Source: Buttiauxella gaviniae ATCC 51604 (GTDB lineage Bacteria; Pseudomonadota; Gammaproteobacteria; Enterobacterales; Enterobacteriaceae). Taken from it: 64,000 bases of DNA. A program made the position numbers and the translations under genes. Under the pieces are notes generated by a model. The model did not search any database, had not been told where the DNA came from, and worked only from the letters and a program-made list of their open reading frames with translations. This document shows positions 1 through 64,000 of this stretch, one piece after another. Each line of letters begins with the position of its first letter. The stretch's first letter is position 1. The DNA is taken from NCBI RefSeq assembly GCF_001654835.1, contig NZ_LXEP01000020.1:62001-126000 (forward strand). The letters run 5' to 3'.

Positions 1-89
1 GAAGCTGGTCATTGCATCGTGAAAAAGTCGCGGGACAGGTCGCATATCGTTTGTATAGCCGTGAAATTCAAGGAGCAGAGTCATGCTGA
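1..89 (+). CDS. rsmD: 16S rRNA (guanine966-N2)-methyltransferase, 3' end only
   Basis: The window opens inside this gene. The open frame from base 3 reads SWSLHREKVAGQVAYRLY and ends with TGA at 87-89, which resembles the C-terminus of RsmD, the enzyme that methylates G966 of 16S rRNA. Its last bases overlap the yhhL start at 83 by 7 bases, the arrangement expected for the rsmD-yhhL pair of enterobacteria. Only about 28 residues are visible, so the call rests on this tail and on the neighbouring genes. Confidence 0.8.
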   Translation, partial: SWSLHREKVAGQVAYRLYSREIQGAESC

Positions 90-352
90 TTAACATAGGC
101 CGATTGCTGATGCTCGGCGTCTGGGCATTTTTGTTACTAAATATTGTCCATCCCTTCCCACGCCCGCTGAATATCTTCATTAACGTCGCGCTGATCTTCA
201 CCATGTTGATGCATGGTATGCAGTTAGCGTTGCTGAAATCGACTCAGCCAAAAGGCAGCCCACCGTTGAGCCGCGCTCAGCAGATTAAGATTTTCATTTT
301 TGGGGTGTTTGAACTGCTGGTCTGGCAGAAGAAGCTCCGCCAGGGCAAATAA
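83..352 (+). CDS. yhhL: YhhL, DUF1145 family inner-membrane protein
   Basis: This 89-residue protein has two hydrophobic segments (about residues 8-26 and 30-50) and a basic C-terminal tail (FELLVWQKKLRQGK), typical of the DUF1145 family represented by E. coli YhhL. No biochemical role is known. The ATG overlaps the end of rsmD, suggesting translational coupling in one transcript. It lies in the conserved rsmD-yhhL-yhhM-yhhN-zntA order. The identification is strong by length, topology and position, but the function is open. Confidence 0.88.
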   Translation: MLINIGRLLMLGVWAFLLLNIVHPFPRPLNIFINVALIFTMLMHGMQLALLKSTQPKGSPPLSRAQQIKIFIFGVFELLVWQKKLRQGK

Positions 353-360
353 TCATAATG

Positions 361-472
361 CGGTGCCACCAGGCGTAATTGTTGCAGCCAGTTTGGACAC
401 GGACAGCGCGGAGGAACCGGAGCGTACACGCAGTACGTGAGGATTCCGAGCACTGCCCTGGTCAAAAATGGC
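361..472. repeat. Putative enterobacterial intergenic repeat between yhhL and yhhM
   Basis: The 138-base gap between the convergent genes yhhL and yhhM holds a GC-rich block that includes the dyad GGAGCGTAC-acgca-GTACGTGAGG near 419-441. I recall similar blocks recurring in enterobacterial intergenic DNA, where they are often mis-called as short ORFs on the opposite strand. Only one copy is present here, so repeat status is inferred from memory. It could also act as a transcription end signal between the convergent genes. Confidence 0.45.
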
Positions 473-490
473 AAATAAAATAGCCTGTTA

Positions 491-847
491 TTAGTCGGGG
501 ATGAAGCCCACAAAGCGCGTTCCCTTGTACTGCAAAGTCCCTGCGTCCCCCACGCTCATCGAGTGATACTGCTCTGCCGTCACGCGCATTTTTAGTTCCA
601 TTCCGCCACTTTGTGGGCGAAACCAAACCTCATAACGCATTGTATCTTCGACAGGTGTGACCTGGCGCTGTCGTGTACGACGATCGGTGGTTGGCGATTC
701 ACGTTTTGTCGCCACCAATACGCTTCTTTCCATCACCGGCGCCGCATCATTTTCAGCATTCTGACGGCGCTGCTGCACAAAGCGAAAAGACGCCGCCACG
801 ACGATAACCGCAACAACAGCAATGAAGAAAAGTGGCATTTTACTCAT
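491..847 (-). CDS. yhhM: YhhM, DUF2500 family membrane-anchored protein
   Basis: This 118-residue protein has one N-terminal membrane segment (about residues 5-22, LFFIAVVAVIVVAASF) followed by a hydrophilic domain, as in the DUF2500 family (E. coli YhhM). The C-terminal half (RYEVWFRPQSGGMELKMRV...YHSMSVGDAGTLQYKGTRFVGF) looks like a small beta-rich domain outside the membrane. It is transcribed convergently with yhhL and away from yhhN. The molecular function is unknown. The start follows the usual family length. Confidence 0.88.
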   Translation of the reverse strand: MSKMPLFFIAVVAVIVVAASFRFVQQRRQNAENDAAPVMERSVLVATKRESPTTDRRTRQRQVTPVEDTMRYEVWFRPQSGGMELKMRVTAEQYHSMSVGDAGTLQYKGTRFVGFIPD

Positions 848-973
848 AGATTTATCTCGATTTGTCAGGCACTTTTAAGAATACCCTGCACGCAGTGGCG
901 TTGTCATCTGACGATGTTAACCACTAGACTGACAGGTAGCATCGTGCTTTTTGTGCGATACATTTAAATTCAA

Positions 974-1096
974 TGTCCTTTAGCATTCGAGTTGCAGGTA
1001 GGCGGCAAGGGAGCTAATCCCCAGGAGCTTACTTGAGTAAGTGACTGGGGTTAGTGAGCGCAGCCAACACCCCTGCAACTTGAAGGATGAAGGGCA
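974..1096. repeat. MITE-like enterobacterial repeat, copy 1
   Basis: This 123-bp element has imperfect terminal inverted repeats. The left end (tgtcctttagcattcgagtt) aligns with the reverse complement of the right end (tgcccttcatccttcaagtt), and the internal stem gagcttac/gtaagtgac sits between them. A second copy with the same core (CGAGTTGCAGG, GGCGGCAAG, GAGCTTAC, CGCAGCCAAC) lies at 24643-24769. The family resembles non-autonomous palindromic repeats I recall from Pectobacterium, Serratia and Yersinia. It occupies the gap just upstream of yhhN and ends 16 bases before its ATG. Confidence 0.85.
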
Positions 1097-1111
1097 GAAA
1101 AGGGACATGCT

Positions 1112-1738
1112 ATGCTTTGGTCATTCATCGCCGTATTCTTCTCCGGTTGGCTGTACGTTGATGCCTCCTACCGTGGGCCAACCTGGCAACGCTGGGTCTT
1201 CAAACCTGTCACCCTTTTGCTTTTATTACTGCTGGCCTGGCAAGCACCGATGTTCAACGCAACTGGCTATTTGATCCTCGCGGGGCTTGCGGCAACGCTG
1301 CTCGGTGACGCTCTCACCCTGCTTCCAACCCAGCGCATGTTGTATGCCATCGGGGCGTTTTTCCTGTCGCACCTGTTGTATACCCTCTATTTTGCCAGCC
1401 AAATGACGTTCAGTTTCTTCTGGCCTTTGCCGCTGGTTCTGCTGGTTATTGGCGCGCTACTGACCGCCGTCATCTGGACACGCCTCGAAACCTTCCGTTG
1501 GCCGATTCTGACGTTTATCGGCATGACGCTGGTGATGGTGTGGCTGGCCGGTGAGCTCTATTTCTTCCTGCCAACACGCCCGAGTTTCTCAGGCTTTATT
1601 GGCGCAACGCTGCTGCTGTTGGGCAACATAGTCTGGCTGGGCAGCCATTACCGCCGCCGCTTCACAGGTGACAGCGCCATCGCTGCGGCATGCTATTTTG
1701 CCGGGCACTTTATGATTGTCCGCGCTCTGTATATTTGA
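1112..1738 (+). CDS. yhhN: YhhN, TMEM86/YhhN-family membrane protein
   Basis: This is a 208-residue polytopic protein with about eight hydrophobic segments and conserved acidic positions ([18 protein letters not shown]) typical of the YhhN/TMEM86 family. Eukaryotic TMEM86B is a lysoplasmalogenase that cleaves the vinyl ether bond of lysoplasmalogens. The bacterial activity is not established for this protein, so only a membrane hydrolase fold is inferred. The sequence is very close to E. coli YhhN, and the position between yhhM and zntA agrees. A repeat element lies immediately upstream and may have displaced the native promoter. Confidence 0.9.
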
Positions 1739-1744
1739 CCTTGC

Positions 1745-1762
1745 GGGCGGTATTTACCGCCC
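1745..1762 (+). terminator. Stem-loop after yhhN
   Basis: An 8-bp perfect inverted repeat GGGCGGTA-tt-TACCGCCC starts 6 bases after the yhhN stop codon. The following bases (ctaaaatttcc) are only weakly T-rich, so this is a candidate rather than a textbook intrinsic terminator. It separates yhhN from the zntA promoter. Confidence 0.5.
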
Positions 1763-1776
1763 CTAAAATTTCCCTC

Positions 1777-1808
1777 TTGACTCTGGAGTCAACTCCAGAG
1801 AGTAACAT
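1777..1808 (+). promoter_or_regulatory. ZntR-type promoter/operator of zntA
   Basis: The sequence has TTGACT (1777-1782) and TAACAT (1803-1808) separated by a 20-bp spacer. The spacer holds the dyad CTCTGGAGT/ACTCCAGAG (1781-1789 and 1792-1800). An overlong 19-20 bp spacer carrying a dyad is the signature of MerR-family promoters, where ZntR underwinds the DNA when zinc binds. The dyad is almost identical to the E. coli zntA operator as I remember it. zntR is not in this window. Confidence 0.9.
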
Positions 1809-1844
1809 GCGTAATGAGAACATTATCATTACCCAGGAGGGCGC

Positions 1845-4052
1845 ATGCTCAACTCCCCAAAAACACCACAATTTGCGAAGGCAAAGCTCAGCCCGTTGCC
1901 GATAAAAACGGACGCATGCCATGGTAATGATTGCTGTAGCAACGCCACTGTAGCCCCGGAAACAGAAATGCTGCCTGATACCGGCGAACGTTATAGCTGG
2001 TTGGTCGATGGCATGGACTGCGCCGCCTGCGCCCGCAAAGTTGAAAACGCCGTCAAACAAATTGCCGATGTGCAGCGCGTCCAGGTGTTGTTCAGCACGG
2101 AAAAACTTCTGGTCACCGCGCAGCGCGATGTTCGAGACGACGTTGAAAAAGCCGTGAAAGCCGCAGGTTACAACCTGAGAAACAGTGCCGCCCCCGCCCC
2201 GAAAACATCCGCCTGGCATGAAAATTTACCGCTCATCTTACTGATAGTTATGATGGCGCTGAGCTGGGGTCTTGAGCAGTTTAACCACCCGTTCGGCAAC
2301 ATAGCGTTCATCGCCACCACACTGGTTGGCCTGTGGCCGATCGCACGCCAGGCAGTGCGCCTGATGCGCACCGGTAACTGGTTTGCCATCGAAACGTTGA
2401 TGAGTGTTGCCGCTATTGGCGCACTGTTTATCGGGGCGACCGCAGAAGCCGCGATGGTATTACTGCTGTTCTTAATTGGTGAACGCCTGGAATCTTACGC
2501 CGCCAGCCGCGCGCGCCGTGGTGTGAGCGCACTGATGGCGCTGAAACCAGAAGTCGCGACTCGTATTCGTAATGGTGAACGTGAAAGCATCGCGCTCGCT
2601 GATTTACGTCCGGGAGATGTTATCGAAGTCGCTGCCGGTGGGCGTTTGCCTGCTGATGGCCGCTTGCTAATGCCTTTTGCCAGTTTCGATGAAAGCGCAT
2701 TAACCGGCGAGTCCATTCCGGTTGAACGCCAGCAAGATGAAAAAGTCCCGGCAGGAAGCACCAGCGTCGACAGACTTGTTCAGCTCGAAGTCATTTCCGA
2801 ACCAGGCGATAGCGCAATCGACCGCATCCTGCGTTTAATTGAAGAAGCGGATGAACGTCGCGCACCGATAGAGCGCTTTATTGACCGTTTCAGCCGGATT
2901 TACACCCCAATTATTATGGCGATTGCGCTGCTCGCGGCGGTTATTCCTCCGCTGCTGTTCGGGCAAAGCTGGGGCGAGTGGATCTACAAAGGTCTGGCGC
3001 TATTACTGATTGGTTGCCCGTGTGCGCTGGTGATTTCTACCCCTGCGGCGATCACCTCAGGGCTTGCGGCGGCCGCTCGCCGTGGCGCGTTAATTAAAGG
3101 TGGTGCGGCACTCGAACGCCTTGGCAAAATTCAGCATATCGCTTTCGATAAAACCGGGACGCTGACCGCAGGCAAACCGCAAGTCACCACCATTGCAGTG
3201 AATGGCGAGATCGGTGAAAACGACCTGCTGGCGCTGGCTGCAGCAGTGGAACTTGGCTCGTCACACCCGCTTGCCCTGGCGATAGTGCGTGAGGCGCAAA
3301 ACTGTCATCTGGCATTGCCCGACACCAGTGCGCACCGGGCGCTGGCAGGTATTGGTGTGGAAGCCGAGATTAATGGCGAAACGTTGTTATTAAGCGCGCC
3401 GGGTAAGCTCGCGAATACCGTGCTGGATGCGGCCTGGCAGCAGCGAATCACTCAGCTTGAAGCCGAAGGCCAGACGGTGGTTGCCCTGTTACAAGAAGGC
3501 AAGTTACTTGGCGTTCTGGCATTACGCGATACCTTACGCAGCGATGCAAAAATGGCAGTTGCTGCACTGCACAAGCTTGGTGTTCAGAGCGTGATGCTAA
3601 CGGGTGATAACCCACGTGCAGCAGCCGCCATCGCGCAGGAATTAGGCATGGATTATCGCGCAAGCCTGTTGCCTGCCGACAAAGTCAGCGCGGTGAATGA
3701 ACTCAATGCCCGTGCACCGCTGGCGATGGTTGGCGACGGCATCAACGACGCTCCCGCCATGAAAGCCGCAACTATCGGCATTGCCATGGGAAGCGGCACC
3801 GATGTGGCACTCGAAACTGCAGACGCAGCTCTCACACACAACCGCCTGACGGAGCTGGCGGGCATGATAAGTCTGGCCCGCGCAACGCATAATAATATTC
3901 GTCAAAATATCACTATCGCATTGGGCCTGAAGGGGATTTTCCTGGTGACCACGCTGCTGGGACTCACCGGCCTGTGGCTTGCCGTGTTAGCTGATTCGGG
4001 TGCGACCGCTCTGGTGACCGCGAATGCTCTGCGGTTGCTGCGGAAAAAATAA
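1845..4052 (+). CDS. zntA: Zn(II)/Cd(II)/Pb(II)-exporting P1B-type ATPase
   Basis: This 735-residue heavy-metal ATPase pumps Zn, Cd and Pb out across the inner membrane. Visible parts are a Cys-rich N-terminus (CHGNDCC), a metal-binding domain with GMDCAAC at residues 56-62, membrane segments, the actuator loop (ALTGES), the transmembrane CPC metal site at about 391-393, the phosphorylation motif DKTGT at about 435-439, GDGINDAP near 630, and a C-terminal membrane pair with the conserved Asp in VLADSGAT. AGGAGG at about 1836 places the start. The gene is monocistronic and preceded by a ZntR-type promoter. All catalytic motifs are intact. Confidence 0.97.
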   Translation: MLNSPKTPQFAKAKLSPLPIKTDACHGNDCCSNATVAPETEMLPDTGERYSWLVDGMDCAACARKVENAVKQIADVQRVQVLFSTEKLLVTAQRDVRDDVEKAVKAAGYNLRNSAAPAPKTSAWHENLPLILLIVMMALSWGLEQFNHPFGNIAFIATTLVGLWPIARQAVRLMRTGNWFAIETLMSVAAIGALFIGATAEAAMVLLLFLIGERLESYAASRARRGVSALMALKPEVATRIRNGERESIALADLRPGDVIEVAAGGRLPADGRLLMPFASFDESALTGESIPVERQQDEKVPAGSTSVDRLVQLEVISEPGDSAIDRILRLIEEADERRAPIERFIDRFSRIYTPIIMAIALLAAVIPPLLFGQSWGEWIYKGLALLLIGCPCALVISTPAAITSGLAAAARRGALIKGGAALERLGKIQHIAFDKTGTLTAGKPQVTTIAVNGEIGENDLLALAAAVELGSSHPLALAIVREAQNCHLALPDTSAHRALAGIGVEAEINGETLLLSAPGKLANTVLDAAWQQRITQLEAEGQTVVALLQEGKLLGVLALRDTLRSDAKMAVAALHKLGVQSVMLTGDNPRAAAAIAQELGMDYRASLLPADKVSAVNELNARAPLAMVGDGINDAPAMKAATIGIAMGSGTDVALETADAALTHNRLTELAGMISLARATHNNIRQNITIALGLKGIFLVTTLLGLTGLWLAVLADSGATALVTANALRLLRKK

Positions 4053-4127
4053 ATTATAACTTCAGACCTCCCTCACTCTAGCCCTCAGAGAATAAATCAT
4101 CCGAAGGCAGAGTGGGGATTTCAAAAC

Positions 4128-5417
4128 TTAACTCGTCATGCCCAACATATGCGGCAGCCACAATGAAACGGCCGGAATATAGGTCACCATCGCCAGCACC
4201 ACCAGCAACATGGCGTAGAATGGCAGCATAGCGCGAACCACTACTTCGATTTTCTGCTTACTCACCGCACTGGCGACAAACAGCACCGAACCGACCGGCG
4301 GCGTAATCAAACCGATGCCGAGGTTCACCATCATGATCATCCCGAAATGCACCGGGTCGATGCCCAGCGAATTTGTCACCGGCAGCAGTACTGGCGTGAG
4401 GATCAGGATAATCGGCGCCATGTCCATCAGGGTGCCAATCAGCAGCAGCATGACGTTGAGGTACATCAGAATGACGTACTTGTTGTCAGACAGCGACGTG
4501 AAGAACTCGGTGATGCGCGATGGCAACTGCATGTAAGTCATGACCGCGCCAAATGCTGCCGCAAAACCAATCAGAATCATAACGATAGAGACTGTTTTTA
4601 CGGTGCGGAACATCAGCTTTGGCAGTTCGTTCCATTTATAGTCACGGTAGATAAACATGGTCACGAAGAACGCCCAAACGCAGGCGACAGCCGCCGATTC
4701 GGTTGCGGTAAATACCCCGGTCAAAATCCCACCGAGGATGATTACCACCGTCATCAGGCCCCAAAGTGCATCGAAGAAAATCTTCACCGCTTGCTTGAAG
4801 GGAATGCGTTCACCTTTCGGGTAACCGCGCTTATGGGCAAACCCGAGGCACATCACCATCAAGCTGACCCCGAGCAGTAACCCTGGTAATACGCCCGCAA
4901 TGAACAACGTTGCGATAGAAACAGTGCCGCCTGCAGCTAACGAGTAAATCACCGAGTTATGGCTTGGCGGGATCAAAATCGCCTGCACCGATCCACTCGC
5001 TGTAACCGCAGCAGCATATTCGCGTGGATAACCTTTTGCCTCCATTTCAGGGATCATCACGCTGCCAATGGACGCTGTATCCGCCACGGACGATCCGGAA
5101 ATCGCGCCAAAGAAAGTGGACGCCACGATATTCACCAGCGATAAGCCGCCGCGAATAAAGCCAACGAAAATATACGCAAAGTTCACCAGACGACGGGCAA
5201 TTCCCCCTTCCGCCATAATCGCCCCCGCCAGAATAAAGAACGGGATCGCCAACAGGGTAAATTTATTCACCCCACTGGTGATTTGAATCATGATCGCTTC
5301 CAGCGGCAAATCTATCCATAACGCACCCACGATGGCGCTTAGCCCAACGGCAAAGGCCACGGGCATTCCCACTGCAAGCAGCACCGCTAGTGTGGCTAAT
5401 AATATAAATGCGTCCAT
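4128..5417 (-). CDS. TRAP transporter large permease subunit (DctM family)
   Basis: This 429-residue integral membrane protein has about 12 hydrophobic segments, the length and pattern of TRAP DctM subunits. Family features include SGSSVADTASIGSVMIPEME, a loop with the GxxxPP-like segment ILIPPSHNSVIYS, and a C-terminal LITPPVGSVLFVAS. It forms the cation-driven translocation channel that accepts substrate from the periplasmic binding protein. It is the last gene of a three-gene operon, 14 bases after dctQ. Close relatives include E. coli YiaN. The operon lies between zntA and tusA, where E. coli has none, so it is an insertion relative to E. coli. Confidence 0.93.
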   Translation of the reverse strand: MDAFILLATLAVLLAVGMPVAFAVGLSAIVGALWIDLPLEAIMIQITSGVNKFTLLAIPFFILAGAIMAEGGIARRLVNFAYIFVGFIRGGLSLVNIVASTFFGAISGSSVADTASIGSVMIPEMEAKGYPREYAAAVTASGSVQAILIPPSHNSVIYSLAAGGTVSIATLFIAGVLPGLLLGVSLMVMCLGFAHKRGYPKGERIPFKQAVKIFFDALWGLMTVVIILGGILTGVFTATESAAVACVWAFFVTMFIYRDYKWNELPKLMFRTVKTVSIVMILIGFAAAFGAVMTYMQLPSRITEFFTSLSDNKYVILMYLNVMLLLIGTLMDMAPIILILTPVLLPVTNSLGIDPVHFGMIMMVNLGIGLITPPVGSVLFVASAVSKQKIEVVVRAMLPFYAMLLVVLAMVTYIPAVSLWLPHMLGMTS

Positions 5418-5431
5418 GTTATCCCCTGGTC

Positions 5432-5941
5432 TTAACCGTGATTACCCAGCAACACGATTGGGCGGTTCTCTTGAGAGCCGTACAACAGTCGCTCGACAAC
5501 AAACAGAATCATTAAAATCGCGCCGACAGGCAGCGGGAGGTAGGTTTGACCGGAAGTGAGAACCGGGAATTCGGCAACAGGCTGTTCCCATAAATCGGCA
5601 CACAGATAGAAGCTGTAATAGAACATCACCAGTGAGATGAGCAGCATCAGCAAATCGACGATACGTGCGCAAAAGGTCTGCACCGCCAGCGGCAGGCGGT
5701 CTGTCAGCATATTCACCGCAATGTGTGAACCGGCGCGGTAACTGACTGCCGCGCCGATGAACGTGAAGGTCACCATGCAGATTATTGCTACCGGTTCCGG
5801 CCAGGATTCCCCACGGTTCAGAACGTAACGCGAGAAAATCCCAATCGGAATAATGATGGTCATCACCAAAAGAGACAGCCCGGCAATAACCATCGCCAGC
5901 AAATAAACTTTATCCATCAAGTCTGAGTAGCGTTGGGACAT
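5432..5941 (-). CDS. TRAP transporter small permease subunit (DctQ family)
   Basis: This 169-residue protein has four hydrophobic segments (about residues 12-34, 48-66, 87-107 and 130-150), the standard topology of the DctQ subunit that pairs with DctM in the inner membrane. The segment GESWPEPVAI(I)CMVTFTFIGAAVSYR matches the conserved DctQ region, where a helix with a charged residue precedes a tight turn. It sits between the binding protein (34-base gap) and DctM (14-base gap), so the three are almost certainly co-transcribed. DctQ has no known catalytic role. It is required for DctM function. Confidence 0.92.
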   Translation of the reverse strand: MSQRYSDLMDKVYLLAMVIAGLSLLVMTIIIPIGIFSRYVLNRGESWPEPVAIICMVTFTFIGAAVSYRAGSHIAVNMLTDRLPLAVQTFCARIVDLLMLLISLVMFYYSFYLCADLWEQPVAEFPVLTSGQTYLPLPVGAILMILFVVERLLYGSQENRPIVLLGNHG

Positions 5942-5975
5942 AAGATGCCCTCCACAAATGCGTTAGCGACAATAG

Positions 5976-6959
5976 TTACTTAACGTCAGCAATAGCTTTC
6001 ATCAGATCCTGATGTTTATCGCCGTATTCTTTACGCACCGGTTCAGTCGCTTTCACAAACCAGGCTTTGTCAATTTCATGGAACTGAACGCCACCGGCTT
6101 TCATTTTTTCCAGCGCTTGTTTGTTGTAAGCATTCCACAGTTCACGCTGTTCCATTTGTGCAGCACGCGCCAGGGTAAGGATTTTTTGCTGCTGGTCAGG
6201 CGTTAATTTGTCCCACTTCACTTTGGAATAAAGCAGCATTTCTGGCGTGATGAAGTGGCCGCTCAAGGTGTAATTTTTGGCGACCGGCATGTAGTTATGG
6301 GCAATAAAGGTTGGCGGGTTGTTTTCAGCACCGTCGATAACGCCGGTTTGCATGCCGCTATACACTTCGCTCACCCCCATCGCAACCGAGTTTGCGCCCA
6401 TATCTTTAAGTGTTGCGAGTGCTACCGGACTGCCCTGAACGCGGATTTTCATGCCTTTGAGATCTTCAGGCTTCACCACCGGGTTTTTAGTGATCAGGTT
6501 ACGTGTACCGGAGTCCATCCAGCCGAGGAAGACCAGGCGGGATTTCGGGTTGTTAGTCAGCTTGTCGCCAATTTGTTTACCCAGATCACCGTCGATCACT
6601 TTGTGCATATGGTCTTCATCGCGGAACACGTACGGCAGGGTAAAAACTTCAACATCTGGCAGGATTGCCGCAACCGGTGCCATCGAAACGCGAATGATAT
6701 CGATAGCCCCCATTTGCGCCTGTTCAATCATCTGTTTTTCATCGCCAAGCACGCCGCTTGGGAACACTTTAATTTCTAAATCACCGTTGGTTTCTTGTTT
6801 GAGTTTTTCGCCCATGTGCTGAACCGCAACCACGTTCGGATACCCTTCCGGGTGAACGTCGGCAGCTTTAATCACTTGCGCGATAGCAGAATGTGCAAAC
6901 AGAACTGACGCGGTAGACAAACATAAACCAGCAAAAGCAGGCAGAAAGATCTTCTTCAT
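5976..6959 (-). CDS. TRAP transporter periplasmic substrate-binding protein (DctP family)
   Basis: This is a 327-residue exported protein. The signal peptide is about residues 1-27 (MKKIFLPAF...AHSAIA, then QVIKAAD). The DctP family signature follows: LGDEKQMIEQAQMGAIDI, LKGMKIRVQGSP with the Arg that clamps the substrate carboxylate, and EVYSGMQTGVIDGAENNP. The DGAENNP segment is seen in many binding proteins for sugar acids such as uronates, so a sugar-acid ligand is a reasonable but unproven inference. It is the first gene of the operon and is preceded by a CRP-like site. No catabolic gene is adjacent, so the sequence does not reveal the substrate. Confidence 0.93.
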   Translation of the reverse strand: MKKIFLPAFAGLCLSTASVLFAHSAIAQVIKAADVHPEGYPNVVAVQHMGEKLKQETNGDLEIKVFPSGVLGDEKQMIEQAQMGAIDIIRVSMAPVAAILPDVEVFTLPYVFRDEDHMHKVIDGDLGKQIGDKLTNNPKSRLVFLGWMDSGTRNLITKNPVVKPEDLKGMKIRVQGSPVALATLKDMGANSVAMGVSEVYSGMQTGVIDGAENNPPTFIAHNYMPVAKNYTLSGHFITPEMLLYSKVKWDKLTPDQQQKILTLARAAQMEQRELWNAYNKQALEKMKAGGVQFHEIDKAWFVKATEPVRKEYGDKHQDLMKAIADVK

Positions 6960-7053
6960 TGTGTCGCTCCAGCAGAGGTAGAAATGTGAGGTAGGAAGTA
7001 AAACAATGTTTTAATTTGTCGTTTAAAAATTAGACTACGTGGAGAAAAGCGTG

Positions 7054-7069
7054 GGTGAAGCACTTCACA
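7054..7069 (-). promoter_or_regulatory. CRP-like site upstream of the TRAP operon
   Basis: Read on the minus strand the site is TGTGA-AGTGCT-TCACC, nine of ten matches to the CRP core TGTGA-N6-TCACA. It is centred about 102 bases before the dctP start. A weak -10-like TAATTT (minus strand, 7027-7032) lies 32 bases downstream of the site centre, the spacing of a class II CRP promoter. This suggests carbon catabolite control of the transporter but is untested. Confidence 0.55.
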
Positions 7070-7157
7070 AAAAGCGACAAAAAATGAAATTGGGGTTCAT
7101 TAGAGATGCAAAGAGGGTTCAGAAGCCCAAAGCGGGGAGCAAAGGGCTGGCGCGACG

Positions 7158-7403
7158 TTACTGGCCTTTACGCAACAGGTATTGGTAAGGTAATGATTCC
7201 ACTTGCTTAGCAAGCAGTTCGTGTTCCATGAAAATGCAAAATCCAGGGATATCACGCGTAGTGGCTGGGTCATCAGCAATCACCAGCAGGGTTTCGCCAG
7301 CCTGCATATTGCGCACTGTTTTGCGTACCATCATGACGGGTTCCGGGCAGCGTAGGCCCAGGGCATCAAGAGTGTGGTCAGGATTAGAAAAAAGATCGGT
7401 CAT
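7158..7403 (-). CDS. tusA: Sulfurtransferase TusA
   Basis: This 81-residue protein has the TusA/SirA fold. The catalytic Cys lies in [14 protein letters not shown] (about residue 19). TusA takes persulfide sulfur from IscS and passes it to TusBCD for 2-thiolation of tRNA wobble uridine, and it also influences molybdenum cofactor synthesis. The open frame extends upstream to 7460, but the start at MTDLF gives the 81-residue length of E. coli TusA and removes a non-conserved 19-residue extension. It is divergent from yhhQ, the usual pairing next to zntA in enterobacteria. Confidence 0.95.
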
Positions 7404-7491
7404 CATCGGTCTCGAATTTAACAAACCGCGATAGTTTACGCCGGGAAGATTCTCGTGCAAGTCACGTGAACGATTGCGTTAAAATTAACCA

Positions 7492-7519
7492 TTGCAAAGC
7501 GGGACTAAAGCAGTATCAT
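7492..7519 (+). promoter_or_regulatory. Sigma-70 promoter candidate for yhhQ
   Basis: TTGCAA (7492-7497) and TATCAT (7514-7519) are separated by 16 bp, with 4/6 and 5/6 matches to consensus. Transcription would begin near 7526, so the leader of about 50 bases contains the putative preQ1 aptamer. This spacing fits a short riboswitch-controlled leader. Confidence 0.6.
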
Positions 7520-7540
7520 CGCCCCCGCTTTAAAAAGCGT

Positions 7541-7575
7541 ATTGGGTTCCCTCACCCCACCACTAAAAAGGCTAC
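7541..7575 (+). ncRNA. preQ1-I-like riboswitch in the yhhQ leader
   Basis: The leader fits the small H-type pseudoknot of the preQ1-I class. The 5' arm GGGT (7544-7547) can pair with ACCC (7554-7557), the loop TCCCTC contains the C-rich segment, and an A-rich tail (ACTAAAAAGG) supplies GG to pair with CC of the loop. The same AAGG (7568-7571) is the probable Shine-Dalgarno for the ATG at 7579, so ligand binding would hide it. preQ1 control of COG1738/YhhQ genes is established in related bacteria. The fold here was drawn by eye. Confidence 0.65.
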
Positions 7576-7578
7576 AAA

Positions 7579-8244
7579 ATGACGCAGTTCAATTCTACTC
7601 AGCGCACTAAAGCGCTGTTTTGGCTATCGCTATTCCATTTGCTGGTGATCACCTCCAGTAACTATCTGGTGCAATTACCGGTCTCGGTTTTTGGTTTCCA
7701 TACCACATGGGGCGCGTTTAGCTTTCCGTTTATCTTCCTCGCAACCGACCTGACGGTACGCATTTTTGGTGCACCTCTAGCACGCCGCATAATTTTTGCC
7801 GTGATGCTGCCCGCACTAATTATTTCGTACGCCATTTCTGCACTGTTTTACATGGGCACCTGGCAAGGGTTCGAAGCATTGCTGCACTTCAACCTGTTCG
7901 TCGCCCGTATCGCTGTCGCAAGCTTTATGGCGTACGCGTTGGGGCAGATTCTGGATGTGCACGTGTTTAACCGCCTGCGCCAAAGCCAGTACTGGTGGCT
8001 TGCGCCAACGGCATCCACGCTGTTCGGGAATATCAGCGACACGCTTTCCTTCTTCTTTATTGCTTTCTGGCGCAGTCCGGATGCCTTTATGGCGCAGCAT
8101 TGGGTCGAAATCGCCATCGTAGATTACTGCTTTAAAGTGCTAATCAGCATTGTATTCTTCCTGCCGATGTACGGCGTTTTGCTGAATATGTTGTTGAAAC
8201 GTCTGGCAGATAAGTCTGAAAATTCGGCGTTACAGCCGGGTTGA
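7579..8244 (+). CDS. yhhQ: Queuosine precursor transporter (QueT/YhhQ family)
   Basis: This is a 221-residue inner-membrane protein with about six hydrophobic segments, nearly the same sequence and exactly the same length as E. coli YhhQ. The family (COG1738, Vut_1) imports preQ0 and preQ1 for synthesis of queuosine in tRNA anticodons. The conserved block AFSFPFIFLATDLTVRIFG and the C-terminal DYCFKVLISIVFFLPMYG are present. A preQ1-I-like element overlaps its ribosome binding site, tying expression to its own substrate. It is divergent from tusA. Confidence 0.95.
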   Translation: MTQFNSTQRTKALFWLSLFHLLVITSSNYLVQLPVSVFGFHTTWGAFSFPFIFLATDLTVRIFGAPLARRIIFAVMLPALIISYAISALFYMGTWQGFEALLHFNLFVARIAVASFMAYALGQILDVHVFNRLRQSQYWWLAPTASTLFGNISDTLSFFFIAFWRSPDAFMAQHWVEIAIVDYCFKVLISIVFFLPMYGVLLNMLLKRLADKSENSALQPG

Positions 8245-8316
8245 CGGTGGTTGAATTATCTTGTGATAAGATGATGAGATCGGCCGCAAAGGCTTGCTAA
8301 CGTAAAGGAAGAAGTC

Positions 8317-8874
8317 ATGGGTAACCTGGTAAAATATGTCGGTATTGGCCTGCTGGTATTAGGCCTGGCCGCTTGCGATAACAGTGATAGCAAAACGGCC
8401 AAAACGGATGCAGCGGCGGAAAGCAGCACAGCTGGCCAGCCGGTTAGCTTGCTGGACGGCAAAATTAGCTTTGTACTGCCCGCCGATATGACCGACCAGA
8501 GCGGTAAATTGGGCACTCAGGCAAACAACATGCACGTATATTCTGATGCTACTGGTCAGAAAGCGGTCATTGTGATTGTCGGTGACAATACGCCTGACGA
8601 TTTGGCAGCTTTGACAAAACGTCTTGAAGAACAACAACGTGCTCGTGACCCACAGCTGCAAGTCGTGACCAACAAATCTATCGAGATTAAAGGCCATACG
8701 CTGCAACAGTTAGACAGCATTATCTCTGCAAAAGGCCAGACAGCTTACTCATCTGTTATCCTGGGTAAAGTAGATAACCAGCTGTTAACTATGCAGATAA
8801 CGTTGCCTGCGGATAATCAGCAACTGGCGCAAACTGCCGCTGAGAACATCATTAATACCATCACCATCAAATAA
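8317..8874 (+). CDS. dcrB: DcrB-type lipoprotein
   Basis: This 185-residue lipoprotein has a hydrophobic N-terminus and the lipobox LAAC (Cys at about residue 20), so it is expected to be lipid-anchored, followed by an Ala/Ser/Thr-rich linker. E. coli DcrB is needed for infection by phages C1 and C6, and with YciB it influences envelope and lipoprotein maturation. The rest is a single folded domain ([18 protein letters not shown]...). The stop codon abuts the convergent yhhS stop with no gap, and the transcription terminator falls inside the yhhS coding end. Confidence 0.93.
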
Positions 8875-10107
8875 CTATTGTTGCTGTGATGATGATACGG
8901 CCCCCGGTTGCTCAACCGGGGGCCGTTTTTTTAACTGCCACGCCATCAGCAGCGCAATGCAAACCAGCATCGCCGCTGCCAGATAAATCACCGAAACACC
9001 CGCATATGCCATCACGAACCCAGCTAATGGCCCGGTAATCCCCAGCGATAAATCCATAAACACGGTGTAGGTCGCAAGCGCACTTCCCTGGTTTTGTTGC
9101 GGCACCATTTTCACAGCGACCACACCCAGCGCCGGGAACACCAAAGAGAAGCCCGCGCCCGTCAGGAAAGTTCCCACTTTTGCCATCCAGGGTTCGCCCG
9201 CAAAGCCCACCAGCAGCAAGCCGAAAATCTCGACTGAGAAGCAAATCATCGCCACATTCAAGCCGCCAAGCCGGTTAATACCATTCGGGAAAAGTAAGCG
9301 AGTGCCCACAAACGCGCAGCTAAAGAGTGTTAATGCGAAGGCTGCGCCGTCCCAGCCTTTGGCGTCGTAAAACAGCGTGATGAAAGTTGCGATCACGCCA
9401 AAACCCGCAGAAGCCAGTGCGAGCGCCATACCATAAGGCCAGACGCGCCCCAGCACCGCGCGAAACGGCAACGGATTGCCTTTACTGGCTTTCACCGTCG
9501 GGCGTGGCAATGCCAGCAGCACGGCGACCAACGCCACCGCCATAATGATTCCTGCGAGTAATTTCAGCCCGCCAAGGTGATAGAACAACACGCCCAGCGG
9601 TGCACCCATCGCCATCGCGCCGTACGTTACAATCCCGTTCCAGGAGATGACCCGCCCAATGTGCAACGAACCGACCACGCCAACACCCCACAGCGTTGAA
9701 CCGGTTCCTGCAAAACTTTGCCCAATCCCTAAAATGACGCGCCCCAGGCACAGCAACACCAGACTCACCAACGGCCAGGCGCTACCAAACGCTGCCAGCA
9801 TGTAGCTCGCCCCACTGAGGAAGCAGCCGCATAAACCAAAGATAACGATTTTTTTCGGGCCAAGAATATCGGCATAACGCCCGGCGTGTGGGCGACTGAG
9901 CAACGTGGCGAAGTATTGCAGGCTTATCACAAGCCCGGCCCAAAACGCGCTGTAGCCCATCACGTCATGAACGTAACCCGGCAAAACAGCCAGTGGTAGG
10001 CCGATGGTCATGTAGCTTGCAAAGTTGAACATCACTACAGAAACAATCTGTAGATTGAGTCGGAAACTGCTTAATGCGGGGGCGGGTGTGAGGTCAGGCA
10101 TGGGCAT
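8875..10107 (-). CDS. yhhS: MFS transporter YhhS
   Basis: This 410-residue major facilitator protein with 12 hydrophobic segments is close to E. coli YhhS (405 residues). The MFS loop 2-3 motif appears as GRYADILGPKKIVIFG. E. coli YhhS has been linked to export of arabinose and to glyphosate tolerance when overexpressed, but its normal substrate is unclear. The C-terminal coding region contains the dcrB terminator hairpin, which encodes RPPVEQPG in this frame. The start MPMPDLTP is the longest plausible one. It is divergent from yhhT. Confidence 0.93.
   Translation of the reverse strand: MPMPDLTPAPALSSFRLNLQIVSVVMFNFASYMTIGLPLAVLPGYVHDVMGYSAFWAGLVISLQYFATLLSRPHAGRYADILGPKKIVIFGLCGCFLSGASYMLAAFGSAWPLVSLVLLCLGRVILGIGQSFAGTGSTLWGVGVVGSLHIGRVISWNGIVTYGAMAMGAPLGVLFYHLGGLKLLAGIIMAVALVAVLLALPRPTVKASKGNPLPFRAVLGRVWPYGMALALASAGFGVIATFITLFYDAKGWDGAAFALTLFSCAFVGTRLLFPNGINRLGGLNVAMICFSVEIFGLLLVGFAGEPWMAKVGTFLTGAGFSLVFPALGVVAVKMVPQQNQGSALATYTVFMDLSLGITGPLAGFVMAYAGVSVIYLAAAMLVCIALLMAWQLKKRPPVEQPGAVSSSQQQ
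8899..8932 (+). terminator. Intrinsic terminator of dcrB, inside yhhS
   Basis: A 12-bp perfect stem GGCCCCCGGTTG-ct-CAACCGGGGGCC is followed by seven T residues on the plus strand, an unusually strong intrinsic terminator. It lies 24 bases after the dcrB stop and within the last 20 codons of the convergent yhhS gene. No T-tract follows on the minus strand, so it should act only on dcrB transcripts. Confidence 0.95.
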
Positions 10108-10243
10108 TCACTTTTAAAACAGCGTTCCCCAGTATATACACGTCGAGATTCACATTTCAGCAACAGACTTTCAGACTCGCCCTGCGGGTGCGAATTAAAC
10201 GAAGCGCTACACTTAGAGAATCCCTCCTTTTCAGGATTTTTTC

Positions 10244-11293
10244 ATGCTCTCTCCAGAACCCGATAAAACCGGGCTACATATTCTAATAAAGCTTTCAGCG
10301 CTGGTGATTATTCTTGCCGGGATTCATGCTGCGGCAGACATTATCGTCCAGCTATTATTGGCACTCTTTTTTGCCATTGTGCTTAACCCGTTAGTAACGT
10401 GGTTTATTCGCCGGGGAGTGAACCGCCCGCTGGCTATCTCGATAGTCGTATTTGCGATGTTGGTTGTGCTGACGATACTGGTGGGTGTGCTGGCGGCATC
10501 CATGTCTGAATTCATCGATATGCTGCCGAAGTACAACAAGATGCTGACGCAGAAAGTGTTTGAGCTCGAAAAAATGCTGCCGTTTATGCACCTGCGATTA
10601 TCGCCGGAGCGTATGTTGCAGCGTATGGACTCTGAGAAAGTGATGTCTTACGCCACAACGCTAATGACCGGGCTTTCCGGCGCCATGGCCAGTATTCTGC
10701 TACTGGTGATGACGGTGGTATTTATGCTGTTCGAGGTGCGCCACGTTCCGTACAAACTGCGCTTCGCCCTTTCCAACCCGAAAATTCATATCGCCAGCCT
10801 GCACCGCGCACTCAAAGGCGTGACGCATTATCTGGCGCTAAAAACGCTCATCAGCCTGTGGACCGGGCTGATTATCTGGCTTGGCCTCGAACTGCTGGGC
10901 GTGCAATTTGCGTTGATGTGGGGCGTGTTGGGATTCTTGCTCAATTACATCCCCAATATTGGTTCGGTCATTTCCGCTATTCCGCCAATGATTCAGGCGT
11001 TTTTGTTTAACGGCACCTACGAAATGATTCTGGTTGGCGTACTGTTCCTTGCAGTGCATATGCTGCTTGGGAATATCCTTGAACCACGCATGATGGGGCG
11101 CGGGCTTGGAATGTCGACCTTCGTGGTGTTCCTGTCATTGCTGTTCTGGGGCTGGCTGCTCGGCCCAGTGGGTATGCTTCTGTCTGTGCCGCTTACCAGC
11201 GTATGTAAGATTCTGATGGAAACCACTCAGGGCGGCGCCAAACTTGCAGTGTTGCTTGGGCAAGGACGACCAAAAAGTCGGTTGCCGGGATAG
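10244..11293 (+). CDS. yhhT: AI-2E family (PerM) membrane protein YhhT
   Basis: This 349-residue protein belongs to the PerM/AI-2E superfamily, with hydrophobic pairs near the N-terminus (residues 10-60), a central soluble segment (about 85-140), and C-terminal membrane segments containing GFLLNYIPNIGSVISAIPP, the conserved family motif. Relatives export autoinducer-2 (TqsA) or act as Na+/H+ antiporters. The substrate of YhhT is unknown. Identity to E. coli YhhT is high. It is divergent from yhhS and ends the conserved block before an accessory region. Confidence 0.93.
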   Translation: MLSPEPDKTGLHILIKLSALVIILAGIHAAADIIVQLLLALFFAIVLNPLVTWFIRRGVNRPLAISIVVFAMLVVLTILVGVLAASMSEFIDMLPKYNKMLTQKVFELEKMLPFMHLRLSPERMLQRMDSEKVMSYATTLMTGLSGAMASILLLVMTVVFMLFEVRHVPYKLRFALSNPKIHIASLHRALKGVTHYLALKTLISLWTGLIIWLGLELLGVQFALMWGVLGFLLNYIPNIGSVISAIPPMIQAFLFNGTYEMILVGVLFLAVHMLLGNILEPRMMGRGLGMSTFVVFLSLLFWGWLLGPVGMLLSVPLTSVCKILMETTQGGAKLAVLLGQGRPKSRLPG

Positions 11294-11302
11294 GTTCTTA
11301 AT

Positions 11303-11335
11303 TTCCCGGGTGATAAGTTAATGTTCACCCGGGAA
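11303..11335. terminator. Strong inverted repeat after yhhT
   Basis: TTCCCGGGTGA (11303-11313) pairs with TTCACCCGGGAA (11324-11335), an 11-bp stem with a 10-base loop, directly after the yhhT stop. No T-tract follows on the plus strand, so the hairpin may stabilise the mRNA end or act with Rho rather than as a simple intrinsic terminator. Confidence 0.5.
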
Positions 11336-11357
11336 AAGAAAAAGGAGTGACTCACCC

Positions 11358-12749
11358 ATGCCGCAGCCAATAATCACACTTGCTGCCATTGAGCAGCCAG
11401 CAATTTATCTGAACACCCCAAGCGTGGTGCTAAACAACCAGACTATTGAGGAGCGTTTGCGCAAAGTTTTGCAGGGAATGGCGCAGCAGAATCTGGATTC
11501 GCTCGTCGTTTATGCCGATAAAGAGCATGGCGGGAATTTTGAGTATTTGACTGGTTTCATCCCACGCTTTGAAGAAGGCTTGCTGGTTCTACATAAAAGC
11601 GGTGAGGCGGTGCTGGTTCTTGGGAATGAAAATCTCAAACTCGCACAGCACTCCAGAATTCCAGCAAGTGTGATACATGCGCCGTGGTTTTCACTGCCAA
11701 ACCAGCCGATGGACACCGCACTTTCGCTAAGCGAAGTGTTGCAACAAGCCGGGCTGCATGGGCAAGAGCGTGTTGGTATTGCGGGCTGGAAGCTTTTCAC
11801 TGGCATCAACGACAACAATAAGTCTCTGTTTGATATCCCCACCTTTATTTTCCTGGCGCTTCAAAGCGCGCTGACTCCAGCGTATGAACTACTCAACGCC
11901 ACAGATCTGTTTATTTCTCCGCGCCAGGGAGCAAGGACAACCAATAATGCCAATGAAATTGCGCACTATGAATACGGTGCAAACCTGGCATCAAGCGCGG
12001 CGCTTACCGCACTGAATGCAATTGAATTAGGGAAAACTGAAAAGTCGATTGCAGCCCTGCTTGCCGCCGATGGTCAAGCCAATAACGTCGTAACCATTGC
12101 TGCTACGGGCGATCGTTTTGAAAATGCCAACCTGTACCCATCGGATAAGCAGATCCAAAAAGGCGATAAGTTTTCATTAACTGTCAGTTATAAGGGCGGT
12201 TTAACCAGCCGTGCGGCATACGTTGTCAGCCAGGCCGATGAACTTCATGATGAGGTCAGTGATTATCTCGATGTGGTCGCCATCCCGTATTATCGCGCGG
12301 TCGTCGCCTGGCTTGAGAATATGCGCGTCGGGGTGAAGGGCCACGAAGTCTACGACTTGATTGAGCGTGTTTTGCCTAAAGCCGAATACCACTGGCACCT
12401 CAACCCTGGCCATTTGGTTGCCGATGAAGAGTGGCTGTGCTCGCCGGTTTACCCTGCATCGGATATCGCTTTATCCAGCGGAATGTTGCTGCAAATCGAC
12501 ATCATCCCATCACGTAAAGGTTACGCGGGAGCGAGCATCGAAGACACCATTGCCCTTGCCGATGAACATTTGCGCCAGCAAATAGCCACCCTCTACCCGG
12601 AATTATGGCAACGCATCAGCGCTCGCAGAGATTACATCCGTGACGTACTGAATATTCACTTACACGAAGATGTGCTGCCGCTGTCAAACACCGTGGGATA
12701 TTTGCGGCCCTATTTGCTGAATAAAGATTTGGCGCTAATTTGCCAATAA
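11358..12749 (+). CDS. M24-family (Xaa-Pro peptidase-like) protein with degenerate metal site
   Basis: This 463-residue protein has a two-domain creatinase/prolidase layout: an N-terminal domain (about 30-190) and a C-terminal pita-bread domain (about 195-460). In active M24 metallopeptidases five ligands bind two metals. Here the usual first Asp is Thr275 (GDKFSLTVSY) and the second is Arg285 (TSRAAY in place of SDxTR). His352 (NPGH) and Glu395 (SIEDT) remain, and the remaining Glu appears as Asp (QIDIIP). Aminopeptidase activity is therefore unlikely. A metal-free hydrolase like creatinase, or a binding protein, is more plausible. A GGAG-type SD precedes the ATG. It lies between yhhT and a fimbrial operon, where E. 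coli has acpT and nik genes. Confidence 0.8.
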   Translation: MPQPIITLAAIEQPAIYLNTPSVVLNNQTIEERLRKVLQGMAQQNLDSLVVYADKEHGGNFEYLTGFIPRFEEGLLVLHKSGEAVLVLGNENLKLAQHSRIPASVIHAPWFSLPNQPMDTALSLSEVLQQAGLHGQERVGIAGWKLFTGINDNNKSLFDIPTFIFLALQSALTPAYELLNATDLFISPRQGARTTNNANEIAHYEYGANLASSAALTALNAIELGKTEKSIAALLAADGQANNVVTIAATGDRFENANLYPSDKQIQKGDKFSLTVSYKGGLTSRAAYVVSQADELHDEVSDYLDVVAIPYYRAVVAWLENMRVGVKGHEVYDLIERVLPKAEYHWHLNPGHLVADEEWLCSPVYPASDIALSSGMLLQIDIIPSRKGYAGASIEDTIALADEHLRQQIATLYPELWQRISARRDYIRDVLNIHLHEDVLPLSNTVGYLRPYLLNKDLALICQ

Positions 12750-12759
12750 TGTTTATCTT

Positions 12760-12787
12760 CCTGCGCCGGATATCTTCCGCGCGCAGG
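12760..12787. terminator. Stem-loop between convergent M24 and fimbrial operons
   Basis: CCTGCGC (12760-12766) pairs with GCGCAGG (12781-12787), and the 44-base gap between two convergent stop codons contains little else. The adjoining bases are only weakly T-rich on either strand. It is a reasonable shared transcription end but not a strong intrinsic terminator. Confidence 0.5.
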
Positions 12788-12793
12788 AGTTAT

Positions 12794-13144
12794 CTAGTCT
12801 TGTTTACTCGAGCATTGAACCTGGTGAACAAGTTCAGGTGTCCAGTGATACTCAACTACATGCCCTTCCGGGCTTCTGACAGCAATATGTAACTGGGCAA
12901 ATTCACCGGATTGCAGGGTAAAGAAAAGTTGCGTCAGGGGGTATGGGCAACCAGCCTGATAGGAAACAAACATTTTCTGCCGGGTTCGCTGAGATCCTCG
13001 CTGTGTATTAATAACCAGTTCTATGGTCATTTGCCCGGAAATATCTCGCTCAAACACAGCATATGCCGTGAGATATTGATGACCAAATTGATTATTGTGT
13101 GATACCCATATCTGGTCTCTGGTCTTAACAAGAGTTGCATGCAT
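12794..13144 (-). CDS. Hypothetical protein at the end of the fimbrial operon
   Basis: I do not recognise this protein of about 116 residues. It has no signal peptide or membrane segment. It contains one central Cys (YQAGCPYPL) and another near the end (QVQCSSKQD), and its composition suggests an alternating beta-rich fold. The reading frame can start at GTG 13156, but the ATG at 13144 has the better-placed purine stretch (GAGACGAAAT). It begins 16 bases after the adhesin stop, so it is probably the last gene of the fimbrial transcript. A cytoplasmic partner or regulator of the fimbria is one possibility, but nothing in the sequence proves it. Confidence 0.65.
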   Translation of the reverse strand: MHATLVKTRDQIWVSHNNQFGHQYLTAYAVFERDISGQMTIELVINTQRGSQRTRQKMFVSYQAGCPYPLTQLFFTLQSGEFAQLHIAVRSPEGHVVEYHWTPELVHQVQCSSKQD

Positions 13145-13160
13145 ATTTCGTCTCACTTAT

Positions 13161-14114
13161 TTATTGGTAATCAATATTGAAATACAGGCTGGCGTGGATT
13201 TTCCCCGGTTGTACCTGTTCATCTATCTGGTAATACTGCGAATAAAATCGAACGGAATATTTGTCGGATTTGGAGCTTCTCAATTCCACTTTTTTCATTT
13301 CATGAAAATTAAGCGGCTGATGATCGTCACCGAGCACTTGCACTCCAATCCCCTTAGCAGAAGAACGTCCTGCCACTGAATTGCTTAACACTCCGTCAGA
13401 ACCCGAGTTTTTGCCGAATTGCCCATTCCATTTCAAGAAAACAGCAGAGGGCGTTTTATCATCGGTTGCACAAGATAAATGAATATCAAAAGGGGTTTTA
13501 CCTGCCACCGAACCAGGGGATTTGAACCGGTCCAGAACGACGCCTGGCAGCGTAATATTGCGTGTTTTATCACCATAAATTTTGCATGAGCGATTCAGAA
13601 TGGTGACAAAGCCAGCCGGAATATAAATATCTATCAGCGGTGAACTCTGCAGTAGGTTATTTATTTCAAAACGCATACCTTCTGAGCCTCCTCTGGCCGA
13701 TATTCCATCATCAGCCTTAATCAACTCCATATTGATTCTGGCCCCAGATAATTCAGACATGCTTGCAGAAAATTTTGAAGGCCAGGCTATTTCGCGCCCA
13801 CTTGATGTGACCAAAGTCATTCTCATACCAACGCCTTTTGCATTGGTTTGAAAAACTCCGGGAGTTTTCATCTTCGACGCTCCACCTGGAACATCAGCAC
13901 TAAATTTAATAAGCTCCTCACACTCAGGAGACGGTGGGAGCTGCACAGCAAATGAACTCTTTTTTAGCACTGAGCCTAAAGCATGATTATTTCTGTTGGT
14001 TACCGTTTCCGGCGATAAAGTTATTTTTTGTGATTTAACAATACATGTAGCCTGGGAATTAAAACTTACCGCCAGAAGTATCAGTAGTGGTAACCCTGCA
14101 CGAACTAACGACAT
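13161..14114 (-). CDS. Fimbrial tip adhesin / minor subunit
   Basis: This 317-residue exported protein has a signal peptide of about 22 residues (ending FNSQA, then TCIVKSQ). Its two-part layout is typical of chaperone-usher tip adhesins. The N-terminal domain (about 23-180) has paired Cys, and the C-terminal pilin-like domain (about 185-317) starts with the Cys of NRSCKIYG, has a second Cys in LSCATDD, and ends in an aromatic-rich strand (ASLYFNIDYQ). It overlaps the usher end by 10 bases, indicating coupling. The receptor cannot be inferred. The coding DNA is AT-richer than that of the core genes. Confidence 0.82.
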   Translation of the reverse strand: MSLVRAGLPLLILLAVSFNSQATCIVKSQKITLSPETVTNRNNHALGSVLKKSSFAVQLPPSPECEELIKFSADVPGGASKMKTPGVFQTNAKGVGMRMTLVTSSGREIAWPSKFSASMSELSGARINMELIKADDGISARGGSEGMRFEINNLLQSSPLIDIYIPAGFVTILNRSCKIYGDKTRNITLPGVVLDRFKSPGSVAGKTPFDIHLSCATDDKTPSAVFLKWNGQFGKNSGSDGVLSNSVAGRSSAKGIGVQVLGDDHQPLNFHEMKKVELRSSKSDKYSVRFYSQYYQIDEQVQPGKIHASLYFNIDYQ

Positions 14115-16558
14115 ATCGCCTCCTGGCTTTTAATATCAATTGTGCAGACTCCATTTTCTGACGAAACACTCACAGTAGGTGATTGGGTTTGGTCAATATA
14201 GAGAAGCCCACCCTGACCGACATAACCAATATGGTTATTTTCCTGGTCTTTGATAACCGCGCCAAAAGGTAAAGTCTGTTGGTTGCGCAGTTTGGGATGA
14301 ATAATGGTCTGTTTATTTATCTTTGTGTCAAAAGCAACGTGAACAACACTGCCTTCAAAGGGCACAACTTTTCTTTGTGTTTGCTGGAAAGTGACGGTGT
14401 CATCCGCGCCTTTTGGGTTAATCACCACATCGTTAACACGCCAGGCGCGCAACCACGGCATAACTGCATAACCATTTGAGTCAAAACGGGTTCCTGGCGC
14501 TCCATCTAAACGCGCACCTTTTGCATCTGCGGCATAAACCAGTGCTACCGTATCGCTTCTTTCTGGGGAGAAGGTCACCCCTTTACGGTGAGTAATCATT
14601 GAACCACTCATCCCCGCACTAGCCTGATGCCAGTCATTACCCTGGCTTAATGTCGTGCTCAGAGTGCTGTAAGGTGAACGGTAAGTTCCATTCATTCCCC
14701 AGTCCATATCTCCGCCGCGGCCATAGGCTGCATTAAGGCCTAGCATCATATTATTTTCTTCATCAACTGAGGTTGAGAAGCCCATACGCGTATTGCTGGC
14801 TTTACCATTACTGCTGTAGCTGTCTGAATATATTTGTGTATACCCGGAGTCTGAACGCGGGAGTGAATAACTAAAGTTCAGCGCAACCTGATCATCTTTC
14901 GTTACGCCACCATATTCATCTTCATTCCATAAACGCTGTACTGAAAGCGTCCAGTTTAAATTGCCCCAGTTATTGCTATAGCCGACAGAATATTGTCGAT
15001 AACTATCCTGTTGTTCCCAGTATTTATTGATCGAACCAGAGATATTTAATGATCCCCATCCATCCTGAAAAGGCTGGCTCAGGCTTAATGACCAGGACTG
15101 TTTTTCGCGTAATACTGCGTATTCCGAACCACTGTCTTGCTGTTCAAAAGCATCACGCTGCCCAAAGAAGTTTTTCGCATTGAATTTTCCCTCCAGCCAG
15201 AATGAGGTTTGCGACAATGGTAGGGTTCGGTTGTAGGTCAGGCGGTATCCTTGCCCATGGTTTTCCTGATTATCGAAATTAAAGCGTGACTGCGTTATGT
15301 CGAGAGCGAAAGCGCCAAAAAAGGTATTCAACCCAGCGCCCACTAACGCCGACTGGTAATGATCAAATCCTGTAGCACCAGAATAGAGCGACACATAATT
15401 GTTTAGGCCGTACTGCCACGTCGCCTGTGCAGCAAAGGGAGATTCATTGCTATCTTGCTCATCGACTTTCCCAAGCGAAACGTTATAGCGGCTCACGCCC
15501 GGTTTTAATAATTGTGGTACTGATGAATAAGGAACAGAGAAACGCCGAATACGCCCGTCAGATTCCTGAATAGTGACCAGCAGATCTCCGCCCGTATTTG
15601 CCGGTAAAATAGACTCGATTGAGAAAGGTCCTGCCGGTACGGATGTTTGATGAATAACTCTTCCATCCTGTGTCACGGTGACACGTGCATTCGTTTCCGC
15701 CATCCCTCTGATATTGGGCGCCCAACTCAAGGTGTTATCCGGATGCATTTGATCCTGTGATTCGAGCGATGCGCCCAAAATGCTTAAACCATCAAACAGC
15801 TGGCTATCAGTATAAAATTGTCCGGCACTGAGCATGGACTTCCAGCCAATCAATGGCTTTTTTAAGGTAGTCCGGTTGCTGGAATAATGCTTTCCACTGT
15901 CGTTGTTCCAGTCGAGGCTACCAAAATGTTCAAGCAGCCAACCCGATGCAGAAGCTCTTACATCAAGCCCGAGCCAGGCACTATCCGAACTGGAGCGACT
16001 ATCGCCACGTTGCTGCATCGAGTAGTAATCAGCCATATAACCGAGATTAATTGCCGGAATACCCTTCTGCCACTGCTCAGGCTGCACATAGTTGCTATCG
16101 GTATTATCCAGATATGCTTGTGGAACACTCATCCGTAATTCCAACAATCCGGCATTAAAGGTTTCTACCGCATTACCGTAAACATCCCATTTATTAATCG
16201 TGCCACAGTAATTTTTTTCCTCCGCCAGAGATTTATTCATCCGTAGAGTGTTAACTCCGACAGACTCGAGAAAGTAAGCGGAATGACAGGTTGCTAAGTC
16301 ACCATCTTTGGTTTTATTAAAAATAACATCGTGGCGACCACGCCAATGTTCATTGACATAAACATCAACACTATAACGCCCTGGTGGCAATGATTTTATA
16401 TCGAAAGCACTAAGATCGTTGCTCTTAGCATTTCCCATCAAAATAGCATTATTAAACGTATAACGAATATCATCCTCTGCATTAGCACTGATTGGCAGAA
16501 ATGAAATATTTGCCAATACTAAAAATGGAGTGATAACAGTTTTCTTATAGAGATCCAT
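14105..16558 (-). CDS. Fimbrial outer-membrane usher (FimD/PapC family)
   Basis: This 817-residue usher exports and assembles fimbrial subunits. After a signal peptide (about residues 1-27, ending SANA) come the N-terminal chaperone-binding domain (YTFNNAILMG...LPPGRYSVDVYVN), the 24-strand barrel with the plug domain (ILPANTGGDLLVTIQESDGRIRR) and two C-terminal domains. The C-terminal Cys pair (VCTIDIKSQEAICR) is present. The length is close to the family norm of 800-880. It sits 15 bases after the chaperone and overlaps the adhesin. No frameshift is visible, so the system looks functional. Confidence 0.94.
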   Translation of the reverse strand: MDLYKKTVITPFLVLANISFLPISANAEDDIRYTFNNAILMGNAKSNDLSAFDIKSLPPGRYSVDVYVNEHWRGRHDVIFNKTKDGDLATCHSAYFLESVGVNTLRMNKSLAEEKNYCGTINKWDVYGNAVETFNAGLLELRMSVPQAYLDNTDSNYVQPEQWQKGIPAINLGYMADYYSMQQRGDSRSSSDSAWLGLDVRASASGWLLEHFGSLDWNNDSGKHYSSNRTTLKKPLIGWKSMLSAGQFYTDSQLFDGLSILGASLESQDQMHPDNTLSWAPNIRGMAETNARVTVTQDGRVIHQTSVPAGPFSIESILPANTGGDLLVTIQESDGRIRRFSVPYSSVPQLLKPGVSRYNVSLGKVDEQDSNESPFAAQATWQYGLNNYVSLYSGATGFDHYQSALVGAGLNTFFGAFALDITQSRFNFDNQENHGQGYRLTYNRTLPLSQTSFWLEGKFNAKNFFGQRDAFEQQDSGSEYAVLREKQSWSLSLSQPFQDGWGSLNISGSINKYWEQQDSYRQYSVGYSNNWGNLNWTLSVQRLWNEDEYGGVTKDDQVALNFSYSLPRSDSGYTQIYSDSYSSNGKASNTRMGFSTSVDEENNMMLGLNAAYGRGGDMDWGMNGTYRSPYSTLSTTLSQGNDWHQASAGMSGSMITHRKGVTFSPERSDTVALVYAADAKGARLDGAPGTRFDSNGYAVMPWLRAWRVNDVVINPKGADDTVTFQQTQRKVVPFEGSVVHVAFDTKINKQTIIHPKLRNQQTLPFGAVIKDQENNHIGYVGQGGLLYIDQTQSPTVSVSSENGVCTIDIKSQEAICR

Positions 16559-16573
16559 CTTTTTATATCCTTA

Positions 16574-17281
16574 CTATCCATGAGTAATGACTTTTGTTTC
16601 AACCACTCCACCGTAGTCGTTAATACTTTGGACAACTAAATTTTGCCCGTGAGAAACATTCTCTTTTACTTTAAATTCCATTTGGCTCTTGGGTGCCACC
16701 ATCTCACTTTCTTCTAAAAGACCGGAACCTAAAGCAGTTTTAATATCGACAATCGTGATAAAGAATGGCGAAGGGTTAAGAACCGTAATTTTATTTCTTG
16801 CAGAGCGTAATTCTAATTTATTTTCCGCATCTGCTCGATTACCTAACCCTTCAGGTCGCCATATAAATTTAAATCGGGAACGGATCGCCATATTTAGCAT
16901 GCCAGCATCTTTTTTATACTCATTTTTATCGATAGCAGGGACATCCAGAATATTTAGCCACCACAGTGACTCTCTGTCATTTATGGAGATCGTTTGCAAT
17001 TCCTGTTTTTTAATTCTTATCGATTGACCATTTTTCGCATCAACGCGAGCAATAGGTGGAGATATTATAAAGGGTGTAGAGATTTTTTCTGGTGGCACAT
17101 CAGGATCGCCTTCATCTAACCAGATTTGAGCCAGAGATGGCGCACTGCCTGTGTTGGTCATTTGGATAGTGATTTCTGGAGCATTAGCCGGGTAGATAAA
17201 ACGCGTTCCATTAACGATGATATTGTCGGCATAGGACAATGGCGTTAATAGCATGGAATATAGCAGAATTAAAAATCTCAT
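16574..17281 (-). CDS. Periplasmic fimbrial chaperone (PapD/FimC family)
   Basis: This protein of about 235 residues has a signal peptide (MRFLILLYSMLLTPLSYA) and two immunoglobulin-like domains. Family landmarks include NGTRFIYPANAPEITIQMTNTG, the conserved LWWLNILDVPA segment and IKFIWRP-type text (RFKFIWRPEGL). The chaperone donates a strand to subunits and delivers them to the usher. The frame allows an upstream ATG at 17293, but GGAGGT lies inside that extension at the correct distance from the ATG at 17281, so the later start is preferred. It follows the major subunit gene after a hairpin. Confidence 0.93.
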   Translation of the reverse strand: MRFLILLYSMLLTPLSYADNIIVNGTRFIYPANAPEITIQMTNTGSAPSLAQIWLDEGDPDVPPEKISTPFIISPPIARVDAKNGQSIRIKKQELQTISINDRESLWWLNILDVPAIDKNEYKKDAGMLNMAIRSRFKFIWRPEGLGNRADAENKLELRSARNKITVLNPSPFFITIVDIKTALGSGLLEESEMVAPKSQMEFKVKENVSHGQNLVVQSINDYGGVVETKVITHG

Positions 17282-17300
17282 AGTGACCTCCATGTGAGTA

Positions 17301-17328
17301 ACACCATAGCCATTTATGGCTATGGTGT
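17301..17328 (-). terminator. Intra-operon hairpin between major subunit and chaperone genes
   Basis: A perfect 13-bp inverted repeat, ACACCATAGCCAT-tt-ATGGCTATGGTGT, sits right after the major subunit stop. In the direction of the operon it has no T-tract, so partial termination or 3'-end stabilisation of the subunit mRNA is likely. Such hairpins commonly raise the major subunit relative to assembly proteins. On the opposite strand it is followed by TTTTTATATT and could terminate antisense transcription. Confidence 0.65.
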
Positions 17329-17335
17329 TTTTATA

Positions 17336-17911
17336 TTATTTATATGTTATACGATAATGCATCTGCGCCACGACAGGTCCGGCGGTACTAGATTTTTCAG
17401 ATGTATTATCAAGTTTTATATAACCTACATGAAATTTATAGAAGAGAGCATCATTCTCAGAATAGCCCATTTGACCAACAGGCTTATGATAAGTTATATG
17501 CTTAAGGTCTAGGGGTTCTTTCTGGTCATTCATTAGTAAGAATGCAATATCTTTAGGGCCAGATGCTGTATTTTTTAGATAACCGTCTTTCGTCGTATTC
17601 TCACTATTACGATCTAAAGCGATATTCGGTCCAATATTATTAAACGTTTTACATCCATGAATCCTGATCGTAAATGGTATCGCATGATTTTTTTGTTCGC
17701 CTGTTTTGACATCAGAATGTTTTACAGCAGGGAGCTTAACAATTTTGTCTTTATCAGAGTTAGAAATTTGACAAGAGCTATCAAATATAAAACCTGTAAA
17801 ATGTACAGAGCTAAACCAATCTCCTGATATTGACCCATTCTGATGTTCTGCCATTGCAACAGGAGCAAAACTAGCACACGTCAATAAAGCAATAATTGAT
17901 ACCTTATTCAT
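17336..17911 (-). CDS. Major fimbrial subunit (type 1 pilin-like)
   Basis: This 191-residue exported protein has a signal peptide of about 21 residues (ending APVAMA). The mature part contains the pilin disulfide pair (SSCQIS and IHGCKTF) and ends with the alternating strand PVVAQMHYRITYK that serves in donor-strand exchange. It is the first gene of the operon subunit-chaperone-usher-adhesin. The upstream 393 bases separate it from a divergent CsgD-like regulator. The sequence is not close to FimA or PapA. The type is a chaperone-usher pilin of undetermined clade. Confidence 0.88.
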   Translation of the reverse strand: MNKVSIIALLTCASFAPVAMAEHQNGSISGDWFSSVHFTGFIFDSSCQISNSDKDKIVKLPAVKHSDVKTGEQKNHAIPFTIRIHGCKTFNNIGPNIALDRNSENTTKDGYLKNTASGPKDIAFLLMNDQKEPLDLKHITYHKPVGQMGYSENDALFYKFHVGYIKLDNTSEKSSTAGPVVAQMHYRITYK

Positions 17912-18304
17912 AATATTTCCTTTTGTTAGGAATACAGTAAATCTGTATCTATCAAGAGGTATTTACCTCAGAATTATTATAAATAAGCAAACATATAAGT
18001 AACTACGGAGATTAACGTATTTGCATAATGCTTAGTGCTTGCCACTAATACATTAATATTAAAATACATTATTTAATAGAATGTATTTTAATTTATGAAA
18101 GATCACTGAACAAATTAAACCATTAAATATCAACGAGCTTACATTAGAGACAAATAACTTCTGCTTAATAATTCGGTAAAACCGATTTATTATTATGCAC
18201 AATAAGCTAAATCTCATTAGGTCTAACATCTTATCGTTAGCCCAATTAATGGATGATAGTAAATTTACTGTCCTGGAGAAAATAACTCTATAGAGGGAAG
18301 ACCC
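17912..18304. other. AT-rich divergent regulatory region of the fimbrial cluster
   Basis: These 393 bases lie between the divergent subunit and CsgD-like genes and code for nothing convincing. They are strongly AT-rich and hold a 12-bp perfect inverted repeat (18059-18091). I see no pair of separated inverted repeats flanking a promoter, and no recombinase gene is nearby, so phase variation by inversion is not supported. AT-richness of this degree is a typical target for H-NS silencing, which is an inference. Confidence 0.6.
18059..18091. repeat. 12-bp perfect inverted repeat in the fimbrial control region
   Basis: TTAAAATACATT (18059-18070) and AATGTATTTTAA (18080-18091) are exact inverse complements separated by nine bases. 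The site lies about 150 bases upstream of the major subunit start and 215 bases upstream of the CsgD-like regulator. It could be a dimer binding site for one of the local regulators or a hairpin. It is not followed by a T-tract. Confidence 0.7.
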
Positions 18305-18940
18305 ATGCTTAACTACACAGCAGAGCAAAAATTGTTCTTAGTTACCCGACCCTCAGTGCAAAATCATCTTCTTCTGGAGCGCTTGAATCAGGAAATTAAG
18401 ATCCCGGTTGTGGTCCTGAATGTAAAGAAACCAATGATGTTTTATGCTTCTGAGAAGTCTATCTTTATTTACGATACAGATGCAGCCAGCAGTAAATCCA
18501 ACAAAGTCTGGCCAAAGTTGCTTGCGGAAAGCCAATCCAGCATGCGGATATGCCTGCTTAACTGCTCGAGGGCATTGTCTGTTTATGAAAAATCGATTTG
18601 GCATCGCTTCGATACCGTATTACCCAATGACACAACACCTGGCAGTCTGGTTAAAGCCATAAAAAATATGATGCAAAATAAGCATGAGGATAATGCCAAC
18701 GCTTGCCTTCAAACCTCACCGGAACAAACATATGCTGATAAAAACTCAGGCAATTTGACCATACGGGAATACGAAATTCTGCACGAGTTATGTAAAGGTG
18801 AGTCTAATGCTCGCATCGCTCAATCCTTCTTTATCAGTGAAAACACAGTACGAACTCATCTTTATAATATTTTTAAGAAAATATCGGTAAATAATCGAAT
18901 ACAGGCTGTAAATTGGGTTAACCATCAACTTATTAATTAA
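18305..18940 (+). CDS. LuxR-type transcriptional regulator, CsgD-like
   Basis: This 211-residue protein has a C-terminal LuxR/FixJ helix-turn-helix (about residues 149-207). The segment LTIREYEILHELCKGESNARIAQSFFISENTVRTHLYNIFKKISVNNR is strikingly like the corresponding part of CsgD, the curli and cellulose activator. The N-terminal half is a divergent receiver-like domain without the Asp/Lys phosphorylation set, as in CsgD. It is divergent from the fimbrial operon and so is probably its regulator. It is too different in the N-terminus to be CsgD itself, and no csg genes are present. Confidence 0.85.
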   Translation: MLNYTAEQKLFLVTRPSVQNHLLLERLNQEIKIPVVVLNVKKPMMFYASEKSIFIYDTDAASSKSNKVWPKLLAESQSSMRICLLNCSRALSVYEKSIWHRFDTVLPNDTTPGSLVKAIKNMMQNKHEDNANACLQTSPEQTYADKNSGNLTIREYEILHELCKGESNARIAQSFFISENTVRTHLYNIFKKISVNNRIQAVNWVNHQLIN

Positions 18941-19045
18941 TTACATCAATTGACCCACAGTGCAATAATAACGGGGTTGATTGACTAAATAAATCCAATA
19001 TGTATATCTAATAAGGGACTTTCGCGCTCAAGGATGTATTGCCAC

Positions 19046-19894
19046 ATGCTTAAAAAGAATATCGTACAGGAAGTATTAAATTACATCGAAAATAATATCG
19101 ATGTGAATATTAACATTGATGATATATCCAGATTTACGGGTTACAGCCGCCGGCACATCCAGACTATTTTTAAACATCATGTAAGAATACCTATCGGTCT
19201 CTACATTCGTAAGCGCAGGGTGACTCGGGCATCTATATTCCTGCGTCTAACCAATATGAATGTAATTGATATATCTGCAAAATTTGGCTACGACTCTCAG
19301 CAGTCCTTTTGCCGGGAATTTAAAAAAGCCGCAGGGTTGACCCCACTTCAGTACCGCAGAAGTTGCTGTTGGGACTTCTCGCCATTATTGGAAGAATTCA
19401 ACTTTAGCCGCATTGACGTAGGCAGTTTTCAGATATGCACCTTGCCAGAAGGATATATCTCTGGCCAGATGTCTCATCAAGAAATCACTATCCCGATCAA
19501 CGAGAACATTTTAGATGTACGCTGGAATAGCATCATCAATCATTTAAATAACCAGAAGCAAAACATTTGGTATATATCAGAATATAACGCACATAAAAAA
19601 CACTCAATGCGGATAAAAATAAGTTCGGTTATTGGCGTACATAATAAAGAGGTAAACAAAAAGCCGGGTGATCACCCCTACCCTTCGGGGATATATGCCA
19701 GATTTTCATTCAGGTGCAATAAAGAAGAATACTCTAAGTATTCAAAACATATTTATCTCAACATTTTCCCTAAACACAGGTTAAAACGTAGACCAGCCCC
19801 TGACATTGAGGTTTTTACTTATAACGGCTACGCCAGGCCTGATAATGCTCTGGATTGTGAATACTACATCCCTGTAGAAACAGTAGCCGAATAA
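19046..19894 (+). CDS. AraC-family regulator, Rob-like with GyrI-like C-terminal domain
   Basis: This protein of about 282 residues has an N-terminal MarA/SoxS/Rob-type DNA-binding domain: two HTHs, with NIDDISRFTGYSRRHIQTIFK and VIDISAKFGYDSQQSFCREFKKAAGLTPLQYRR. A C-terminal domain of about 160 residues (SRIDVGSFQICTLPEGY...) resembles the GyrI-like ligand domain of Rob. A start at 19034 is possible, but AGGA at 19032-19035 fits the ATG at 19046. It follows the CsgD-like gene in the same direction and ends 3 bases from the convergent MFS gene, so it may control the fimbriae, the exporter or both. Confidence 0.82.
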   Translation: MLKKNIVQEVLNYIENNIDVNINIDDISRFTGYSRRHIQTIFKHHVRIPIGLYIRKRRVTRASIFLRLTNMNVIDISAKFGYDSQQSFCREFKKAAGLTPLQYRRSCCWDFSPLLEEFNFSRIDVGSFQICTLPEGYISGQMSHQEITIPINENILDVRWNSIINHLNNQKQNIWYISEYNAHKKHSMRIKISSVIGVHNKEVNKKPGDHPYPSGIYARFSFRCNKEEYSKYSKHIYLNIFPKHRLKRRPAPDIEVFTYNGYARPDNALDCEYYIPVETVAE

Positions 19895-19897
19895 CAA

Positions 19898-21142
19898 CTA
19901 GCTGTGTTGTCTAACTTGCGCAGTATTATCGAGCTTTCTGATCGCTGGCGTGAAACTGGCTGCGAAGGTCGCAACCAGAACCGCAGCTGCACAAGACAGT
20001 AAAACATTAGTGTTGCCGTAGTGCATCGCAAGAGGGCCTGCGGCAATTTCGCCAATCGGAATCGCCACAAATGAACCCAATGCATCATAGGCATAAACAC
20101 GTGCAAGTTTTTCAGGCGGGATATGAGTTTGTAGCGATTGCGCCCAGGCCACACCGAACAACCCAAAACCAACACCAGCTATAAAAAATGCCGCCATCAA
20201 AACTGAGGTCGACGGAATCAAAGCCAGGATCACAATTGGCCCTGCGCAAAATGCCGTCAAAATTGTGCCAATTAACAAATCCCGACGTGGCCGCCAACGA
20301 AGCGCAATAACAGAGCCGACAATCAAGCCCATACTTTGGGCGGCGATCGCCATGCCCCAACCTGTTCGGCCAAATGTTGCATCTGCGACTACCGGGCCCA
20401 GCACCATCATCACCCCGCTAAAAGCCGCATTCACGATGGTAAATTGCACCACAATTGCCCAGACCCATGAGCGAGAAATAAACTCCACCCAACCGTCCTT
20501 TAAATCCTGCAAGATATTGGATTGCGCGCTTTGAGGTTGTGCCGAATTAGTTCGAATCATTAAATACAGTGGTGCTGATGCTGCAAATCCTAAAGCATCA
20601 ATGGCCAATCCCCAGCCCGGCCCCATTACGCTTATGAGAACACCGCCCAGTGATGCACCAATGACCGTTCCGCCATAAATACCTAACTGGATAAAAGCAT
20701 TCGCTTCCCGTAAGGAATGCACCGGAACAGTTTGTGGGACCATAGCTTGCGAAGCGGGTAACGAGGCCCCCGCGGCTGCACCGTTTATAGCGCCAAGTAT
20801 CACCAACAGCATGATGGTTGCCGAGCCATCCAGAACGAGGCCAGCAACAACCCCCTGTGAGATTGCAGCGATAACCGATGAGTACAGCAGAACACGACTG
20901 CGGGAATAGCGATCGGCAAGTACACCGCCAATCAATAAGAAAGCGACGTTAAAAATCGAGCGAGCAGCAATAACAATACCCAAATCAGCGGCCGATCCCC
21001 CCATGTCGAGCACGGCAAACGCCAGAGCAATGGGTGCGATGCCGTTGCCCAGTACCGTCAGCAGACGAGCAAAAAACAAATTGCGGAACGGCGCGTAGTA
21101 AAATGCCCGCTTAGAAGATATCGCTGCCGTATCTGTACTCAC
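19898..21142 (-). CDS. MFS transporter, DHA3/EntS-like exporter
   Basis: This 414-residue protein has 12 hydrophobic segments and the MFS loop motif GGVLADRYSRSRVLLYS. It resembles the MFS_3 group that includes EntS (enterobactin export) and macrolide/drug exporters of the DHA3 family. The sequence does not tell which substrate is moved. It is convergent with the Rob-like regulator, with only 3 bases between stops, and lies in the same direction as yhiN, 46 bases downstream of it. A defence or secondary metabolite export role is possible, since Rob/MarA-like regulators often control efflux. This is inference only. Confidence 0.83.
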   Translation of the reverse strand: MSTDTAAISSKRAFYYAPFRNLFFARLLTVLGNGIAPIALAFAVLDMGGSAADLGIVIAARSIFNVAFLLIGGVLADRYSRSRVLLYSSVIAAISQGVVAGLVLDGSATIMLLVILGAINGAAAGASLPASQAMVPQTVPVHSLREANAFIQLGIYGGTVIGASLGGVLISVMGPGWGLAIDALGFAASAPLYLMIRTNSAQPQSAQSNILQDLKDGWVEFISRSWVWAIVVQFTIVNAAFSGVMMVLGPVVADATFGRTGWGMAIAAQSMGLIVGSVIALRWRPRRDLLIGTILTAFCAGPIVILALIPSTSVLMAAFFIAGVGFGLFGVAWAQSLQTHIPPEKLARVYAYDALGSFVAIPIGEIAAGPLAMHYGNTNVLLSCAAAVLVATFAASFTPAIRKLDNTAQVRQHS

Positions 21143-21188
21143 TGATATTCCTCGAAACTGTTTCGCTTCGCTGTGGTGTTATGAAAAG

Positions 21189-22382
21189 TTATGGACTCAC
21201 TAAATCCTGCGCGCACGCCCAGGCTGAACTCCATGCCCACTGAAAATTATACCCGCCTAACCAACCACTTACGTCCATCACTTCACCGATGAAATAAAGG
21301 CCCGGTACATTGCGTGCTTCCATGGTGCGTGAACTGAGTTCTTTAGTATCCACCCCACCCAGCGTCACTTCTGCAGTGCGGTAACCTTCGGTGCCATTAG
21401 GCTGTACTTGCCAGGCTTGCAGGGTTTCAATCAGCTCACTTTGTTGACGCACGTTAAGCTGCTTAAGCGTGACATCGGGAATTTGCCCAAGTTGTTGCAG
21501 GCACTCTACCAGGCGTTTTGGTAACACCATCGCCAGAGTGTTTTTCAGGCTTTGATTTGGGTGGCTGGTGCGCTGTTCGTTCAGCAATACGTCCAGATCG
21601 GTATCAGGAAGTAAGTTAACGCTCACAAACTCACCAGGCTGCCAATAACTAGAAAGCTGCAATACCGCAGGCCCGGACAAACCGCGATGGGTAAACAGCA
21701 AACTTTCACGGAAACTGACACCATTTTCCGCAGTAATCACTGAAGGAACGGATACGCCAGAAAGCACCTGGAGCTGTTCGAGTAGAGGTTTATGCAAAGT
21801 AAACGGCACCAGGCCTGCGCGAGTCGGGAGAACTTTCAGCCCAAACTGCTCGGCAACTTTATAACCAAAAGGCGTTGCCCCAAGGCCCGGCATGGACAGT
21901 CCACCCGTTGCGATGACCAATTTTGCCGCTTGCACGCTGTCGCCATTTAATTGGATGGTATAGCCGTTTTCGTCACGTTCTATGCCCAGCACTTCGCTGC
22001 GCAGGCGGATAGTGACTTGCCCTTTTTCACATTCCGCAACCAGCATGTCGACAATTTGTTGTGCTGAGTCGTCGCAGAAAAGTTGACCCAGGGTTTTCTC
22101 ATGCCACGCAATACCATGCTTACCGACCATATCGATAAAATCCCACTGCGTATAACGCGCCAGAGCAGATTTGCAAAAATGAGGGTTTTGGCTGAGATAT
22201 GCGGCAGGTTCGATATAAAGATTAGTAAAGTTGCAGCGCCCACCACCTGACATCAGGATTTTACGGCCCGGTTTTTTACCGTTATCGATGAGTAGCACTT
22301 TACTTCCCGCCTGCCCAGCCATCGCTGCACAGAACATTCCTGCGGCTCCCGCACCAATAATTACGGCATCAAACTTTTCCAC
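21189..22382 (-). CDS. yhiN: YhiN, HI0933-family FAD-dependent flavoprotein
   Basis: This 397-residue flavoprotein has an N-terminal FAD-binding Rossmann motif (DAVIIGAGAAGMFCAAMAG, about residues 5-23), KPGRKILMSGGGRCNFTN typical of the HI0933/YhiN family, and a C-terminal FAD contact GWLGGYNFQWAWSSA. Length and sequence match E. coli YhiN (about 400 residues). The physiological reaction is not known, and the fold suggests a dehydrogenase or reductase. It is divergent from pitA, the standard enterobacterial order, and marks the return to core gene order after the accessory block. Confidence 0.93.
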   Translation of the reverse strand: MEKFDAVIIGAGAAGMFCAAMAGQAGSKVLLIDNGKKPGRKILMSGGGRCNFTNLYIEPAAYLSQNPHFCKSALARYTQWDFIDMVGKHGIAWHEKTLGQLFCDDSAQQIVDMLVAECEKGQVTIRLRSEVLGIERDENGYTIQLNGDSVQAAKLVIATGGLSMPGLGATPFGYKVAEQFGLKVLPTRAGLVPFTLHKPLLEQLQVLSGVSVPSVITAENGVSFRESLLFTHRGLSGPAVLQLSSYWQPGEFVSVNLLPDTDLDVLLNEQRTSHPNQSLKNTLAMVLPKRLVECLQQLGQIPDVTLKQLNVRQQSELIETLQAWQVQPNGTEGYRTAEVTLGGVDTKELSSRTMEARNVPGLYFIGEVMDVSGWLGGYNFQWAWSSAWACAQDLVSP

Positions 22383-22611
22383 GACCTACTCCCGACTATG
22401 CTTAATGCAAGGAATTGTAAAGATAGCAGCCTGGTCGCACCAGCTAAATGCGTCTTAACAATTGCAGGTGATTGAAAATAAATATGTAAATCTTTTCATT
22501 GTTTGACCCAGGAAGGACAAACATCAAGAAAAGTCCATATTTCTGTTGGCGCATTACAGAGTTGTCTTACATAATGCGCCGCGTTCATGTCCTCAAAATG
22601 GCGTAACGTCT

Positions 22612-24114
22612 ATGGAATTTCTGTTTAACGGCCTGGATCTTCATACCGGGCTTTTGCTATTACTTGCTCTGGCGTTTGTTCTCTTCTACGAAGCGATCAA
22701 TGGCTTTCATGACACTGCTAACGCAGTGGCAACTGTTATCTATACACGTGCAATGCGATCGCACCTCGCGGTGGCAATGGCGGCATTATTTAACTTCCTC
22801 GGCGTTCTGCTCGGTGGATTGAGTGTTGCGTATGCGATTGTGCATATGTTGCCAACCGATTTGCTGTTGAACGTAGGGTCCGCTCATGGCTTAGCCATGG
22901 TGTTCTCTATGTTACTGGCCGCTATCATCTGGAACCTCGGCACCTGGTATTTTGGTCTGCCGGCATCCAGCTCCCATACGCTTATCGGTGCCATCATTGG
23001 TATTGGTTTGACGAACGCACTGATGACCGGAACCTCGGTAGTTGATGCGCTGAATATCCCGAAAGTCATTGGGATCTTCATGTCGTTAATCCTTTCCCCA
23101 ATCGTGGGTCTGGTGATTGCGGGCGGGTTAATCTTTTTGCTACGTCGCTACTGGAGCGGCACCAAAAAGCGCCGTCGTATCCACCTGACACCTGCCGAAC
23201 GTGAAAAACAAGACGGCAAGAAAAAGCCTCCATTCTGGACTCGTATCGCTCTGATTATCTCCGCTATTGGCGTGAGCTTCTCTCATGGCGCAAACGACGG
23301 TCAGAAAGGTATCGGCTTGATCATGCTGGTGCTGATTGGTGTAGCGCCTGCTGGCTTTGTGGTGAACATGAATGCTTCTGGATACGATATTGCTCGTACC
23401 CGTGATGCCATCACCCACCTTGAGCAGTACTACGCGCAGCATGGCGATGTGATTAAGCATGTTGTTGATCTCAATCCAGCTATCCCGACCCCTGAAGAAG
23501 TGAAGGGCCAGGATAAACCTGCTGAGTTCCATTGCGATGCCAGCCGCGCCATGATTGCGGTACAGCGTGCAAAAGAGCTGCTGGGTAATATCGACAGCTA
23601 CGACAAGCTGAGCATTGAGCAGCGTAGCCATATGCGCCGTCTGCTGCTTTGCATTTCAGATACTTCAGAGAAAGTTGCTGCTCTGCCGGAAACCAAACCG
23701 GACGATAAGCGCTTCCTGAAAGAGCTGAAAACTGACTTGCTGTATACCATCGAGTACGCACCAATCTGGATTATCATGGCGGTTGCTCTGGCACTCGGCC
23801 TCGGTACTATGATTGGCTGGCGTCGTGTGGCGACAACTATCGGTGAGAAGATTGGTAAGAAAGGCATGACGTATGCGCAGGGTATGTCCGCGCAGATGAC
23901 AGCCGCCGTCTCCATTGGTATTGCGAGCTACACCGGTATGCCGGTTTCTACCACTCACGTGCTTTCTTCTTCCGTAGCGGGGACGATGGTTGTTGATGGT
24001 GGCGGTTTGCAGCGTAAAACGGTAACCAACATCCTGATGGCCTGGGTGTTTACTTTGCCGGTGTCGATTCTGCTTTCTGGTTCTCTTTACTGGATTTCAC
24101 TGCACTTTATTTAA
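22612..24114 (+). CDS. pitA: Low-affinity inorganic phosphate transporter PitA
   Basis: This 500-residue inner-membrane symporter imports metal-phosphate complexes with protons. The PiT family signatures are present at both ends: [19 protein letters not shown] and [16 protein letters not shown]. The variable central cytoplasmic loop (about 230-380) separates the two halves, and it differs most from E. coli. The open frame starts at 22546, but [13 protein letters not shown] at 22612 matches the start and length of E. coli PitA (499). A strong terminator follows. It is divergent from yhiN. Confidence 0.95.
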
Positions 24115-24144
24115 GAGTGGTGTAGTCACCAAAAAGCAAAAAGC

Positions 24145-24178
24145 AAAAAGCGGGTCAGTTTACTGGCCCGCTTTTTTT
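24145..24178 (+). terminator. Intrinsic terminator of pitA
   Basis: The stem GCGGGTCAG-ttta-CTGGCCCGC is flanked by A-rich and T-rich arms and followed by seven T. It is a near-perfect intrinsic terminator about 30 bases after the pitA stop. The A-rich left arm is a short CAAAAAG triplication. The symmetric A/T arms may let it stop uspB transcription from the other side too. Confidence 0.93.
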
Positions 24179-24195
24179 ATACGCTGCTTAAATCA

Positions 24196-24531
24196 CTAGT
24201 GCCAAAGCATTAAACCAATCAAACTTATTACGACTAATCCACACAAAGCACTGGTCAAAATAAACTGGCGGCGCAGACGTTCACAGCGGCGGATAAACTC
24301 ATCGTCGTGATGGTCAAGATAGCGTTGAGCATAGATATAGCCCACTAAGCGGATCTGTTTACTGGGCTGGCCATGAGAGGTAAAAAAACCGCCTCCATCG
24401 ACGTATTGATACAACAGCGGATCACACCCGCGTAATACCACCAGCAGCGCACGCAAAGATGAGTAATAGCGCGCCATATTCACAACACAAACTACACAAA
24501 GCGCCCAAAAAAGCGCAACGGTGCTGATCAT
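24196..24531 (-). CDS. uspB: Universal stress protein B
   Basis: This 111-residue inner-membrane protein has one hydrophobic segment at each end ([18 protein letters not shown] and [19 protein letters not shown]) and a charged middle with [17 protein letters not shown], nearly identical to E. coli UspB. E. coli uspB is RpoS-dependent and gives ethanol resistance in stationary phase. The frame extends to 24585, but the ATG at 24531 gives the family length of 111 and has GGGG/GGAA purines before it. It is divergent from uspA across a gap of about 490 bases that contains a repeat. Confidence 0.95.
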
Positions 24532-24642
24532 CATAATTCCCCTCCCGGTGAAGCCCCAGAACATCACTCCAGGGCAACCGCTCACCCCGAAAACCAGAAA
24601 GACCGTTTAGCGAGCCCAAAAAACCGATCCGGATCGCATTAC

Positions 24643-24769
24643 TATACCCAATGGATTTCGAGTTGCAGGCAGGCGGCAAGATAATGAGTCCCGATGAGCT
24701 TACACTAGTAAGTGATTCGGGCGATTGAACGCAGCCAACGCACATGCAACTTGAAAGACGACGGGTATA
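24643..24769. repeat. MITE-like enterobacterial repeat, copy 2, between uspB and uspA
   Basis: This 127-bp element has imperfect terminal inverted repeats beginning TATACCC and ending GGGTATA. Its core is shared with the copy at 974-1096: CGAGTTGCAGG, GGCGGCAAG, GAGCTTAC...GTAAGTGA and CGCAGCCAAC. The inner segment differs (ataatgagtcccgat against ggagctaatccccag), so the copies diverged separately. It lies about 110 bases upstream of the uspB start and 250 upstream of uspA. Confidence 0.88.
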
Positions 24770-24885
24770 TTCCGGAACGGCTTATTTAATAGTGTAGGAG
24801 ATCCGCTAATTTTTTTGCCACATCATTAATCTTTATCAAAACGATAACGGCTATTTGGGTCTTCAATGTATACAACGGTGGCACA

Positions 24886-24914
24886 TTGACGATTTCTATC
24901 ATTCGCTATAGGGT
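24886..24914 (+). promoter_or_regulatory. Sigma-70 promoter candidate for uspA
   Basis: TTGACG (24886-24891) is followed after 17 bp by TAGGGT (24909-24914), overlapping TATAGG at a 15-bp spacing. The -35 is good and the -10 weak, in line with a regulated stress promoter. It would leave a leader of about 100 bases before the uspA ATG. Confidence 0.5.
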
Positions 24915-25021
24915 AGAAATATCATCTACAATTTAGGTCTTTACACGCGGGTAGCACCACAGCAGCACATTGTGCTATCCGACCAGGCTGGTCATCGACA
25001 ACTTATGGAAGGAGTAAAATT

Positions 25022-25459
25022 ATGGCTTACAAACACATTTTAATCGCGGTAGACCTCTCCCCGGAGAGCAAAGTACTGGTGGAAAAAGCAGTTTCTATGG
25101 CTCGCCCATACAACGCGAAGGTTTCCCTGATTCATGTTGATGTAAATTACTCCGATCTCTACACCGGATTGATTGATGTAAATCTGGGTGATATGCAGAA
25201 GCGTATTTCTGAAGAAACCCACCACGCGTTAAGCGAACTGTCTACTGGTGCAGGTTATCCGATTACTGAAACTCTGAGCGGTAGCGGCGATCTGGGCCAG
25301 GTTCTGGTAGATGCCATTAAGAAATACGACATGGATTTGGTTGTTTGCGGTCATCACCAGGATTTCTGGAGCAAACTGATGTCTTCCGCACGCCAGCTTA
25401 TCAACACCGTTCACGTTGATATGTTGATTGTTCCGCTGCGTGACGAAGACGAAGATTAA
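25022..25459 (+). CDS. uspA: Universal stress protein A
   Basis: This is a 145-residue cytoplasmic UspA-fold protein starting [24 protein letters not shown], nearly identical to E. coli UspA. It is induced by growth arrest and many stresses and acts as a dimer. The UspA subgroup, unlike MJ0577-type members, does not carry the ATP-binding GxxG-9-G(S/T) motif. Here the corresponding region reads [18 protein letters not shown], consistent with that. GGAAGGAG just upstream is a strong ribosome binding site. A terminator follows within 75 bases. Confidence 0.97.
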
Positions 25460-25510
25460 GTTATACCATTGTCTTTCACGCTGCAGGTGCGTTAGGTATA
25501 AATACTTTGA

Positions 25511-25535
25511 AGCCCCGCGATGCGGGGCTTTTTTT
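25511..25535 (+). terminator. Intrinsic terminator of uspA
   Basis: AGCCCCGC-ga-tGCGGGGCT followed by seven T gives a compact GC-rich hairpin about 50 bases after the uspA stop. It lies between convergent uspA and rsmJ. In E. coli the peptide transporter gene dtpB lies between these two genes, but here the gap is only 82 bases. Confidence 0.95.
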
Positions 25536-25541
25536 GATGCT

Positions 25542-26294
25542 TTAAACTGCCGTACCCGAATAAATATCAAAACGGTGGCCTTTGGTGACCACAGCGTTAT
25601 GCGTTTCCACACCACCGAGCGGTGGCGCGTAGTCCGGGCGTTTCACAACCACACGCTTTGTCGCCAGTTTTTGCGCAGGCAACAGCAAACCATCTGCATC
25701 TTCGTCCGGCCCCACCAGCGACTGAAACACACGCATTTCCTTCTTCACCAGCGCGCTTTTCTGCTTATGCGGGAACATCGGGTCGAGATAAACCACTTCC
25801 GGGCGCGGTGTAATATCGCTTAACGCCGTCAGGCTGGACGCGTGAATCAACTGCAAGCGTTCCTGCAACCAGCCGCCGATTTCTGTATCCTGGTAACCAC
25901 GGCGCAAGCCGTCATCGAGCAAAGCCGCAACCACCGGGTTACGCTCTAACATTCGCACCCGGCAGCCCACAGACGCCAGCACAAACGCATCACGCCCAAG
26001 CCCGGCTGTGGCATCCACGACACTCGGCAAATAGCCGCTTTTGATGCCAACCGCTTTTGCTACCGCTTCGCCACGCCCGCCGCCAAACTTGCGGCGATGC
26101 GCCATCGCACCCGAAACAAAATCGACAAAAATGCCACCGAGTTTTGGCTCGTCGCGCTTACGCAATTCCAGATGGTCAGGCGTTAACACCAGCGCCATCA
26201 GCGAGTCTTCATCGTGCTCAAGACCCCAGCGTTCGCTCAAAAGTGATAAGGCGCCGGAGTCGGCGCCTGATTCAGTTAGTAAACAGATTTTCAC
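25542..26294 (-). CDS. rsmJ: 16S rRNA (guanine1516-N2)-methyltransferase
   Basis: This 250-residue SAM-dependent methyltransferase matches E. coli RsmJ (YhiQ) in length and sequence and modifies G1516 of 16S rRNA. The SAM motif [19 protein letters not shown] lies at about residues 90-108, and the catalytic-type motif [13 protein letters not shown] follows. It starts 8 bases after the prlC stop and is likely co-transcribed with it. The start [10 protein letters not shown] agrees with the family. Confidence 0.96.
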
Positions 26295-26302
26295 AGAATG
26301 AC

Positions 26303-28345
26303 TTAGCCCTTGATACCGTAATGAGCCAGCATCGCATCGAGCTGAGGCTCGCGGCCACGGAAGCGTTTGAACAGCTCCATTGGCTCTTCTGAACCGCCAC
26401 GGGTCAGGATGTTATCAAGGAATGACTGGCCGGTTTCGCGGTTGAAAATACCCTCTTCTTCAAAGCGCGAGAACGCATCGGCTGCCAGCACATCGGCCCA
26501 CAGGTAGCTGTAGTAACCCGCTGCATAACCACCTGCAAAGATGTGGCTGAAGGCGTGTGGGAAACGGCCCCATTTTGGTGATGGCACAACCGCAACCAGC
26601 TTCTTGATTTCATACAGAGTTTCCAGCACTTTCGCGCCTTGCTCCGGGTTGAATTCAGCATGCAGGCGGAAGTCGAACAGGCCGAACTCCAGCTGACGCA
26701 GAATAAACAGCGCCGCCTGGTAGTTTTTCGCCGCCAGCATTTTATCCAGCAATTCTTTTGGCAACGGTTCACCCGTTTCAAAATGGCCGGAGATAAACGC
26801 CAGTGCATCCGGCTCCCAGCACCAGTTTTCCATAAACTGGCTTGGCAGTTCGACCGCATCCCACGGCACACCGTTAATGCCAGAAACACCCGCCGTTTCG
26901 ACTTTAGTCAGCATGTGGTGCAAGCCGTGGCCGAACTCATGGAACAGCGTGATCACTTCATCATGAGTAAACAGTGCAGGTTTGCCATTTACAGGGCGGT
27001 TAAAGTTACAAGTCAGGTAAGCGACAGGTTTTTGCAGCGAACCGTCAGCTTTACGCATCTGGCCTACGCAGTCGTCCATCCACGCCCCACCGCGTTTGTT
27101 TTCACGCGCATAGAGGTCGAGATAGAAGCTGCCGCGCAACTCGCCTTTCTCGTCATACAGCTCGAAGAAACGCACATCCGAATGCCAGACATCGATGTCT
27201 TTACGCTCTTTCGCGGTGATACCGTAAATGCGTTTTACCACTTCAAACAGACCGTTTACCGCGCGGTCTTCCGGGAAGTACGGACGCAGTTGCTCATCGC
27301 TGATGCTGTACAGATGCTGTTTCTGTTTTTCGCTGTAATAGGTGATATCCCACGGTTCCAGCTCGGTGACGTTAAATTCTTTTTGGGTGAATGCACGCAG
27401 TTGCGCCAGCTCCGCTTCGCCCTGTGGACGCGCACGTTTCGCCAGATCGGTTAAGAACTCCAGAACCTGCTGCGGGTTTTCTGCCATTTTAGTGGCGAGA
27501 GATTTTTCCGCATAGTTACCAAAGCCCAGCAGCTCTGCCAGCTCGTGGCGCAGTGCCAGAATCTCTTCCATCACCGGGGTGTTATCCCATTTGCCTGCGT
27601 TCGGGCCTTGATCGGAGGCGCGAGTGGCATAAGCGCGATACATCTCTTCACGCAGTTCGCGGTTGTCGCAGTAAGTGAGTACTGGCAAATAGCTTGGAAT
27701 ATCCAGCGTCAGCAGCCAGCCATCTTGCTCTTTAGCTTCCGCCTGAGCACGTGCAGCGGCCAGAGCGCTTTCCGGCATACCCGAAAGCTGTGCCTCGTCT
27801 GTAATCAGTTTCGTCCAGCCCTGGGTCGCATCCAGCACGTTGTTGCTGTAGGTCGATCCCAGTTCAGACAAGCGCGCAGCGATTTCGCCGTAACGCTTCT
27901 GTTTTTCTTCCGGCAAACCAATGCCAGAGAGCTCGAAATCACGCAGCGCGTTATCGACGGCCTTTTTCTCAGCAACGCTGAGATCGGCATAAAACGCACC
28001 ATCGCGCAGGTCGCGATACGCCTGATACAGCCCTTCGTTCTGCCCAACCCAAGTGCTGTATTCAGACAGCAGCGGCAGCGTTTGCTCATAGGCTTCACGC
28101 AGTTCTGCGCTGTTTTGTACCGAATTCAGGTGGCTGACCGGGGAGAAAATACGCCCCAGACGGTCGTCCACTTCAGCCAGCGGCTGGCAAAGATTATCCC
28201 AGTTATAAGGCGCACCCTGTGCTACCACGCTTTCGACTTTCGCACGGCAATCATCCAGCGCTTGCTGCACGGCAGGGACGATATGTTCAGGTTTGAGAGA
28301 GGAAAACGGCGGCAGGTCGAAAGGCGTTAACAATGGATTGGTCAT
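26303..28345 (-). CDS. prlC: Oligopeptidase A (M3 family zinc metallopeptidase)
   Basis: This 680-residue cytoplasmic oligopeptidase degrades signal peptides and other short peptides. The zinc site [11 protein letters not shown] (HExxH) is intact, and the downstream third ligand region ([10 protein letters not shown]) is present. The frame is open to 28579, but [15 protein letters not shown] at 28345 gives the length and N-terminus of E. coli PrlC/OpdA. A sigma-32-like promoter lies 65-95 bases upstream, matching the heat-shock control known for this gene in E. coli. rsmJ follows in the same operon. Confidence 0.97.
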
Positions 28346-28409
28346 AAGCGCGGTTCCTGATATCTGAGAAGTGGAGCGCGGCTCGCGCGCTACAAAAGCA
28401 ATCTTATTA

Positions 28410-28439
28410 AGATGAGGCTTAGTGTAGTTAATTTCAATG
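28410..28439 (-). promoter_or_regulatory. Sigma-32-like (heat shock) promoter of prlC
   Basis: On the minus strand CATTGAAA (28432-28439) is followed after 14 bases by CCTCATCT (28410-28417), resembling the RpoH consensus CTTGAAA-N13/17-CCCCATnT. It is placed 65 bases before the prlC start. prlC is heat-inducible in E. coli, which supports the reading. Match quality is good but not perfect. Confidence 0.55.
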
Positions 28440-28513
28440 CCAGGCACGAAGCATAAGGCTGTATACTGTGCAGAATAGTTGTTCTTCTTTTGTCTTTGGA
28501 AACCCTTCAAGCC

Positions 28514-29356
28514 ATGCTCAGTTATCGCCACAGCTTTCACGCCGGCAACCACGCCGACGTACTGAAACACACCGTTCAAAGTCTGATTATTGAATCCTTA
28601 AAAGAGAAGGATAAGCCTTTTCTGTATCTGGATACTCATGCAGGCGCAGGCCGATACAAACTGAGCAGCGAACATGCTGAGCGCACGGGTGAATATCTCG
28701 AAGGGATCGGCCGCATCTGGCAACACGATGATTTGCCAGCGGAACTTGAGCCGTATATCAATGCGGTTAAAGCTTATAACCATAGCGGCCAGCTGCGTTA
28801 CTACCCAGGCTCTCCGCTGATTGCACGCCACCTTCTGCGCGAGCAAGACAGCCTGCAACTGACCGAATTGCACCCGTCTGATTTCCCACTGCTGCGCTCT
28901 GAATTCCAGAAAGACAACCGCGCACGCGTTGAACGCGCTGACGGTTATACCCAACTGAAATCAAAACTGCCGCCGGTTTCCCGTCGTGGTCTGATTCTTA
29001 TCGACCCGCCGTATGAAATTAAAACCGACTACCAGGCTGTAGTTACTGGTATCAACGATGGCTACAAACGTTTTGCAACAGGCACGTATGCGCTGTGGTA
29101 TCCGGTAGTTATGCGCCAGCAGATCAAACGTATGCTGCGCGAGCTGGAAGAAACCGGCATTCGCCGTATTTTACAAATTGAGCTGGCGGTACTTCCGGAC
29201 AGTGACCGCCGTGGTATGACTGCTTCTGGCATGATTGTTATCAACCCACCGTGGAAGCTGGAACAGCAAATGGCTAATGTACTGCCTTGGCTGCATAAAA
29301 CACTGGTTCCATCAGGCAACGGTTCGACTACGCTGAGCTGGGTTGTGCCTGAGTAA
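28514..29356 (+). CDS. rlmJ: 23S rRNA (adenine2030-N6)-methyltransferase
   Basis: This 280-residue enzyme methylates A2030 of 23S rRNA. The SAM site region LDTHAGAGRY and the N6-adenine methyltransferase motif DPPYE are visible, together with the RlmJ N-terminus MLSYRHSFHAGNHADVLKH. The open frame begins at 28490 but the conserved start is at 28514, giving exactly the E. coli length of 280. It is divergent from prlC and precedes gor by 91 bases. Confidence 0.96.
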   Translation: MLSYRHSFHAGNHADVLKHTVQSLIIESLKEKDKPFLYLDTHAGAGRYKLSSEHAERTGEYLEGIGRIWQHDDLPAELEPYINAVKAYNHSGQLRYYPGSPLIARHLLREQDSLQLTELHPSDFPLLRSEFQKDNRARVERADGYTQLKSKLPPVSRRGLILIDPPYEIKTDYQAVVTGINDGYKRFATGTYALWYPVVMRQQIKRMLRELEETGIRRILQIELAVLPDSDRRGMTASGMIVINPPWKLEQQMANVLPWLHKTLVPSGNGSTTLSWVVPE

Positions 29357-29447
29357 TAGCTATCAGAGACATCGGTGGAACCTTTGCTCTAAAATTTCTC
29401 GGCGCGCTACAATCGCGCATATTTTTTCGACTCATTAGGGAAACATT

Positions 29448-30800
29448 ATGACCAAACATTATGACTACCTCGCCATTGGCGGCGGCAGCGGCGGTATTGC
29501 CTCCATTAACCGTGCTGCGATGTATGGGAAGAAGTGCGCGCTGATTGAAGCGAAAGAGTTAGGCGGCACCTGCGTTAACGTGGGTTGCGTACCGAAAAAA
29601 GTGATGTGGCATGCGGCGCAAATCGCAGAAGCTATCCACAACTACGGCCCGGATTACGGTTTTGACACCACAGTGAATAAGTTCGACTGGGACAAACTGA
29701 TTGCCAGCCGTACCGCGTATATCGACCGTATCCACACCTCTTATGACAATGTGCTGGGTAAAAACAACGTTGACGTCATTCGTGGCTTTGCCAAGTTTGT
29801 CGATGCGCACACGGTTGAAGTAAATGGCGAAACCATCACCGCAGACCACATCCTGATTGCCACCGGTGGCCGCCCAAGCCGCCCGTCAATTCCAGGCGCT
29901 GAATATGGTATTGATTCTGATGGCTTCTTCGCACTGCCTGCTTTGCCAAAACGCATAGCGGTTGTGGGTGCAGGTTACATCGCGGTTGAAATCGCAGGCG
30001 TGGTTAACGCGCTGGGTTCAGAAACCCATCTGTTCGTGCGCCAGCATGCGCCGCTGCGTACTTTCGACCCACTGATTGTGGAAACCCTGTTGGAAGTGAT
30101 TAACACCGAAGGCCCAACGCTGCACACGCAAGCGGTGCCGAAAGCGGTGGTTAAAAATGCCGATGGCAGTCTGACGCTGCAACTGGAAGATGGCCGCTCT
30201 GAAACGGTGGATTGCCTGATTTGGGCGATTGGCCGCCAGCCAGAAACCGACAACTTCAACCTGGCGGCAACCGGTGTGAAAACCAATGCCAAAGGCTACA
30301 TTGAAGTCGATAAATTCCAGAACACCAGCGTGCCGGGCATTTATGCCGTGGGCGATAACACCGGTGCTGTAGAACTGACACCTGTCGCAGTTGCAGCGGG
30401 TCGTCGCCTGTCTGAACGCCTGTTTAACAACAAGCCTGACGAGCATCTCGATTACAGCAACGTGCCAACCGTGGTATTCAGCCACCCGCCAATCGGCACG
30501 GTCGGTTTAACCGAGCCACAAGCGCGTGAGCAGTACGGCGACGATAACGTGAAAGTGTATAAATCATCTTTCACCGCGATGTACACCGCAGTGACTTCGC
30601 ACCGCCAGCCATGCCGCATGAAACTGGTGTGCGCCGGCCCGGATGAGAAGATTGTCGGTATTCACGGCATTGGTTATGGGATGGATGAAATGCTGCAAGG
30701 CTTTGCGGTGGCACTGAAAATGGGCGCAACCAAGAAAGACTTTGATAACACCGTGGCAATTCACCCAACCGGATCTGAAGAATTCGTTACCATGAGATAA
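29448..30800 (+). CDS. gor: Glutathione reductase (NADPH)
   Basis: This 450-residue flavoenzyme keeps glutathione reduced. The N-terminal FAD motif [14 protein letters not shown], the redox-active pair in [13 protein letters not shown] (Cys about 42 and 47), the NADPH motif [11 protein letters not shown] with the NADPH-selecting Arg residues in [12 protein letters not shown], and the C-terminal catalytic HPTGSEEF are all intact. Length equals E. coli Gor. GGGAAA precedes the start and a terminator follows the stop. Downstream of gor the E. coli gene order is lost until yhjC. Confidence 0.98.
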
Positions 30801-30825
30801 CTAATCTCGAAGTCATCGAATCTTA

Positions 30826-30857
30826 AAAAACTGACTGTAACAGGTCAGTTTTTTTAT
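30826..30857 (+). terminator. Intrinsic terminator of gor
   Basis: AACTGAC (30829-30835) pairs with GTCAGTT (30844-30850), with A-rich bases before it and seven T after it. The loop is eight bases. It lies about 30 bases after the gor stop codon and separates gor from the accessory block. Confidence 0.88.
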
Positions 30858-31060
30858 GTGTTTTTTCCAGGAACACTATTCAGTTAAAAGTTGATTCATT
30901 GCGGTTTCAAGCCATCGGAACGCTTGTTTTTGCCACTCCTTGAATGATTTACGTAGGTTATAGTAATGAAATGTAACTATACATAAATCATATTGTATAC
31001 CCATATTATTATTGGTAGTTTGATTAACAGGAAAAACACAGCATAAACAAAGGGATAATA

Positions 31061-31513
31061 ATGAAAAAGGTACTCGGTATTGTCGGTTCACTGCTTCTTG
31101 TTTCAGGCTCTGCAATGGCTACCACAGCGCCTGACTGCGTCAAAGTGGACAAAGCGCAGATCGAAGGGTTGTTTGATAAATGGAACGATTCCCTGCAAAC
31201 CGGCGATGCTAAAAAAGTAGCAAATAATTATCTGAGCGATGCCGTATTGCTGCCGACTGTTTCCAATAAAGTCCGCCTGACTGACGCCGAGCGAGTTGAT
31301 TATTTCGAGCACTTCTTAGAGAAGAAGCCGTTTGGCAAAATTGACAGCCGTACTGTGCGACTGGGTTGTAATAAAGCGGTAGATGCCGGGACTTACACCT
31401 TCACCTTCGCTGATAAATCCAAAGTCTCAGCGCGTTATACCTTCACTTACGCGTGGGATGGTAAAGAGTGGAAAATCTCTACCCACCACTCTTCTGCGAT
31501 GCCAGAAGCATAA
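31061..31513 (+). CDS. Secreted SnoaL-like / CaMKII-association-domain protein
   Basis: This 150-residue protein has a signal peptide of about 20 residues (ending GSAMA, then TTAPDC). The mature part has the SnoaL-like cone fold: FDKWNDSLQTGDAKKVANNYLSDAVLLPTVSNKVR and the terminal strands TYTFTFADKSKVSARYTFTYAWDGKEWKISTHHSSAMP are typical of CaMKII association-domain (DUF4440-like) exported proteins. Two Cys (about residues 26 and 103) may form a disulfide in the periplasm. No catalytic role is known. It is monocistronic between gor and a terminator. Confidence 0.8.
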   Translation: MKKVLGIVGSLLLVSGSAMATTAPDCVKVDKAQIEGLFDKWNDSLQTGDAKKVANNYLSDAVLLPTVSNKVRLTDAERVDYFEHFLEKKPFGKIDSRTVRLGCNKAVDAGTYTFTFADKSKVSARYTFTYAWDGKEWKISTHHSSAMPEA

Positions 31514-31833
31514 AAACGGGTAGATAGTCCCGCCAGTATTTCAGTTGAAGCCTCCGCCATGCGGGGGCTTTTTCTTTGCGTGATCATTCAAAAAATAATG
31601 AAAGATGAAAGAATTTGCAGCAAAGAAAAGAAATAAAGCTCTAATAATCAAAAATGCTAACTCATTAATTTTCATATATATATGAGATGAAATTAAAGGA
31701 AGTGCAAATAAAAATATAATTTAATTTATTTGCTTACATTTAGACGTAACTGGCAGAACTATACTATAAATCTTATGACCGTTTGAATTGAGATATTCAT
31801 TTCGCACATTGTTTACCCCCTAGGATTTACCTC
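31514..31833. other. AT-rich intergenic region without genes
   Basis: These 320 bases hold the terminator of the upstream gene (31548-31575) and then a strongly AT-rich stretch with TATATATATG near 31675. I find no open frame with a ribosome binding site and no convincing structured RNA. The promoter for the small secreted protein at 31834 must lie in its right half. Confidence 0.6.
31548..31575 (+). terminator. Intrinsic terminator after the SnoaL-like gene
   Basis: AAGCCTCCGC-catg-CGGGGGCTT forms a stem with one mismatch, followed by TTTTTCTTT. It lies about 35 bases after the stop codon at 31513. Confidence 0.88.
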
Positions 31834-32097
31834 ATGAATAATAAATCATCGACACTATTGGGTGTTCTGGCTGGTGTAATTCTGCTGTCGACTTTTTCTA
31901 TCAGCAATGCCAATGCCACTCAACAAGGCCAGCAACGACGCGAAGCGCGCGACACTCGCCAGGATACTCGTGAGGACTCTCGCCACGAGAAGCGTGAATG
32001 CGTTACAAGTGATGATAAAAGCAATCACGATTGCCGCCAGGACAAACGTCAGAATAAACAGAATGGCCGTGAAGAAGCTCGCGATATTAAATATTAA
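31834..32097 (+). CDS. Small exported Arg/Gln/Asp-rich protein
   Basis: I do not recognise a named family for this 87-residue protein. It has a clear signal peptide (hydrophobic LLGVLAGVILLSTFSISNANA). The mature part is extremely hydrophilic with the repeating pattern ARDTRQDTREDSRHEKRE and RQDKRQNKQNGREEARD, so a charged helix or disordered chain is likely. Two Cys (CVTSDDKSNHDC) are spaced to form a small disulfide loop. It lies 80 bases upstream of a glycine-zipper protein in the same direction. A periplasmic stress or envelope role is plausible but unproven. Confidence 0.72.
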   Translation: MNNKSSTLLGVLAGVILLSTFSISNANATQQGQQRREARDTRQDTREDSRHEKRECVTSDDKSNHDCRQDKRQNKQNGREEARDIKY

Positions 32098-32177
32098 ACA
32101 GATCGTTATCTATTCAGAATAGAATATTTGTTAGGCGCATAACATTGTGTATCTTTATGTCCAGGAGGACTCTTTTT

Positions 32178-32510
32178 TTGAAAAAATATATCCCAGGCTT
32201 GTTACTTTTAACCTTCGCATTTTCAGGTAATGTATTTGCTATTGATAAAACATCTGGCGGTGCATTAGCCGGTGCTGCAATTGGTGCAGCAACAGGCAAA
32301 GACGTGAAAAGTACGGTAGGTGGTGCAGTTATCGGTGGTGGTACCGGAGCCATGTTTAAACACGGAAAAACAGGTAAGGCCGCTCGAACTGGTGGTGCAA
32401 TTGGTGCCGCAGTGGGGGGTGTTGCTGCAGCGGCAACCGGCAACAGCGTGCTAAAAGGTGCCGCAGTTGGTGCTGGCGGTGGCGCTCTGATTGGTGAAGC
32501 GACGCATTAA
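32178..32510 (+). CDS. Glycine-zipper exported protein (TTG start)
   Basis: This is a protein of about 110 residues. AGGAGG at 32163-32168 is 9 bases before TTG 32178, which gives MKKYIPGLLLLTFAFSGNVFA, a proper signal peptide. The ATG further upstream at 32145 gives a poor N-terminus and no SD, so TTG is preferred. The mature part is a run of GxxxG-type glycine zippers (GGALAGAAIGAATG, GGAVIGGGTGAMF, GGAIGAAVGGVAAAATG, GAAVGAGGGALIGE) as in SlyB/YMGG-like envelope proteins. It may insert in a membrane. Its size suggests a periplasmic or outer-membrane location. Confidence 0.78.
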   Translation: MKKYIPGLLLLTFAFSGNVFAIDKTSGGALAGAAIGAATGKDVKSTVGGAVIGGGTGAMFKHGKTGKAARTGGAIGAAVGGVAAAATGNSVLKGAAVGAGGGALIGEATH

Positions 32511-32536
32511 TGCACTGTTTGTCTAAGAGAATATTC

Positions 32537-32571
32537 AAAAATCCCGGCATCGTTAGATGCCGGGATTTTTA
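32537..32571. terminator. Bidirectional terminator between glycine-zipper gene and LacI regulator
   Basis: AAAAATCCCGGCAT (32537-32550) and ATGCCGGGATTTTT (32557-32570) form a 14-bp perfect inverted repeat with a six-base loop, with A-rich and T-rich arms on opposite strands. It can terminate both the plus-strand glycine-zipper gene and the minus-strand lacI-type gene. Confidence 0.93.
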
Positions 32572-32593
32572 GTTTCTGGTCTTTGTAGAAAGT

Positions 32594-33553
32594 TTACTTT
32601 CTACCGGCCATGTCAGGAATAATCAGATCCCCACGCAGCACGTTCGAACCCAGCGCATTTTTGGTTTTCTCGGTCAGCCACGCAACAATTCTTGCCGCCA
32701 TCGCATCCATGGAATACTCAATGGCCGGAATAGTCGGAATGCCTGGCAAATGCAGTGACCCGGCGAGGCTAAACACCATAATGTCTTTCGGCACGGATTT
32801 ATTAAACGCCTGCAACTGCGGAATAATGCGCTGCGCTTCTTGCTCGTCGGCCACCAGTAACGCGTTGAAATTCAGCGTGGTGCTGTTATTGAGCAGCACT
32901 TGCAGCGCAACCGACGAAGAGGTTGAGTCCATAAAAATCAGGTTACGGTTAAACGGCAAGAAATTGTTTTCCAGCGCACGTTTGTAACCCAGCAGGATTT
33001 GGTCAACGGAACCGCATGAGTCAGGGTTAATCACGGCAATCTGCCTTCTCCCCTGTTTAATCAGGTAATTACAGGCAGTTTCCGCAGCAAATGCGTGATC
33101 AAACTGAATGCTGTTGCTGGAGTCGACATCCACACAATCCACCAGAATGACATTCTCATGGCTGATATTGAGCGGGAAACGGGCACCGATAACCAGCACG
33201 TCATCGCACAGGCCGCAGGTCAGCTCATCAAGCGCGTGCAACACCTCGGTTTTGCTATTGGCAAAACGCAGCAACAGGTGTTTTTGATGCTGGCTAAGGT
33301 GTTTCTCCAGCGCGTACAGGTAACCCGTGGTCTGGTTAATATTGTCCTGCGCACAAATCACGCCAATACAGCCCGTTGACTGGCTAAGTAAGGATTGCGC
33401 GATAACATTCGGCCGGTAATGCAACTCTTCCACCGCTTTAAGCACAGCCAGACGGCTTGCTTCTTTCACCCCACGAGATCCACTCAATACCCGAGATACT
33501 GTGGCTTTAGACACCCCAGCTAAACGCGATACATCATTGATTGTAGACATCAT
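32594..33553 (-). CDS. LacI-family transcriptional regulator of the adjacent PTS operon
   Basis: This 319-residue regulator has a LacI-type HTH at the N-terminus (STINDVSRLAGVSKATVSRVLSGS, hinge ...YRPNVIAQSL) and a periplasmic-binding-protein-like effector domain. The second ATG (33550) is also possible. It is divergent from the PTS operon, and two matching palindromes in the intervening region (33648-33665 and 33774-33791) contain GGAAA...TTTCC half-sites with a central CG, as expected for LacI-family operators. The inducer is likely a sugar or sugar phosphate handled by the PTS. It may act as autorepressor too. Confidence 0.9.
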   Translation of the reverse strand: MMSTINDVSRLAGVSKATVSRVLSGSRGVKEASRLAVLKAVEELHYRPNVIAQSLLSQSTGCIGVICAQDNINQTTGYLYALEKHLSQHQKHLLLRFANSKTEVLHALDELTCGLCDDVLVIGARFPLNISHENVILVDCVDVDSSNSIQFDHAFAAETACNYLIKQGRRQIAVINPDSCGSVDQILLGYKRALENNFLPFNRNLIFMDSTSSSVALQVLLNNSTTLNFNALLVADEQEAQRIIPQLQAFNKSVPKDIMVFSLAGSLHLPGIPTIPAIEYSMDAMAARIVAWLTEKTKNALGSNVLRGDLIIPDMAGRK

Positions 33554-33647
33554 TTTCCTTTATCAGGCTCTGGCTTATGCCTGTCATCCTAAATACAGCC
33601 CTGGCTCACATTCTAACCAGTTTTAAGTATAGTCGTTTCGGTTTTCT

Positions 33648-33665
33648 ATGGAAACCGATTTTCCG
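33648..33665. promoter_or_regulatory. LacI-family operator candidate, site 1 (near regulator gene)
   Basis: ATGGAAACCGATTTTCCG shares the ten-base half ATGGAAACCG with site 2 read in the reverse direction. It lies 95-112 bases upstream of the regulator start, next to an overlapping dyad TCGGTTTTC-tat-GGAAACCGA (33638-33658). Confidence 0.65.
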
Positions 33666-33741
33666 CATGATGTCCAAACCGCATCTCAACCAGATAATTT
33701 TGTGATGACGATCCAATAAGCAAAGCCTATAAACGCTGGAT

Positions 33742-33757
33742 GTTGATGAGTATCACA
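33742..33757. promoter_or_regulatory. CRP-like site in the PTS control region
   Basis: GTTGA-TGAGTA-TCACA matches eight of ten core bases of TGTGA-N6-TCACA. It lies between the two LacI-type operators, 89-104 bases before the first PTS gene. Catabolite control of a PTS operon is expected, but the match is modest. Confidence 0.4.
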
Positions 33758-33773
33758 GATCGGTTGGCTGCGG

Positions 33774-33791
33774 ATGGAAAACGGTTTCCAT
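33774..33791. promoter_or_regulatory. LacI-family operator candidate, site 2 (near PTS genes)
   Basis: ATGGAAAACGGTTTCCAT is an 18-base palindrome with a central CG, typical of LacI-family operators. Its centre lies 126 bases from the centre of site 1, about twelve helical turns, which would favour DNA looping. It is 55-72 bases upstream of the first PTS gene start. Confidence 0.75.
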
Positions 33792-33845
33792 AAAGTATCA
33801 AATCATTTCCGCAATACTTTATTTACATTTTGAGGATGAGTGTTA

Positions 33846-34160
33846 ATGGTCAAGATCATGTTGTGTTGTTCTGCCGGAATGTCCACCAGCCTGCTGGTCA
33901 GAAAGATGCTGAGTGTAGCGGAAGAGCGAGGAATGCCTGTTGAAATAGAGGCTTACGGTGTCGCTGAATTTGACGTGCAGTTTCCGCGCTACCAGGTGGT
34001 GCTGCTCGGGCCGCAAGTGAAATATATGTTAAGTACGCTTTCAGAAAAGACCGCCTCTCACGGCATTCCCGTTCAAGCCATCGATATGATGGATTACGGC
34101 ATGCAACGTGGCGATAAGGTGTTGGATTATGCTCTGTCGCTTATCGAAGCGGCTCACTAA
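33846..34160 (+). CDS. PTS lactose/cellobiose-type EIIB subunit
   Basis: This is a protein of about 104 residues. The phospho-accepting Cys lies in IMLCCSAGMSTSLLVRKM (second Cys, about residue 8), as in ChbB/CelA. The chosen ATG (33846) has GAGG upstream at a suitable distance. A GTG at 33840 is an alternative that adds two residues. EIIB passes phosphate from EIIA to the sugar carried by EIIC. It is the first gene of the operon EIIB-EIIC-EIIA-porin, 12 bases before EIIC. Confidence 0.93.
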   Translation: MVKIMLCCSAGMSTSLLVRKMLSVAEERGMPVEIEAYGVAEFDVQFPRYQVVLLGPQVKYMLSTLSEKTASHGIPVQAIDMMDYGMQRGDKVLDYALSLIEAAH

Positions 34161-34172
34161 AAGGGTGTTCAT

Positions 34173-35498
34173 ATGAGTTCGCTATATCAATCTATGGTGA
34201 CGGTGATTGAGCAATCTATCACCCCGCTGGCGGGTCGTCTGGGGCAACAAAAGTACGTTATCGCCATTCGTGATGGGTTCACCGCGGCCCTGCCGTTTAT
34301 GATCATCGGCTCCTTTATGCTGGTGTTTATATTCCCGCCTTTCTCGGCCGATACCACCCTTGGCTTTGCCCGCGCATGGCTGGATTTTTCACAGACTTAC
34401 CGTGAACAACTGATGTTGCCGTTTAACCTGAGTATGGGCGTGATGACGTTCTTCATCTCTGTCGGTATTGGCGCAAGTCTGGGGCGGCAGTTTAATCTCG
34501 ACCCGGTGATGTCCGGTTTGCTGGCCTTTATGGCGTTTTTGCTGGTTGCTGCACCGTACGCTGATGGCAAAATCTCGACTCAGTACCTTTCAGGCCAGGG
34601 TATTTTCACCGCGCTGATTACGTCGATTTACTCCACGCGTATTTACGCCTGGCTTAAAGAGCACAAAGTCACGATTCGTCTGCCAAAAGAAGTGCCAACA
34701 GGTGTTGCGCGTTCATTTGAAATTCTGATCCCGGTGGTCGTGATTATTGGCACGCTGCACCCACTGAATTTATTCATCGAAGCGCAAACCGGCATGATTA
34801 TGCCGCAAGCGATTATGCACCTACTGGAACCGCTGGTTTCCGCATCGGATTCCCTGCCCGCTATTTTGTTGTCTGTGTTGTTGTGCCAGATTTTCTGGTT
34901 CTCAGGTATTCATGGCTCGCTGATTGTTACCGGCATCATGAGTCCATTCTGGATGACAAACCTTGCTGCAAACCAGACTGCGCTTGCCGCTGGTGCTGCA
35001 TTACCACACATTTACCTGCAAGGTTTCTGGGACCACTATTTATTGATTGGCGGCGTCGGCTCCACTCTGCCGTTGGCGTTCTTATTACTGCGTAGTAAAG
35101 CCACGCACTTACGCACCATTGGTAAAATGGGCATCGTGCCAAGCTTCTTTAATATCAACGAACCGATTCTGTTCGGTGCGCCCATTATCATGAACCCGTT
35201 GTTATTCATTCCTTTTGTTTGCGTACCGATGGTCAACGCCGTTCTGGCTTATACCGCCACAAAACTGGGTTGGCTGGCGCAAGTCGTTTCCCTAACGCCG
35301 TGGACGACACCCGCTCCGATTGGCGCTTCATGGGCAACAAACTGGGCCTTTAGCCCGGTGGTGATGTGCTTGATTTGCATGGTCGTTTCCACCTTGATTT
35401 ATCTGCCATTCCTGCGTGCTTATGAGCGTTCATTGCAGAAAACATCCGTGGAAAACGAAGCGCGTTCACCTTTGACAGAAACGGCTATCAGCAATTAA
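34173..35498 (+). CDS. PTS lactose/cellobiose-type EIIC permease
   Basis: This 441-residue permease has about ten hydrophobic segments and the Lac/Cel EIIC layout, including the conserved motif NINEPILFGAPIIMNP (about residues 327-342) that forms part of the sugar site. It transports a beta-glucoside or chitobiose-like disaccharide in coupled fashion with phosphorylation, and the exact sugar cannot be read. It is flanked by EIIB and EIIA in the common ChbBCA order. The nearby porin may admit the same sugar. Confidence 0.93.
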   Translation: MSSLYQSMVTVIEQSITPLAGRLGQQKYVIAIRDGFTAALPFMIIGSFMLVFIFPPFSADTTLGFARAWLDFSQTYREQLMLPFNLSMGVMTFFISVGIGASLGRQFNLDPVMSGLLAFMAFLLVAAPYADGKISTQYLSGQGIFTALITSIYSTRIYAWLKEHKVTIRLPKEVPTGVARSFEILIPVVVIIGTLHPLNLFIEAQTGMIMPQAIMHLLEPLVSASDSLPAILLSVLLCQIFWFSGIHGSLIVTGIMSPFWMTNLAANQTALAAGAALPHIYLQGFWDHYLLIGGVGSTLPLAFLLLRSKATHLRTIGKMGIVPSFFNINEPILFGAPIIMNPLLFIPFVCVPMVNAVLAYTATKLGWLAQVVSLTPWTTPAPIGASWATNWAFSPVVMCLICMVVSTLIYLPFLRAYERSLQKTSVENEARSPLTETAISN

Positions 35499-35526
35499 TA
35501 ATCGCCGTCTAATAAATCTGGGAAAA

Positions 35527-35832
35527 ATGATGATCGAATTAGAAGAAGCCGTCATGGAAATTATTATGAATGCCGGGCAATCACGCAGCCTGTGTTTTGA
35601 GGCACTGCATTCTGCGCGACAGGGAAATATTGAAGAAGCCAAACTGCTATTACATGAAGCTGATGGTTACGCCCGTGAAGCCCATAAGATGCAAACTAAA
35701 TTGATTGAACAAGATGCCGGTGAAGCTAAGCAACCCATGACATTAATTATGGTGCACGCGCAAGACCATTTAATGACATCCATGCTGGCACGCGAACTTT
35801 CGAACGAAATCATTCATCTTTATCAACGCTAA
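35527..35832 (+). CDS. PTS lactose/cellobiose-type EIIA subunit
   Basis: This 101-residue all-helical EIIA of the Lac/Cel family has the signature VHAQDHLMTSMLARELSNEII, with His77 as the phosphorylation site by comparison with ChbA (His89). The opening ELEEAVMEIIMNAGQSRSLCFEAL also matches ChbA. It lacks the longer N-terminus of ChbA. It follows EIIC by 28 bases. A 185-base gap, perhaps with its own promoter or attenuator, separates it from the porin gene. Confidence 0.93.
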   Translation: MMIELEEAVMEIIMNAGQSRSLCFEALHSARQGNIEEAKLLLHEADGYAREAHKMQTKLIEQDAGEAKQPMTLIMVHAQDHLMTSMLARELSNEIIHLYQR

Positions 35833-36017
35833 GTATTACGTAAAAACAAAAACTATTTAACCTCTGGCACGGAGAAATAATTACGTAAATAATTTTAATT
35901 AAGTCCAATCCGATGAAAGTATAAAAATATAAATATGCTTTGGCCATAGAGTCGCCTCTATTAATCCAGAGCAGGATATTTATTGTCTGAAAAATAAATT
36001 ACTAAATTGAGATTATA

Positions 36018-37397
36018 ATGAAATTAATTAAACAGCTTCCATTAACAATGGCGGTTATCGCCGCGCTTTGCCCAATTTCTGTACTCGCACAAGAACCAAT
36101 GACTCAAGAACAGATCGATCAAATAGTGGCGAAAGCAGTCGACAAAGCACTGGCCGACCGTGATGCGAAAATAGAAGCGGCACGACTCAATAGAACCGAT
36201 ACCCTGGTTACGCCGCAAGTTCCCACCACGCCAGATAAGGCTGTTCCGTTGGGGCTTAAATTTACCGGTTATGCGCGTTACGGTGCGCATTTCCAGGCAG
36301 GCGATCAAAAATACATTGGCGTTGACGGTTCCTATAACGGCTCCTCCGCAATTGGTCGTTTAGGTAACGAAGGCAATGGCGGCGAATTCCAGCTCACCAA
36401 AATCATAAAAGCCGATAACGGAGCCATCTGGGACATCGGCGTGATGATTGACCACTGGGGTGATGAAGTTAACCTGAAAAAAGCCTACGCGGGAGTCACA
36501 AATCTTTTTGAAGCACAACCAAATGCCTATTTCTGGGCGGGTCGTGACTTCCATCAGCGCCCACAACAAGGGATCAACGACTACTTCTGGATGAACCACG
36601 ACGGACAAGGTGCCGGGGTGAAAAGCCTCGATCTCGGCTTTGCTCAACTGGACATGGCGGCCGTTGCTTCGGTGGAGCAGTGTAATCCTGAAATGATTGA
36701 AGATGGCGGCAACCCGTCACGTATCTCTTGTACTGGTGGCTCCGGCACTGGCGATAAAGGTAACTACGCGGCAACGTCAAAACTGCATGGCATCAAATTC
36801 GGCCCAATCGATTTCGAGCTGTATGCCAACTATGGTTTTGACTCCAAAGCCATTGATAGCGACGAACGTTCCAAAGCCTGGCAAGCCGCGGTGGTGTTAA
36901 GCCACACCGGTGAAAATAGCCTGAACAAAATTATTGCCCGTTATTCTGACCACTCGGATAACAGCGTTTATAACAAAACCAATGGCCTGCACACCGTGTA
37001 TACCAGCTTCGAAGGGAACTATAAGTTCACTCAGCAAGCGCAGGTGGAATATCTGTTGGCCTTCCACGATTACGATAATGACGAGCAAACGCTCGATAAC
37101 CGCCGCAACTACGGTGCCATCGTTCGCCCGATGTACTTCTGGAACGACATCCATTCAACGTGGCTTGAAGCGGGTTATCAGCGCGTAGATTACGAGAATG
37201 ATGGTGATAACAAAGGCTGGAAACTGACGCTGTCGCAGAACATTTCTATCGCGATGGGGCCTGAGTTCCGCCCAATGCTGCGCTTCTACGTTACCGGCGG
37301 TCAGGTGGAGAACAACCACACCACGCGTGTCGCAGGGCAGGATAATACGCAGCTTGATTCGTTCAACGTAGGCGCTATGTGGGAAGCCTGGTGGTAA
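36018..37397 (+). CDS. Maltoporin-like carbohydrate porin (LamB/ScrY/BglH family)
   Basis: This 459-residue outer-membrane porin has a signal peptide of about 24 residues (ending ISVLAQ). A short N-terminal charged helix (QEPMTQEQIDQIVAKAVDKALADRDAKIEAARL) resembles the coiled-coil segment of ScrY. The rest is an 18-strand LamB-like barrel: FTGYARYGAHFQ, FWAGRDFHQR and the C-terminal GAMWEAWW with terminal aromatic residue. It should give outer-membrane passage to the oligosaccharide taken up by the preceding PTS. BglH and LamB are alternatives by sequence type. Confidence 0.88.
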   Translation: MKLIKQLPLTMAVIAALCPISVLAQEPMTQEQIDQIVAKAVDKALADRDAKIEAARLNRTDTLVTPQVPTTPDKAVPLGLKFTGYARYGAHFQAGDQKYIGVDGSYNGSSAIGRLGNEGNGGEFQLTKIIKADNGAIWDIGVMIDHWGDEVNLKKAYAGVTNLFEAQPNAYFWAGRDFHQRPQQGINDYFWMNHDGQGAGVKSLDLGFAQLDMAAVASVEQCNPEMIEDGGNPSRISCTGGSGTGDKGNYAATSKLHGIKFGPIDFELYANYGFDSKAIDSDERSKAWQAAVVLSHTGENSLNKIIARYSDHSDNSVYNKTNGLHTVYTSFEGNYKFTQQAQVEYLLAFHDYDNDEQTLDNRRNYGAIVRPMYFWNDIHSTWLEAGYQRVDYENDGDNKGWKLTLSQNISIAMGPEFRPMLRFYVTGGQVENNHTTRVAGQDNTQLDSFNVGAMWEAWW

Positions 37398-37411
37398 ATT
37401 CAAGCTGCGCC

Positions 37412-37436
37412 TGCGGTGGGGACTTTCCTCACCGCA
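37412..37436. terminator. Stem-loop between porin and the convergent membrane-protein gene
   Basis: TGCGGTG (37412-37418) pairs with CACCGCA (37430-37436), extended by G-C pairs to about ten bp. It starts 15 bases after the porin stop and overlaps the end of the opposite gene. No T-tract follows, so it is a candidate only. Confidence 0.45.
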
Positions 37437-39045
37437 TTGCGTCATAAATTGCTTTTTGAATTTCCAATGTGCGATTTTCTTCGGCTGCGGCTTGGGCGTT
37501 TTTATTTTGTTGCCGCGCACTCAGCCGTAGTTTCGCGCGATCTAACTCTTCTTTCTGGCGTTTAATGGCTTCAGGTGCACTGCAAAAAGTGACCAAAAAC
37601 TGTTTCCGTAGTGAAGTCAGGCTTTGCCCGTCGTGCATCGCCTGACTAATGGTTCTGATCATGCGCCGGCATGGCCGGTCTTCATCCATCTGCGATCGGT
37701 ACTGCAGCAAAGTATTGAGCGCGTCGCGGTAATCACCCGCTAATGCAGATTCGGTGAAATAGACTTTCCAGTTCATCCCCCCTTGCATAAATAGCCGTAC
37801 GACAGCGGTATCGCCGCGTTCGATTGCCGAGCGTAAGTTGCCTTCATCCCATGTGATTCCGATATCTGCCAGCTTTTCACGCGCGCTTTCGGTTTCCGGG
37901 AGAGAATCGATGATTGTGATTTTGACTGGCGTATTTTTCGCAACGGCAGGTTTATTGGTGAAATCACTCAGAAAGTACATACCAAAGATGGCGGCGCCAA
38001 TCACTGCCACTCCCGCTATGCACCACATCAGCATCAATAACGTTTCGCCAGAGTCCTGCTTTCTTTTGGTATTACGCAACTCAGGCCGTTCGATAGCATC
38101 GCGCACCTCTTCGGTATCGCGTCCGGTTGCCTGATATTTTTTCTGCGCCTGCATGAGCCAGGCCTGTAATTGTGAATCATCGGCAGCCAGAAACATCGCC
38201 GGGTTGACCTTCGTTCGTCCCTCATCGAATGCGCGCTGAATGGCATCGCTACTTTCTTGATAGTAACTATCGAGCAAGGTGAGTTGTACGGAAGTGAGGG
38301 GTTGCTGTTGAACCAGAACATTGCGAATTTCACGCACATCATTGAGAAAAGTTTGCAGTGTTTTGCGCTGATCAATCAGTAAGCTTAGTTTCAATGAGTG
38401 CTGGAATAGCCCGGCGTAATGGTTCGCGTACTCTTTTTTATCGACCACCATCAAGGCCAACTCGCTAAAGCGCATCCCACTTAGCACATCGCCACGTTCG
38501 CCATTTTTCAACCAACGACGGACACAATCAGCACCAAACTGCGTTTTCAGCTTATGCACCAACTGTGATTGGCTGGCATAGCTTTGATCAACCAGACCTT
38601 TAAGCATCAGCTCCAGCGCACGCATCTGGCGTGTCGCTTTATATTGCTGAGTATTATCATTATTTTCGATTTCGGTGGAGTAGCCAAGCAAAGGCTGCTT
38701 TACACGCACCAGCTCGAGATAACTCACAAAGCGCAATGCCGCGATTAGCTGGTTATGGCTAACTTCCTGGCCGCTTTCATACTGCGGAACCAATTGCTGT
38801 AGATGACGTAGCAACAGCGTGAAATGTGAAATCTCAGCATCATTAAGATTTAATCGTTTTGCCACCGCCATCCAACTTCCCAGCGCCAGACGGGCTTGCT
38901 CGAGCTGTTGAAAAAACCATTGCGGATCCTTGCCTTCACTGGCTTTGATAGTGAGAAGTGGCAGGATTTGCAATGACGCCTGGCGAATCACACTCAGGCA
39001 AGTCTCGAACTTTTCCCGCATCAGCAACTGTGCAGCGCTGGTCAT
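37429..39045 (-). CDS. Hypothetical single-pass membrane protein with ankyrin-like segment
   Basis: This is a protein of about 538 residues. The N-terminal 330 residues are soluble, helical and rich in Gln/Leu. One membrane segment (LLMLMWCIAGVAVIGAAIFGMYFL) lies near residues 340-363. The C-terminal 170 residues begin after the membrane and include NLRSAIERGDTAVVRLFMQGGMNW, which resembles an ankyrin repeat unit, and a final Arg/Lys/Gln-rich helix. No named family is recognised. The start at 39045 has AAGGAAAATC before it, whereas the frame continues to 39084 without a ribosome binding site. Topology suggests a large cytoplasmic part and a periplasmic tail. Confidence 0.7.
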   Translation of the reverse strand: MTSAAQLLMREKFETCLSVIRQASLQILPLLTIKASEGKDPQWFFQQLEQARLALGSWMAVAKRLNLNDAEISHFTLLLRHLQQLVPQYESGQEVSHNQLIAALRFVSYLELVRVKQPLLGYSTEIENNDNTQQYKATRQMRALELMLKGLVDQSYASQSQLVHKLKTQFGADCVRRWLKNGERGDVLSGMRFSELALMVVDKKEYANHYAGLFQHSLKLSLLIDQRKTLQTFLNDVREIRNVLVQQQPLTSVQLTLLDSYYQESSDAIQRAFDEGRTKVNPAMFLAADDSQLQAWLMQAQKKYQATGRDTEEVRDAIERPELRNTKRKQDSGETLLMLMWCIAGVAVIGAAIFGMYFLSDFTNKPAVAKNTPVKITIIDSLPETESAREKLADIGITWDEGNLRSAIERGDTAVVRLFMQGGMNWKVYFTESALAGDYRDALNTLLQYRSQMDEDRPCRRMIRTISQAMHDGQSLTSLRKQFLVTFCSAPEAIKRQKEELDRAKLRLSARQQNKNAQAAAEENRTLEIQKAIYDAMR

Positions 39046-39157
39046 GATTTTCCTTTCAATTAAAAACGCATGTACGCCTGGCATGGGTACACAACGCCAT
39101 GAGGCGCAATTTTATCTCAGATGGGTAACAGTCTATGGCTTTAAAAGAGTAGGAAAA

Positions 39158-40576
39158 TTAACCGTTTTCAAAAACATGCCCGATGATCTCGCCCATATTA
39201 CGCAGCGCGGTTTCAGTCTCGGCATTGAACGGCAATGCATAATTCAGCCGCATACAGTTGCGATATTTCCCGGAAGCCGACAGCAACGACCCCACCGCAA
39301 TACGGATATTATGCTGACGCAGCGTTTCGCTGATCGGCACGATATCAATATGTTCCGGCAACTCAATCCACATCAGGAATCCGCCCTGTGGCCGAGAAAC
39401 ACAGATCCCACATGGGAAATAGTGGCGCACCCAGCAGGTGAATACATCCAGGTTGCGTTGATAGTGCTGGCGCATGCGCCGCAGGTGGCGATGGTAATGG
39501 CCGTTACGCACAAATTCCGCGACCGCCATTTGGGTAAAAGTGGTACTGCTACCGGTCACGATGTACTTCATATGCATGGCGCGGTCGAAATAGCGCCCCG
39601 GCACAATCCAGCCCACGCGCAGTCCCGGTGCCAGCGTTTTTGAAAATGAGCTGCACAACAGCACCCGCCCATCAACATCCAGCGATTTAATCGTCATCGG
39701 GCGTGGGTATTCATACGCAAGTTCGCCGTAAACATCGTCTTCAATAATCGCGATATCAAACCGTTGCGCGAGATTCAGCACCGCTTTTTTTCGCGCATCT
39801 GGCATGATAAAACCGAGCGGGTTATTACAGGTTGGAACCAGAATCACCGCTTTAATCGGCCACTGTTCCAATGCTAACTCAAGCGCTTCCACACTGATGC
39901 CAGTTTCGGAATCCGTTGGTATTTCAACCACTTTAATGCCGAATGCGCGCAGCATTTGCATGGTGCCATGGAAGCATGGCGATTCAACCGCCACAATGTC
40001 TCCTGCCTCGCACACAGCACGAATCGCAATCGACAACGCTTCATGGCAACCGGTGGTCACCACAATATCGTCTGGGGTGACGACACAGCCGCTGTCGAGC
40101 ATCAAACGTGCAATTTGTGCGCGCAGCACCTGCTTACCGTTAATGCAGTCATAACCCAAAATTTCGGGCTCCTGATGCTGCACAATGCGGCTCATTTCAC
40201 GCCACAGCGGTTTAATCGTCGCCTGGGTCACATCGGGAAAACCACTGCCAAAAGCGATACTTCCGGCATCTTCTCTTCCGGTTAATTGCTCAAGTACCGC
40301 ATCCCATTGGGTAATTTCTACCGGGCGCTGCGCCGGGCGTGTCAGCGCAGGCACCGGAGGCTGAGATTTTTGCGGTGTCACGAAGTAACCAGAGCGCGGC
40401 TGCGGGGAGATGAGCTGGCGGTCTTCAAGAATATGATAGGCCTGCTGTACGGTGCTGATACTGACGCCGTGTTCGCTACTCAGGTTGCGCACCGAAGGCA
40501 GGCGTTCACCACTGCGATACAAGCCTTGTTCAATGCGTTCTGCCAGCAAAGTGGCAAGATGTTGGTAACGCGTCAT
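39158..40576 (-). CDS. yjiR: MocR-family regulator (GntR HTH plus aminotransferase fold), YjiR
   Basis: This 472-residue protein has an N-terminal winged HTH of the GntR type (TRYQHLATLLAERIEQGLYRSGERLPSVRNLSSEHGVSISTVQQAYHIL) and a class I aminotransferase-like domain with the PLP lysine in LLCSSFSKTLAPGLRVGW. The sequence is close to E. coli YjiR across its length. MocR proteins sense PLP or amino compounds and regulate, often divergently, nearby genes. Here the divergent gene is yjiS, as in E. coli, although in E. coli the pair lies elsewhere on the chromosome. Confidence 0.88.
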   Translation of the reverse strand: MTRYQHLATLLAERIEQGLYRSGERLPSVRNLSSEHGVSISTVQQAYHILEDRQLISPQPRSGYFVTPQKSQPPVPALTRPAQRPVEITQWDAVLEQLTGREDAGSIAFGSGFPDVTQATIKPLWREMSRIVQHQEPEILGYDCINGKQVLRAQIARLMLDSGCVVTPDDIVVTTGCHEALSIAIRAVCEAGDIVAVESPCFHGTMQMLRAFGIKVVEIPTDSETGISVEALELALEQWPIKAVILVPTCNNPLGFIMPDARKKAVLNLAQRFDIAIIEDDVYGELAYEYPRPMTIKSLDVDGRVLLCSSFSKTLAPGLRVGWIVPGRYFDRAMHMKYIVTGSSTTFTQMAVAEFVRNGHYHRHLRRMRQHYQRNLDVFTCWVRHYFPCGICVSRPQGGFLMWIELPEHIDIVPISETLRQHNIRIAVGSLLSASGKYRNCMRLNYALPFNAETETALRNMGEIIGHVFENG

Positions 40577-40753
40577 GCTGTATCCTCTTATTTCACCATA
40601 CAGACAGAAAAAGCAGTACAGAGTTATGGAAAAACCACCATTCAGATCTTGTTTTAGCGTGTCTGTATGTTAAATAAAAGTTATATTTGCGTCTGCCAGC
40701 AATCTGTATGGCGGCGCATGATTGTTCCCATCAACACGATGAGGAGCAACACT

Positions 40754-40927
40754 ATGGGCTTTGAAGAGAACCGTCCGCACAAACCGTTTTATGGCTTTGT
40801 GATGATTTACCGTTATTTGCGCCAGAGATGGTTAAACCGCCAGACAGCACGTACGTTGCAAAGATTGAACAAGGAACAATTACGAGATATTGGGCTGACA
40901 TGTGATGATTTATCCCGCTGGAAGTAA
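40754..40927 (+). CDS. yjiS: YjiS-like small protein (DUF1127)
   Basis: This 57-residue small basic protein has the DUF1127 core (YLRQRWLNRQTARTLQRLNKEQLRDIGLTCDDLSRW). GAGGAG before the ATG at 40754 places the start. The open frame extends to 40667 but that part is not conserved. DUF1127 proteins of other bacteria affect phosphate and stress responses, but the role of YjiS is unclear. It is divergent from yjiR and is followed by a strong terminator. Confidence 0.86.
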   Translation: MGFEENRPHKPFYGFVMIYRYLRQRWLNRQTARTLQRLNKEQLRDIGLTCDDLSRWK

Positions 40928-40932
40928 CCCTT

Positions 40933-40966
40933 AATAACGGCGCATAACTATGGCGCCGTTATTTTT
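40933..40966 (+). terminator. Intrinsic terminator of yjiS
   Basis: AATAACGGCGC (40933-40943) pairs with GCGCCGTTATT (40953-40963), an 11-bp perfect stem followed by T residues. It starts 6 bases after the yjiS stop. It overlaps the in-frame upstream extension of the next gene, which supports the later start of that gene. Confidence 0.93.
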
Positions 40967-41009
40967 GATATGTAATGTTTATGTGTACCCACACATAAGA
41001 GCGATCAAT

Positions 41010-41537
41010 ATGCTTTCACTCTCCACGCCACGACTAAATTTAACCCAAATTACCGAGCAAGAATGGCCGTTCTTTTTGCGCTTACAGCAAGATCCAGACG
41101 TGATGCGCTATGTTTCCGATGAACGACGAGAAGCTGAGGTTCGCCAGATTTTTAATTCACGCCTTGTTCGCTGGGAAACGCATAGTCGACACTGGCTTTG
41201 CCTGTTCATGCGCGACAGACATAACGGCACACCTATTGGCTTTACTGGGTTTGTGCGTGGTGATGAGGACATGGCAGAAGTGGGCTTTATTCTCGATCCG
41301 GAGTTTCATGCGCAAGGTTACGGTTATGAATCGCTTCATGCCGTGTGCAAATTTGCCTTTGAGAAATGTGCGATCCGAAAACTAACAGCAACAGTAACGG
41401 TCGGGAATATCGGTTCGAAAAAGGTTCTGGAGAAAGCCGGTTTTCAGTCCGAAGGGGTACTGCGAGAAAACTATTTTCTTTCTGGAACCTGGCAGGATGA
41501 CTGGATATTTGGTTTGTTACGCAGCGAGTTCAGATAA
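41010..41537 (+). CDS. GNAT-family N-acetyltransferase, RimJ/RimL type
   Basis: This 175-residue protein has the GNAT fold of the RimJ/RimL subgroup: N-terminal LSTPRLNLTQITEQEW, the acetyl-CoA loop region ILDPEFHAQGYGYESLHAV (Q/RxxGxG/A-like) and VGNIGSKKVLEKAGFQSEGVLRENY. The group acetylates ribosomal or other protein N-termini, or small amines. The substrate cannot be told. The frame opens at 40950 inside a terminator, so the ATG at 41010 (family length, conserved start) is used. It is convergent with the YhcN-family gene. Confidence 0.87.
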   Translation: MLSLSTPRLNLTQITEQEWPFFLRLQQDPDVMRYVSDERREAEVRQIFNSRLVRWETHSRHWLCLFMRDRHNGTPIGFTGFVRGDEDMAEVGFILDPEFHAQGYGYESLHAVCKFAFEKCAIRKLTATVTVGNIGSKKVLEKAGFQSEGVLRENYFLSGTWQDDWIFGLLRSEFR

Positions 41538-41542
41538 AACAC

Positions 41543-41562
41543 GGGCCGCACAACGGCGGCCC
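41543..41562. terminator. Stem-loop between convergent GNAT and YhcN-family genes
   Basis: GGGCCGC (41543-41549) pairs with GCGGCCC (41556-41562). It lies five bases after the GNAT stop, within a 40-base gap between convergent genes. The stem is GC-rich but no T-tract is seen. Confidence 0.45.
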
Positions 41563-41577
41563 ATACAGCGTGAATTC

Positions 41578-41823
41578 TTAGTTATACATCTCGGCAACAC
41601 CAAACACTTTGTTATCGCCACCAGCAGAAATGATGCGGATTGATTTCGCGCCAGCCTGCTCAGCTTTTGCTTGCAGTTGTGCCTGTAGGCTATCGATATT
41701 CGCAGCACCGCTCACCGAAACTGTACCGATTTTCTGGCTTTCAACAGATTGAGTGGTTGCAGCAAAACTTGAGAATGAAGCAGCCAGAGTCATAACTACG
41801 GCAAAATATTTGATGCTTTTCAT
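41578..41823 (-). CDS. YhcN/BhsA-family periplasmic protein (DUF1471)
   Basis: This 81-residue exported protein has a signal peptide of about 21 residues (ASFSSFA, then ATTQS) and the DUF1471 core (IGTVSVSGAANIDSLQAQLQAKAEQAGAKSIRIISAGGDNKVFGVAEMYN). Relatives (BhsA, McbA, YhcN, YdgH) respond to envelope stress, copper or peroxide and affect biofilm formation. The particular paralogue is not assigned. It is convergent with the acetyltransferase. A TATCAC...GTGATA dyad lies 70-85 bases upstream. Confidence 0.87.
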   Translation of the reverse strand: MKSIKYFAVVMTLAASFSSFAATTQSVESQKIGTVSVSGAANIDSLQAQLQAKAEQAGAKSIRIISAGGDNKVFGVAEMYN

Positions 41824-41891
41824 GATGTATATCCTTGAGCTTGTTTAAGTTAGAAAGCTTGTTCGCTTTCGATGTGATAAGAATAATGCCG

Positions 41892-41908
41892 TATCACAAA
41901 TGGTGATA
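41892..41908. promoter_or_regulatory. Dyad upstream of the YhcN-family gene
   Basis: TATCAC-aaatg-GTGATA is a perfect 6-bp dyad with a five-base spacer, about 75 bases upstream of the YhcN-family start. It looks like a repressor or activator half-site pair. The orientation (TCAC outward) excludes CRP. The binding protein is not identified. Confidence 0.4.
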
Positions 41909-41958
41909 GTGGAATGATTCGCTCATATCATTCAGTATTTTTGACCAATATTTAACAG

Positions 41959-41986
41959 GCGAGAGTGAGATGAACTTCACCCTCGC
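41959..41986. terminator. Inverted repeat after the SDR gene
   Basis: GCGAGAGTGA (41959-41968) pairs with TCACCCTCGC (41977-41986) with one mismatch and an eight-base loop. It lies 13 bases beyond the SDR stop in the direction of its transcription. No T-tract follows on the minus strand. Confidence 0.45.
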
Positions 41987-41998
41987 AAATGCCCTTTC

Positions 41999-42757
41999 TT
42001 ATAAGAACATCCCACCAGAAACTTCAATGCGCTGCGCATTCATCCAGCGGCTTTCATCACTGAGCAGCACAGCAATTGCATCACCAATATCATCCGGCTG
42101 CCCGACACGCCCTAATGCGGTTTGTGCAGCAATAGCATTCGCTACCTGTTCGTTGTCACGCACTACGCCACCACCGAAATCAGTCGCAATTGCACCCGGC
42201 GCGATAATGTTCACCGAGATCCCACGCGCACCCAACTCTTTGGCCTGGTACTTCGTCAGCACTTCCATCGCCCCTTTCATTGCGGCATAAGCAGCTTTCC
42301 CTGGCAGCGCAAAACGCGTCAGGCCAGTCGAGACATTCAGGATACGGCCACCGTTTTTAATCAACGGCAGCAAGTGCTGAGTCAGGAAGAATGGTCCTTT
42401 CAGATGGATGTTCATTAAATCATCAAACTGCTCTTCTGTTGTTTTTTCGAACAGGGCATCAAGACCTGTTCCAGCGTTGTTCAGTAAATAATCAAATGAA
42501 TCGCGCTGCCATACATCATGTAGCTGCTGTTTCACTTCTTTCGCAAAGGCCGAGAACCCTGCACTTTCGGCGACATTCAATTGAATTGCCACGGCTTTAA
42601 CGCCAATTAACTCAATTTCGCGAACAACATTTAGCGCCTCTTGCTGCTTGCTGTTGTAGGTCAGAATAATATTCACGCCACGCGCTGCCAGTTTCAATGC
42701 TGCGTTTTTACCTAATCCACGGCTGCCGCCGGTCACTAATGCGATTGTTTGACTCAT
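41999..42757 (-). CDS. SDR-family oxidoreductase
   Basis: This 252-residue short-chain dehydrogenase has the cofactor motif TGGSRGLGKNAA at about residues 9-20, the NNAG motif (LLNNAGTG), the catalytic Ser (ILNVSTGLT) and YxxxK (YAAMKGA). Ala-Met between Tyr and Lys is acceptable for the family. The last residues IEVSGGMFL match classical SDRs. It is likely NADP-dependent because of Arg in the glycine-rich loop. The substrate is unknown. It is divergent from the LysR regulator yhjC, which may control it. Confidence 0.9.
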   Translation of the reverse strand: MSQTIALVTGGSRGLGKNAALKLAARGVNIILTYNSKQQEALNVVREIELIGVKAVAIQLNVAESAGFSAFAKEVKQQLHDVWQRDSFDYLLNNAGTGLDALFEKTTEEQFDDLMNIHLKGPFFLTQHLLPLIKNGGRILNVSTGLTRFALPGKAAYAAMKGAMEVLTKYQAKELGARGISVNIIAPGAIATDFGGGVVRDNEQVANAIAAQTALGRVGQPDDIGDAIAVLLSDESRWMNAQRIEVSGGMFL

Positions 42758-42876
42758 GATTTGCCTCGTTGATGACTGTTGGATGATTGAGATAGAGCTT
42801 ATTAGGTGCTACAAAATCAATAAAGATTGCAAATTGAGCATCACTGTTTCAGCCACAACAACAATAAGGAAAAATA

Positions 42877-43776
42877 GTGGATAAAATACAAGCAATGCAG
42901 TTATTCATTAGAGTGGCTGAACTGGAGAGTTTTACTCGTGCAGCCGATTCTCTGGGCCTACCTAAAGGTAGCGTATCGCGTCAGATTCAGGCGCTAGAAG
43001 GGGTGCTAGGAACAAGGCTATTACATCGAACCACGCGTCGGGTACAACTCACCCAGGATGGAATGGTCTATTACGAACGCTGCCGCGATTTACTCGCTAA
43101 CCTGGACGAATTAGATGGGCTTTTTTTACACGATCCCAAAAGTGTCAGCGGGCGTTTGCGCGTGGATATGCCGGTCGGCGTGGCTAGAAATTTAGTTATC
43201 CCCAAACTGCCCGCTTTCTTGCAGCAATATCCGGGTATTGAGCTGGAATTAAGTAGCAGCGATCGCATGGTCGATGTGGTGCGCGAAGGGTTCGATTGCG
43301 TTATTCGTGTTGGGCAGCTTAAAGATTCAGGCCTGGTGGCACGCCCGCTAGGGAAACTGACTTTAATTAACTGTGCCAGCCCCGATTATCTGGCACGCTT
43401 CGGTTATCCAGAGAATCTTGACGATCTCGCCTCTCACGCTGTGGTGCATTACGCACTCAATCTCGGCAACCGACCGCAAGGATTTGAATTCCTGGAAGAT
43501 AAAAACACGCGCTGGGTAAAAACGGGTGGCGTGATAACGGTGAATAGCACCGAAACGTATCAGGCGGCATGCCTTGCCGGGCTTGGTATCATCCAGGTGC
43601 CTCGTATCGGCGTAAAAGAGTTGCTGAAGAGTAAAAAACTGGTAGAGATCCTGCCGCAATATCGCGCCGAACCGATGCCGGTTTCCTTGCTGTATCCACA
43701 TCGTCGCAACCTTTCACGCCGCGTTCATTTGTTTATGGAGTGGCTGACGGGGCTGGTTAAAGGGTATGTGGACTAG
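42877..43776 (+). CDS. yhjC: LysR-family regulator YhjC
   Basis: This 299-residue LysR regulator has the N-terminal HTH MDKIQAMQLFIRVAELESFTRAADSLGLPKGSVSRQIQALE and a periplasmic-binding-like effector domain. It matches E. coli YhjC in length and sequence and is followed by yhjD as in E. coli. E. coli YhjC (RcdB) has been connected to biofilm control through csgD as I recall. Divergent transcription from an SDR gene suggests local regulation, an arrangement not present in E. coli. Confidence 0.9.
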   Translation: MDKIQAMQLFIRVAELESFTRAADSLGLPKGSVSRQIQALEGVLGTRLLHRTTRRVQLTQDGMVYYERCRDLLANLDELDGLFLHDPKSVSGRLRVDMPVGVARNLVIPKLPAFLQQYPGIELELSSSDRMVDVVREGFDCVIRVGQLKDSGLVARPLGKLTLINCASPDYLARFGYPENLDDLASHAVVHYALNLGNRPQGFEFLEDKNTRWVKTGGVITVNSTETYQAACLAGLGIIQVPRIGVKELLKSKKLVEILPQYRAEPMPVSLLYPHRRNLSRRVHLFMEWLTGLVKGYVD

Positions 43777-43831
43777 CACCAGGCTATAATTTCGTGAAGA
43801 GCTTGTTTTATGTAAAGGAAAAAATAACCTG

Positions 43832-44899
43832 ATGACTACATCGGATAACAGCGAGAAACGCCCAACTGAATCGCTCGATTATGAGCCTGTCGCCAAATTT
43901 CAGACGCACCCCAAACCCGAACCTGCTGCTCCCGAGAAGCTCGATGAATCGGAGCAGTTGGTCAATATCAAGACAAAAAATGAGACGGTTAATCATACGA
44001 TTGCCAGTGTCAATAAAGCCGCGAAACGCCCGATGGTCGCGCATCTGTTACGTGCCACCGAACGGTTTAATGACCGCATGGGCAATCAGTTTGGCGCAGC
44101 TATCACCTATTTTTCGTTCCTGTCTCTGATCCCGATTTTGATGGTGGCGTTCGCCGCTGCCGGTTATATCCTCGCCTCGCACCCTACACTGCTCGAAGAA
44201 ATTTTCGAAAAAATCCTCACCAACGTTAGCGAGCCAACACTTGCCGCCACGCTGAAAAGCACCATCAATACTGCGGTGCAACAGCGTACAACCGTTGGCC
44301 TGGTCGGCCTGCTGATTGCGCTCTATTCAGGTATCAACTGGATGGGGAATTTGCGTGAAGCGGTGCGTGCTCAGTCGCGGGATAAGTGGGAAAGGAATCC
44401 ACAAGATCAGGAGAAGTTCTGGATAAAGTATCTGCGTGATTTAGTGTCGCTAATTGGTTTGTTGGTGGCGTTGATTGTGACGCTTTCTATCACGTCGGTT
44501 GCCGGTTCAGCCCAGGCATTCCTGATAACTCTTTTGCATCTCGACGGTATCGAATGGTTAAAACCGGTTTGGCATTTAGTCGGGTTAGCGATCTCTATTT
44601 TTGCTAACTACCTGCTGTTCTTCTGGATTTTCTGGCGTCTTCCACGCCACCGTCCACGCAAGAAAGCACTGATTCGTGGCACATTGATTGCGGCAATTGG
44701 TTTTGAGGTTATCAAAATCATCATGACCTACAGCTTGCCAGCGCTGATAAAATCACCCTCCGGCGCAGCATTTGGCTCTGTTTTAGGTCTGATGGCCTTC
44801 TTCTATTTCTTCGCCCGTCTGACGCTGTTTTGTGCCGCGTGGATTGCCACCGCACAATACAAGGATGACCCGAGAATGCCGGGTAAAACTCAAAGTTGA
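43832..44899 (+). CDS. yhjD: YihY/BrkB-family inner-membrane protein YhjD
   Basis: This 355-residue protein has a hydrophilic N-terminal arm of about 70 residues and then six or seven membrane segments, with the YihY family motifs FGAAITYFSFLSLIPILMVAFAAAGY and LYSGINWMGNLREAVRAQ. E. coli YhjD is a putative lipid (lipid A precursor) flippase or transporter, since a mutant allele bypasses Kdo deficiency. The arm is longer than in E. coli (337 residues total). A perfect TATAAT is at 43785-43790, 42 bases upstream. GGAA precedes the start. Confidence 0.92.
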   Translation: MTTSDNSEKRPTESLDYEPVAKFQTHPKPEPAAPEKLDESEQLVNIKTKNETVNHTIASVNKAAKRPMVAHLLRATERFNDRMGNQFGAAITYFSFLSLIPILMVAFAAAGYILASHPTLLEEIFEKILTNVSEPTLAATLKSTINTAVQQRTTVGLVGLLIALYSGINWMGNLREAVRAQSRDKWERNPQDQEKFWIKYLRDLVSLIGLLVALIVTLSITSVAGSAQAFLITLLHLDGIEWLKPVWHLVGLAISIFANYLLFFWIFWRLPRHRPRKKALIRGTLIAAIGFEVIKIIMTYSLPALIKSPSGAAFGSVLGLMAFFYFFARLTLFCAAWIATAQYKDDPRMPGKTQS

Positions 44900-45148
44900 T
44901 TGATAACAGGCTGGTACGAGATACCGTTTCAGCACATAAATCCAGCCTGTAACTTTTATTTAACCTAAAAGCAGTTTTATCCGCTAATTTTTTAAATATG
45001 AGAAGCACGACGTGGATATTTATTTTCTGGTCTAAAAATTATCCTCTTATTGCGCGTTAATCGCACAGCGAGGGAGGCAACCGCGCGTTGAAATACGCCT
45101 TTTGCTATGCGTAATATGGCTTTCGTTCGCTATAAATAAGAAAAATCT

Positions 45149-46474
45149 ATGCAAGCCACCATCGCTGATTCAATCAATACCGAAACTGATGCCACACCCG
45201 TCAACTCACGTGGAAAAGTTGTCGTTGCCTCACTTGTCGGCACCGCCATCGAATTCTTTGATTTCTATATTTACGCTACTGCAGCGGTTATTGTTTTCCC
45301 GCATATCTTCTTCCCGCAAGGTGACCCAACCGCTGCAACGCTACAGTCTCTGGCAACGTTCGCCATTGCCTTTGTCGCCCGTCCAATTGGTTCTGCTCTA
45401 TTTGGCCACTTTGGCGACCGCGTAGGCCGCAAAGTGACACTGGTGGCATCACTTCTGACAATGGGTGTTTCAACCGTTCTGATTGGCCTGTTACCAAGCT
45501 ATGAAACCATCGGAGTATTGGCGCCGGTGCTGTTAGCACTGGCACGCTTCGGTCAGGGTCTGGGCCTGGGTGGCGAATGGGGCGGTGCGGCATTGCTGGC
45601 GACTGAGAACGCGCCACCACGCAAACGTGCGCTGTACGGCTCTTTCCCACAATTAGGTGCACCAATTGGCTTCTTCTTTGCCAACGGCACCTTCCTGCTG
45701 CTCTCATGGCTCTTAACCGATGAGCAGTTCATGTCATGGGGTTGGCGCGTGCCGTTTATTCTTTCTGCGGTGCTGGTGATAATCGGCCTGTATGTGCGTG
45801 TTTCACTGCACGAAACACCGGTATTCGCCAAAATTGCCAAAGCGGGCAAACAGGTAAAAATACCGCTCGGCACACTGCTGACAAAGCACTTGAAGGCGAC
45901 CGTTATCGGCACCTTTATTATGCTGGCGACTTACACGCTGTTTTACATCATGACGGTCTATTCAATGACCTTCAGTACTGCGGCAGTGCCTGTTGGTCTT
46001 GGCTTCTCACGCAACGATGTGTTGTGGATGCTGATGATGGCGGTGATTGGTTTTGGTGTGATGGTGCCGATTGCGGGCTATCTGGCTGATAAATTCGGCC
46101 GCCGTAAGTGCATGATTGTGATCACCAGCCTGATGATTATCTTTGCATTAGCCGTGTTCCAGCCGCTGTTAGGTTCCGGTAACCCAACGCTTGTCATGGC
46201 ATTCTTGCTGATTGGCCTGAGCCTGATGGGTTTAACCTTTGGCCCAATGGGTGCACTGCTGCCAGAGTTGTTCCCGACCGAAGTGCGTTATACCGGTGCG
46301 TCGTTCTCGTATAACGTGGCATCAATTCTGGGTGCGTCTGTAGCGCCGTATATCGCCACCTGGTTGCAGGCGAATTACGGACTGTTCTACGTCGGCTTGT
46401 ATCTGGCGGCGATGTCAGCGATTACGCTGGTTGCTCTGTTGGTGTCGAAAGAGACACGCCATTTGTCGCTTTAG
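45149..46474 (+). CDS. yhjE: MFS metabolite:H+ symporter YhjE
   Basis: This 441-residue MFS protein of the metabolite:H+ symporter group has the loop motifs GHFGDRVGRKVTLVAS and LADKFGRRKCMIVITSL, the GEWGGAALLATENAPPRKRALYGS region, and about 12 membrane segments. It matches E. coli YhjE (440 residues). The substrate is unknown, though relatives carry carboxylates such as ShiA (shikimate) and ProP (osmolytes). It stands alone between yhjD and the inserted ccdAB pair. The 249-base gap before it shows no gene. Confidence 0.93.
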   Translation: MQATIADSINTETDATPVNSRGKVVVASLVGTAIEFFDFYIYATAAVIVFPHIFFPQGDPTAATLQSLATFAIAFVARPIGSALFGHFGDRVGRKVTLVASLLTMGVSTVLIGLLPSYETIGVLAPVLLALARFGQGLGLGGEWGGAALLATENAPPRKRALYGSFPQLGAPIGFFFANGTFLLLSWLLTDEQFMSWGWRVPFILSAVLVIIGLYVRVSLHETPVFAKIAKAGKQVKIPLGTLLTKHLKATVIGTFIMLATYTLFYIMTVYSMTFSTAAVPVGLGFSRNDVLWMLMMAVIGFGVMVPIAGYLADKFGRRKCMIVITSLMIIFALAVFQPLLGSGNPTLVMAFLLIGLSLMGLTFGPMGALLPELFPTEVRYTGASFSYNVASILGASVAPYIATWLQANYGLFYVGLYLAAMSAITLVALLVSKETRHLSL

Positions 46475-46487
46475 AAAAGTGAATAGC

Positions 46488-46507
46488 AGCGCGGGTAACA
46501 CCGCGCT
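46488..46507. terminator. Stem-loop between yhjE and ccdB
   Basis: AGCGCGG (46488-46494) pairs with CCGCGCT (46501-46507) with a six-base loop in the 39-base gap between convergent stops. The bases after it (atttgctc) are weakly T-rich on the plus strand. It is probably a shared transcription end. Confidence 0.55.
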
Positions 46508-46513
46508 ATTTGC

Positions 46514-46822
46514 TCAAAAACCATCAAAAAGAAAATCTATCGCGCCTTTAATCTCTGCTCGCCATGGAAGGGCACTCCCGACTTCTTCGCGCAAAATCGC
46601 AGCATCAACACTTGCCATTTCATGGGTCATTAAGATGAAGCTTTCTCCTTCAATCTCAATGATTGGACAAATCCTTTCGGCTAGTTTTGCCTGAACATAA
46701 GAAGCGTGTACCAATGGGATAACGACTCGCGTTGTTAATAAATCAACAAGATTGCTTTGCACATCAACTAGATAGGGATAATTTTTGTTTTTGCTACCGT
46801 TACGGTAGATATGAAATTGCAT
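46514..46822 (-). CDS. ccdB: CcdB-family toxin (gyrase poison homologue)
   Basis: This 102-residue protein has the CcdB fold sequence MQFHIYRNGSKNKNYPYLVDVQSNLVD, TTRVVIPLV and ESFILMTHEMASV. F-plasmid CcdB traps DNA gyrase. The last residues of F CcdB (Trp-Gly-Ile) are needed for killing. Here the end is ASP-Gly-Phe (FLFDGF), so the conserved Trp is missing. This protein may be less toxic or use a different contact. It follows ccdA with only 2 bases between the stop and start. Sequence resembles the chromosomal Vibrio type more than the F type. Confidence 0.9.
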   Translation of the reverse strand: MQFHIYRNGSKNKNYPYLVDVQSNLVDLLTTRVVIPLVHASYVQAKLAERICPIIEIEGESFILMTHEMASVDAAILREEVGSALPWRAEIKGAIDFLFDGF

Positions 46823-46824
46823 GA

Positions 46825-47064
46825 TTAGAACTTCCGATGTTCATCCGCAAAGTTTCCGCACTGCTCCGTGATGCGATTGAGTTCCAGAAGTCCTTCACGG
46901 TTACGCTGCTTCCACTGCTCACGTTCGATTTCTTCAAGATCCTGAGCAATAACAACACTCAGGCGCTGTGACAAATTAAGACCATTAGCACGAGCACGAA
47001 GATAAAGTTCATCGTCGATCGTTACGCTCACGGTTCTTTTGCGATTTTTCATTGCGACACTCAT
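46825..47064 (-). CDS. ccdA: CcdA-family antitoxin
   Basis: This 79-residue protein has an N-terminal ribbon-helix-helix DNA-binding part (RTVSVTIDDELYLRARANGLNLSQRLSVVI) and a C-terminal toxin-binding helix (REQWKQRNREGLLELNRITEQCGNFADEHRKF), the same end pattern as F CcdA (FADE.R). The frame starts at 47088, but GAGGAAAC before the ATG at 47064 fits better and matches family length. It should neutralise CcdB and repress the operon at the adjacent dyad. The module sits between yhjE and yhjG, where E. coli K-12 has no such genes. Confidence 0.93.
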   Translation of the reverse strand: MSVAMKNRKRTVSVTIDDELYLRARANGLNLSQRLSVVIAQDLEEIEREQWKQRNREGLLELNRITEQCGNFADEHRKF

Positions 47065-47075
47065 GGTGTTTCCTC

Positions 47076-47114
47076 GTGCATTTAACACGTGTAAAGAGCA
47101 CGTGCTAAATGCAC
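47076..47114. promoter_or_regulatory. ccdAB operator dyad
   Basis: GTGCATTTAACACGTGT (47076-47092) and GCACGTGCTAAATGCAC (47098-47114) form a 17-bp inverted repeat, with mismatches at two positions and a five-base spacer. Each arm contains its own palindrome (ACACGTGT, GCACGTGC), which suits several CcdA dimers bound side by side. It begins 12 bases upstream of the ccdA start and abuts the -10 box. Confidence 0.8.
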
Positions 47115-47141
47115 TATAAAATATGACTATTATTTAATCAA
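47113..47141 (-). promoter_or_regulatory. Sigma-70 promoter of ccdAB
   Basis: On the minus strand TTGATT (47136-47141) and TATAGT (47113-47118) are separated by 17 bp, with 4/6 and 5/6 matches. The -10 abuts the operator dyad, so CcdA binding would exclude or trap polymerase. The -35 begins immediately after the yhjG stop codon. Confidence 0.75.
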
Positions 47142-47142
47142 A

Positions 47143-49218
47143 TCACTTTTTCATTTGCCCCAAAATACGGCTGCACTGGTTATCACCGCCCTCGGATGGC
47201 GAGATCAACGCCAATAGCGCAGCGGCTGGTGTCACCAACGTCGCCAGGGCTGCTGCTACCGCGCCACGTGCAATTAGCGGCCCGGCTTTCACGCCTGCAT
47301 CCGGGTTCTTAAAGGTGCCGCGCACATACAGCGGCGAACGCAGCGTGATGATACGAATCCCTTTGCTTTCAGGATCGATGGTTAAATCGAGTCGTTCGCT
47401 GGCAAAGTTGGTAGTCCCTGTAACGTTAATCAGCGCGTTTTCCGTATCAAAGGCGAATATTCGCGGCGTCGCGACCCCACCACGTAAATCAAGGTTTGCC
47501 GCCGCACAGTTAATCCGCACTTCGTCATCACCAAAAATCTGCCCGACGATATAATTCCCGACATTGAGACCGACGATTTCCATCAGGTTGCGGCTGATAA
47601 GCCCATCGTTCATCAGCAGTTTCAGATTGCCGTCGCTACTGCCCAGTAACTCAGCAATAGAGTTGCCACGGCCCCGTAATTCCGCATCGCCGTTTAGCTC
47701 ACCGAGCGTTTTCTGCATCGACTCCACCTTTGGCATCAACTGCTTGAGCTGCAAACGCCGCGCCTGGATATCCGCCGTGCCGCGCATCGGCTTTTTATCG
47801 CCTTCAAGATGAATGTTGGCGCTGATAGTGCCGTTCGCCATGCCAAATTTCAGCGGCGCAAGGCGCAGGTCAGCGTTCTTCAAAATCACGTGCGTGGATA
47901 AGTTACTCAGTGGCAGCGTGCCGCTGTGTTCGATACGGCCGCCTTTAAAGCGCACATCGGCATCCATCACATCCCACTTGTCGGTTTCAAAACGGTCATA
48001 CGGCAAAACTTTGTCGCTCGGCTGGACGGTTTTCTCGCCCTTAGCCTGCTCAGACTGTTTGCTTTGCTGCGCTCCTTTACCAGAGTCCACGCCAATCAGC
48101 GGGCCTAAGTCGGCCAGACGGAGCTGTTTAGACTCGAGGTCACCTTCCAGTTTCGGGCGTGGCTTGCCTTGCGAGTAGGTAAGCGAGCCGTGAATGTCGC
48201 TGTCGCCAATCCGCCCGTTAAAGTTCTGGTAGCGGAATACCGAACCTTTTTCAGTGTCGATTTTTGCCAGCAGGTGCCCATCCGTTTCAAACGGTGGCGT
48301 ATCTGGCAGCAACACGCCGGTCAGATCGTAGAGATTACCCAACGAATCACCGGAGAATTTAAGCTGCAAATCGACGCCGCCCATTTTCATCGGGTCGTTA
48401 ATGGTGCCGATGAATGCCACACGGGAATTACCGGAATGTACATCTGCCTGCACCGGGAAAGCGGTTTCGCCTTCGCTACGCAGCGCTAACATGCCGCCGA
48501 TTTTGCCGTTGCCTTCGAGCGGCGCACCGTTATAACGGCCTTTCACTTTCAGGCCAAAGACATAATCTCCGGCTTTTGCGGCATCTTTGCCCGTGGGTTT
48601 CTTCCCTTCTACTTCACTAAACGGCAATGGCTTGCCGAGAGGGTCGACGAGGATTTCTATCTCGGCTTTGGTGAGTTTGTCGTTAATGGCGATGCGGCCC
48701 TTATCAAAAAGAATATTGTCCATTCTGAATGACCAGGCAGAAGGCGGCTGATTGGGATCTTTTGTCCCATCGCTGGCAAGTTTAAACGTCCAGTTGTTGT
48801 TTTTTTCTGACAGGCGAATCAGCCGCGCATCAGGTTGCCCCAGCTTAATCCATGGGATATAGACCGTTTTCGTCAGCAGCGCGAGCGGCGCCAGGGTGGC
48901 GTCAACACGCGGTAGATGTACCATCGTTATTTCAGGAATGTCAGGTGGGTTACCAAGAATAATATCTTCGGCATGAACATGCGGCCAGGGCACCCAACTG
49001 CGCCAGCCCGTCTCTTCTTTGTTGCGCTCCCAAACCACACCTAAATCGCCACGAATCGCGAATGGCCGGTTCAGTTCTGTCGAGACTTTTTGGTTGATGG
49101 TCGGTTTGAGCCGATTCCAGTCAAACGTCGCAATCACAATGATTGCCACCACAACCAACAACAATAAAACCCCGACGACTCCACTTACGACTTTTCCAGT
49201 TTTTGTCATGCCTTTCAC
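47143..49218 (-). CDS. yhjG: AsmA-family protein YhjG
   Basis: This 691-residue protein is anchored by one N-terminal membrane helix (about residues 11-31) with a large periplasmic part. AsmA-type features include FDWNRLKPTINQKVSTELNRPFAIRGDLGVVWE and the C-terminal DLTIDPESKGIRIITLRSPLYVRGTFKNPD. AsmA-like proteins are repeating beta-groove proteins proposed to carry lipids between membranes. YhjG is the least studied member. Length is close to E. coli (686). ccdAB lies just downstream and pdeH upstream in the same orientation. Confidence 0.93.
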   Translation of the reverse strand: MKGMTKTGKVVSGVVGVLLLLVVVAIIVIATFDWNRLKPTINQKVSTELNRPFAIRGDLGVVWERNKEETGWRSWVPWPHVHAEDIILGNPPDIPEITMVHLPRVDATLAPLALLTKTVYIPWIKLGQPDARLIRLSEKNNNWTFKLASDGTKDPNQPPSAWSFRMDNILFDKGRIAINDKLTKAEIEILVDPLGKPLPFSEVEGKKPTGKDAAKAGDYVFGLKVKGRYNGAPLEGNGKIGGMLALRSEGETAFPVQADVHSGNSRVAFIGTINDPMKMGGVDLQLKFSGDSLGNLYDLTGVLLPDTPPFETDGHLLAKIDTEKGSVFRYQNFNGRIGDSDIHGSLTYSQGKPRPKLEGDLESKQLRLADLGPLIGVDSGKGAQQSKQSEQAKGEKTVQPSDKVLPYDRFETDKWDVMDADVRFKGGRIEHSGTLPLSNLSTHVILKNADLRLAPLKFGMANGTISANIHLEGDKKPMRGTADIQARRLQLKQLMPKVESMQKTLGELNGDAELRGRGNSIAELLGSSDGNLKLLMNDGLISRNLMEIVGLNVGNYIVGQIFGDDEVRINCAAANLDLRGGVATPRIFAFDTENALINVTGTTNFASERLDLTIDPESKGIRIITLRSPLYVRGTFKNPDAGVKAGPLIARGAVAAALATLVTPAAALLALISPSEGGDNQCSRILGQMKK

Positions 49219-49274
49219 CCTTTCCTGATGTGGCTCACTTTCACTAAAGATAGTTTAGTGGGGCCAAAACGGCA

Positions 49275-50051
49275 TCAGGAGAGGCGAATCAGCACATTCT
49301 CCAACTGTTCAAAAGGAATGGGCCGTGAGAGAAAATAACCTTGCGCGGCATAGGCGGGAGAGCTTTGGACATCACGCCATTCATCTTCTGTTTCAACACC
49401 TTCAACGATGACACCCTTGCAGTAGCGGTTCATCAATTGCAGCAGCATGGTGAATAAATTGCGGCCTTCATCGGTGGTGCGCAGCATGATAAACAAGTCA
49501 CGTGCGACTTTGATGTAGTCATAGTGCATCTCACTTAATGCGGAGAAGTTCGCAACACCTGTGCCGAAATCATCAAGCCACAACGGGCCAAATTCCTGCA
49601 TCCCAGCAAGCGTCACAGCCTGTGGTTGAGTGATGTGCTCAACCAGCTCAAAACGCACCCACGGCATTTTGTTGATAAGTGCAAGAATCGGCTGGTGCTG
49701 TTTCATCGCCATCAATGTCGGGCCATCGACATTGACCGAGGCTAAAATTTTATAGCCGAGGAAGACGGATTCCCATTCAGCCAAAAGGCTAAGTTGCTCT
49801 TCGATAACCATCAGCCGCGTACGGTAAGAGACAGATGTGAAGTACCGATCCGGTGGAATACGAATTTCCGGTTCATCCGGATGTGTCACCACCGTGAGCA
49901 ACTCTATTGCCATTAAGTTGCCGTCGATTTTATAAATCGGCTGAAAGGTGTACTGCCGCTGGCACTGCAACCAGAACCGCCGCTCCTGCAAACTTTCGAC
50001 ACTCGCTTCAAGCGTATTAAGCCGGTGAGTGATCTGCTTAAACTTCATCAT
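49275..50051 (-). CDS. pdeH: c-di-GMP phosphodiesterase PdeH (EAL)
   Basis: This 258-residue stand-alone EAL protein matches E. coli PdeH (YhjH, 255 residues). The catalytic set is complete: Glu in MAIELLTVV, Asn in ASVNVDGPT, Glu in FELVEH, the DD pair in LWLDDFGTG, Lys in DYIKVAR, Glu in VEGVETEDEW and Gln in AQGYFLSRP. It hydrolyses c-di-GMP to pGpG to keep motility on. A near-perfect flagellar sigma-28 promoter lies 45-71 bases upstream. It is convergent in purpose, not in position, with the cellulose operon downstream. Confidence 0.95.
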   Translation of the reverse strand: MMKFKQITHRLNTLEASVESLQERRFWLQCQRQYTFQPIYKIDGNLMAIELLTVVTHPDEPEIRIPPDRYFTSVSYRTRLMVIEEQLSLLAEWESVFLGYKILASVNVDGPTLMAMKQHQPILALINKMPWVRFELVEHITQPQAVTLAGMQEFGPLWLDDFGTGVANFSALSEMHYDYIKVARDLFIMLRTTDEGRNLFTMLLQLMNRYCKGVIVEGVETEDEWRDVQSSPAYAAQGYFLSRPIPFEQLENVLIRLS

Positions 50052-50095
50052 GTACGTCCTGTTTACCTTGATAACTCAGATGGCTCATCGAGAAG

Positions 50096-50122
50096 TTATC
50101 GGCGTGGCGCATGAGAACTTTA
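50096..50122 (-). promoter_or_regulatory. FliA (sigma-28) promoter of pdeH
   Basis: On the minus strand TAAAGTTC (50115-50122) is followed after exactly 11 bases by GCCGATAA (50096-50103). The consensus is TAAAGTTT-N11-GCCGATAA, so 15 of 16 positions match. The pdeH start is 45 bases beyond the -10. E. coli pdeH belongs to the class III flagellar regulon, which agrees. Confidence 0.95.
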
Positions 50123-50196
50123 TGTTCGCTTTCAGTACAACCTCAATCAATGCGAGTTATCTAACATCGGCAATAAACTGCCTTAGCTCAAAGTTT

Positions 50197-50215
50197 TCCG
50201 AAACATCGTTTTAAA
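50197..50215. promoter_or_regulatory. KdgR-type operator upstream of kdgK
   Basis: GAAACATCGTTTTA (50200-50213) fits every position of the KdgR core RAAAYRnYRTTTYA known from pectinolytic enterobacteria and E. coli. The site lies 66-84 bases before the kdgK start and just upstream of a TTGACT -35-like box (50220-50225). KdgR repression would be relieved by KDG. Confidence 0.7.
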
Positions 50216-50280
50216 TTGTTTGACTCGTTTTTAGCCGACCAGCAAACTAGTGGCAATTTCATTAATTCAGGTTTACTGCT

Positions 50281-51213
50281 ATGCCAACGCGCAAAATCGC
50301 CGTTATCGGTGAATGTATGATTGAACTGTCGCAAAAAGGTGCGGAAGTTAGCCGCGGCTTTGGTGGCGATACCCTAAACACTTCCGTTTATATCGCACGT
50401 CAGGTTGACGCAGCCGATCTTGAAGTCCACTACGTTACCGCTCTGGGTGAAGATAACTTCAGCCAACAGATGCTGGACGCATGGCAGCAAGAAAACGTTC
50501 ACACCGAGCTAACTCAGCGCCTGGAGCACCGTCTGCCGGGCCTGTATTACATCGAGACTGACTCTACCGGTGAGCGCACGTTCTATTACTGGCGCAACGA
50601 AGCCGCAGCCCGTTTCTGGCTGGAGAGCGATCAAGCTCAGGCTATTTGCGCAGAACTGGCACAGTTCGACTATCTGTATCTGAGCGGTATCAGTCTGGCT
50701 ATCCTCAACGCGGCTAGCCGTGAAAAACTGATGGCGCTGCTGACTCAGTGCCGTGCGAACGGTTGCAAGGTTATCTTCGATAACAACTACCGTCCGCGCC
50801 TGTGGGCAAGCCGTGAAGAGACGCAACAGGTCTATCAGCAAATGCTGACCTGCACCGACATCGCGTTCCTGACGCTGGATGACGAAGATTTGTTGTGGGG
50901 CGAGAAGCCAGTTGAAGAAGTGATTCACCGTACCCAGGCAGCTGGTGTGCGTGAAGTGGTAATCAAGCGTGGCGCTGATTCTTGCCTGGTAGCGATTCAG
51001 GGTGAGTCAACATTAGAAGTGCCAGCGGTGAAATTACCGAAAGAAAAAGTTATCGATACTACGGCGGCGGGTGACTCTTTCAGCGCGGGCTATCTGGCGG
51101 TGCGTTTGACTGGTGGCAGTGCAGAAGAAGCGGCAAAACGCGGGCATTTGACCGCGAGCACCGTGATTCAGTATCGCGGCGCGATCATTCCTAAAGAAGC
51201 GATGCCAGCTTAA
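50281..51213 (+). CDS. kdgK: 2-dehydro-3-deoxygluconokinase
   Basis: This 310-residue PfkB-family kinase phosphorylates KDG to KDPG for cleavage by the Entner-Doudoroff aldolase, in hexuronate and pectin degradation. The N-terminal signature GGDTLNTSVYIARQ and the PfkB signature DTTAAGDSFSAGYL with the catalytic Asp are intact. Length is nearly that of E. coli KdgK (309). A KdgR-type box lies upstream. It is followed by two hairpins in the gap before yhjJ. Confidence 0.96.
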   Translation: MPTRKIAVIGECMIELSQKGAEVSRGFGGDTLNTSVYIARQVDAADLEVHYVTALGEDNFSQQMLDAWQQENVHTELTQRLEHRLPGLYYIETDSTGERTFYYWRNEAAARFWLESDQAQAICAELAQFDYLYLSGISLAILNAASREKLMALLTQCRANGCKVIFDNNYRPRLWASREETQQVYQQMLTCTDIAFLTLDDEDLLWGEKPVEEVIHRTQAAGVREVVIKRGADSCLVAIQGESTLEVPAVKLPKEKVIDTTAAGDSFSAGYLAVRLTGGSAEEAAKRGHLTASTVIQYRGAIIPKEAMPA

Positions 51214-51230
51214 AACAACCTTCACCCTGA

Positions 51231-51275
51231 GGAGCTGTCTCTTACTCACATCTCTGTGAGTCGTGAGACAGTTCC
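51231..51275. repeat. 45-bp inverted repeat after kdgK, with a Tn5-end-like arm
   Basis: GGAGCTGTCTC (51231-51241) and GAGACAGTTCC (51265-51275) are inverse complements with one mismatch, with an inner CTCAC/GTGAG pair. CTGTCTCTTACTCACATCT (51235-51253) equals the Tn5 mosaic end at 17 of 19 positions. There is no transposase gene here. A kdgK transcription-end hairpin is the simplest reading, and an IS50-like relic is possible. Confidence 0.5.
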
Positions 51276-51324
51276 GTTCGCCAGGCGATAGTGTGTTTCA
51301 TATAGCCGCTGTACAGGTGAACGT

Positions 51325-51353
51325 CTTAGGGTGACCACCGTCGTCACCCTAAG
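51325..51353. terminator. Perfect hairpin between kdgK and yhjJ
   Basis: CTTAGGGTGA (51325-51334) and TCACCCTAAG (51344-51353) form a perfect 10-bp stem with a nine-base loop. It lies 22 bases after the yhjJ stop in that gene's direction, so it is the likely end of the yhjJ transcript and may serve kdgK too. A T-tract is lacking on both sides. Confidence 0.55.
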
Positions 51354-51374
51354 AACCCGGACTCCCGGCAAATG

Positions 51375-52859
51375 TTATTGCGCTGGCGGAATATCCGACA
51401 CATCCAGCTTAGGTTCATCCGCTATCGGAGGCGCCTTCGAAGGAACCATCACTTTATCCCACGTCGCTTGCAAATCCTTCATATTGAACTCAGGTTCACC
51501 TTTCGGTTGCAGCAGCACTAAGGCCATCTCTTGCGACAACTGCTGGCGCAAATCCTGGTTCAGCATGTTCAGCGTCAGACTGTTCAGGAAATCCTGACGC
51601 AGCTTCTGATACTGTTCCGGTGCGATATCAACCACCTGGTTTTGTAGTGAACGCATGCGCTGGCTAATCAACACGTCGGTGTCAGTTCGCGCATAAGTGG
51701 CAAACAATTTGGCAAGCTCCGCTTTTTTCTGTGCAATTAACGCATCAAACTCTTCCTGCGAAAGCCCTTTATCACGCACCTTAAGCAACTCTTTGCCCAC
51801 GGTCGCCAAATTAGCATTCAGTTTATCGTTAGGTGAATCAAGGTTGATGCCACATTGCGCACGCTGGTACAGCACACGGCAATCAAAGCTCAGGTTGAGG
51901 TCTGTCTGGTTCTGCTTGCTGAGGTTTTGCTGCACATGCCAGAACAAGGCCTCGCGAGCCAGATCAGCACGCCAGTAACGCAACAGCATGGAAGATTCAC
52001 GGATCGGCTGCCAGGCGTTGTCCCACATCAGTGAGAGCCTGTCCTGACGCACGCTATCGGTCATCAGACTTACTGGAGTGCCTTTAAGCGGAGAAAGGGT
52101 AGCAACCGGTGCTGGCGTTTCGCGCTTGCCGGTCAGGGTGCCAAAGGTTTTGTTGATTTGATCGGCAACGCTGCGGCTATCGACATTACCCACCACAATC
52201 AGCGTCATCGCATCCGGGGTATACCATTTCTGGTAGAACGCCTTCAGCTGTTCGTTATCCACCGGCTGCTTGAGATCTTCTGCCGGGTCATGGCCCAACA
52301 GTGAGGAACCTTGCATGCGATAGCGCCACCAGTTGTCTTTGGTGTTTATCGGCCAGGTAGCAACCATATCTTGAGTTTGCAGCGCGACATTCACCGTTTC
52401 AGGGGTAATTGCCATTTTGCCACTGCTGTCTGAAAGATAGGTTAGGGCTTCTTTGAGTAAATCATTGCGGTTATTTGGCAGGCTGAGATTAAACAGCGTG
52501 AAGTCATAAGAGACGATAACCGGGGGCAGCGGACGCGTTGGGTCCATACTTTGCTGCCATAGAGAACGAGCCTGTAACGGCTGCAAGCTGCCGCTTTGTG
52601 TCAGCGCCAGACGAGGTAAAAAGTGGCTATAGCCGCTCTGTTGGGTGGTTTCAGTCAATGAACCAGTATTAACCAACAGACGAATTTCAATACGATCGCT
52701 AGGACGCTGAGGTGTGGCCAGGACTTGCCATTGAAAACCGTTGGCAAGCGTCCCTTGCTGCCAGGCTGGGTCGGGCTGTAGTGCTTCTGCCTGCACATTA
52801 CTGCCGGCGGCGACCAACAGCAATCCGCCAGCTAAGAGTCGAATTTTGGTGCCCTGCAT
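51375..52859 (-). CDS. yhjJ: M16-family protein YhjJ lacking the zinc motif
   Basis: This 494-residue exported protein has a signal peptide of about 24 residues (ending SNVQA) and the M16 (pitrilysin-like) two-domain fold. The canonical HxxEH zinc motif is HFLPR here (residues 79-83), so the catalytic Glu and second His are missing, as in E. coli YhjJ. Protease activity is therefore not expected. The function is unknown. The frame begins at 52877, but MQGTKIRLLAGG at 52859 is the conserved start. It lies between kdgK and dctA as in E. coli. Confidence 0.93.
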   Translation of the reverse strand: MQGTKIRLLAGGLLLVAAGSNVQAEALQPDPAWQQGTLANGFQWQVLATPQRPSDRIEIRLLVNTGSLTETTQQSGYSHFLPRLALTQSGSLQPLQARSLWQQSMDPTRPLPPVIVSYDFTLFNLSLPNNRNDLLKEALTYLSDSSGKMAITPETVNVALQTQDMVATWPINTKDNWWRYRMQGSSLLGHDPAEDLKQPVDNEQLKAFYQKWYTPDAMTLIVVGNVDSRSVADQINKTFGTLTGKRETPAPVATLSPLKGTPVSLMTDSVRQDRLSLMWDNAWQPIRESSMLLRYWRADLAREALFWHVQQNLSKQNQTDLNLSFDCRVLYQRAQCGINLDSPNDKLNANLATVGKELLKVRDKGLSQEEFDALIAQKKAELAKLFATYARTDTDVLISQRMRSLQNQVVDIAPEQYQKLRQDFLNSLTLNMLNQDLRQQLSQEMALVLLQPKGEPEFNMKDLQATWDKVMVPSKAPPIADEPKLDVSDIPPAQ

Positions 52860-53074
52860 GTGAACCCCTGAAAACAATCCTGATTAAAAAGTGTAATGGC
52901 GACATAGCATTACGCAATAAAGCCACCATAAGTGGCATTTCATCACTCCGTTTGACCGCATCTTCACGGAAACGTCACTTTAAAATTGAAAAAAACGCCA
53001 AAGAAAATGGCTCAGGGGTCAATTATGCGCAGCAGCCCACAGCGAGGGCAAGTCGCTGCGGGCAATTGAGGGGG

Positions 53075-54511
<1,437 letters not shown>

Positions 54512-54528
54512 TCACAACAAATAATTTA

Positions 54529-56535
54529 CTATTGAGCGGTAGATAGATACTGCGCATCAAACTCTTTAAGTGTCATGGCTCTGGAGAACAGGTACCCCTG
54601 TGCAAGAGTCACGCCTTCGTTTAATAGCCAGTCACACTGAGCCTGGTTCTCAATCCCTTCAGCAACCAGTTTCAGCCCCAGGGTTTTCGCCATACCGATA
54701 ATCACGCCAGCCATCGCACTGTCTTCCGGCAAGCCATCGATAAAGCTCTTGTCGAGTTTCAGGGTATCTACCGGCAGCGCTTTCAAATGGTGCAAATGGC
54801 GCAGGCTGGCATAGCCCATCCCAAAGTCATCCAGTGCGATGCGCACTCCGGCTTTACGCAGAGGCCGCAAAATGCCGATCGCTTTTTTGGGATCGTCGAT
54901 ATGATGACTTTCCGTCACTTCCAGAGTCAACATGCCCGGCTGAATACGGTAACGCGTCAACAACTCTAACAGTGAAGAGCCCATTTCTTCGTGCAGCAAC
55001 TGGTGTGCAGAGACATTCACACATAACGACATCGTGATGCCCTGGCTCTGCCAACCCGCCAGGACGCGGCACGCTTCTTCAAGTACCCAGTTGCCGATGG
55101 TGAACATCAGACCACAATCTTCAATACGCTCAATCAAATCGTCAGGTAACGCCCAGCTGCCATCAGGCTGTTGCATACGCAGCAAAACCTCTGCGCTCAC
55201 AACTTCGCGGGTACGCATGTTGACCTGTGGTTGCAGCCATATCGCGAACTGCTGGTTCTCTAAAGCGTTCACTAAATCGTGTTCCTGAGTCAGATGGCGT
55301 TGAGCCAGTTCCATCTGTTCAGGGTCAAAGAATTGAATCTGATTTTTGCCATGGCGGCGGGCGGAAAATGCCGCCGATACTGCACGACGATACAATTGTT
55401 CTGCTGCCAAACCGCCGTGATACATCGCAATACCGATGCTGGCCGTAGGTTTAAGGGAGATCGATTGAATCGGTAATTTTTCGTTGAGCACCGTGAGTAT
55501 TTGCTTTGCCAGTGCCATCGCCTGCCAGGCGTCCTGAACACCATGCGCAATAATGCCGAAGTCGTTGCCACTAAGCTGTGCCAGAACCATATTCGGCGAG
55601 AGAACACTTTTAATTTTTTCGACCAGCGTCAGCAACAGCATTTCGCGCTGCTCTTCATTTAACACGCCCGCTGCATCCTGCAAGGTTTCGCTGGCAATCA
55701 CGATCAGTGTGCTGTTCTTCCCACTCGCCGTGAGTTGTTCAAGCAACGCCAGGAACAGGGCTTTATTTGGCAGTTCTGTGAGCGTGTTCCGGGTGCTCAC
55801 AGCGCTCATTTCTTCATGCAAGCGCAGCGACATTTGTTGATTGCGGTTATAGCTGCGCACCAGCATCCCAATCTCATCGTCATGATGAAGATGCGGCAGT
55901 TTGAGCTGATGACTCGCCGCATCTTGCGGACTCAAGCTGTCAAGCTCACGAGCGATTTTGCGGATCGGGTGCACAATTAAACGGTTAATCGACCAGCTGA
56001 TGGCAACCGAGAGAATCAGCGCCAGTAGCAAATATGTGGTCAGCAACGTGGAAATCGTACTGATGATGAATTTGTACATCCGCCAGGAATCCGCCTGCAG
56101 CACCAGATAGGCCAACGGCTGCGGGTTTGCCGGGCGCTCAAGTGAATACAGCGGTAACGAAATTTGCACCGGGAGCTCAAACAGGCGAGCAATCCACATT
56201 GGAATCGGGCGTTCCGGTGCAAAGCTCTGGCGTAACGCCTGGAACTGATTAGGTAAAACAACATCTGCCCGGCTGATAATCCCGGAGGGTTGTATTTGAT
56301 TAAGAATGAATTCAGCCTGAGGAATATCTGCTTTAAGGATTGCTGCAGACAGAGGAATACGCACCGAATGGGCGATTTTCTCCATCTGGCTTGCAGTGTC
56401 GTAGCGGCTTTGCTGCACAAAGTGGAAAAGCTGTACCACGATAAAAATGAAAATAAACAATATGGAAACGGCTGACACCATTGCCATTTGTTTAATCGTT
56501 AATGAACGACTGACTCGCAAACTTACTCTCCGCAA
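54529..56535 (-). CDS. pdeK: c-di-GMP phosphodiesterase PdeK / HmsP-like (degenerate GGDEF plus EAL)
   Basis: This 668-residue membrane enzyme has two N-terminal membrane helices (about 14-37 and 155-178) around a periplasmic sensor, a HAMP region near 180-235, a GGDEF domain with the signature degraded to SGNDF (so no cyclase activity), and an EAL domain near 405-665. The EAL catalytic residues are intact: Glu of AEVLLR, Asn of VNVSAHQL, Glu of LEVTES, DDFGMG, Lys of KLDKSF, Glu of VAEGIEN and Gln of AQGYLFSR. It is orthologous to E. coli YhjK and Yersinia HmsP, and lies next to the cellulose operon, whose activator it would degrade. Confidence 0.93.
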
Positions 56536-56638
56536 TTACCGTGCCGTATAGGGCATATTCTTAAGCAGGCTGAGTATACTGCATTGTAGCGATGTTTAGG
56601 TGTTGAGGCTGGCTTATCAGGGAAATCTTCAGGATGTT

Positions 56639-56672
56639 CCCTCTCCTGATGGAGAGGGTTAGGGTGAGGGGG
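56639..56672. repeat. Short palindromic intergenic repeat
   Basis: CCCTCTCC-tgat-GGAGAGGG (56639-56658) is a perfect 8-bp stem followed by TTAGGGTGAGGGGG. The pattern CCCTCTCC...GGAGAGGGTTAGGGTGAGGG recurs across many proteobacterial intergenic regions. It lies 18 bases after the bcsZ stop and probably acts as the end of the cellulose transcript. Confidence 0.75.
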
Positions 56673-56689
56673 CTGCGCACTATCAAAAA

Positions 56690-57685
56690 TCACCTCACCG
56701 ACAAAGCCACCAGCATCTTCAAACTCGCAGAATAATAATCGTCCTGAGCCATAATTTGCGGCTGCTCAACACTTGCCGACTGGAGCACTAAATCGCGTAC
56801 CGCCAACAATCCACCGTTCATCATATATGGCGCGGGATCGCCGGTTGTCACATTCACCCAGGCAGGAGTTTTGTCGCGTGCAAAGCGTCCCCACCAGTTT
56901 TTGTAAACCTGAAGCTCCGGGCTGCTATGGTTAAACCATGATACGTACAGCGGAACGCGGATCGCATCGTAACTAAAACGGGCAGGCCACTCTTTTGCCG
57001 GAACAGTACGGCCATCGGAATAGAGTGAAACCCAGTCCGAAGGGAGTTGTGGATCACCAAAGTGCATTTTCCCCAACAACTTCTGCCCGTCGCTAATCAA
57101 ATCCTTCCACACCATTAAATGGCTGCGGTTAGCAAAATCCTGCCAGGCCGGAAGAATAAAATAGGAAGGGTTAAGGTTCACATAACTATTGAGATTAAAG
57201 CCTTTGGCTCCGGGCAGCATCACCTGGTAACCCGCAAAACGGACCACGTTATGTGCAACCAGTGCCTTGGTAATCGCATCTGATTCGTTGAGATAACCCT
57301 GGTTTTGCCACTTTGTTCCCGCCTTAAGCAACGCCCATGCGATAAAAGTATCGCCATCGGTGGCGTTATTTTTATCGGTGATCGGCTGTGCCTCGATCGG
57401 GTTGTATCTCCAGTAAAACAGACCGTTTTCGGGATTTTTCAGGGTTTTTCGCGTCCAGTCCCACATTTTATCGAAACTGGCTTGATCATCGTTGACCACC
57501 GCCATCATCATGGCAAAGCCCTGACCTTCGGTGTGGCTAACGTTTTTATTGCCGGTGTCGACGATGCGACCATCAGGCATTAAAAACCGTGATTTATAGC
57601 TATCCCATGCATTATCAGCCAGCGCTTGCTGACTAAAAATCAAGGCAAACACTGCCACTATCAGCGTCTTGCATCGCTGCCACAT
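56690..57685 (-). CDS. bcsZ: Cellulose synthase-associated endo-1,4-beta-glucanase BcsZ (GH8)
   Basis: This 331-residue exported glycoside hydrolase of family 8 has a signal peptide of about 23 residues (SQQALA, then DNAWDSY). The general acid lies in HTEGQGFAMM (Glu53), the substrate Asp region is ATDGDTFIAWALL (Asp110/112), and the conserved FSYDAIRVPLYVSW follows. It trims cellulose in the periplasm and is needed for normal secretion. In E. coli bcsZ lies between bcsB and bcsC, but here it is the last gene, 10 bases after bcsD, an order typical of type I operons. Shorter than E. coli BcsZ (368). Confidence 0.94.
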   Translation of the reverse strand: MWQRCKTLIVAVFALIFSQQALADNAWDSYKSRFLMPDGRIVDTGNKNVSHTEGQGFAMMMAVVNDDQASFDKMWDWTRKTLKNPENGLFYWRYNPIEAQPITDKNNATDGDTFIAWALLKAGTKWQNQGYLNESDAITKALVAHNVVRFAGYQVMLPGAKGFNLNSYVNLNPSYFILPAWQDFANRSHLMVWKDLISDGQKLLGKMHFGDPQLPSDWVSLYSDGRTVPAKEWPARFSYDAIRVPLYVSWFNHSSPELQVYKNWWGRFARDKTPAWVNVTTGDPAPYMMNGGLLAVRDLVLQSASVEQPQIMAQDDYYSASLKMLVALSVR

Positions 57686-57694
57686 CGAAGCACC

Positions 57695-58162
57695 TCATCG
57701 ACTGTTTTGATATCGAAAGTGTACCACTGTTGCAGACGGTGAAGATTCACGCCACAGCGACACATGCGGTTTTCCGCCCTGATCGCGTAACCAGCGGGCG
57801 TATACTCCTTCCAGAACCGCGCTAAACGCGCTATTCCAGGAAGCCTGTTGCGCTTCATCCGCAGGAACAGGTAAAGCCATGTGGCGGATCAACATCGCCG
57901 TTTCGCTGGCTTCGATATCAATATAGCCCCAGTTGAAACGTGCGAGCTGAACATTTATCTGCGTTTCGAGCTCACCCACAGTTCGCGCTAATGCTAACGG
58001 GTGACGCCCGGCCAACGTATCACCCATTTGTATCAGAAACTGGCGGCTTTCCGCTTCGCCTGCATTCGCCACCATGCTGTCTATCATGATGTGGAGCAGA
58101 GAAAACCAACCCGGTTGCGTCTGCTGATTTTGAAAATACTGCAAAAGCTGCGCGTCATTCAT
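57695..58162 (-). CDS. bcsD: Cellulose synthase subunit BcsD
   Basis: This 155-residue protein matches BcsD (AxCesD), the periplasmic octameric ring subunit that organises glucan chains in type I cellulose systems. Key features are LLQYFQNQQTQPGWFSLLHIMIDSM at the start, WGYIDIEASETAMLIRHMALP, and W-rich C-terminal text (YARWLRDQGG). No signal peptide is visible, as in known BcsD. It starts 3 bases after the bcsC stop. E. coli and Salmonella lack bcsD, so this marks a different cellulose architecture. Confidence 0.93.
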   Translation of the reverse strand: MNDAQLLQYFQNQQTQPGWFSLLHIMIDSMVANAGEAESRQFLIQMGDTLAGRHPLALARTVGELETQINVQLARFNWGYIDIEASETAMLIRHMALPVPADEAQQASWNSAFSAVLEGVYARWLRDQGGKPHVSLWRESSPSATVVHFRYQNSR

Positions 58163-58164
58163 GA

Positions 58165-61100
58165 TTAATTATTCCCCAGCAGGTAACGGAAGTAGAGTTG
58201 CGCGGTACTTTCGTTGTAATCACCAAAGGTGTCATAGCCGACCTGACCACCAATCGTCATATCTTTATTAACTTTGTAGTCGGCTGCGGCACGCAAGTTA
58301 TAGCCCATACCGCTTTCGCTACTACCGCTGTACCACGCCTCTTTGGCAAAACCTCTGGAGACGTAATCTTCCAGTTGTGATTGCATGGCTGCGTCAGTCG
58401 GGAAATACGGGCTTTCGTCCTGGCTGTACGACTGATAACCCAGCGACGCGCCAACAGACATATTCCAGTTATCAAACTTCTGCGTGTAATCCACCGGGAA
58501 GGAGACGCTGATATAGTCCTGCGGGCTAAAGTAGCCGCCTTGCCCATAACTGAAGTAGCTGAGGTTTTTCGAGAAGTCCATGTAAGTCATACTGATACCG
58601 GTTTTCAGCTCGCGGTCATCAGCACGATATGGACGAATATAAACACCCGCATTTCCGGTGAAGTTGTCGTTACTCGGTACGTTTTCACCGATGTAGTTAT
58701 ACAGCCCGACACCTGCGTAGAAACCGGCATCACCATCGTCGTAGCTCAACTGCGCGCTACCGCCGTTCTTGGTGACCTGGCCCCATTTTTTGCCGCTGTA
58801 TTTATCTTCCACGCCGACATAAGAGAGCAGGCTGTCGACTACCGCACGGCGCTCGCCGGTCAAAATCAATTTCAGGTAGTCAGTCAGTTGTGGTGACCAC
58901 TGCACGCCACCAACAACAGTATTCAAATCCTGACCTAACGGTGTTGAGCCGACATCAAGTTTGTACTGCTCACCCGTTAACGCCATGGCGACCTCTACCC
59001 CCGCAGTGCTTTGCGAGCCTTGTGAAGGCACCTTGATCTTGTCGATATTTGGCAGTTCAGGCGGTGTAGTGGTTGAGGAGTCATACAAATCCTTGGCAAC
59101 TTCCCCTTGAATTAATGCTCCCGTACCAAAACGACGGCTGGATTCCTCTGACGAGCTACCGGCATTCAGACTAATTGGCGTAACGTTAAGATCTAAACGC
59201 GAATCGCCAAATGGCACCGTTGACCACTGTAGCGGTGCCTTTATCTCGGTGAGTTTGCTCAGGCCACTTTCACCATCGCGACCACGTACAGATACCGCAC
59301 CTCGTGCCCATGTGGCCGTTTTGTCGGTTAACTGCTCCATCATGTTATCCACCTGGCGCAACGTGCCTGCCTGAGCCGTTTCTACTGGCAGATCGGTACG
59401 CGTCGTGCCCGGATATGCAGTTTGCGGATTACGTGCCAGTTGAGCGACTTGCCACGGCATCGCTTCGCCGTACAGTGAATTGGACGCCGTTTGCGGGGCG
59501 ACAGTAGTTTTCGGGGTAAACGGGTTATCCGCCAACGCCAGGCCACCCAATGTCGGAGCAGTGCCATCACCCACACCTTGAAGGCCAAGCAGTTTTCCAC
59601 GCGCAGTGCGCAAATAGCTCATCGCCTGTTGGTGGTTGCCATCAGCTTCCGCCACACGCGCCAGCAACAGCAAGCGATCCGGTGTTTCATCGTTACGCAA
59701 ACCCGCGGCTAGCTGCTTCGCTTTATCCACATCCTTGCTCGCGAGTGCGACATCGATAGCACCCGCGCGCGCATCTTGCTCAGGCGTGTCACGGGTCATC
59801 AGATAGTCGTAAACCACGCCAGCTTCTTTGTTCATTTTGCCGGACTGATACAAACGAGCCATCGCAAACATCAGGTCGGTATTTTGCGGGTCGCTCTGCA
59901 TGGCGCGTATCAGTTTGTCGTACGCTGCCGCATAATTGCCTTGAGTCCGAAGCTGGTCAGCTTCGTTGATCACGTAGCCATTGCGAACGCTGGCAAGCTG
60001 AGTTGGCGTGCTGCGCGACTGCAATTCTGGATTAGCAAGAAACGCCTGCGCTTCACGCCCAAGCCCTGCCTGATTAAGTACGGCAATCTGGTCGCCATAG
60101 TCGCCCGCGTTGCCCTGCACACCACGACTCATATTGCCGCGCACAATCGCCACGGCAGTACTGACATCACCAGCTTGCGCCAACATTTTTGCCAGTTTGC
60201 CAGCGTCTGCCGGGCTTTGCGGTGGGCGTGTCGCCAGTGCTTTTAAGGTATTAGCCGCAGCAACGGTATCACCCTGCGCCAGATAACGTTCCGCAACTGA
60301 CATTTGCAGGTTGTAGTTCACACGCGCCGCAAGTGTGCGCATATCGCTGGTCTGGCTGGAAGCCGGTATGCGCGACAGCAAAGTCTGCGATTGCTGCCAG
60401 GCGTTGTTTTCGCTAGCAAACAAAGCGCCTGCATAGAGCTCAGTATTGGAAGCATTCGGCCGGAAAGATGGCGCCATCACGTTGCTGGCTTCCGCACTGT
60501 TGCCTTGTTTTTGTAGCTGGCGAGCTAAATCAAGACGCAACCATGGATCTGACGGATAGCGTGCAACACCTTGCTGCAAAATGGCGATGGCACGTTGTGG
60601 ATCGCCATTTGCTGCCGCCTGTTGTGCCTGGCGGCGCACTGGGTCAGTTGGGTTGCCACCGGAAACTCGCGGCTGCAACTTCGCTTGTAAGCTTGCAGGC
60701 AAGGTTTGCAACATAGCCTGCGCTTCGGCGGTTTTATTCTGCTCACGCAGCACGTAGTAGAGGTTTTCACGGGCTGAGCCATTATTTGGCTGCTCGCTCA
60801 AAATACCGCGCAATGTCTGCTCTGCGGCGGCGTAATCTTTATTGTGGCGCTGAACATCGGCGCGGAATAATTTCGCCGCGGCACCACGCTCACCACTTTG
60901 CTGCGCCAGAGGCGCACTGAGTGCCAGCGCCTGGCTGACATTGCCCTGTTTAAATGCTGCCTGAGCGCTCGCCAGTTGCCCGTAAAATGCGGCGTCATCA
61001 GCTTGCTGTTTGCGTTCATCTGACTGGTCGCCGCCGAGGCTTGCCGCACGGTTTAAGTATTCCGATGCAGCAGTGTAATCACCTTTGCGCTGGGCGATGT

Positions 61101-62019
61101 AACCCATACCTGCCAGCGCATCGGCATCTTGCGGGTTGGTTTGCAGCACTTGTTCAAACTGGCTTTTTGCCGCATCAGTATTGCCGCTATTGAGTGCGGT
61201 AAAACCTTCACCTTTCGCTGTACCACCAATACTTTTACGGTAATGGTCTTGTACCGCCATGTCTTTTGGATGGCGTTGCAGGAAGGTTTGATAATAGGTT
61301 TCGTCACTCGCCGTTGGGCCAAGCCACAACAATGCCTGACGCAGCGATTTATCAGCGTCTGAGCTGCCGCTCGCCATATTCTGCAGCAGATCTATCCCTT
61401 CACGTCGCGTACCTTCCTGATAGGTCAGCACTTTACCCAGCGCAATCTTCCCGCCGTTATCCTGCGGGTTTTGCGCGACAAACTGGCGCAAACCCGCCAC
61501 AGCTTGCGGATACAGTGATTTATCACCCGCCATCGTCAGATAATATTCTGGTGCGAGGCTTGGCGGTGGCTGATCGCCGTTAAACAAGCTGCGCCAGGTG
61601 GCAAGTGCGGCGGGAATGTTGCCGCTTCGCGCCTGCTGACGCGCCAAATCCAGCTGCCCGCGCGGGATTTGCTGAATTTGTTTCGCATTATCGAGTGCCT
61701 GCAAATTGTTATCTTGTGGCGATACAGCCGCAAGGCGTTCGCGCCATTGGGCAGCACCTTTGATATCCCCAGCCTGCTGTGCCCACAACGCCATCAGGTA
61801 CATCGCCTGTGTGTTATTGGCATCAACCATCAGCACTTTTTGCAGCGCTTCTTTTGCCAGCTCGTCATGCGACTTTTCATGCCAGTAATTAGCCTGGTCA
61901 AACAGCGCTTTTAATGCCGGATTGTTTTCCGCAGCCTGGGCGCCGAACGTCAGGCCGCCAAAGAAGCACAGAGTTAACAAGCGACGGGCGGTTTTGTTTT
62001 TATGATTCATGAGCACCAC
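58165..62019 (-). CDS. bcsC: Cellulose synthase outer-membrane subunit BcsC
   Basis: This 1284-residue protein has a signal peptide of about 29 residues (FGAQAA), then a long stretch of tetratricopeptide repeats (about 35-830; for example DADALAGMGYIAQRKGDYTAASEYLNRA), a linker, and a C-terminal outer-membrane beta-barrel (about 930-1284) ending LYFRYLLGNN. BcsC forms the exit pore for cellulose, with the TPR arm in the periplasm. It is longer than E. coli BcsC (about 1157), owing to more TPR units. It lies 2 bases after bcsB and is followed directly by bcsD. Confidence 0.95.
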   Translation of the reverse strand: MVLMNHKNKTARRLLTLCFFGGLTFGAQAAENNPALKALFDQANYWHEKSHDELAKEALQKVLMVDANNTQAMYLMALWAQQAGDIKGAAQWRERLAAVSPQDNNLQALDNAKQIQQIPRGQLDLARQQARSGNIPAALATWRSLFNGDQPPPSLAPEYYLTMAGDKSLYPQAVAGLRQFVAQNPQDNGGKIALGKVLTYQEGTRREGIDLLQNMASGSSDADKSLRQALLWLGPTASDETYYQTFLQRHPKDMAVQDHYRKSIGGTAKGEGFTALNSGNTDAAKSQFEQVLQTNPQDADALAGMGYIAQRKGDYTAASEYLNRAASLGGDQSDERKQQADDAAFYGQLASAQAAFKQGNVSQALALSAPLAQQSGERGAAAKLFRADVQRHNKDYAAAEQTLRGILSEQPNNGSARENLYYVLREQNKTAEAQAMLQTLPASLQAKLQPRVSGGNPTDPVRRQAQQAAANGDPQRAIAILQQGVARYPSDPWLRLDLARQLQKQGNSAEASNVMAPSFRPNASNTELYAGALFASENNAWQQSQTLLSRIPASSQTSDMRTLAARVNYNLQMSVAERYLAQGDTVAAANTLKALATRPPQSPADAGKLAKMLAQAGDVSTAVAIVRGNMSRGVQGNAGDYGDQIAVLNQAGLGREAQAFLANPELQSRSTPTQLASVRNGYVINEADQLRTQGNYAAAYDKLIRAMQSDPQNTDLMFAMARLYQSGKMNKEAGVVYDYLMTRDTPEQDARAGAIDVALASKDVDKAKQLAAGLRNDETPDRLLLLARVAEADGNHQQAMSYLRTARGKLLGLQGVGDGTAPTLGGLALADNPFTPKTTVAPQTASNSLYGEAMPWQVAQLARNPQTAYPGTTRTDLPVETAQAGTLRQVDNMMEQLTDKTATWARGAVSVRGRDGESGLSKLTEIKAPLQWSTVPFGDSRLDLNVTPISLNAGSSSEESSRRFGTGALIQGEVAKDLYDSSTTTPPELPNIDKIKVPSQGSQSTAGVEVAMALTGEQYKLDVGSTPLGQDLNTVVGGVQWSPQLTDYLKLILTGERRAVVDSLLSYVGVEDKYSGKKWGQVTKNGGSAQLSYDDGDAGFYAGVGLYNYIGENVPSNDNFTGNAGVYIRPYRADDRELKTGISMTYMDFSKNLSYFSYGQGGYFSPQDYISVSFPVDYTQKFDNWNMSVGASLGYQSYSQDESPYFPTDAAMQSQLEDYVSRGFAKEAWYSGSSESGMGYNLRAAADYKVNKDMTIGGQVGYDTFGDYNESTAQLYFRYLLGNN

Positions 62020-62021
62020 CT

Positions 62022-64000
62022 TTACTTACCATCATCCTGAGGATTAAGACGTTTATGCGCGCGTTTTTTCAGTAAGGCATACAAGCTCAAGCCAATCACT
62101 GTGGCGAACAACAAACCTAAAATGGCCAGCAGTGCAGAATGCTGGTTGGCATACCAGACCACCATCATGTACCAGGGCATTTGGCCGCTTGGGAACTGTT
62201 GGCCAACCCGGAAGCTGCGCACGCCGTTTTCATCGGTAATGATTGAGGCATCACCACGAATTCCGGCGTTAATGCGTGCCGAGGCTAAGTCGGTCTGAAG
62301 GCGTGAAAGCTGTTCGTCATTGCTGCCAATTGCCATCACCACCACGCGGTCAGGGTTCCACTGCGAGCGGAAGCTGACAAACCCACGCCATGCCTCGTTA
62401 GAGGAGAAGTAACGGTCGGCGGCAATACCGGTTGAGCCCCAATCGCCTTCAAGCCAGCTTTGTACTTTTTGCCAAATTGAACGTTCACGCACACCGAATG
62501 AGTGTTCGTTGCTGGTAAACGGCGACTGAGCCAACAGCGTTTTGTTAAAGGTATTTTTGTTGATGGTAGAAACCGCAAGCACGTGGCTTTCTTCGAGGCG
62601 TTGCAGGTTGGCACCCGCCGTCGGCACCCCGAACATCACGGCGTTATTATTAAGCGACGTTCCGGTCGCATTGCCTGACCGTGCCGCCATATTCAGGAGT
62701 GTGCTGATTTCAGTCTCACCTGGGTTTTCTGGCAGCAGCAACACGGTATGTGCGAAGTCAGCAAAGCGTGAGAACGGGAACGATGCCCCCACGAAGTAAG
62801 ACAGATTTGGCAGCAGCGAGAAGTGGCGCGTTTTGCTCAAATCAATTGATGAGTTTTCATCAATACGACTCTTGATGTTGTTATTGAGCAGTACGCTACA
62901 CGGTGCCGTTTCTTTGGTCTGGATATTGAAGTACAACGACAACTGGTTGTCGCCGTAAATCAGGTAAGGCTCCAGCGCCAGGTTGTAATCTTCCTGACGC
63001 GCATCTCCACCCACTTTGCGCCACAGGGTTTCCAGCGCGCCTTGTTTGTTCACCGGCAGGTTGTGCAAGAATGTGCCGTTGAAGGTCAGAGAAAGATAAG
63101 AACGCTCTTCATCAATCCAGCTCTCCGTTGGGAAGCGGTAGCCAAGTTTCACGGGAATGGTTTCACCATCCCATAAGAACAGGTCCGGGGCCGCTCGGAA
63201 GGCAACGCTTAACGGCTCATGCCAGATGCCCGTCGCCGTCAGGCTTTGATCTTTGCGCATCAGTTCGGTCAAACGCACCGGACGATCGGTCGGTATCCAA
63301 CGCGGTGCGTCATACGCTTTGCTCACCGGGATTGTCTGGTTTTCTACCGCTGTGCTTGCAGTTTGCCCAGGGAATTTACCCTGAGTTAAACGCCATGCCG
63401 CAGCACGCAGTTGCTGGTCTGAATTACCCACTACCAGCAGCAGTTTATAAACAGGGTTGCCTGGATTATCGATAATTTGCAGCATCGGCTTTTGCGTGAC
63501 TGGCAGCGTCAGGCCGCCAATCTGCTCGCCAGATTTACCAAACAGAATACCGTTCTTCTCCGGCAGTGTGTCGCGCAATGCGTTAAAGGAGATGCCGCGG
63601 TAATCCGCCTCAATCCCCAACCAGGAAGCGACTAATGCCGCAGCACTCACTTGCTCTGGTAACGTTTTTGCCGGGAAGGCAAATGTCACAGCAGCCGGAG
63701 TCATTTGCATCGCGTCAAAGAACGGGCGTGGGAAATGGCTGAGGTCTGCGCCAATATTGAGCTGCTGCCCTTCCAGGTCCAGGCGCGTATTCGGCATGAT
63801 GGTGACCTGGTATTTTTCTGACAGGTCGCGCAGGCACAGTAAGGCATCGCCATCATTAATTTTGAAGCTGATATTGTTGCTCGATACCACCATCGCCGCC
63901 GGAATTTCCAACTGGTAGCTCGACACATCGCTATCGGCAGAACCCAGCGGAACAGTCCCTAGCGGCTGACCATTCATCATCAACTGCAATGTAGTATTTC
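62022..64000 (-). CDS. bcsB: Cellulose synthase periplasmic subunit BcsB (5' end outside window)
   Basis: The frame is open to the right edge (NTTLQLMMNGQPLGTVPLG...), so the gene continues beyond the window and its N-terminus is missing. About 659 residues are visible. BcsB binds the emerging glucan in the periplasm with carbohydrate-binding and flavodoxin-like domains (LEIPAAMVVSSNNISFKINDGD, ...). It ends in one C-terminal membrane anchor (ALLAILGLLFATVIGLSLYALL) with a basic tail, which contacts BcsA. The gene order B-C-D-Z is a type I operon, and bcsA would be expected to the right of the window. Confidence 0.94.
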   Translation of the reverse strand, partial: NTTLQLMMNGQPLGTVPLGSADSDVSSYQLEIPAAMVVSSNNISFKINDGDALLCLRDLSEKYQVTIMPNTRLDLEGQQLNIGADLSHFPRPFFDAMQMTPAAVTFAFPAKTLPEQVSAAALVASWLGIEADYRGISFNALRDTLPEKNGILFGKSGEQIGGLTLPVTQKPMLQIIDNPGNPVYKLLLVVGNSDQQLRAAAWRLTQGKFPGQTASTAVENQTIPVSKAYDAPRWIPTDRPVRLTELMRKDQSLTATGIWHEPLSVAFRAAPDLFLWDGETIPVKLGYRFPTESWIDEERSYLSLTFNGTFLHNLPVNKQGALETLWRKVGGDARQEDYNLALEPYLIYGDNQLSLYFNIQTKETAPCSVLLNNNIKSRIDENSSIDLSKTRHFSLLPNLSYFVGASFPFSRFADFAHTVLLLPENPGETEISTLLNMAARSGNATGTSLNNNAVMFGVPTAGANLQRLEESHVLAVSTINKNTFNKTLLAQSPFTSNEHSFGVRERSIWQKVQSWLEGDWGSTGIAADRYFSSNEAWRGFVSFRSQWNPDRVVVMAIGSNDEQLSRLQTDLASARINAGIRGDASIITDENGVRSFRVGQQFPSGQMPWYMMVVWYANQHSALLAILGLLFATVIGLSLYALLKKRAHKRLNPQDDGK

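Follow-up and report, generated by a model that had tools for sequence, protein, structure and literature searches.

A chromosomal cassette of Buttiauxella gaviniae joins a fimbria related to type 3 (Mrk) fimbriae with curli-related proteins

Introduction

An AT-rich fimbrial block on the chromosome of Buttiauxella gaviniae ATCC 51604 raises the question of which fimbria it encodes, how it came to lie beside two regulators, and what these regulators do. Type 3 fimbriae, the curli proteins CsgC and CsgD, and Rob are already known, and the combination found here is a variant of these. The block was analysed within a stretch of 64,000 nucleotides (the window).

Results

The cassette is a discrete inserted block

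As shown in Table 1, seven genes were found, encoding a pilin, a chaperone, an usher, a MrkD-type adhesin, a CsgC-like protein, a CsgD-like LuxR-family regulator and a Rob-like AraC-family regulator. The first five are co-directional, and no gap between them exceeds 54 bp. The genes of the two regulators point away from this operon across the AT-rich shared region. The earlier note had named six of these genes, a subunit–chaperone–usher–adhesin operon and two divergent regulators, one CsgD-like and one Rob-type with a ligand domain. All six are real and open, and the domains and family matches agree with the names given; the seventh gene, the CsgC relative, falls within the coordinates of the note but had been overlooked.

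Table 1. Predicted features of the cassette, numbered from the first position of the window.
Feature	Position	Strand	Evidence
Whole cassette	12750..19897	.	7148 bp; M24 peptidase gene ends at 12749, MFS gene ends at 19898
CsgC-like protein, 116 aa	12794..13144	-	profile of curli CsgC, hhalign, alignment
Tip adhesin, MrkD-type receptor-binding and pilin domains	13161..14114	-	Pfam MrkDrd 8e-8, Fimbrial 1.7e-14
Outer-membrane usher	14105..16558	-	Pfam Usher 9.3e-140; MrkC 40%; sister clade of MrkC-type ushers
Periplasmic PapD-type chaperone	16574..17281	-	Pfam PapD_N 5.2e-34; MrkB 46%
Hairpin between pilin and chaperone genes	17300..17329	-	-21.1 kcal/mol, z -5.78, 0/200 shuffles
Major pilin, replaced allele	17336..17911	-	Pfam Fimbrial 3.2e-12
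Shared upstream region	17912..18304	.	393 bp, 28% GC
CsgD-like LuxR-family regulator	18305..18940	+	NCBIfam CsgD 158.5 bits, equivalog cut-off 250
Rob-like AraC-family regulator, GyrI-like domain	19034..19894	+	Pfam GyrI-like 6.6e-9

The proposal that the block is richer in A and T than the DNA on both sides was borne out by composition and codon use. The GC content was 41.1% in 12750–19897 vs 50.7% for the remaining window, and the minimum among 427 equally long, overlapping segments from the rest of the window was 46.96%. At the 1-kb scale, GC fell to 33% in the cassette, and two other spots in the window reached 42–43%. GC3 was 25–43% for the seven cassette genes and 49–65% for six flanking genes. 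The insertion point is exact: the cassette abuts an M24 peptidase gene on one side and an MFS gene on the other. These two genes are adjacent in seven of the eight examined Buttiauxella genomes without a cassette at this site (G250, G019, G317, G344, G347, G346 and G349); in the eighth, G343, the region is arranged differently. Deviant composition and an empty site in relatives are both found, as in a genomic island, and the cassette is a discrete inserted block of the chromosome. The insertion site had escaped the earlier note, as had the type 3 kinship and the replaced pilin described below. There was no tRNA in the window and no integrase among the seven cassette proteins, Rfam gave zero matches, and megablast found no close match to the cassette in E. 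coli. A plasmid-borne cassette was considered and rejected: 505 plasmid records matched, all below 60%, and the best among those listed was mrkC at 40%. dN/dS was below 1 for all computable pairs of the seven genes and was highest for the pilin (0.22–0.51); in comparisons with sp. B2, dS was mostly above 1 and dN/dS is rough.

The fimbria is related to type 3 (Mrk) fimbriae

A PapD-type chaperone, an usher and subunits with pilin domains are all present, as in chaperone–usher fimbriae. The chaperone, usher, adhesin and pilin are 46, 40, 26 and 28% identical to MrkB, MrkC, MrkD and MrkA, respectively; the chaperone gene probably starts at 17281, behind GGAGG. In an usher tree built with a quick method and SH-aLRT support only, a clade of eight rows with the window usher (support 100) and a clade of 12 rows (92) formed a group of 20 (100). 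MrkC was represented in this tree by ushers 84–89% identical to it. Three loci of the 12-row clade were compared with the Mrk proteins, and all three have relatives of MrkA, B, C, D and F. The window usher lies outside the clade holding the MrkC-type ushers and is sister to it. Judged by this tree, the cassette fimbria is the sister of the clade holding type 3 fimbriae, with which it also shares the order pilin–chaperone–usher–adhesin and the MrkD-type receptor-binding domain. Type 3 operons have MrkF behind the adhesin, whereas the cassette has the CsgC-like gene in that slot, without a match to MrkF. The regulators differ as well: type 3 fimbriae have the c-di-GMP module mrkHIJ (PilZ, LuxR, EAL), and the cassette has the CsgD-like and Rob-like genes, with no PilZ or EAL domain among its seven proteins.

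The pilin dS to B. massiliensis was 1.07, vs 0.01–0.12 for the chaperone, usher, adhesin, CsgC-like and CsgD-like genes. By this measure, the major pilin of the window has been replaced by a divergent allele, a clear example of a major pilin exchanged within a locus that is elsewhere almost identical. In the hairpin between the pilin and chaperone genes, three of 13 pairs were changed on both sides among four sequences, which was equalled by 11 of 500 shuffles; the hairpin probably serves to stabilise or process the mRNA.

A CsgC relative in the fimbrial operon

The CsgC-like protein matched a profile of 11 curli CsgC proteins with an E-value of 1.8e-11 and 41.2 bits, the best of 2000 shuffles scoring 12.5, and hhalign gave 97.3% against CsgC; the alignment spans 103 columns. 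The protein is below both curated CsgC cut-offs (18.9 vs 25 and 28.5 vs 75). An alternative start is GTG at 13156, with a stop codon directly before it. All five cassette copies lack both the hydrophobic export signal at the N-terminus and the CxC motif, which all 12 curli CsgC proteins compared possess; the best 8-residue hydropathy was -0.26 to 0.41 in the former and 2.24 to 3.34 in the latter. In the available part of PMC4838910, the CxC motif defines CsgC. The gene is open in all five copies, one of them only 48% identical. Of the six species pairs, five gave a dN/dS of 0.06–0.14 and one, with very few changes, gave 0.28. Taken together, these comparisons identify the gene as a diverged CsgC relative kept by purifying selection.

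The predicted structure is all-beta with low confidence (mean pLDDT 60). With this model, the best Foldseek E-value was 0.13, and VIA-align matched unrelated proteins with Z no higher than 6.3. CsgC chains did not appear among the best 50 rows of either search, and the model was counted neither for nor against the Ig-like fold of CsgC. A profile of the four close copies had zero matches in PDB sequences, and the curli CsgC profile does find CsgC and CsgH there. Genomes of the family (343) and of the order (394), both samples from larger groups, were also searched. The family search gave nine matches, two in the cassette (G000 and G165) and seven in curli csgC, with csgA and csgB as neighbours in every case; the cassette gene, unlike curli csgC, has no csgA neighbour. 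The order search gave seven, of which two were the cassette, two (G024 and G359) were curli csgC, two (G676 and G632) lay within unrelated genes, and one, at C1:2960817 of G023, lay about 1.9 kb from a CsgD match of that genome. The fimbrial loci of Citrobacter braakii and G023 lack the CsgC-like gene, which is thus not a general requirement of the fimbria. No match listed from the open-licence literature described a CsgC relative in a fimbrial operon by title or abstract.

The two regulators and their recurrence with fimbriae

The CsgD-like protein fell short of the CsgD equivalog cut-off (Table 1). Its HTH part is identical to the CsgD of the same genome at 42 of 64 positions (66%; SENTVRTHLYNIFKKISV vs SENTVKTHLYNLFKKISV), and its N-terminal part at only 26 of 144 (18%). 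A tree placed the CsgD-like proteins from G346, C. braakii, G023 and four Buttiauxella loci together in a single clade (100/100), with CsgD as its sister (91/83). CsgD belongs to the csg operon, whereas the CsgD-like gene is outside any csg operon and, throughout the seven loci of its clade, is divergent to the pilin gene. The idea that CsgD-like genes next to a PilT-like ATPase gene form part of a pilus system was considered and dropped; in L053, the sole such locus scanned, the nine other neighbours were housekeeping, nuclease or transport genes.

The shared upstream region contains the palindrome GAGGTATTTACCTC at 17956–17969. GAGGT-N4-ACCTC is exact in three of the four Buttiauxella loci and has one mismatch in the fourth; G346, C. 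braakii, G023 and Shimwellia gave no match even with two mismatches allowed. A CsgD-box consensus was absent from the region at up to two mismatches, a scan of little power since 229 matches of this kind occur across the 64-kb window. The operator is therefore only a candidate.

The Rob-like gene probably starts at 19034 or 19049. Its product has an AraC HTH and a C-terminal GyrI-like domain, as does Rob of E. coli, and matched Rob (PDB 1d5y) with an E-value of 1.4e-22; it differs from Rob in scoring 157.3 bits against an NCBIfam RobA equivalog cut-off of 380. The GyrI-like match makes small-molecule sensing plausible.

Fimbriae and both regulators occur together again in Buttiauxella G346, C. 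braakii and G023. This recurrence and the empty sites bear out the idea of an island with its own regulators, and it points to a linkage of regulators and fimbria that is more than proximity. Rob-like relatives with 43–45% identity (G023, C. braakii and G346) are all beside a cassette-type operon, at the opposite operon end, and 13 of the 14 loci with relatives at 36% or below had no usher match in the 17–18 kb read. The trees conflict for G346: its usher groups with C. braakii and G023 (96) and its CsgD-like protein with Buttiauxella (93/88, not starred).

Caf1R, a Rob-like AraC regulator linked to the caf1 chaperone–usher operon, is a precedent according to the available part of PMC6440114, and this paper was the sole open-licence match for Rob-like, chaperone–usher and fimbrial together. 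The fibre is different, the likeness is one of description, and that part of the paper does not mention a CsgD-like partner. No open-licence paper was found on a CsgD-like protein paired with an usher, and none of the matches listed named fimbrial genes of Buttiauxella in its title. The open-licence literature on a CsgD paralog, LuxR and a chaperone–usher fimbrial operon pointed to TosR, as far as the source was available, and CsgD, LuxR and Rob do not occur as whole words in the text of a review of chaperone–usher regulation (PMC9820224).

Discussion

By sequence, the cassette unusually combines components of two fibre systems, a Mrk-like fimbria and curli-related proteins. We consider it likely that the parts are correctly identified and are inherited as one block, with the fimbria as sister to type 3 fimbriae. 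The CsgD-like protein would bind the shared region, with 17956–17969 as candidate operator, and activate the fimbrial operon, a role that seems on balance probable. The Rob-like protein may contribute input via its GyrI-like domain, and both regulators together would replace the c-di-GMP-responsive MrkHIJ of Klebsiella. The fimbria would be assembled by the ordinary chaperone–usher route with the MrkD-type adhesin as the tip. More tentatively, the CsgC-like protein, whose export signal is gone, might work in the cytoplasm, where it would hold aggregation-prone precursors of fibre subunits as a holdase until their Sec export.

A rather unlikely explanation is that two cassette proteins intervene in the cell's own curli system and switch the cell from curli to the fimbria: the CsgD-like protein would compete for CsgD sites and the CsgC-like protein would retain curlin in the cytoplasm. 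Both csgDEFG and csgBAC are kept in the genome, the HTH part is close to that of its own CsgD, and the available part of PMC4838910 reports that CsgC and CsgH also inhibit the unrelated amyloid FapC and that the CxC mutant C37S of CsgC is still potent. However, the three basic CsgC residues reported as critical, R40, K57 and K60, are Q, R and M in the window protein, with L at the K57 position of the G346 copy, and the upstream region has no CsgD-box. A little more doubtful again is that the fimbria took over and altered two curli parts, so that the cassette is a switch between two fibre systems; the CsgD DNA-reading domain would have been joined to a different N-terminal half, and the place of the CsgC chaperone would have shifted from the periplasm to the cytoplasm.

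It is improbable that the regulators are passengers, with the Rob-like protein acting for the adjoining MFS exporter and the CsgD-like protein for a distant target. In E. coli, efflux is under the control of Rob, and the MFS gene is convergent to the Rob-like gene at a distance of 3 bp. However, the MFS gene is also present in genomes without the cassette, no relative of it was matched in the stretches read of G023, C. braakii and G346, where the Rob-like gene stays with the fimbriae, and the CsgD-like gene keeps its place beside the pilin. That the CsgC-like gene is a decaying csgC remnant carried along, as its lost signal and CxC motif and its absence from C. braakii and G023 might suggest, is very improbable given its low dN/dS and its open frame even in the most divergent copy.

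Compared with type 3 fimbriae, the locus shows that sister groups of fimbrial operons can have entirely different regulatory halves, a c-di-GMP module in one and a CsgD-like with a Rob-like regulator in the other, and the assembly genes are still recognisable. If the two curli parts were indeed taken over, CsgD sites would be read under another signal and curlin would be restrained inside the cell, and a cytoplasmic CsgC-family protein would be a new use of the CsgC fold. A signal-less copy under selection in a chaperone–usher operon makes the reach of anti-amyloid chaperones of the CsgC type directly testable.

Composition, site and age of the fimbrial block

The block comprised seven open genes, as defined by ORFs and matches to domain and family profiles. 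Its GC content was 41.1%, while that of the remainder of the window was 50.7%, and the lowest value among 427 overlapping windows of block length outside it was 46.96%. The AT-rich fimbrial island described in the earlier note, whose base composition is not uniform with that of its flanks, was thus borne out. The observation of a fimbrial operon with two regulators was also right, as these genes were present and open.

Features of the fimbrial block (window coordinates)
Feature	Position	Strand	Remark
Block	12750-19897		Seven genes
CsgC-like gene	12794-13144	-	
Pilin gene	17336-17911	-	
Palindrome, candidate operator	17956-17969		GAGGTATTTACCTC; 44 bp 5' of the pilin start codon
CsgD-like gene	18305-18940	+	
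Rob-like gene	19034-19894	+	

To the left of the block lay yhhS, yhhT and a gene for an M24 peptidase, and to its right MFS, yhiN and pitA; different genes occupy the yhhT–yhiN interval in E. coli K-12. It was located between M24 and MFS in the window, B. noackiae, Buttiauxella sp. B2 and B. massiliensis. The block was absent and M24 and MFS adjoined in the compared genomes G250, G019, G317, G344, G347, G346 and G349, while the stretch after M24 in G343 contained a 308-aa ORF and a gene for a 3340-aa protein of the autotransporter type; this reading of the site left out G345 and G348 (under those handles). G346, with an empty M24–MFS site, carried its block elsewhere, between ABC-transporter genes on one side and dioxygenase-type and LysR genes, then tssF, on the other. 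Five of the 12 Buttiauxella genomes carried both the CsgC-like gene and a pilin match. Synonymous divergence between the window and B. noackiae was 0.31–0.64 for the block genes without the pilin and 0.32–0.44 for yhhT, M24 and MFS. Because these values resemble each other, the block seems to have occupied the M24–MFS site before the two species split.

Other surface-protein genes were present around M24/MFS in other Buttiauxella (loci L135, L153, L154 and L155). They encoded the 3340-aa protein of G343, a different chaperone–usher system beside MFS in G317 and, in G347, a large protein with haemagglutinin repeats and a VENN domain. A giant ORF resembling that of G347, with a putative surface product, was present in G346. 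The neighbourhood looks like an adhesin hotspot.

Relationship to type 3 fimbriae

The usher, chaperone and pilin belonged to known Pfam families, and the adhesin carried a MrkD-type receptor-binding domain (Pfam). Usher identity to the window was 98% in B. massiliensis, 96% in B. noackiae and 86% in Buttiauxella sp. B2. Usher matches occurred in 505 of 72,556 plasmid records, the ten matches listed being mrk loci at 40%. In the usher tree, four Buttiauxella, G346, C. braakii and G023, then Shimwellia, formed the window clade (support 100), sister to a 12-row clade (92), and the two were joined with a support of 100. Three of the 12 sister-clade loci were checked against Mrk proteins, and each had MrkA, B, C, D and F relatives; at one of them (L096), EAL and LuxR genes of mrkJ and mrkI size lay behind mrkF. 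The usher tree and the Mrk comparison together indicate that the window fimbria is related to type 3 fimbriae but lies outside that clade. In contrast to type 3 (Mrk) fimbriae, for which PMC3161979 describes c-di-GMP control and mrkHIJ in Klebsiella, the window system has a different regulatory half.

The CsgC-like protein

The NCBIfam CsgC model matched the CsgC-like protein at 1.2e-6, under the cut-off. Against a profile of 11 curli CsgC proteins it scored 41.2 bits (E 1.8e-11), the top of 2000 shuffles reaching 12.5 bits, and comparison of profile against profile gave 97.3%. In the alignment, its N-terminus covered the curli signal region with the hydrophobic stretch replaced (MHATLVKTRDQIWVSH, versus MHTLVLLVALSNQLAFDT in the genome's own curli CsgC), and the CxC position read I-S-G. 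Both changes were common to the five island copies, including that of G346 at 48%. A stop codon lay immediately 5' of the earliest possible start, and therefore no longer in-frame form with a signal is encoded. The dN/dS was 0.06–0.14 in five of six pairs and 0.28 in the sixth, a nearly identical pair. Among the basic residues reported as critical for CsgC potency in PMC4838910 (R40, K57 and K60), one of three was kept, the window having Q, R and M.

Pilin replacement and the hairpin

The chaperone, usher, adhesin and CsgC-like proteins of the window were 97–99% identical to those of B. massiliensis, and the pilin 45%. The dS was 1.07 for the pilin, 0.01–0.12 for the chaperone, usher, adhesin, CsgC-like and CsgD-like genes, 0.33 for the Rob-like gene and 0.21 for M24. 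DNA identity was 0.53–0.67 across 17301-17900 and 0.99 and 0.95 in the adjoining bins. Because the pilins of B. massiliensis and B. noackiae were 83% identical with an ordinary dS (0.42), the change most simply happened on the window's side. No donor was found; the closest pilin among the 12 Buttiauxella genomes was that of G348 (56%). Identity to B. massiliensis also dipped, less deeply, to 0.81 at 12301-12500, inside M24, and to 0.87–0.89 at 19301-19700, inside the Rob-like gene, which suggests further recombination patches.

Between the pilin and chaperone genes, a 13-pair stem was predicted (-21.1 kcal/mol, z -5.78). In four species, 52 of 52 pair cells were standard, and three pairs were altered on both sides, a number equalled in 11 of 500 shuffles. 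Because no T-run follows the stem on the coding strand, a stabilising or processing element is more likely than a terminator. Comparable elements occur behind major pilin genes.

Regulators

The CsgD-like protein shared 42 of 64 residues with the genome's own CsgD in the HTH part and 26 of 144 in the N-terminal part, so that by sequence it is similar in the DNA-reading part and not in the remainder; we infer that the targets of the two may overlap. Its top-scoring solved relative was VpsT, via the HTH only. GAGGT-N4-ACCTC at up to one mismatch occurred once in the window, as the candidate operator, and this palindrome was conserved in four Buttiauxella loci. The regulatory reading in the earlier note appears plausible.

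All of the 24 closest usher loci (>590 bits) from 343 family genomes were read. A CsgD-like gene lay beside the operon in five (the island carriers G000 and G165, G023, one of G109, and G325), a full-length Rob-like gene in three (G000, G165 and G023) and a CsgC-like gene in two (G000 and G165); the G016 locus had a Rob-like ORF of 151 aa (34% identity). Rob-like relatives at least 43% identical numbered three in the 343 genomes, and all adjoined this operon. For relatives at or below 36%, 1 of 14 places (G341) had an usher match, 24% identical, within the stretch read. The Rob-like gene was at the opposite operon end from that in the window in three cases (G346, G023 and C. braakii); it shifts position relative to the operon yet remains linked.

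The CsgD-like proteins of the group formed one clade (100/100) with curli CsgD as sister (91/83). In G325 and Shimwellia pseudoproteus, the CsgD-family genes that adjoin Mrk-related operons (L062, L073) fell outside it, the placement of G325 calling for caution as a long branch. Because these proteins branch elsewhere, CsgD-family genes would have been recruited to such operons more than once. G346 grouped with C. braakii and G023 in the usher tree (96) and with Buttiauxella in the CsgD-like tree (93/88, not starred); because the trees disagree, parts of the block may lack a single common history. Orphan CsgD-family genes were also seen in other genera outside curli operons (L048-L056, L063); at L053 the gene was flanked by ruvX and a gene for a PilT-like ATPase, and at the other loci the neighbours were assessed from gene size only.

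Four elements are new beyond the earlier note: the gene derived from CsgC, the relationship to type 3 fimbriae, the differing regulatory half and the replaced pilin.
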